From a virus: 20,256 bases of DNA. The notes under the pieces were generated by a model. That model was given only the letters and a program-made list of their open reading frames with translations, was not told the DNA's origin and ran no database searches. The stretch covers positions 1 through 20,256 of the IMG/VR virus record IMGVR_UViG_3300037042_002677; one strand, given 5' to 3'. Positions within the stretch are counted from its first letter, which is position 1. Each line of letters opens with the position of its first letter. The translations under genes were made by a program, and so were the position numbers. Shown in pieces: positions 1 through 20,256 of the stretch.

Positions 1-78
1 AAGTTTAAGAGATCTAGTATGAAGCTTGTCAATCATTTCTTTTGTATACTTAGCTTCATTAAAGTGTTTTTCTTCCAT
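1..78 (-). CDS. 5' end of an unidentified gene (cut by window edge)
   Basis: An ATG at 78 on the minus strand opens a frame that stays open to the window edge (26 codons, beginning MEEKHFNEAKYTKEM). The ATG shares one base with the stop of the preceding gene (TAATG), the junction used throughout this window, which is the main reason to accept it. The visible part is charged and probably helical. Nothing in it identifies a function. Confidence 0.6.
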   Translation of the reverse strand, partial: MEEKHFNEAKYTKEMIDKLHTRSLKL

Positions 79-482
79 TAGTCTAAAGTTTGATCAATTA
101 AATTACCATTATGATAATACTCTTCAGTATTAGTAATATAAATAGTATTATCAATTTGATAGTTACCAGAAGGAATACTAATAAGCATTACTCCATAGCC
201 ACCATCATTATTCCACCAATCTTCTATACTATTTAAGATTTGTTCTTCTGCAAAGTTTTCTATGTCTGCATTAAGTGCTGAGTCAAGATCTTTTAAAAAA
301 AGAACTCCATTACCAAAATTCTCTAGATAATTAATATCTTCAAGATCTCCTATTTCTTTTGTTGTATATACAATATCATCAAGAGCACCACTGTCTCCAC
401 CACCTGAATAAAATATCTTAATTCCGGTCACACCAAGGTCAGCCAACTTAAGTAGAAGGCCTGTCATATCATTTTCTGTCAT
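78..482 (-). CDS. hypothetical protein, possibly DUF6878-like
   Basis: 134 residues, acidic and soluble, with no signal peptide or membrane span. Two glycine-rich motifs stand out: YSGGGDSG at about residues 25-32 and WWNNDGGYG at about 89-97. A GDSG-type turn followed by a W..NDGG(Y/F)G motif is, as far as I recall, the hallmark of the DUF6878 family found in phage and accessory regions; I could not check this. Function is unknown. It lies 2 bases downstream of the GIY-YIG nuclease gene and overlaps the next gene by one base, so it is probably co-translated with both. Confidence 0.75.
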   Translation of the reverse strand: MTENDMTGLLLKLADLGVTGIKIFYSGGGDSGALDDIVYTTKEIGDLEDINYLENFGNGVLFLKDLDSALNADIENFAEEQILNSIEDWWNNDGGYGVMLISIPSGNYQIDNTIYITNTEEYYHNGNLIDQTLD

Positions 483-484
483 AA

Positions 485-910
485 TTATTTTGTTTTGTAA
501 AACCTGCCAAGAATATTGGCATTTAGATATTCATCTTTCTCAAGCACTTCATATTTAAACTGATGCTTTACTTCTTGATAAGTTAATTCAGTAGCTGAGT
601 AACATATCAACAAGATCTCTCTTTTGATTATTACTCCTTCTTTGTGAGCAGCTTTAAGAGTTGCATTACTACTAAAGTATTTCATAAAGTCAGGCTTAAT
701 CTCCCGGGTGTATTTCTTTAGTCTTTTATCTGTAGTTAGAGCCAAAGCTTTCTTACCCATGGGTTTCTTCCTGTTTGCAAAGAAGTTCTTCTTACCAATA
801 TATGCAACAGACTTATGCTGTATGATTGCTGTCATACGGTAAATAAATCCAATACTACCGTTTGGTATGCCTGTTTCATCAAACTCTTTGCCTTGATAAA
901 TCCAACTCAT
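485..910 (-). CDS. GIY-YIG-like nuclease
   Basis: 141 residues. The N-terminal half carries a recognisable GIY-YIG core: GFIY at residues 21-24 and YIGKK at 37-41. A basic stretch follows (NRKKPMGKK), then KREIL near 96-100 and a YQE motif at 111-113 whose glutamate would be the metal-binding catalytic residue. The ending VLEKDEYLNANILG is typical of the short phage versions that carry the domain alone. Such enzymes nick or cut DNA in recombination, repair or homing. The start overlaps the primase stop by 4 bases, so it is probably translated with the primase. Family assignment is good; whether it is a resolvase, a repair enzyme or a free-standing homing nuclease cannot be told. Confidence 0.75.
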   Translation of the reverse strand: MSWIYQGKEFDETGIPNGSIGFIYRMTAIIQHKSVAYIGKKNFFANRKKPMGKKALALTTDKRLKKYTREIKPDFMKYFSSNATLKAAHKEGVIIKREILLICYSATELTYQEVKHQFKYEVLEKDEYLNANILGRFYKTK

Positions 911-1884
911 AATGCTTGTTTTAATAAAGGTAATAATATTTCTCTTGTTTTTTCAATACCATGTAGTTTTAAACAATCAGCAATATCCTTTTCAGCAGGT
1001 GGGATAACATAATTTATTCCGTGTCTCTCTTTGTATTTTTCCATTGCACCAATTCCTGCCTTATCATTATCTAATAAAGTAATAATCTTAGTATACTTTT
1101 CTTTATAATGTACTATTAAACTATCTGGTAGTAAACTATTTTCACTATCTGGAACTATACCTTCAATATTTTGAATCCCTAAAGCATTAAATGCCATTAG
1201 ATCTTTTAATGAAGAGATGATTAATAAATACTTAGTAGAATATGTTAATTGTTCAGAACCTTGGATATAATTTAAGACCTTGATAAATTTCTTTTCTTTG
1301 TTCTTAGGTTGATATATCTTATAAAGTGTACCATCTTCTTTGAAATAGCCATATATATGCTCTCCTTTAATTGTGAATGAAGTTTCAATGTCTTCTTCTC
1401 TCTTACTAAGTACATAATACTCAAGAGGCATAATTTCATATTTACAAAGTTGTTTAGTACCGATTTTAAATTGTGTCCAATATTCTTGATCAATAACATT
1501 CCAGTGTCTTACAGTATAGTCATTTACTTTATAAGGAGCAGTTACTTTATACTCAGTTACTGGATCATAATTGTTATCATCAATATATTTTGCATAGTCA
1601 AGAACAATTTTAAGATTTGCTTGTTTTCTAGATAAGTTATAAAGATACATTACAAGATTACTTGAATCTCCTCCATAACCTGAAGAAAAATCCTTAAATC
1701 TATAGTATCCTTTATTATCATCATAGTAAATATACATTGATTGTGTCTTCTCTCCTGGATTAAAAACTGAATTGATTTTAATTGTTTGACCTGAAAGTCT
1801 ACAAGATAAAGTCAAATAGTATTCAAAAATCCATTCTCTAGGGACATCTATAATACTTGTTATAAAATTAACTGTTGATAGCAT
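907..1884 (-). CDS. DNA primase, toprim type
   Basis: 325 residues. The N-terminal part (about 40-80) resembles the CHC2-type primase fold (FNPGEKTQSM, then YRFKDFSSGYGGD) but lacks the zinc cysteines, as in many phage primases. The C-terminal half is a toprim domain: LLIISSLKDLMAF at about 220-232 takes the place of the usual glutamate motif, PDSENS lies near 246-250, the metal-binding LLDNDKAG is at 270-277, and KDIADCL is at 299-305. The classical toprim Glu is replaced by the SLKD variant that I recall from other Bacteroidota phage primases. It presumably makes RNA primers for the phage replisome with the DnaB-type helicase encoded upstream. It lies just after an intrinsic terminator, so it may have its own promoter or depend on read-through. 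Confidence 0.85.
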   Translation of the reverse strand: MLSTVNFITSIIDVPREWIFEYYLTLSCRLSGQTIKINSVFNPGEKTQSMYIYYDDNKGYYRFKDFSSGYGGDSSNLVMYLYNLSRKQANLKIVLDYAKYIDDNNYDPVTEYKVTAPYKVNDYTVRHWNVIDQEYWTQFKIGTKQLCKYEIMPLEYYVLSKREEDIETSFTIKGEHIYGYFKEDGTLYKIYQPKNKEKKFIKVLNYIQGSEQLTYSTKYLLIISSLKDLMAFNALGIQNIEGIVPDSENSLLPDSLIVHYKEKYTKIITLLDNDKAGIGAMEKYKERHGINYVIPPAEKDIADCLKLHGIEKTREILLPLLKQAL

Positions 1885-1892
1885 AATCTAAA

Positions 1893-1920
1893 ATAATAAA
1901 GGGGAGCCGTAAAACTCCCC
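1893..1920 (-). terminator. intrinsic terminator after the ssDNA-binding protein gene
   Basis: On the minus strand GGGGAG and CTCCCC form a 6-bp stem (arms 1915-1920 and 1901-1906) around an 8-base loop and are followed by TTTATTATTTT. It lies between the stop of the 1943-2632 gene and the primase start. The plus-strand reading has no T-run, so it acts on minus-strand transcripts. Confidence 0.8.
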
Positions 1921-1942
1921 TTCAAACCATTAAAAAAATTGA

Positions 1943-2632
1943 TTAGTCTAAACTAAAGGCACTTGAAGATTTTGGAATATCAAAATCATCATCTCCTCCA
2001 AAGTTTTTAACTTCAATAGTTTTATTCTTTGGTACATATATATGTGTAGCTTGATCAAATTTTAAACACTTACCTTCTTCTAAACTAGCCATAGCATATT
2101 TACCATTACTTGCTTTTGGAAGTTGTAAGTTATAATTTGTATAACCTTCTGCATTAATCCATTCTTGTCCACCTACACAGAATTCAAGATATACATCTTT
2201 GAATGGTGCTGATGCATTAAATGCATTAATTAAAGAATCTGCATCTGCATGTTTTTTGTTTTGTTCTTTAGCCCATTCAGTAATTCCTAAAGTCTTACAT
2301 AGGTTAATGACAAACATAAACATTGATCTTTGTTGTGTAACAGGTTCTCCACTTGGCATTGTTCCATCTTTGTATCCGAAGGGATTTGCATTAATTTTAC
2401 CAATTTTACCTAAGTGACGACCTTTAGATTGGTCATTATCAATATAGAAACCCTCAAAATCTTCAATTGGTTCTGTTTCTACATTTAAATAGATATACTT
2501 TTTCTCAGGATATCTCTCATCTTCTTTAGTACTAATACTAGTAATTTTTAATACATGATTTCCTGGAGCAATCTTTTTGCCACCTTTACCACCACTTTTG
2601 CTTTCTAATAAATCTGTTAAATCTACACTCAT
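1943..2632 (-). CDS. putative phage ssDNA-binding protein (acidic tail)
   Basis: 229 residues. The body (about 20-195) alternates short strands and loops as in an OB-like fold (NHVLKITSIS, YIYLNVETE). The extreme C-terminus is strongly acidic (FGGDDDFDIP) and ends SSSAFSLD. Such a tail is the usual protein-docking device of single-stranded-DNA-binding proteins, and its DDDFDIP core resembles the bacterial SSB tail, although it is not at the very end. The gene lies immediately downstream of a Sak4-type recombinase ATPase, a family often encoded beside an SSB. The function is inferred from tail and context; no conserved catalytic motif was recognised. Confidence 0.6.
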   Translation of the reverse strand: MSVDLTDLLESKSGGKGGKKIAPGNHVLKITSISTKEDERYPEKKYIYLNVETEPIEDFEGFYIDNDQSKGRHLGKIGKINANPFGYKDGTMPSGEPVTQQRSMFMFVINLCKTLGITEWAKEQNKKHADADSLINAFNASAPFKDVYLEFCVGGQEWINAEGYTNYNLQLPKASNGKYAMASLEEGKCLKFDQATHIYVPKNKTIEVKNFGGDDDFDIPKSSSAFSLD

Positions 2633-2653
2633 CTTTTATTTATTTATTTGTTA

Positions 2654-3373
2654 TTACTTAAAAACTTTGCTCCAGTCAACTGAAACTTTATTATCTACCA
2701 TTTCTGAAATTACTATCTCTTCATTTCTTAAATGTTCTGGTCTTGCACCACAAGTCACTTCTTCATTAGTCTTAAATGATAAAACGGTTTCATTACCTCT
2801 TCTATACATATAACCAATTGCATCTGCTTGTGCACAAATCAAAGACTTAATTTTACCTGTTAAATCAATGTTTGCTGCCATGACCATTTGACCTTTGTCA
2901 TCTACTTGTTTGTCCTTAATATGTCCCGATAAAATAATATGGGGAGCTAAGGTATCAATAAAATCTAAAACTTGAAAGAATGCTTGACGAATATATAAAT
3001 ATCCAGCACCATTTGCTAATGTAGAAATATTATCTCCATCATAGTTTTTACCCATTGAAGTTTGTCTGTATAACTTAATTGCTAAAGGCATAATCATTTC
3101 CTCTAATGCAGTTACAGTATCTACAGTTACATACTTATATGGTTTACCAGCTTCAATTATGGCATTACCTGCCTCAAGAAGCTCCTTTAAAGAACCCACT
3201 TTGATTTTCATAGCATCCACATAATCGGAACCATTTTCTAAATCAATAATAAGATTATCATCTAACCCTGCATATGCAGTAGTTTTACCAGTCTTAGGCT
3301 TTGAATAAATCAATAATCTCTTAGGATTAACTTGACTAGCCATTACTTTTTTTGTTGGAAGTACTAAACTCAT
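2654..3373 (-). CDS. Sak4-like RecA-type ATPase (phage AAA family)
   Basis: 239 residues forming a single RecA-like core. Walker A is SKPKTGKTT at 24-32, the acidic strand LIIDLENGSD at 41-50 is typical of this family, Walker B is YVTVDT at 81-86, and SGHIKDK at 149-155 is the sensor-like motif. This matches the phage nucleotide-binding family (Pfam AAA_24) that includes Sak4 single-strand annealing proteins. Sak4 proteins promote annealing of complementary ssDNA and work with a phage SSB, which fits the acidic-tailed protein encoded 21 bases downstream. Probable role: recombination-dependent replication or repair in the host cytoplasm. Confidence 0.8.
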   Translation of the reverse strand: MSLVLPTKKVMASQVNPKRLLIYSKPKTGKTTAYAGLDDNLIIDLENGSDYVDAMKIKVGSLKELLEAGNAIIEAGKPYKYVTVDTVTALEEMIMPLAIKLYRQTSMGKNYDGDNISTLANGAGYLYIRQAFFQVLDFIDTLAPHIILSGHIKDKQVDDKGQMVMAANIDLTGKIKSLICAQADAIGYMYRRGNETVLSFKTNEEVTCGARPEHLRNEEIVISEMVDNKVSVDWSKVFK

Positions 3374-3374
3374 A

Positions 3375-3920
3375 TTATTTTAATTTTTGTGCTAGTTTTT
3401 GAAAATCTGCAGCTATTCTTAATAAAATATCTGAAGTTGATTCATCACTGTTATTAACAACAGCTTGTTCAGATTTTAATAAAAATTCATCTTCAAAATT
3501 TGGAAATGGTGATGATTCTTTAACATCATACATACCACCTTCATAATCTGAATAACTAATTTCTACTCCAGTTGACAGAATTGCTTTTAATTCTACAACA
3601 GGAATAATATACACTGAATACTCTCTTCCTTCATCTGTTACTTTATGTTCTATTTCATATTCTTCCTTGTAAAAAGGATTATATGTAAGTTTAAATAAAG
3701 GTCTGTCATCTAAATCAGGTACAAGATCTTTGTTTACAAATTCAGTATAGACATCTTTGTTCTTTGTAAGCTCACTTTCAAATAATTGAATGTACCTTCC
3801 TTTTTTTCCACTAATAAAATACGCGCTTTTTAATGTGAAGAATGGATCTACTACTTTTAAAACTTTAAAAAGTGGCAGATGTTTCTTCATCAAGTCATCT
3901 GTTTTTTCTTTTCTACTCAT
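3375..3920 (-). CDS. conserved hypothetical protein of the replication block
   Basis: 181 residues, unrecognised. The first 110 residues mix short strands with charged turns (FFTLKSAYFISGKKGRYIQLF). The middle is acidic (SYSDYEGGMYDVKES) and the C-terminus is a short helix (ILLRIAADFQKLAQKLK). No catalytic motif, signal peptide or membrane span. It sits between the DnaB-type helicase and the Sak4-type ATPase, 1 base upstream of the latter, so a replication or recombination accessory role is likely but only by position. Confidence 0.7.
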   Translation of the reverse strand: MSRKEKTDDLMKKHLPLFKVLKVVDPFFTLKSAYFISGKKGRYIQLFESELTKNKDVYTEFVNKDLVPDLDDRPLFKLTYNPFYKEEYEIEHKVTDEGREYSVYIIPVVELKAILSTGVEISYSDYEGGMYDVKESSPFPNFEDEFLLKSEQAVVNNSDESTSDILLRIAADFQKLAQKLK

Positions 3921-3930
3921 AATTAACTAT

Positions 3931-4929
3931 TTATCTTTTTTGTTGTTGGGGTGGTGTATCAATTTCTACAATTTTCATTTGTTCTTTATCCAGTTTAAAG
4001 AAACTTATTCTAGTGTCACCATTTCTTGATTTCAAAAAGTGAAATACAATTGTAGTGTCATCAGGAATAATATACCTATCCGGGCCATAAAACCTAATCT
4101 TTTTAAGAGCAGGTCTATTAATACCAATTAAAGTATCTGAATGCTGAAGCAAAGCATCTGCACCAAATATATCTGAATCAAGAACATAATTTCCATATTT
4201 ACCATCTTCTGACCTGTCAGGATTATCAATATTTCTGTTTAATTGACTGAGAATAATGAAGGCAACTGGATAGTTTTTCTTCATAAAAGTGATGGCTTCA
4301 CCAAGATTGTAAAGCATATCAAATTTGTCTTTGTCTCTTGCAGACTTTTTGAATAATGTTGAGTGGTCAACAGTAATTAGGACTTTAGTAAATTTCTTTT
4401 TTCCATCAATAAGTGTAGAATGTTTTTCTACATAGTGATGAATAGTAGACATAAACTCTTCAACTGTACAAGGGTCATAAACAACATCAACTCTTGCATT
4501 TGTCTTAAGTTTTTCTACATAAGAAACACACACATCATAATCTTGATTAGTAAGTTTATTAGCTCCTGCACTATTAAGACTCTTATAGTCTTTTTTTGTA
4601 GGAGTTGACAACTCTCTAATTGCACTGGTCCTTCCAGGCATTTCTAATTGAAATTGCAGAACCCTAAAATTTTCATAAGGGTTTAATGCTACAACATCTG
4701 CACACAATTGGTCAACAAAGAATGTTTTACCTGTACCTGGTCTAGCCCCTATAACTGTTAGGGTATTCCATTCTATCCCATCTAATAAAGCATCATTAAA
4801 CTTGGGCCAGCCGGTGATTAAACTCTTTCTTCTACCTTCTTGTCTTGCTTTGATATGGACTAAAGCTTCATCAAAAGCTTCAATCTTACTTTTGACCTTA
4901 ACAGGTCTTGTTTCCAAATAACTACTCAT
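3931..4929 (-). CDS. replicative DNA helicase, DnaB-type (SF4), short form
   Basis: 332 residues, shorter than cellular DnaB (about 450-470) because the N-terminal primase-interaction domain is absent. The RecA-like helicase core is complete: Walker A GARPGTGKT at 61-69, an H1a-like VLQFQLEM at about 90-97, Walker B VLITVDH at 183-189, SQLNR at 228-232 (motif H3), and KSRNGDT at 300-306 carrying the likely arginine finger. The C-terminus is glutamine-rich. It should form a hexameric ring that unwinds duplex DNA ahead of the phage polymerase. The gene overlaps the upstream small membrane protein gene by 4 bases (ATGA). Confident on family; the partner that loads it is unknown. Confidence 0.9.
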   Translation of the reverse strand: MSSYLETRPVKVKSKIEAFDEALVHIKARQEGRRKSLITGWPKFNDALLDGIEWNTLTVIGARPGTGKTFFVDQLCADVVALNPYENFRVLQFQLEMPGRTSAIRELSTPTKKDYKSLNSAGANKLTNQDYDVCVSYVEKLKTNARVDVVYDPCTVEEFMSTIHHYVEKHSTLIDGKKKFTKVLITVDHSTLFKKSARDKDKFDMLYNLGEAITFMKKNYPVAFIILSQLNRNIDNPDRSEDGKYGNYVLDSDIFGADALLQHSDTLIGINRPALKKIRFYGPDRYIIPDDTTIVFHFLKSRNGDTRISFFKLDKEQMKIVEIDTPPQQQKR

Positions 4930-5120
4930 TGTGTAATATTTTCTAATGCTTGTTGTTTGGTATAATTATATATTGCATGTAATAAACTTAAAACTAATTC
5001 AATAAGCATGTATTTCCAAAAAGGAATTTCTACAATAAAGGTTACTGTAAAATAATACCCTATTATTGAACCTACTATTGCACATATTGTCAACAATATA
5101 CTTGTTGTGGATTTTCTCAT
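4926..5120 (-). CDS. small two-span membrane protein
   Basis: 64 residues with two hydrophobic segments, about 7-31 (ILLTICAIVGSIIGYYF and following residues) and about 36-52 (KYMLIELVLSLLHAIY), and a short basic N-terminus (MRKS). It is joined on both sides by 4-base ATGA overlaps, to the gene at 5117-5707 and to the DnaB-type helicase. A membrane protein coupled inside a replisome operon is unusual; it might tether replication to the membrane, but that is speculation. Confidence 0.7.
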   Translation of the reverse strand: MRKSTTSILLTICAIVGSIIGYYFTVTFIVEIPFWKYMLIELVLSLLHAIYNYTKQQALENITQ

Positions 5121-5707
5121 ACTACTTTATCTTTAAAATGATTATTCTCAAACTCATCTTCCCCATTCAAAATCATATCACAATAAGTTGCCAAATCAGA
5201 ATCCCAAGTTTTATCAGTGTTTTGCTTTCTTACAAAGTATTGTGAAGTCCGCATAAACTCATAATTCTTCATTTCATAATCATCTACATATTTGGTTGTA
5301 GCTTCTAGAATGATATCCCAGCTATAACTATAATTGTCAAAAAACCAACGGAATGAATTTTCTAATGTTTTCACATTAACTCTTGCTGGTTTACCACTTG
5401 ACAATCTTTTATTTGGAAAGATTTCTACATATTCTTGTATCATCTCAAGAAAAGAATCACCCATTAATACAGTTGATGTTTTCTTTTTACTCTTCTTAAA
5501 GAACTTGTCAATTTCTTGAATAAAAGTAATACTTTTTTGAGTTAAATCCAAATTTTCATCTAACCAATCATCACTTTGTAGTCTTTTTATTTCTAATCCA
5601 TGACTTACAAATGTGTGGGGTACTCTTCTTTCTACAGAACAATATAATACATAAAATGCATTTGGTGTAAGACTTGCTTTTATTAGTTTATCAAATATTT
5701 CTTCCAT
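5117..5707 (-). CDS. conserved unknown upstream of DnaB-type helicase; candidate helicase loader
   Basis: 196 residues, mostly helical. A lysine-rich stretch lies at about 68-77 (KFFKKSKKKT). The central motif LSSGKPARVNVKTLENSFRW at about 102-121 leads into an aromatic helical region (FDNYSYSWDIILEATTKYV) ending in TSQYFVRK near 154-161. I recall a similar helix-rich arrangement from conserved phage proteins but cannot name a family. Because it is encoded just ahead of a DnaB-type helicase that lacks its N-terminal domain, a loader or replisome-organiser role is a reasonable hypothesis resting on position only. No nucleotide-binding motif is present. Confidence 0.7.
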   Translation of the reverse strand: MEEIFDKLIKASLTPNAFYVLYCSVERRVPHTFVSHGLEIKRLQSDDWLDENLDLTQKSITFIQEIDKFFKKSKKKTSTVLMGDSFLEMIQEYVEIFPNKRLSSGKPARVNVKTLENSFRWFFDNYSYSWDIILEATTKYVDDYEMKNYEFMRTSQYFVRKQNTDKTWDSDLATYCDMILNGEDEFENNHFKDKVV

Positions 5708-5708
5708 A

Positions 5709-6422
5709 CTACCAGATTAAATGTTCATTATAATTTTGTTTAATAATTACTTGTGTTTCTAAGAATACATTCTTGGAATCCCATCTAGTTTCTGCATTGT
5801 ATGCAGCACTTGCGGGATGAGATAATAAAAACTTATAGTTATTATCATTAACACAATCTGCCCAATCTTGAGCTTGTTTTCCCATGTAAATATACACAAG
5901 ACCATTATTACTCCATGTTAAATGGTCAAACACATATGCTATAAAGGGTTTCCAGATATTATAATGTTGACCTATTTTACCTACTGTAGTTGTGAAAGCT
6001 GTATTAAGAAGTAATACTCCTTGTTTGGCCCATCTGCTTAAATCTACATCAGTTGATACAGGGTGTCCACCATATACAGTTAAGTTAATTTCATTTAAGA
6101 TATATCTCAAACTTGGTTGTAACTCATTTGTTTTACTGCAACTAAATGCAATACCATCTGCAACATCAAATTGTGGATATGGATCCTGACCTACTATTAC
6201 TACTTTAAGTTTGTCATATGGACATTCTTCAAATGCTCTAAATACATCTTTAAGAGGAGGTGTGAATCTTTTACCATCTTTTGTTAATCTAATTAACTGA
6301 AGAATGATTTTTTCAAAATCTGAGCTCTCTATAAATGATTTTAATACGGGTTTCCACCCTGAGGGTTCTAATTTAAGTAACACTTTAGTTCTTATTTCTT
6401 CTAAATCTATTTTTTTATTCAT
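5709..6422 (-). CDS. ung: uracil-DNA glycosylase, family 1 (UNG)
   Basis: 237 residues, full length for UNG. Motif 1 is GQDPYP at 78-83, with the catalytic water-activating Asp80 and the Tyr that excludes thymine; the following histidine of cellular UNG is a proline here. LLLNT at 137-141 carries the uracil-binding Asn140. Motif 2 is HPASA at 202-206, with the catalytic histidine. All key residues are therefore kept. The enzyme removes uracil from DNA, starting base-excision repair, and may limit uracil incorporated during rapid phage replication. It is the first gene of the leftward replication block, with a TAnnTTTG promoter box (6442-6449) 20 bases upstream of its start. Confidence 0.93.
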   Translation of the reverse strand: MNKKIDLEEIRTKVLLKLEPSGWKPVLKSFIESSDFEKIILQLIRLTKDGKRFTPPLKDVFRAFEECPYDKLKVVIVGQDPYPQFDVADGIAFSCSKTNELQPSLRYILNEINLTVYGGHPVSTDVDLSRWAKQGVLLLNTAFTTTVGKIGQHYNIWKPFIAYVFDHLTWSNNGLVYIYMGKQAQDWADCVNDNNYKFLLSHPASAAYNAETRWDSKNVFLETQVIIKQNYNEHLIW

Positions 6423-6430
6423 TTTTATGC

Positions 6431-6438
6431 TAAATTTG
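6431..6438 (+). promoter_or_regulatory. Bacteroidota-type -7 box (TAAATTTG), rightward
   Basis: TAAATTTG matches the Bacteroides housekeeping-sigma -7 consensus TAnnTTTG exactly and lies 16 bases before the ATG at 6455. A T-run (6411-6416) occupies the -33 position, about 20 bases upstream, rather than a clear TTTG. The implied leader is only about 10 bases. Confidence 0.5.
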
Positions 6439-6441
6439 TTA

Positions 6442-6449
6442 CAAAATTA
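6442..6449 (-). promoter_or_regulatory. Bacteroidota-type -7 box (TAATTTTG), leftward
   Basis: Read on the minus strand, 6449-6442 is TAATTTTG, again an exact TAnnTTTG match, 19 bases before the uracil-DNA glycosylase ATG at 6422. It faces the rightward box three bases away, so the two polymerases would compete for the same DNA. The -33 region on this strand is T-rich without a clear TTTG. Confidence 0.5.
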
Positions 6450-6454
6450 ATATT

Positions 6455-6769
6455 ATGTCGGTAAAAATAAAAGAGATGAAAGATGATGCTGTCTTCAAAA
6501 TTGAAGTTAACAAAAGTTTCTATCTCATGGCTAAAGAGGTTATATATTATTTATTTACTTCTCAAGAAGACAAAGAGGCTCTTGAAGAGGCATTAAGAAA
6601 TATGACAACCAAAAAATATTCTGAATTAACATTGTATGAAAGATCTTTCTATACAGTTACCTTGTTGATTGCAGAAATTGAAGCAGTTGCAAAAAAAGAA
6701 TCTCTTTATGAAGAGAAAGAAATTTTGCAACCAGGTGATGAAGGTTATGTTGCACCTACCGAAGATTAA
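6455..6769 (+). CDS. conserved hypothetical protein (104 aa)
   Basis: Plus-strand gene, 104 residues, acidic and largely helical (AKEVIYYLFTSQEDKEALEE, LTLYERSFYTVTLLIAEIEA), with a flexible acidic tail (PGDEGYVAPTED). No motif with a known function. It diverges from the glycosylase gene across a 32-base gap and its last 14 bases overlap the convergent gene at 6756-7133. Codon use matches its neighbours and the frame is intact, so it is a real gene; the role is unknown. Confidence 0.75.
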   Translation: MSVKIKEMKDDAVFKIEVNKSFYLMAKEVIYYLFTSQEDKEALEEALRNMTTKKYSELTLYERSFYTVTLLIAEIEAVAKKESLYEEKEILQPGDEGYVAPTED

Positions 6770-7133
6770 TATTATAATTGTCTTGTCCAATTTGAATACA
6801 AGCTTCAATAGCTAGTGCTATTTCATCTTTACTACATTCTGCAAAAGATTTGCATACTATTGCATCTCCTCCATCATAGCACAATCCAGATTGTTGCTTT
6901 ACAAGTGTTTTCATCTCATCAAATGTATAGCCAGATTCTGAGGCTAATTCTCTAATACATGCATGCACTTTTGCAAGCTGGGCTACACTTTTATCACTTG
7001 ATGTAGGTCCCATAAATACTTCTACCTCCTGCCCTTCAGGAAGTTTATCAAGAAATATTTGATAATTTAATTTTGATTTATCATTAGGATAAACTAACTT
7101 TCCACCTTGTTTGATTAGTTTTACAGTAAACAT
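6756..7133 (-). CDS. NinB-like recombination protein (tentative)
   Basis: 125 residues. The layout (N-terminal strand pair, KVHACIRELASESGYTFDEM near residues 55-74, then KQQSGLC and a closing KSFAECSKDEIALAIEACIQ helix at about 94-113) resembles the NinB/Orf family of phage ssDNA-binding recombination mediators. In that family a helix is followed by a KS(T/F)..(C/L)SK(D/E)E motif before the final helix. It is shorter than lambda NinB (about 146), and the match is by eye only. It sits between two plus-strand genes, overlapping the first tail-to-tail by 14 bases and diverging from the second across 24 bases, so it is probably transcribed alone. Confidence 0.55.
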   Translation of the reverse strand: MFTVKLIKQGGKLVYPNDKSKLNYQIFLDKLPEGQEVEVFMGPTSSDKSVAQLAKVHACIRELASESGYTFDEMKTLVKQQSGLCYDGGDAIVCKSFAECSKDEIALAIEACIQIGQDNYNINLR

Positions 7134-7157
7134 ATTGATTATTTTATATTATTAGTA

Positions 7158-8198
7158 ATGGGAAAAAGTTCAAAGAATACACATGCTATACTCAAAAATA
7201 CAGAAATTGTATTAGAATATTTAGAAAAATTTCCAGAAGCACCATCTAAAACCTTAGCCAGAAAAATTTATGCAGAAAATACTGCATTTTTTCAATCAAT
7301 GGAACATACTTACACTAGAGTAAGATATTACAGAGGTCAAACTGGTAAAAAATCAAGAGAAAGAATGGTTAATGGTCAAAACAATAAATTTGTAAAAGAA
7401 CTTAAAACTAAAGTTGTGCATACTATTCTTGCTTTACCAGAATCACATACAAAAACAAGAAATCAATTTACTTTTCCAACAGGATGTATGAGACTTGGAG
7501 TGTTTGGTGATGTTCACATACCTTTTCATGATAATACTGCCTTAGAAACTATGTTTACTAAGTTTGAAGAAGAAAATGTAGACTCTATATTAATTAATGG
7601 AGACTTATTAGACTTCTATCAGCTTTCTTTTCATGAAAAAGACCCAAGAGTAATACATTTTAAAGATGAAATAGAAGCAGGAAAAGAATTCTTAGCTTAT
7701 CTCAGAGATAGATTCCCTGGCATTCCAATCTATTACATCACAGGTAACCATGAAAATAGATTTGAAAGATACCTTAGAATTAAGGCATCAGAACTATTAG
7801 ACATGGATGAGTTCAGACTAGATGTTATTCTACATGTTGCAGAATACAGAATAGAGTTTATACCATTTAGAAGTAAAGTAGTATTTGGTGACTACACTAT
7901 AGAGCACGGTGATAAAATACCTGGTGCTGGTGGTGTAGTACCTGCTAGAACACTTCTAATGAGGCTTAAGTCTAATTCTATAGTGAATCACTTCCATAAG
8001 TCTAGTGAAAGCTCACAGAGAGTTTATGGAATAGGTGAGCCAACTACAATTAAAGCATATAGTTTAGGATGCATGTGTGATCTTGCTCCTGAATACATGG
8101 AAATCAATGAATGGAACCATGGTTTTGCTATACTAAAAAGAATTAAAGATAAAGTTTCAGTGACTAATTACAAAATAGAAGGTAATATTATACTATAA
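7158..8198 (+). CDS. calcineurin-like metallophosphoesterase with basic N-terminal domain
   Basis: 346 residues. Residues 112-325 are a metallophosphoesterase: GDVH at 117-120, GDLLD at 148-152, GNHE at 196-199, EHGD at 249-252, and NHFHKS at 277-282. All metal ligands of the binuclear site are in place. The first 75 residues are different: a helical segment (ILKNTEIVLEYLEKFPEAPS) and a basic YTRVRYYRGQTGKKSRERM at 52-70, looking like a small winged or helix-turn-helix DNA-binding unit. Likely a DNA phosphodiesterase or nuclease of the Mre11-like superfamily acting in replication or repair, though a nucleotide phosphatase is possible. It is followed by a TAATG-coupled gene. Confidence 0.85.
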   Translation: MGKSSKNTHAILKNTEIVLEYLEKFPEAPSKTLARKIYAENTAFFQSMEHTYTRVRYYRGQTGKKSRERMVNGQNNKFVKELKTKVVHTILALPESHTKTRNQFTFPTGCMRLGVFGDVHIPFHDNTALETMFTKFEEENVDSILINGDLLDFYQLSFHEKDPRVIHFKDEIEAGKEFLAYLRDRFPGIPIYYITGNHENRFERYLRIKASELLDMDEFRLDVILHVAEYRIEFIPFRSKVVFGDYTIEHGDKIPGAGGVVPARTLLMRLKSNSIVNHFHKSSESSQRVYGIGEPTTIKAYSLGCMCDLAPEYMEINEWNHGFAILKRIKDKVSVTNYKIEGNIIL

Positions 8199-8503
8199 TG
8201 TTTCTACCCATAGAACTCAAAGATAAAGATGGTTCATATATTGAGCATCTTAATGTCACTCACATAACAAGAGTATCTTTTATTAATCCAATGAATCCTG
8301 ATGCAGGAACTAAAATCCATTTAAGAACAGGAGAAGTATTATCAACTCCTGCTCCTATGGATATTATTTCTGAAAAAATAGATGAATGTTGGAAATCATC
8401 TGCTACTCTTGTTATCTTTAACATTCTTGCTGAAAAAGCAAAACTAATGTCTAAAGATGATTTGGATGTGGCTGATAATTTACAGTTTGAAGAAACTGAA
8501 TAA
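8198..8503 (+). CDS. hypothetical protein coupled to the phosphoesterase
   Basis: 101 residues; its ATG shares the A of the phosphoesterase stop (TAATG). The first half suggests a small beta fold (IEHLNVTHITRVSFINP, then GTKIHLRTGEVLSTP), a layout seen in FlbD-like and phage unknowns that bear a V..I..V..T....I.LRTG pattern. The C-terminus is acidic (DDLDVADNLQFEETE). Its last 53 bases also encode the C-terminus of the minus-strand gene at 8451-8717. Function unknown. Confidence 0.75.
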   Translation: MFLPIELKDKDGSYIEHLNVTHITRVSFINPMNPDAGTKIHLRTGEVLSTPAPMDIISEKIDECWKSSATLVIFNILAEKAKLMSKDDLDVADNLQFEETE

Positions 8504-8717
8504 AATGTTCTTTATCATTTATTCTAAACTGATCCGGCCACTCTAAGTTATATACATACCAATTACCCTTCTCTACTCTATCACTGTCTATTGAACTTAG
8601 TGTAAGATTATTAAATACTTCAAAGACAAAATAATAGTAATTATATCCATTTTGGCTTTCTGAGTCTTTGACTTCTACTTTATTAAAGCCTAAGTCTATT
8701 AAATCATTTTCTGTCAT
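8451..8717 (-). CDS. hypothetical protein, phage small beta protein
   Basis: 88 residues, rich in aromatics and acidic. The opening MTENDLIDLGFNKVEV followed by an ES...YYYYF strand is a layout I recall from short proteins in gut Bacteroidota phages. Its C-terminal 17 codons lie antisense to the end of the 8198-8503 gene, and both frames look genuine. It probably begins inside the end of the small gene at 8704-8871 (14-base overlap). No functional motif. Confidence 0.7.
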   Translation of the reverse strand: MTENDLIDLGFNKVEVKDSESQNGYNYYYFVFEVFNNLTLSSIDSDRVEKGNWYVYNLEWPDQFRINDKEHFIQFLQTVNYQPHPNHL

Positions 8718-8871
8718 TTGTTAGTTCTTTAGTTATTTCTCTTGCTAAATGAGCAGAGCATTTGTATTTAACTCTGATATACCCTGCTACTGCTTTAGGT
8801 ACCATAATGGTAATGTCTTTATTTTTAAGTCTCATCTCCTTGATGACAAACTCTTTTAGTATTTTAGACAT
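8704..8871 (-). CDS. small basic protein (55 aa)
   Basis: The frame runs from ATG (8871) to TGA (8704). 55 residues with ten lysines, beginning MSKILKEFVIKEMRLKNKD, with a strand (ITIMVPKAVAGYIRVKYK) and a C-terminal helix (AHLAREITKELTNDRK). It overlaps the genes on each side by 8 and 14 bases and fills the otherwise empty gap between them, which supports it being real. The pattern could suit a small nucleic-acid-binding protein, but no family was recognised. Confidence 0.65.
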   Translation of the reverse strand: MSKILKEFVIKEMRLKNKDITIMVPKAVAGYIRVKYKCSAHLAREITKELTNDRK

Positions 8872-9274
8872 TGCTTTTATAAGTTTTCATAAAAATTTCA
8901 TGATTAAGAATACTTGTTGAGTATGTATTAATTAGTTCTTTATAAGACTCATTCAACTCACCTTTATACTCACCATGGTCTTTAATTCTCATTTTTCTAA
9001 GTGAATTAAGAGCTAAACATAATAGATGAAAGTTTTCTGTATCTTTTGAATCCATCATGCTAAGTAGATTATTAATCTCATCATCTGTTAGATAACCCAT
9101 TTGTTTTAATAACTGCATCTCTGCCATAAAAATAAAAGGCCGGTAATCACCAGCCTTTGTACCCTTATTATACATAAACCATAAATAACTAATACTTTGA
9201 TCAGTTACTTTGGCTAATTCATAATGTTCTGTTGTGATGTCAAATAAAAGATCATCAAGCTTAAATTGTTTCAT
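8864..9274 (-). CDS. hypothetical helical protein (136 aa)
   Basis: 136 residues, soluble and helical, beginning MKQFKLDDLLFDITTEHY. A possible EF-hand-like acidic turn (GYLTDDEINNLLSMMDSKD, about 60-78) is not a full calcium-binding loop. No recognisable catalytic motif. The 49 bases between it and the upstream gene contain no promoter I could identify. Confidence 0.7.
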   Translation of the reverse strand: MKQFKLDDLLFDITTEHYELAKVTDQSISYLWFMYNKGTKAGDYRPFIFMAEMQLLKQMGYLTDDEINNLLSMMDSKDTENFHLLCLALNSLRKMRIKDHGEYKGELNESYKELINTYSTSILNHEIFMKTYKSNV

Positions 9275-9323
9275 TCCTAAGTTGTATTAAAATTTTAACT
9301 CTTCCTAACCAACTTCTCATATA

Positions 9324-9503
9324 CTACTTTAGGAAATTAATGTATGCTTGAGCTTTTCTTTTACTAGAAAACCATTTATCATAACCATTGCTATGTTTAA
9401 CTGTTTTCCAAAAAAACCATAAGACTCTTTTCTTTACACAATAAACTTTACTAAAACCATCCATAAGTTCAGTTACTTTGTAATCATTCTTGTTTACACT
9501 CAT
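9324..9503 (-). CDS. small basic protein (59 aa)
   Basis: ATG at 9503, TAG at 9324; 59 residues. The ATG shares a base with the stop of the upstream gene (TAATG), and the frame fills an otherwise empty gap, so it is probably real. It is basic and aromatic (VYCVKKRVLWFFWKTVKHS) and ends in a helix with KRKAQAYINFLK. It might bind nucleic acid; no family was recognised. Confidence 0.7.
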   Translation of the reverse strand: MSVNKNDYKVTELMDGFSKVYCVKKRVLWFFWKTVKHSNGYDKWFSSKRKAQAYINFLK

Positions 9504-9739
9504 TATTCTAGATTTAAATTATTATCTTCTAATATTTCTCTAAGTTTTGTTCTGAGTTTATCAGCTGCTTCAACTTCTTCTGAAGTAGCTTCTCTGTTAC
9601 CAATGTACCCGTGTTTCACAGTACTTCTAAGTTCTTGATCAAGATCCCATACTACACTTTTCCACTTCCAACCATCTAATGCTGTTCTAGCATCATTACT
9701 TTCTTCGTAAGAGTCAAACTCAAGTATTATCTTTCCCAT
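9503..9739 (-). CDS. conserved phage hypothetical protein (78 aa)
   Basis: 78 residues beginning MGKIILEFDSYEESNDARTA, then LDGWKWKSVVWDLDQELRS and a C-terminal charged helix (KLRTKLREILEDNNLNLE). The combination FDS.EE..DA..ALDG.KWK..V.DLDQ.LR is one I recall from phages of unrelated hosts, always without assigned function. It overlaps the upstream zinc-knuckle gene by 20 bases. Confidence 0.75.
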   Translation of the reverse strand: MGKIILEFDSYEESNDARTALDGWKWKSVVWDLDQELRSTVKHGYIGNREATSEEVEAADKLRTKLREILEDNNLNLE

Positions 9740-9941
9740 CTACTATGTTTTTTAGTTGACCCCATATACTTTCAGCTTGTTCACCCCAGTACATATCACA
9801 AGTAAACTTGTCTTCTTCTATTTTACCAGGTATTTCCACAAATTGACTTTGCCATAATTCATCTCTAGGTGCTGTAAATCTGTAGCACTTTTCTTTCACA
9901 GGACAATCTGTTCCTGGACATACTGTTATATCTGCTGCCAT
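9720..9941 (-). CDS. small four-cysteine (zinc-knuckle-like) phage protein
   Basis: 73 residues with cysteines at 8, 13, 19 and 48 in the pattern CPGTDCPVKEKCYRFTAP ... FTCDMYWG. The spacing suggests one metal site (zinc or Fe-S). The CPV.EKCYR(F/Y)TAP signature is common among short phage proteins of unknown role. The final 20 bases overlap the next gene's start. Confidence 0.75.
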   Translation of the reverse strand: MAADITVCPGTDCPVKEKCYRFTAPRDELWQSQFVEIPGKIEEDKFTCDMYWGEQAESIWGQLKNIVDGKDNT

Positions 9942-9952
9942 ATTATTCTGAT

Positions 9953-10018
9953 TTAAAGGTTACTGCTAAGTCCACCAAATAATATTAGTATTCCTATGAT
10001 TATTATAAATGCTGTCAT
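9953..10018 (-). CDS. single-span membrane microprotein (21 aa)
   Basis: A 21-codon frame from ATG (10018) to TAA (9953), starting 1 base after the upstream stop. It opens MTAFIIIIGILILFGG and is almost wholly a transmembrane helix, with a short polar end. Without it there would be a 78-base gap in a region where genes abut. Very short, so moderate confidence; similar microproteins lie nearby. Confidence 0.5.
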   Translation of the reverse strand: MTAFIIIIGILILFGGLSSNL

Positions 10019-10019
10019 C

Positions 10020-10160
10020 TTATTCTGATTTATTTTTCCATTCTTTCCAAACATCAAAGTCTTTCAGTTCTTCTATCTCGTTTAGTATAAAAACTTTAAG
10101 TCTTTGTGCTATAGCACCCATGATAATCATGCCTACTAATAATCCTAATGCAAAATCCAT
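10020..10160 (-). CDS. single-span membrane protein (46 aa)
   Basis: The in-frame ATG at 10160 lies 4 bases after the upstream stop, so I prefer it to the ATG at 10202, which would overlap by 38 bases and add a polar 14-residue leader. The protein is MDFALGLLVGMIIMGAIAQR followed by a charged, partly helical cytoplasmic tail (NEIEELKDFDVWKEWKNKSE). Probably an inner-membrane anchored microprotein; function unknown. Confidence 0.65.
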   Translation of the reverse strand: MDFALGLLVGMIIMGAIAQRLKVFILNEIEELKDFDVWKEWKNKSE

Positions 10161-10164
10161 CTTG

Positions 10165-10386
10165 TTATGATTTATAGGTTTTGTTATAATATTGTTCTGC
10201 ATCTAATTTGCATTCTATACCATCAGGCACATTTGATTTCCAACATTCTACAAAAGCATCTTTTATCTGCTCTTTCTCCATTTCTAATGCTTTATCCCAA
10301 CAATCGCTGTTGTAATTAAATTCTTCTTCACTATACGGTTCTGAGTTTAGGTTTTCTAATAACCATTCTACTGCTGTCTCTTTCAT
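10165..10386 (-). CDS. conserved small phage protein (73 aa)
   Basis: 73 residues, acidic and helical. It starts MKETAVEWLLENLNSE, continues KALEMEKEQIKDAFVECWK and ends AEQYYNKTYKS. The ETAVEWL ... A..MEK.QI..A ... EQYYN.TY pattern is one I recall as very common in small proteins of Bacteroidota phages; no function is known. It is the first gene after the promoter and operator-like repeats at 10414-10468 and so probably heads the leftward run of small genes. Confidence 0.8.
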   Translation of the reverse strand: MKETAVEWLLENLNSEPYSEEEFNYNSDCWDKALEMEKEQIKDAFVECWKSNVPDGIECKLDAEQYYNKTYKS

Positions 10387-10413
10387 ATCATTTTTATTTA
10401 ATTAAAATGTCAC

Positions 10414-10468
10414 ATATATTAGTCAAAATTGTGACAAAAAGGTATAAATAGCTAATATATTAGTCAAA
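10414..10468 (-). repeat. operator-like direct repeats over a promoter
   Basis: The 14-mer ATATATTAGTCAAA occurs at 10414-10427 and again at 10455-10468, 41 bases (about four helical turns) apart. The second copy lies in a perfect 12-bp palindrome CTAATATATTAG (10452-10463) inside the promoter spacer. An imperfect 14-bp palindrome GTCAAAATTGTGAC (10422-10435, 12 of 14 symmetric) falls at the expected transcription start. This layout suits a repressor or activator site. Confidence 0.55.
10437..10468 (-). promoter_or_regulatory. Bacteroidota-type promoter for the 10386 leftward operon
   Basis: On the minus strand TTTG (10468-10465), a 20-base spacer, then TACCTTTT (10444-10437) fits the Bacteroides form TTTG-N19-21-TAnnTTTG with one mismatch. 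Transcription would start near 10430, giving a leader of about 44 bases before the ATG at 10386. Confidence 0.55.
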
Positions 10469-10470
10469 TC

Positions 10471-10662
10471 TCATTTCTTTCTTGTTTCTATATAATCTAT
10501 AATAAATCCTATTGCTACAATGATATTCATACCAAAGGACATTAATATCTCATGTATATCAGCATATACATTCATTGATAAGTGTATGTGACCAACCATC
10601 CAAAAAGGTATGGATAAGTTTTGGCTTACCCATACCAATAGGTATTTTACAAAGTGTTTCAC
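10471..10662 (-). CDS. two-span membrane protein with GTG start
   Basis: 63 residues. The start codon is GTG at 10662 and overlaps the upstream stop by four bases (GTGA), a junction that argues for this start. Two hydrophobic segments, about 7-25 (YLLVWVSQNLSIPFWMVG) and 40-56 (LMSFGMNIIVAIGFIID), are joined by a loop with histidines, and the C-terminus is basic (ETRKK). Function unknown; it is co-translated with an exported protein. Confidence 0.65.
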   Translation of the reverse strand: MKHFVKYLLVWVSQNLSIPFWMVGHIHLSMNVYADIHEILMSFGMNIIVAIGFIIDYIETRKK

Positions 10663-11105
10663 TGATTAATAACAAACTTTAGAGCAGCTGTACTTCCAGA
10701 CATATTAAAAGTATATACTTCTGAGTCACATGCTGTATCATTAATTCTTATTTTAACTAAGCTACATGCTTTAAAATCAGCAAGACAACTTTCATTTAAT
10801 AAATTACTAACAAAAAATACATTTTTCTTATCATCAGATGTTACTGCACGGAATGTATACTTACTATACTCTCCATTAATTATAAATGAAACATCTACTG
10901 TTAGTTCTTCATCACATGTATAACCTCCTCCAACATAAAGAAATATTTCTCCATCTGAATTTTCTAATTTAAGATAAGAACCTCTGTCTTCTGTGTATGC
11001 AATATTATAAGGCTCATCAAAGCCATTATCTACATGTTTACTAACCCACTGTGCACTTGCTGTATAGCTTAGTGCTAATCCTACTAATAATAATATACTT
11101 TTCAT
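10659..11105 (-). CDS. exported four-cysteine protein
   Basis: 148 residues with a textbook Sec signal peptide (MKSILLLVGLALSYTASA, probable cleavage before Gln19; no lipobox). The mature part is beta-rich with cysteines at 64, 107, 114 and 126, enough for two disulfides, as expected in the periplasm. FRAVTSDDKKNVFFVSNLL and ESCLADFKACSLVKIRI loosely recall the IalB-like (invasion-associated locus B) fold, but I would not assign it. A phage protein sent to the periplasm could act on the cell envelope, superinfection or lysis timing. It is coupled by a 4-base overlap to a membrane protein gene. Confidence 0.75.
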   Translation of the reverse strand: MKSILLLVGLALSYTASAQWVSKHVDNGFDEPYNIAYTEDRGSYLKLENSDGEIFLYVGGGYTCDEELTVDVSFIINGEYSKYTFRAVTSDDKKNVFFVSNLLNESCLADFKACSLVKIRINDTACDSEVYTFNMSGSTAALKFVINQ

Positions 11106-11111
11106 AATTTT

Positions 11112-11216
11112 TTATTTAATAAATGGTAAACACACATAATTTTTAATTGTTCCTACAATTAGGAAAATTACTACAACATATAGTAATACATATCCTGCAA
11201 ATTTTAATGTTTTCAT
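11112..11216 (-). CDS. single-span membrane microprotein (34 aa)
   Basis: ATG at 11216 and TAA at 11112, starting 3 bases after the upstream stop. The protein is MKTLKFAGYVLLYVVVIFLI followed by a short tail with one cysteine. A basic N-terminus before one hydrophobic helix predicts an inner-membrane protein. It fills the gap between the genes at 11220 and 11105. Confidence 0.6.
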   Translation of the reverse strand: MKTLKFAGYVLLYVVVIFLIVGTIKNYVCLPFIK

Positions 11217-11219
11217 ATT

Positions 11220-11420
11220 TTAATTATTATATAAATGCTCAAGGTACTTTACCTTTTTAATATTGGTTTCTGATTTCCAATCATTTACTTTTAAATAACG
11301 GTTTATACTTACTCTTTTGATATGCATATAGGTTGGTTTTGTAAAACCTACAAGAAGCATTCCTATAAGTAATCCAATAGCAAACAAAAGAGATCCTTTT
11401 ATACTAATCTCCTTCTTCAT
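11220..11420 (-). CDS. membrane-anchored small protein (66 aa)
   Basis: 66 residues: a basic start (MKKEISIKG), one transmembrane helix (about 10-27, SLLFAIGLLIGMLLVGF) and a basic tail of about 38 residues. The ATG overlaps the upstream stop by one base (TAATG). Part of the cluster of small membrane proteins; function unknown. Confidence 0.65.
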   Translation of the reverse strand: MKKEISIKGSLLFAIGLLIGMLLVGFTKPTYMHIKRVSINRYLKVNDWKSETNIKKVKYLEHLYNN

Positions 11421-11659
11421 TATTTATCTTTATACTGTTTAATAATTTCTTTTTGCTGACTTTGTCTCTCAGCTTGATCCTGTTGAATCTTGAAATTATC
11501 TTGATCAATTTTAACTCTTTCTTCTTTGAGTTTTCTAGCTCTTTCATATTCTCGCCATTCAAATATTTTTAAATCTTCCATTCTTTTTAAATCAGCTATA
11601 GTAGCTTCTTCAGGTATTCCATCATTTGCATAATACATTTGCATGAATATTTCTTTCAT
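11420..11659 (-). CDS. hypothetical coiled-coil protein (79 aa)
   Basis: I take the ATG at 11659 because it forms a 4-base ATGA overlap with the upstream stop; an in-frame ATG at 11668 would add MGR. After MKEIFMQMYYANDGIPEEA come about 55 residues of charged helix (DLKRMEDLKIFEWREYERAR, then QQDQAERQSQQKEIIKQYK) likely to form a coiled coil. No enzymatic motif. Confidence 0.7.
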   Translation of the reverse strand: MKEIFMQMYYANDGIPEEATIADLKRMEDLKIFEWREYERARKLKEERVKIDQDNFKIQQDQAERQSQQKEIIKQYKDK

Positions 11660-12090
11660 TCTTCCCATAACTTTAAACTTTTATCTAATAAATGTTTTAC
11701 AGTATCTCTTATATCATCATGATTAAGAATACCTTTAATTCTTTTTAGCTTTCTTCCTGTTTTATCATCAATTACTAATTTAATAGTATGATGTCTATGT
11801 GACTTTACAGCATAAGATTTCTTAAAATCATGTGGAAAAAGTTGTGCATACACATAAACATTTTGTTGATAAGACTCATCAGCTATAAACTGAATAGGCA
11901 TTCTTCTTGCATAGTTGACTCTAGATCTAGTAAACCCTGTAAGAACAGCTATCTTCTTTTCTGATAACTCAAATTTTTGGTGTAATAAACCAAATAGATA
12001 ACTTCTTTGATCTACAAGTGATCTTTGTCTAGAGTTTTTATTTAAGCTTTTAAGAGCTTCAACAACTTCTTCTATTTTATAATCTTCCAT
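11656..12090 (-). CDS. helix-turn-helix DNA-binding protein
   Basis: 144 residues. A helix-turn-helix lies at about 42-62 (LSEKKIAVLTGFTRSRVNYA): two helices around a glycine turn, with arginines placed for DNA contact. A histidine-rich basic stretch (KSHRHHTIKLVIDDKTGRKL) and a C-terminal helix (VKHLLDKSLKLWEE) follow. It could be a phage transcription regulator; the operator-like repeats at 10414-10468 are the nearest candidate target. No dimerisation domain or named family was recognised. Confidence 0.7.
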   Translation of the reverse strand: MEDYKIEEVVEALKSLNKNSRQRSLVDQRSYLFGLLHQKFELSEKKIAVLTGFTRSRVNYARRMPIQFIADESYQQNVYVYAQLFPHDFKKSYAVKSHRHHTIKLVIDDKTGRKLKRIKGILNHDDIRDTVKHLLDKSLKLWEE

Positions 12091-12094
12091 AAAT

Positions 12095-12364
12095 TTAAAT
12101 TAATTCAAAGTCAGCTTCTTTAACGTTTTCTTCTTCCTTTTGATATATTTTAAGGTCTATAGGTATAAACCTATCAGCATTATATAATTCATAAGGAAAA
12201 GACTGAGAACTTAACTGAACTTCTTTTAGTAATACACCAAACTTATTATCCTGGAGACCCATTCTTACTATTTTAGTAATGGTATAGGTTTCTCCTTCAA
12301 CAATCCACTCATGTTGTGGTACTTTGGCAGGACGGTTTTTATCATCAATACATATTGCCTTCAT
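12095..12364 (-). CDS. conserved phage hypothetical protein (89 aa)
   Basis: 89 residues, opening MKAICIDDKNRPAKVPQHEW and continuing with a small beta fold (VEGETYTITKIVRM, GVLLKEVQL) and RFIPIDL. The MKAICID.KNRP.K.P..EW...GE.YT pattern is, from memory, frequent in Bacteroidota phages and prophages with no known function. Its first 20 bases overlap the end of the ClpS-like gene, suggesting coupled translation. Confidence 0.8.
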   Translation of the reverse strand: MKAICIDDKNRPAKVPQHEWIVEGETYTITKIVRMGLQDNKFGVLLKEVQLSSQSFPYELYNADRFIPIDLKIYQKEEENVKEADFELI

Positions 12365-12599
12365 TAACTTCTAATTTTACTTGAATATTTAAACCAGTAA
12401 GTTGATCTTTCATATTTTCCATAGTATAGTATGAACCATACTTGATAGTACAATGACCTACATTGTCAGCAATTAGAGCACATTGTTCTGCTTGAATTGG
12501 TTCATGCATACAAAATCTAATTAAACAAGCCATGATATATGAAAAACTATTTACTTCATCATTTAACAAAATTAGTTTATAATCTTTTATTATTTCCAT
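12345..12599 (-). CDS. clpS: ClpS-like Clp protease adaptor
   Basis: 84 residues spanning the ClpS core. KLILLNDEVNSF (8-19) matches the VxLxNDDxxxM start of ClpS, followed by the long helix (SYIMACLIRFCMHEPIQAEQ), ALIADNVGHCTIKYG and the final helix and strand. Cys-rich QAEQCALI is typical of the Bacteroidota version. ClpS docks on the N-domain of ClpA or ClpC and hands N-degron substrates to ClpP. Of the three residues binding the alpha-amino group in E. coli (Asn34, Asp35, His66), the first two are kept (Asn13, Asp14), but His66 appears to be Asp45 and the gatekeeper Met40 is Phe19. It may retarget or block host proteolysis. It is the first gene after a strong terminator. Confidence 0.85.
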   Translation of the reverse strand: MEIIKDYKLILLNDEVNSFSYIMACLIRFCMHEPIQAEQCALIADNVGHCTIKYGSYYTMENMKDQLTGLNIQVKLEVNEGNMY

Positions 12600-12606
12600 A
12601 TCAAAT

Positions 12607-12637
12607 AAAAAAAAACAAAGCTCTTATACAGAGCTTT
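12607..12637 (-). terminator. intrinsic terminator at the end of the SF2 helicase gene
   Basis: On the minus strand AAAGCTC, a 7-base loop and GAGCTTT (12637-12617) are followed by G and nine T residues, a strong intrinsic terminator. The stem begins within the helicase stop codon (12636-12638), so coding and termination signals share bases. Confidence 0.9.
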
Positions 12638-13730
12638 ATTCTAATACAACATTATAATTCTTCCAAAGTACTTTACTTTGATCAAATCCATCAAGTGCTT
12701 CTTTAACCCATTTTTCATCTACTGTATTCATAAAACATAGTATATGTACAACAGCTTTATCATCAGGATTTAACCTTAGTAGTCTACCAATTCTTTGACT
12801 GGCCTTTCTTTCATTACCAAAAGCATGTAGAATGATACCTTGTTTAAGATCCGGGATATTAACACCTTCATTTAATTGCATTACACAAGAGAGTTTTTGA
12901 ATTCTTCCCTCTTTAAATGCTGTCAAATTACTTTCTGATTGTGGATTTTTACTATGATAACTGTGAGTACACATAAAATCTGCTTGATCTTGAGTATTAG
13001 CAAAAACAATACACTTTGTATTAATACTCTGAAGTAACTTTTCAGCATACTTAACTTTGCTTGAATACTCCTGCATTGCTTTCATTCTCATTACTCTTGT
13101 AATATGGGCAGGTCCTGAACCAGTATCAATTCTTGTAGACCAATAACCATAGTTTTGTCTTTCAGAAGCCATAAATGAACCTGTTTTTGTAGTTACAGAA
13201 AAATTCTTTCTTGTATCTAATTCAAGTTCATGTACAATTATTTGATAATCATTCAAGATATTATTTTCTACAGCTTCATCAGTAATGAAAGTATAAATAA
13301 TTGGACAAAATTCTTTGACCATTTTACCTTTCTCTGACTGTAGATACTTTGGAGGAGTACCTGTTAATCCAAGAACTTTTCCTGAGAAATTCTCAAGAAA
13401 CTTTCTATGACTATCAAGTAAACTATGACACTCATCTAAATAGACAAGATCATATTCTCTTGGATTATGTTTACTTAAACTTAGATAAGTTGTAAATGTA
13501 ACATTGTTTAAGAGTTTTTCTTTTCCAAACTTCTCTGCTTCATGTTTCCATGAGCCAAATATTGATACTTTGGGAGCTACAATCAAAATATTGATAAGTG
13601 GAGAAAAGTTTCTCTCCATATGTAAAAGACCAACAAGAGTTTTACCAACTCCTGTTGCAAGGCCTAATCCACATCTTGCTAAACCAAGAGTTGCTTTTAA
13701 AGCTTCTTCTTGAATCTCTTCTCTTTTCAT
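12636..13730 (-). CDS. superfamily 2 DNA helicase (UvsW/DEAD-like)
   Basis: 364 residues with both RecA-like domains: Walker A ATGVGKT at 25-31, motif Ia VAPKVSIFGSW near 51-61, motif II DECH at 99-102, motif III TGTP at 123-126, motif IV IVFANTQ at 241-247, motif V NEGVNIPD at 287-294 and motif VI QRIGRLLR at 312-319. The compact size and order match phage helicases related to T4 UvsW and cellular SSL2-type enzymes, which remodel branched DNA, reverse forks or clear R-loops. It probably acts in recombination-dependent replication. The start overlaps the upstream gene by 4 bases and the stop lies within a terminator. Confidence 0.9.
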   Translation of the reverse strand: MKREEIQEEALKATLGLARCGLGLATGVGKTLVGLLHMERNFSPLINILIVAPKVSIFGSWKHEAEKFGKEKLLNNVTFTTYLSLSKHNPREYDLVYLDECHSLLDSHRKFLENFSGKVLGLTGTPPKYLQSEKGKMVKEFCPIIYTFITDEAVENNILNDYQIIVHELELDTRKNFSVTTKTGSFMASERQNYGYWSTRIDTGSGPAHITRVMRMKAMQEYSSKVKYAEKLLQSINTKCIVFANTQDQADFMCTHSYHSKNPQSESNLTAFKEGRIQKLSCVMQLNEGVNIPDLKQGIILHAFGNERKASQRIGRLLRLNPDDKAVVHILCFMNTVDEKWVKEALDGFDQSKVLWKNYNVVLE

Positions 13731-14047
13731 CTTTTTAAATAGTGAAAGTTAAATTCTTCAATTATTTTTACTAAACCTTCTGCAAACTCCATTGTGTTCA
13801 TAGTATCAAATTCAAGATATTTGTTTGTACAGTGTTCAATGTATAAAATGCCATCAGGCTTAAGTAATTCAGTTATTTTTACTAAATGCTGGTATACTGG
13901 TAGTAACCAATCCCATGAATCTGTAAATTTTAGTTCTTCAGCTAAAGATTCTTGCATCATTGAGAACTGTTCATATTTTGTTGAACCTCCTATGTATGTA
14001 AATAGTGCTATTGTTTTGTTTATTTCTGTTTTAGTTAATGTTTTCAT
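13727..14047 (-). CDS. hypothetical protein, Phage ABA sandwich-like
   Basis: 106 residues. The order N.TIALFTYIGG, then DSWDWLLPVYQHLVKITELL, then a short strand (ILYIEHCTNKYLEF) and a C-terminal helix (EGLVKIIEEFNFHYLKR) resembles the family called Phage ABA sandwich domain, typified by IAEFMGG ... YHSSWDWLMPVVEKI. Its function is unknown. ATGA overlap with the SF2 helicase downstream. Confidence 0.7.
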   Translation of the reverse strand: MKTLTKTEINKTIALFTYIGGSTKYEQFSMMQESLAEELKFTDSWDWLLPVYQHLVKITELLKPDGILYIEHCTNKYLEFDTMNTMEFAEGLVKIIEEFNFHYLKR

Positions 14048-14051
14048 AATT

Positions 14052-14462
14052 TTATTTTAAGTAACCTAATGTTCTTGCTTCTGCAGGATTTAAATGTATC
14101 CAATTATGACAGTTTCTACATGCTGCTTTCCAAGTGGATTGCACTAAGTAGAATGCATCTCTGTTAGAGCCGGCAAATGTATGGTGTACATCAGTAGCAC
14201 CATTCATACAACCGGCCACAGAGACCTGACATATTGGATTTTCAGTAAGAAATCTTTCTCTCAACTTGAGATACTCAGCATCTTTCTTTTTTCTTTTAGA
14301 AGAAACCTGAGGGATTTTATAATCAGTTGGTTTCTGTATATTTTCTTTATTCTTGGGATTTTGGCAACTCCAACAATATTTACAATACTTAAATCCCTCA
14401 TGGTTCTTCCATATAACAGTCATCTTCTGACAACCATCACATTCTTTAAGCTTTACATTCAT
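14052..14462 (-). CDS. HNH nuclease, NinG/Rap-like
   Basis: 136 residues. A cysteine-rich N-terminus (C8-C11, then C27, C30, C33) forms a probable zinc ribbon. A basic linker (SSKRKKKDAEYLKLRERF) precedes the nuclease domain: NPICQVSVAGC (C78, C85), the catalytic VHH (H93, H94), then C115-C118-H119 and a terminal H123. This is the NinG/Rap architecture; lambda NinG is a structure-selective endonuclease that cuts recombination branches. With the Sak4-type ATPase, NinB-like protein and SF2 helicase it makes up a recombination set. The start overlaps the upstream gene by 17 bases. Confidence 0.85.
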   Translation of the reverse strand: MNVKLKECDGCQKMTVIWKNHEGFKYCKYCWSCQNPKNKENIQKPTDYKIPQVSSKRKKKDAEYLKLRERFLTENPICQVSVAGCMNGATDVHHTFAGSNRDAFYLVQSTWKAACRNCHNWIHLNPAEARTLGYLK

Positions 14463-14955
14463 TCTTAAGTCCTTTTAACTGAATTTGTGGCTCTTCTAAA
14501 CTTAAAAAGTTTTTAGGTAACACGCCTTCAGCTATAAAGATACTAATAATTTGCTCTTTATTAATCTTTAAATCTTTAAAAGTTAAAGTATTCTTAAAAG
14601 TATTATCTGTCTCTGTTTCAGACAGTAAGAATTGAGTGATAGGACTATTTGGAAACAAAGATTGGAAGATAAAATTGCTGTGAGCAATAGTTACCTGCTG
14701 TTTAAACTTATTAAGTATAACCTGTGCTCTTTTATAAACATTGATTATTCTTTGTTTCTTTTTACTACAAATTGTAGCAAGTTCTGTTTCTGTAAGTGCA
14801 TCTAGTCCATATAGTGCCCTCTTGTAGAGATAATTCTGATATTGAGAATAAGAATCAAATTCATACTGCATTGTAGTAGGTCTTTGATTTGTTAGTTGAT
14901 AATTCTCAAGTTTTCCTGAATACTCAAGTTTTTGTTTTCTGTTTTGCTTTTCCAT
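14446..14955 (-). CDS. conserved hypothetical protein (169 aa), basic helical core
   Basis: 169 residues. A conserved-looking core YEFDSYSQYQNYLYKRALYG at about 31-50 is followed by a helical basic region (ATICSKKKQRIINVYKRAQV, then ILNKFKQQVT). This segment is the sort of basic helix pair that could bind nucleic acid. The C-terminal half is polar. I recall the YKRALYGL..L...E motif from other Bacteroidota phages but know of no function. It is the first gene after a terminator and a (TTTA)n leader and overlaps the HNH nuclease gene. Confidence 0.75.
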   Translation of the reverse strand: MEKQNRKQKLEYSGKLENYQLTNQRPTTMQYEFDSYSQYQNYLYKRALYGLDALTETELATICSKKKQRIINVYKRAQVILNKFKQQVTIAHSNFIFQSLFPNSPITQFLLSETETDNTFKNTLTFKDLKINKEQIISIFIAEGVLPKNFLSLEEPQIQLKGLKNECKA

Positions 14956-14970
14956 AAAATATACAATTAA

Positions 14971-14990
14971 TAAATAAATAAATAAATAAG
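14971..14990. repeat. tetranucleotide repeat (TAAA)n in the leader of the 14955 gene
   Basis: Five tandem 4-base units, the last imperfect (TAAA x4, TAAG), lie 16 bases upstream of the start of the 169-aa gene. On the coding strand this reads as a TTTA series serving as an A/T-rich leader. Copy number could vary by slippage, altering distance between terminator and start. Confidence 0.7.
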
Positions 14991-15010
14991 AAAAGGGGGA
15001 TTGCTCCCCC
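14986..15010 (-). terminator. intrinsic terminator after the 154-aa gene, GNRA loop
   Basis: On the minus strand GGGGGA, loop GCAA, TCCCCC (15010-14995) is a perfect 6-bp stem closed by a GNRA tetraloop and followed by TTTTCTTATTT. It ends transcripts from the gene at 15032-15496. Confidence 0.88.
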
Positions 15011-15031
15011 TAATCACCTTGAACAAAATGA

Positions 15032-15496
15032 TTATAAATCAAAATCTTCATTTGGTTTAAGTGCAGATACTTTCTTTTCTGCAACATAAGCCTCACTAAT
15101 ATCATCACCATTGGTGTGTTGGATCATTTCATCATCAGCATCTGTAAAAATAGTATAGAAGTGTTTTCTATAAATCTTTTTACCATTTTTAGTACAGATG
15201 ATTCCTGTTTGCCCGGCTACCTTAAGATCAAGATCAGGATTTGTCTTATTAAATGGTTCAGTTTGTTCCACTATGATAATCTTTCCTGGTAATTCTTGAG
15301 TTTCAAAGAAACCTGCTTTCTTTAAGTCTTCAATAGTTCCGGGTATAAGAGCAGATACTGCTTTTCTTCTTAAAAATCCCTTGCTATCAAATAAACTTCT
15401 TTCTTGTTCTACACGGATAAATCCGTACTCTGAATTTTTTGAGGTATGAATTACCCCACCTGTGCTATTACCTAGCACAATTGTTTTACCGTCCAT
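15032..15496 (-). CDS. conserved phage protein, possible ssDNA-binding (acidic C-terminus)
   Basis: 154 residues. EYGFIRVEQERSLFDSKGFL at about 23-42 and VSALIPGTIEDLKKAGF are strongly patterned, followed by LPGKIIIVEQTEPFN, DLKVAGQTGIICT and KKIYRKHFYTIFTDADDEM. I recall this pattern as widespread in Bacteroidota phages without a firm function. The beta-rich body and the acidic, aromatic C-terminal end (PNEDFDL) resemble single-stranded-DNA-binding proteins, but this is only a suggestion. It has a dedicated terminator, so it may be transcribed at its own level. Confidence 0.75.
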   Translation of the reverse strand: MDGKTIVLGNSTGGVIHTSKNSEYGFIRVEQERSLFDSKGFLRRKAVSALIPGTIEDLKKAGFFETQELPGKIIIVEQTEPFNKTNPDLDLKVAGQTGIICTKNGKKIYRKHFYTIFTDADDEMIQHTNGDDISEAYVAEKKVSALKPNEDFDL

Positions 15497-15534
15497 AAAA
15501 TTTTTGAATTGGTGTTTGACTTATTTTGACCGCC

Positions 15535-15807
15535 TTAATCTTTTAAGGAATCACTTAGATCAATAATATCATCAAAAGGAATGTCATCAGACTCTATCTC
15601 ATTGATATTATTGTCATCATCTACAAGATAATCAAAATCATATTGTTTTTCAACAGTATTTCTTGATATTGCTGAGTCTGTGAAAGGGTTTAATGCATAA
15701 TCTCCAGCATCTACTGACATAAGGAATTGAATGTCTAAATCTGTTAAATCTAGATACTGTTCAACTGTCAAATAAATAACTTTTCCGTTTGGAAGCTGGT
15801 ATAACAT
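15535..15807 (-). CDS. conserved small acidic phage protein (90 aa)
   Basis: 90 residues. The first 50 (MLYQLPNGKVIYLTVEQYLD, LTDLDIQFLMSVDAGDYALN) match a short protein I recall as very common in Bacteroidota phages. The rest is a disordered acidic tail containing DDIPFDDI, which echoes the DDDIPF tail of bacterial SSB but is internal. Unknown function. It is followed after 38 bases by the possible ssDNA-binding gene. Confidence 0.8.
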   Translation of the reverse strand: MLYQLPNGKVIYLTVEQYLDLTDLDIQFLMSVDAGDYALNPFTDSAISRNTVEKQYDFDYLVDDDNNINEIESDDIPFDDIIDLSDSLKD

Positions 15808-15893
15808 TATATATAATTATATTGAAGTAAATGTATAACATAAATAAATATATGTCAGCTTCTATAAATAATAATGAATACTATATAGCTACA

Positions 15894-15920
15894 ATAAAAA
15901 GGGAGATCTTAGACCTCCCC
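15894..15920 (-). terminator. intrinsic terminator after the 139-aa gene
   Basis: On the minus strand GGGAG and CTCCC (arms 15919-15915 and 15905-15901) enclose a 9-base loop, GTCTAAGAT, and are followed by TTTTTATT. It lies about 40 bases after the stop at 15961. The remaining 86 bases to the next start at 15807 are A/T-rich with only weak promoter-like boxes. Confidence 0.8.
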
Positions 15921-15960
15921 TATTATTTGTTAGGAAAAGCATATCCAGAGATATACTGTC

Positions 15961-16380
15961 TTAAATTTCATCTATAACTGTAAGATATTCAGCAGAAACA
16001 TATGTTATATCTTTTTTTCTTGTACCATCTTCTAGAATATTAGTATATTCAACCATATAAGTACTGTATTCATGGTATCCTCTAAAACCCTGAATTGATA
16101 CAATAATATTATCATCAATACATAAATCACTGTTACCAATTAAATCTTTGTTGGAACTATAACTCATTTGATTAATAGGCATGTAACACAATGTACCATC
16201 TGGAATAACTTCCGGTAACTTACTAGCTATCATCAACTTAAAGAAATGTTGTATAGCTTGACTACTACTACATAGCATAGGAGTAAGTAACTTTACAAAC
16301 TCTGCACTATTAGGATGTTTAATAATAGACTCCAATGCTTTAGCAACATCGGAGTCTTCATAATTTACTGATATATTCAT
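15961..16380 (-). CDS. hypothetical protein (139 aa)
   Basis: 139 residues. A helical N-terminal half (VAKALESIIKHPNSAEFVKL, SQAIQHFFKLMIASKLPEVI) is followed by a beta-rich half with CIDDNIIVSIQGFRGYHEYS and a closing ITYVSAEYLTVIDEI. No catalytic or binding motif recognised. It begins 2 bases after the upstream stop. Confidence 0.7.
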   Translation of the reverse strand: MNISVNYEDSDVAKALESIIKHPNSAEFVKLLTPMLCSSSQAIQHFFKLMIASKLPEVIPDGTLCYMPINQMSYSSNKDLIGNSDLCIDDNIIVSIQGFRGYHEYSTYMVEYTNILEDGTRKKDITYVSAEYLTVIDEI

Positions 16381-16382
16381 AG

Positions 16383-16595
16383 TTAATCATTTAGTCTTCT
16401 ATAATCCATAATCTTTTCTATTAGACCTTCATTATAATGTGTAAACCATTTCTTATCAGGTATCCTATGATTTATTACAGTAACTTCATCGGGATAATAA
16501 GTTGATCTTGCACCTGTTCTAATTTCTCTTTCATCTAAGTCTTTGATATTTACATTAAAATCAAAGCCTAATACTGAATTAATAACATCATCCAT
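16383..16595 (-). CDS. hypothetical protein (70 aa)
   Basis: 70 residues, acidic, opening MDDVINSVLGFDFNVNIKDL, with a charged middle (DEREIRTGARSTYYPDEVTV) and a C-terminal helix (NEGLIEKIMDYRRLND). Unrecognised. It follows the tRNA and pseudoknot region and leads a pair with the gene at 15961. Confidence 0.7.
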   Translation of the reverse strand: MDDVINSVLGFDFNVNIKDLDEREIRTGARSTYYPDEVTVINHRIPDKKWFTHYNEGLIEKIMDYRRLND

Positions 16596-16617
16596 AATTA
16601 TAAGTTTAAGTTAAGGT

Positions 16618-16664
16618 AAACAGACTATTACACCTTTTGTCTGTTTAATGCGGATATAGGTGCA
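16618..16664 (-). ncRNA. predicted pseudoknot just after the tRNA-Arg
   Basis: An 8-bp perfect stem AAACAGAC/GTCTGTTT (arms 16646-16639 and 16625-16618 on the minus strand) has a 13-base loop. Within the loop GGTGTA (16634-16629) can pair with TGCACC (16664-16659), eight bases beyond the tRNA 3' end, giving an H-type pseudoknot. One pair is G-U only when read from the minus strand and would be an A-C mismatch otherwise, which supports that orientation. Possible roles: tRNA 3' processing, transcript protection or weak termination. Confidence 0.5.
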
Positions 16665-16672
16665 CGCAACTG

Positions 16673-16746
16673 TGATTCCGCTTGGATTCAAACCAAGGAC
16701 CTATGCCTTAGAAGGGCAGTGCTCTATTCAGCTGAGCTACAGAACC
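16673..16746 (-). tRNA. tRNA-Arg (anticodon TCT)
   Basis: 74 nt on the minus strand. The acceptor stem GGTTCTG pairs with CGGAATC (two G-U pairs). The D-arm is GCTC...GAGC. The anticodon loop CTTCTAA carries TCT and reads AGA, a codon well suited to this A/T-rich genome. The T-arm is CTTGG-TTTGAAT-CCAAG and the discriminator is A. CCA is not encoded, and the outermost anticodon-stem pair (27-43) is a C-U mismatch. It lies 9 bases after the stop of the AT-hook-like gene, so it is cut out of an mRNA transcript. Confidence 0.93.
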
Positions 16747-16755
16747 AAAGAAATA

Positions 16756-17142
16756 TTAAATTTCTTCTTGATGTAAGTATTTACCAAACTTGTTAAGCAT
16801 TATTCTTGATAATACATCAACTGAACCTTCTACATCTTGCAATGTTAAACTTCCTGCATGATATTCTATGTTAGCTAAATGTTGAATAAGATAACTTAAC
16901 TGACCACTTACAGTAGTTAACATGTAAGTATGTTGATCATATGCCTCATTTAATTGAGCATTTAAACCTTGAACAACTTGAGCATGCATTTTATCAAACT
17001 CTGTTTCCATATACTCTAATGCCTCAACTCTTTGATATAGCATTGCTAATTCAAGTCTTTGAGCAGCAGCACTACCTGGCTTAGGTTCTTGAACAATTGT
17101 AGATGTTTTCTTTGGTCTCCCAGGTTTTCTTTTTTCAGTCAT
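16756..17142 (-). CDS. AT-hook-like coiled-coil protein
   Basis: 128 residues. The N-terminus KRKPGRPKK (residues 4-12) is a canonical AT-hook (central Gly-Arg-Pro flanked by basic residues), which inserts into the minor groove of A/T-rich DNA. It is followed by a long helical region (about 25-100; LELAMLYQRVEALEYMETEF, LNEAYDQHTYMLTTVSGQLS) suited to a coiled coil, and a C-terminal helix. In a 70% A/T genome this could be a chromatin-like or regulatory protein. The motif is short and can occur by chance in basic tails. Confidence 0.7.
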   Translation of the reverse strand: MTEKRKPGRPKKTSTIVQEPKPGSAAAQRLELAMLYQRVEALEYMETEFDKMHAQVVQGLNAQLNEAYDQHTYMLTTVSGQLSYLIQHLANIEYHAGSLTLQDVEGSVDVLSRIMLNKFGKYLHQEEI

Positions 17143-17144
17143 TT

Positions 17145-17396
17145 TTACTGTTTTATTGTTAAAAAATATAATGCAATTGCAACCACTGCAATCACAAACC
17201 CTACTAATGTTGCCTGAAATGGCACCATTCTCTTTTCAAAATCAATTTGATCTTCAATAGATGCAATTTTAAATTGTAAATCTGATTGATATACTGCTTT
17301 GATATTTGGATCAGCATCAGTATCATGGATACTGTCTAATCTTGCTTGTACTTCTGCTCTTAGCTTTATTAGCTTTTTAATTTTTCTGTTTACCAT
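17145..17396 (-). CDS. tail-anchored membrane protein (83 aa)
   Basis: 83 residues: a charged helical N-terminal domain (KKLIKLRAEVQARLDSI ... FKIASIEDQIDFEKRM) and one transmembrane helix at about 60-79 (FQATLVGFVIAVVAIALYFL) ending three residues from the C-terminus. The topology suggests a cytoplasmic coiled-coil anchored in the inner membrane. The gene begins 7 bases inside the upstream gene. Function unknown. Confidence 0.7.
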   Translation of the reverse strand: MVNRKIKKLIKLRAEVQARLDSIHDTDADPNIKAVYQSDLQFKIASIEDQIDFEKRMVPFQATLVGFVIAVVAIALYFLTIKQ

Positions 17397-17704
17397 GTTG
17401 TTACTTCATTTAAGTTTAAGTCTATTTTAGGCAAATGCATATCTAGCATCTCCTGTTTTCTATTTAATTGTTTTTCAATATTATAGTCTATTTTCATCAT
17501 CTCAAGTGCAGACATAAATGAAGACATTTCATCATGTTTAAGAGTGCCTTCAATTCTCCATCCTTGCTTACCATTGTGAATAGTAGCAATTGTTCCATAC
17601 TTCTTATTTAGGACTTCTCCATCAATATCTCTAATCTTGATATTTAATTTTATAAAGTATCCGTAGCTATATTGATGATAACCAAATCTGATTGATTTAT
17701 TCAT
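17390..17704 (-). CDS. hypothetical protein (104 aa)
   Basis: 104 residues. The beta-rich first half (FGYHQYSYGYFIKLNIKIRD, YGTIATIHNGKQGWRIEG) is followed by a helix (DEMSSFMSALEMMKIDYNIE) and a polar tail. No recognised family. It begins 1 base after the stop of the 17706-17990 gene. Confidence 0.7.
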   Translation of the reverse strand: MNKSIRFGYHQYSYGYFIKLNIKIRDIDGEVLNKKYGTIATIHNGKQGWRIEGTLKHDEMSSFMSALEMMKIDYNIEKQLNRKQEMLDMHLPKIDLNLNEVTTW

Positions 17705-17705
17705 A

Positions 17706-17990
17706 TTAATCTATTTTAGGAAGTTCTTGAATCTGACGCATATAATCTGTAACATCTGCAGAGGTTAAATAACCTTCTACATCACTAGTAACCGGTGTAT
17801 CATAACATAATACACTGAACTTTTTCCCGGGAGGGAATTTTATAACTGCAATTTCATATTTACCAACCATACCACCTTTTGTATATGGTCCAGATACACA
17901 ACTAATACCATAGTTGTTATCAAACATAAGAGCTGCACCTACACCACCTCCATCTGTCTTTTCAAATGTTAAATCTTTAAATTCTTTCAT
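17706..17990 (-). CDS. conserved phage protein, paralogue of the gene at 19996
   Basis: I start at the internal ATG at 17990 (94 residues, MKEFKDLTFEKTDGGGVGAA), because the first 29 codons of the longer frame overlap a better frame and look non-native. The signature FDNNYGISCVSGPY, then YEIAVIKF, CYDTPVTSDVEGYLT and VTDYMRQIQELP is one I recall as common in Bacteroidota phages (type MxFDNGYGVSV...YELAV...CYDTPIT.DV.GYLT). Function unknown. A second, diverged copy lies at 19996-20256, on the other side of the structured RNA region. Confidence 0.8.
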   Translation of the reverse strand: MKEFKDLTFEKTDGGGVGAALMFDNNYGISCVSGPYTKGGMVGKYEIAVIKFPPGKKFSVLCYDTPVTSDVEGYLTSADVTDYMRQIQELPKID

Positions 17991-18093
17991 TGTGTTTAGT
18001 TTTTCTTGTGTATTTCTTCTTGTTCTTGTATATGACAGGCTTAGTTGCTTGCCATATTTCCTGCATTGTAACTTCAATCTTTTTCATAATCAT
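17977..18093 (-). CDS. small basic protein (38 aa)
   Basis: Start ATG at 18093, two bases after the upstream stop (18087 is an alternative). 38 residues, MIMKKIEVTMQEIWQATKPV then a lysine/arginine-rich tail (YKNKKKYTRKTKHNERI). Short proteins ending in KP...KNKKKYxRK are a type I recall from Bacteroidota phages. It overlaps the next gene by 14 bases. Possibly nucleic-acid binding; function unknown. The longer frame from 18174 is rejected because it would swallow the gene upstream. Confidence 0.6.
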   Translation of the reverse strand: MIMKKIEVTMQEIWQATKPVIYKNKKKYTRKTKHNERI

Positions 18094-18095
18094 AG

Positions 18096-18224
18096 TTATT
18101 TTGTTAATGCTAGTACTATAGGTACAATATACATTGCATCTATACATAAGCATTGGATTGTTTTTCCAATCCATTGAGTTCTTTTCTGTGCCTTGAAATT
18201 TGGCAAAATCATTAGTGTAATCAT
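18096..18224 (-). CDS. small membrane-type protein (42 aa)
   Basis: ATG at 18224, TAA at 18096; 42 residues beginning MITLMILPNFKAQKRTQWIG and ending in a hydrophobic segment (CIDAMYIVPIVLALTK). It follows the terminator of the 18277 gene and has a leader with three AAACT units. The tight fit to the next gene (2 bases) supports it. Confidence 0.55.
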   Translation of the reverse strand: MITLMILPNFKAQKRTQWIGKTIQCLCIDAMYIVPIVLALTK

Positions 18225-18261
18225 AGTTTAGTTTAGTTTAGATTAGTAATTAATTATAAAA

Positions 18262-18292
18262 AAAAATAAAGTGATACTATTGATAGTACCAC
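18262..18292 (-). terminator. intrinsic terminator embedded in the end of the 78-aa gene
   Basis: On the minus strand GTGGTACTA, loop TCAA, TAGTATCAC (18292-18271) forms a 9-bp stem with one G-U pair, followed by TTTATTTTTTTTTAT. The stem encodes the last codons (Trp-Tyr-Tyr-Gln) and stop of the 18277-18513 gene, so the coding sequence and the terminator coincide. Confidence 0.88.
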
Positions 18293-18513
18293 TCATTTAA
18301 CATATCACCCATTATTTCTTCAATAAGGGCATTGTCATGCATTTCTTGTGCTATTTCTCCATTGAACTTAAATCTATGTTCTATGGGTTTATTAGCTTGT
18401 ACTCTTATTTTGTTTCTTACAACCATTTTAAGAGTATTTCGGAGATGATTGATATCCATTGTATCAATATCTACTTTTTGACCATTCTTCATAGTCCAAT
18501 AAACTGTTTCCAT
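18277..18513 (-). CDS. conserved phage hypothetical protein (78 aa)
   Basis: 78 residues opening METVYWTMKNGQKVDIDTMD, then INHLRNTLKMVVRNKIRVQA and a helical C-terminus ending EEIMGDMLNEWYYQ. The YWT.K.G.K.D.D.MD..HLRN.LKM..RN pattern is one I recall from a familiar small protein of Bacteroidota phages, function unknown. It is the first gene read after the long structured RNA region, about 20 bases past the last conserved RNA element, and ends in an embedded terminator. Confidence 0.8.
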   Translation of the reverse strand: METVYWTMKNGQKVDIDTMDINHLRNTLKMVVRNKIRVQANKPIEHRFKFNGEIAQEMHDNALIEEIMGDMLNEWYYQ

Positions 18514-18531
18514 AAATATAGTTTAAATTAA

Positions 18532-18700
18532 TCCCTCTGCACTCAGTTGTAGTGTAAGTTTCAGTCAGGTTATAAAAAAGATTATCAGTCTTCTTTAATC
18601 AAAACCCTGCGTAACATCTTTCTAGTGATAAAATCTAGTAGGGGTGCGTACATACATTACAACTGCTCACCCTTGGGAAGTGAGTTGTGGTGCATTACAA
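18532..18700 (-). repeat. structured RNA module, copy 1
   Basis: Three helices: outer TGCAC/GTGCA (18538-18542 with 18690-18694), hairpin CTCAC/GTGAG (18666-18670 with 18680-18684) with nine-base loop CCTTGGGAA (plus-strand reading), and a long arm CAGTTGTAGTG/CATTACAACTG (18544-18554 with 18655-18665) that carries a 100-base structured insert. TCCC at 18532-18535 can pair with GGGA of the hairpin loop. Confidence 0.75.
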
Positions 18701-18794
18701 AACCTTCGTTGAGTATATTATCTGTGCACAAATAATATATCCATTTATTGTTTTGAGTGTAACTACCTAATGGTCCAGTTTTAGTACACTGTTC

Positions 18795-18863
18795 TCCCTC
18801 TGCACTCTACTTATTTTGCAAAATTAGTAGTCTCACCTTGGGAATGAGAAATGGTGCATTACT
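18795..18863 (-). repeat. structured RNA module, copy 2 (compact)
   Basis: The same three helices in 69 bases: TGCAC/GTGCA (18801-18805 with 18854-18858), CTCA/TGAG (18832-18835 with 18845-18848) around the identical loop CCTTGGGAA, and a simple arm at 18807-18830 (CTACT..TAGTAG, 10 pairs and one mismatch) without insert. The arm sequence differs from copies 1 and 3 but its pairing is kept. TCCC (18795-18798) again matches the loop GGGA. Confidence 0.75.
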
Positions 18864-19771
18864 ATTTGAAAGGCTGAGTATTTGACCTTTCATGTTGTTA
18901 TCATTAAGAGTTTCCTCTATATATACACACTTGTATTTCTACAAGTAAACAACATGCTCAATGATTTATAGTATCATCATACTTTTACTTACCAATGCAA
19001 TAAGTTTCTTTTCACACCAACTTCCTTGCGAGATACACAGGTTGCACCCTGTTAGCTAGATATTACTTAGTCCCTTTACATAAACCTTGCGAGTCTTCTG
19101 TACCTACATATTGCAGTAGGATAAGAGCATTTTCATTGATAAGTGTTTGAACGTTTTTTGCTTATATCTGTTAAGATTTAGTTAAGCGGTTCAGGAGAAT
19201 GAGGGAAGTAGTCCAAACTTTATGTAACATGCTACCTTTTGAGTAGTTTAGTTACAACTTCCTTCTGCTTTAAGCTGCCAAGCTTACTTACTGTTTGATG
19301 TAAATACACACTATTTCTAGTAGCATACAGAACATCTCACTAATAACAACTTCCATCTTGGCAAGATGTACTATTGTTACCTATTGCACTTTCTATTGAC
19401 ATTTCTGTCTCAACTTCCTACCTGTTAGAAAGTCTACATCTCTATGCATCAACCGTTAGGCCACTAGCACACCAAAATGTAGGTAGTTACAATACTCTTC
19501 AGTAGACAGGATTACTCCTGCGCAATATGTTACCAACACATCACTTTATACCATCACTGGTTTATCCTATGGTCACGAGAGCTGACCTATTGTTTCAGTA
19601 GTTCCACAAGGAAACTTAACGCACACACCATGAGTATCTAAACTCTGAGGGTAACAATATTGTGTACTTATATCAGGACTCTTACCTGCAAATCCCTACA
19701 TAGTCAATAGGAATGGCTTTCTCATACTAAACTGACTTGCAAATCAGAATAGAATGATAATCTTTAAGGTT

Positions 19772-19900
19772 TTCCCCTCTGTACTTAGTTGTTATTGGCT
19801 GTACTCAAGACCAATATTCATCACATCTTCTATTAATTTAGAAGGAGACGCTCTGTGTGATTACAACTACCTGACCTTGGGAATCAGGAATGGTACATTA
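19772..19900 (-). repeat. structured RNA module, copy 3
   Basis: The outer helix is TGTAC/GTACA (19780-19784 with 19893-19897), one pair changed from G-C to A-T on both sides. The hairpin CCTGA/TCAGG (19870-19874 with 19884-19888) keeps the loop CCTTGGGAA but has a swapped C-G pair. The arm TAGTTGT/ACAACTA (19786-19792 with 19863-19869) carries a 70-base insert. TTCCC at 19772-19776 complements the loop. Confidence 0.75.
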
Positions 19901-19995
19901 CAACTACAGTATAAAGTCATAAAATCCCCAGGTATAAATACCGTAGATTCCAAATGCCTAACTCCTGTAGGTGTGGCTCATTATGCTTTCATGAG

Positions 19996-20256
19996 TTATT
20001 CCACGTTACGTTTGATTTTTCTTGGTGGAAGTGCTTCTACTTCCTTCATCAGTCTAGTTACATCATCCGGAGTTAGATGTCCTTCAACATCATTAGTAAC
20101 CGGAGTATCATATACTAACTCTGAATACTCATCACCAGGAGCCATATATATAACAGCAAGTTCATATAGTCCTTGTCTACCTCCATGGCTATAAGGACCA
20201 CGTATTACTGATACACCATAATGGTTATCAAAGAAGTGAAAGGCATATTCTGCTGG
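19996..20256 (-). CDS. 3' part of a conserved phage protein (paralogue of 17706 gene; cut by window edge)
   Basis: The minus-strand frame is open from the window edge to a TAA at 19996; 86 residues are visible. FDNHYGVSVIRGPYSHGG, LYELAVIYMAPG, VYDTPVTNDVEGHL and VTRLMKEVEALP align along their whole length with the 17706-17990 product, so the two genes are paralogues, with related DNA too (TAGTAACCGG shared at the VTND/VTSD codons). The C-terminal PPRKIKRNVE is an extra basic tail. The start is beyond the window. Function unknown. Confidence 0.85.
   Translation of the reverse strand, partial: PAEYAFHFFDNHYGVSVIRGPYSHGGRQGLYELAVIYMAPGDEYSELVYDTPVTNDVEGHLTPDDVTRLMKEVEALPPRKIKRNVE

Follow-up and report, generated by a model that had tools for sequence, protein, structure and literature searches.

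GOLLD, already known from phages, is an RNA whose copies assemble into a 14-mer nanocage. The GOLLD of env-38 is 833 nt long and has a 5' and a 3' domain (PMC12286853). Among self-cleaving ribozymes, the twister has a dispensable P1 stem and reported catalytic residues in the A after the cut and the G of GAGGG, and twister-sister has no pseudoknot and is cut on the opposite strand (PMC5408937); a P5 arm is reported in 1% of twisters (PMC6154101). A precedent for ribozymes placed at the ends of functional RNAs comes from the HDV-like theta ribozymes of gut phages, which cut adjoining the 3' ends of tRNAs (PMC10879173).

We considered how these systems compare with a locus near one end of a 20,256-nt window, the whole of the stretch analysed here (IMG/VR record IMGVR_UViG_3300037042_002677, positions 1 to 20,256). 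The window is part of a crAss-like phage genome, an assignment made because the closest named relatives of its DnaB-type helicase are Crassvirales (~33% identity). Between 18514 and 19995 there is no credible ORF: the minus strand runs from 19995 to 18514 without a gene, and only two ORFs reach 40 aa, one of 43 aa and another, of 146 aa on the plus strand and antisense to the next gene, of which the beginning falls in this interval. The gene-free stretch of ~1.5 kb described in the initial annotation is therefore real, and the tRNA-Arg that it placed 1.8 kb downstream lies at 16672-16746 on the minus strand, at a distance of 1.77 kb. Its observation of raised G+C holds in direction and not in level: we measure 36.3%, not the ~42% it gave, where the remainder of the window has 30.2%. 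The hairpin density that it emphasized finds no counterpart in folding energy, which in 150-nt windows does not surpass that of the remaining sequence (mean z -1.03 on the minus strand of the locus vs -0.77 elsewhere), so that these tests give no energy-based signal of structure. The evidence for structure at this locus is instead comparative, consisting of an Rfam match and covariation. Paralogous genes belonging to phrog_4074 flank the locus on both sides (17706-18077 and 19996-20256, minus strand), and a metallophosphoesterase gene at 7158-8198 (plus) lies on the strand opposite to the remaining operon.

Several RNAs, each of them encoded on the minus strand, share the gap. They are given here in the direction of transcription together with the gene that follows them.

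19775 to 19900, minus strand: M1, the module upstream of GOLLD (R1 covariance model, 66.8 bits, E 5e-17; predicted cut 19900|19899; L4 UUCCCAAGG at 19883-19875; L1 GAGGG at 19779-19775)
18861 to 19899, minus strand: predicted released RNA of 1,039 nt, bounded by the M1 and M2 cut sites and holding the M1 fold, a ~104-nt leader and GOLLD
18871 to 19670, minus strand: GOLLD RNA at its full length of ~800 nt, delimited by conservation across 10 phage loci
about 19266 to 19670, minus strand: the less conserved GOLLD 5' domain, from the same comparison
18871 to 19265, minus strand: GOLLD 3' domain, the portion modelled by RF02032 (cmscan, 100.8 bits, E 6e-27)
18796 to 18861, minus strand: M2, with a minimal P5 arm (R1, 60.3 bits; predicted cut 18861|18860, 10 nt past the GOLLD 3' end)
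18533 to 18697, minus strand: M3, with a long P5 insert (R1, 24.9 bits; predicted cut 18697|18696)
18277 to 18513, minus strand: small gene of 78 aa without known family, with M3 as its predicted 5' leader

The low R1 score of M3 is due to its long P5 insert; both conserved ends are present, and its 3' end lies 19 nt ahead of the next start codon (ATG). A very weak R1 match at 2137-2226 (minus; 14.8 bits, E 0.11) is probably due to chance.

The GOLLD match covers the RF02032 model end to end (positions 1-416 of 416, in a permissive cmscan). Its 100.8 bits fall short of the gathering score of 150 bits, which is a limit chosen by curators and not a property of the structure, and for this reason a default Rfam scan at gathering thresholds misses GOLLD and reports only the tRNA. 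The match does pass the cut-off of E 1e-5 that Kretsch et al. used for GOLLD (PMC12286853). Related phage contigs are 88-99% identical over the ~800 nt from 19670 to 18871 (10 loci), and two other loci have matches of their own, L069 at 102.6 bits and L107, which is 89% identical, at 85.2 bits. The RNA thus resembles GOLLD in the whole of the 416-position 3'-domain model, in a total length of ~800 nt, in its occurrence in a phage and in its proximity to a tRNA gene. It differs in its divergence (101 bits, where the cut-off is 150), in residing in a crAss-like phage and in being flanked by twister-like candidate ribozymes predicted to set its ends. On these sequence comparisons we identify 18871-19670 as a divergent copy of GOLLD. 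The initial annotation was correct in proposing a large structured noncoding RNA in a crAss-like phage; it had also taken this RNA for a new class, subject to a search of Rfam, and that search returned a known family at E 6e-27. Its statement that no family could be named holds for the repeated module, which has no Rfam match, and fails for the large RNA.

The repeated covarying module that had been noted in the gap is confirmed in three copies, M1 to M3. One pattern built from these copies and run on IMG/VR finds it in at least 120 contigs (more than 120 by the pattern scan), mostly with one to three modules per genome, and 117 distinct copies form a crisp alignment; such a scan gives minimum counts and favours copies close to the consensus. 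The consensus reads UAAUGYACCA-(P4: e.g. CUCAC UUCCCAAGG GUGAG)-(P5: CAGUUGUAAU...AUUACAACUG)-A-GURCA-GAGGG. The pattern fixed UAAUGYACCA and UUCCCAAGG, whose constancy carries no evidential weight, and left P4, P5, the second P2 strand and GAGGG free; although free, all four are conserved or covarying. In the module alignment 22 of 29 pairs are altered on both sides, and covariation is 0.484, compared with 0.175±0.011 after shuffling and no more than 0.13 after sliding. P4 is 99% paired with four pair types, P2 changes from C-G to U-A and from A-U to G-C, and the fifth P2 pair changes from C-G to U-A in three modules. The final five nucleotides are GAGGG in 113 of 117 modules, which the search did not demand. 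In P5, G-U is favoured over A-C in a strand-specific manner (50 vs 20). The flanks pair as P1 in the twister register in 61.5% of cases, compared with 48.6±1.8% in re-dealt flanks (0 of 2000 permutations), with weak P1 stems in the window's own modules.

The module also contains a pseudoknot, T1, in which the CCC of L4 faces GGG in nearly all copies. Several GOLLD loci have UUCACAAGG in L4 paired with GAGUG, and these variants, which turned up in the GOLLD loci, gave rise to a compensatory test that had not been planned. In a dedicated scan, L4 with CAC and an intact P4 is accompanied by GUG in eight of eight modules, and CUC is found with GAG in one module (L264). The middle T1 pair in alignment A4 is C-G 17 times, A-U six times and U-A once, with seven double-change cells and a covariation that none of 500 shuffles reaches. 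These compensatory changes, from CCC/GGG to CAC/GUG and CUC/GAG, demonstrate the T1 pseudoknot within a conserved, covarying module structure. The L1 strand has been lost in a few relatives (L015, L114 and L265, the last being a CUC module). The variant modules of L015 and L114 end in GGTGCATTA, the full complement of TAATGCACC, and not in AGTGCAGAGGG, and that of L015 adjoins an ORF for an HNH-like homing endonuclease. When further variants of T1 or T2 were sought by pattern, most matches fell in coding sequence.

The order of elements in the module, P1 - U|AA - P2 - P4 with U-CCC-AA - P5 - P2' - GAGGG - P1', is that of a type-P1 twister (RF03160). The three Watson-Crick pairs between L4 and L1 that make up the twister T1 (CCC-GGG) are found in the module, as is the P4 hairpin with its U-CCC-AA loop; the U|A dinucleotide in L1 beside P1 is present as well, but UAA was required by the search pattern. 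The register was set against what we take to be the twister reference sequence, which agrees with the published pair numbers (PMC7026644). The module register of U|AA, P2, P4 with U-CCC-AA and GAGGG fits the reported pairs A2-G39, A22-A40 and U18-A23 (PMC7026644) and the review of twister (PMC5408937), and the residues reported there as catalytic are kept.

Several features depart from this fold. P2 has 5 bp in the module and 4 bp in twister; the conserved GC of L2 that forms T2 is replaced, so that a single, invariant C16-G33 pair is possible and the second pair is absent; and L4 is longer by one U and lacks its invariant G-C closing pair, with U in place of that G. We suggest that P2 and T2 would stack as 5+1 instead of 4+2 pairs, with an equal total. 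The P5 arm, rare in twister, is nearly always present here, and its inserts make modules up to 355 nt long. The Rfam twister models, RF03160 included, give no match, and a scan of all Rfam with the 55-nt minimal module brings up no twister model at E ≤ 10 either. In view of the differences in P2, T2 and the L4 closing pair and the failure of the Rfam models, we do not file the module as twister; the comparison was with the open-licence literature, and this variant may have been described earlier. Twister-sister and hatchet, likewise self-cleaving as the module is a candidate to be, were rejected as its family, since there is no match and neither consensus occurs in it. Like the theta ribozymes, the module has its cut site, here a predicted one, directly beside the 3' end of an RNA with a function, whereas theta ribozymes have an HDV fold beside tRNAs and the module has a twister-like fold beside GOLLD and mRNA-end hairpins (PMC10879173).

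The placement of the modules bears on their function. The predicted U|A cut falls 9-12 nt past the GOLLD 3' end in 10 of 10 GOLLD loci, with differing P5 inserts, and a second module lies upstream in five of the eight GOLLD loci that have long upstream sequence. Of 103 non-redundant flanks, 57 have a hairpin that ends no more than 13 nt upstream of the module, where control offsets give 25-34. Outside the GOLLD loci the predicted cut often comes after a hairpin and 30-50 nt ahead of a start codon (21 of 117 modules at 30-39 nt, where 3.3% are expected), and the orientation of the modules is that of both adjoining genes in 93 cases, compared with 13 in which one gene is opposite. These hairpin, start-codon and orientation data fit a cut that separates an upstream RNA capped by a hairpin from a downstream one that starts with the ribozyme fold. 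A module tied to GOLLD was considered and rejected: just 2 of 50 contigs with the module gave a GOLLD match, a lower bound given that the search overlooked L107. GOLLD occurs with different modules across its 10 loci, and most modules occur without detected GOLLD. The module is thus independent of the large RNA, a twister-like ribozyme candidate and not part of one giant RNA.

We therefore favour, with a probability of about two in three, the reading that the module is a divergent twister-like ribozyme that works like twister and sets the ends of RNAs, those of GOLLD included, at a crAss-like phage locus of processed noncoding RNA. From fold and placement we infer catalysis, the position of the cut and the part that the module plays in fixing where RNAs end. 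In this model one minus-strand transcript would carry GOLLD and three divergent twister-like ribozymes. Each would adopt a type-P1 twister fold, with the flanks forming P1, the cut between U and A of UAA, and then P2; the P4 loop U-CCC-AA and the 3' strand GAGGG would form T1, and an open-ended P5 would hold the variable insert. Cutting at M2, 10 nt past GOLLD, would make the GOLLD 3' end, cutting at M1 upstream would release the 1,039-nt GOLLD RNA, and cutting at M3 would leave a new structured 5' end on the next mRNA. If cleavage occurs, current covariance models have missed a twister-like branch present in at least 120 phage contigs. Self-cleaving ribozymes would then have a concrete job in these phages, the making of RNA 3' ends, which would tell how the GOLLD monomer acquires its own, and crAss-like phages would use them as the joints for shuffling their genes.

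Inserts in the P5 arm are unrelated to each other and interchangeable. Comparison of 115 distinct inserts gave 89 families among those long enough, 81 of them singletons, and unrelated inserts lie between near-identical flanks in L055/L107 (97.5% and 93%) and L091/L108 (100% and 97.5%), which demonstrates exchange of the P5 insert. Among module pairs that share a flank, both flanks are common in 6 of 95, as against 129 of 446 (29%) for ordinary gene ends and 80% for long intergenic gaps. GOLLD lies behind module joints at different upstream sites, the window resembling L003 and L080, and L055 and L107 resembling L047. Some modules are chimeric, with mismatched P4 halves (L091, L118) or P2 ends (L110), and are apparently recombinants joined within P5 or the conserved L4 loop. 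Homologous recombination between conserved ends would be enough to explain the joints, and a site-specific process may act there. In L051 an HNH_3 endonuclease gene with a helix-turn-helix tail (2344-2904) lies 161 nt from a module. That the inserts are natural sensor or guide domains, a swappable aptazyme library that times RNA ends including that of the GOLLD nanocage monomer, is a speculative and rather improbable extension.

The same observations can be read in other ways. A twister-like fold that has no catalytic activity, and serves as a cis-regulatory leader or small RNA presenting the variable P5 arm, would accord with the three altered core features and the lack of an Rfam twister match, with the hypervariable inserts and with the many modules in 5' leaders. 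We consider it unlikely, as the residues reported as catalytic in twister (PMC5408937) and the GAGGG end are kept and a fixed position behind hairpins and the GOLLD 3' end suits cutting. It is still harder to see the module as mainly a mobile or site-specific recombination element at the DNA level, with hairpins that act in single-stranded DNA. The scarcity of pairs sharing both flanks, the exchange of cassettes between near-identical flanks (95-100%) and the HNH-type genes near a few modules point in that direction, but genomes mostly have one to three copies, the preference for G-U over A-C is strand-specific, module orientation follows the genes, there is no common recombinase, and homologous recombination in a conserved RNA gene accounts for the joints. 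As for the original proposal that the whole 1.48 kb is a single new class of large ornate RNA, the lack of ORFs and an Rfam scan that at gathering thresholds returned the tRNA alone were in its favour; with a GOLLD match in its middle, modules that in most contigs lack detected GOLLD, and GOLLD found with different modules, it is refuted by the list of parts, and we give it very little credence.

The twister-like candidate appears in diverse surroundings. No match to the 42-nt consensus was found among named crAss phages in INPHARED, an R1 search of seven Crassvirales genomes gave nothing convincing (best E 0.05), and matches in bacterial genomes were essentially at chance level save for one contig, L216, that looks misbinned. 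The sequence 5' of the modules shows no enrichment of a Bacteroidetes-type promoter, and the neighbouring genes are diverse with no common partner. A partnership of the Ro60/Y-RNA kind was rejected, with a DUF2828/DUF7788 gene (phrog_850) in only 2 of 21 carriers; in L060 such a Ro60-like gene (DUF2828 and DUF7788, 838-2298) lies 138 nt downstream of a module, and another is present in G010. One module-bearing contig, L010, also encodes a hatchet ribozyme at 6387-6553 (79.3 bits, above the Rfam gathering score); it occupies a further non-coding stretch of ~600 nt, and two modules follow ~1 kb downstream of it.
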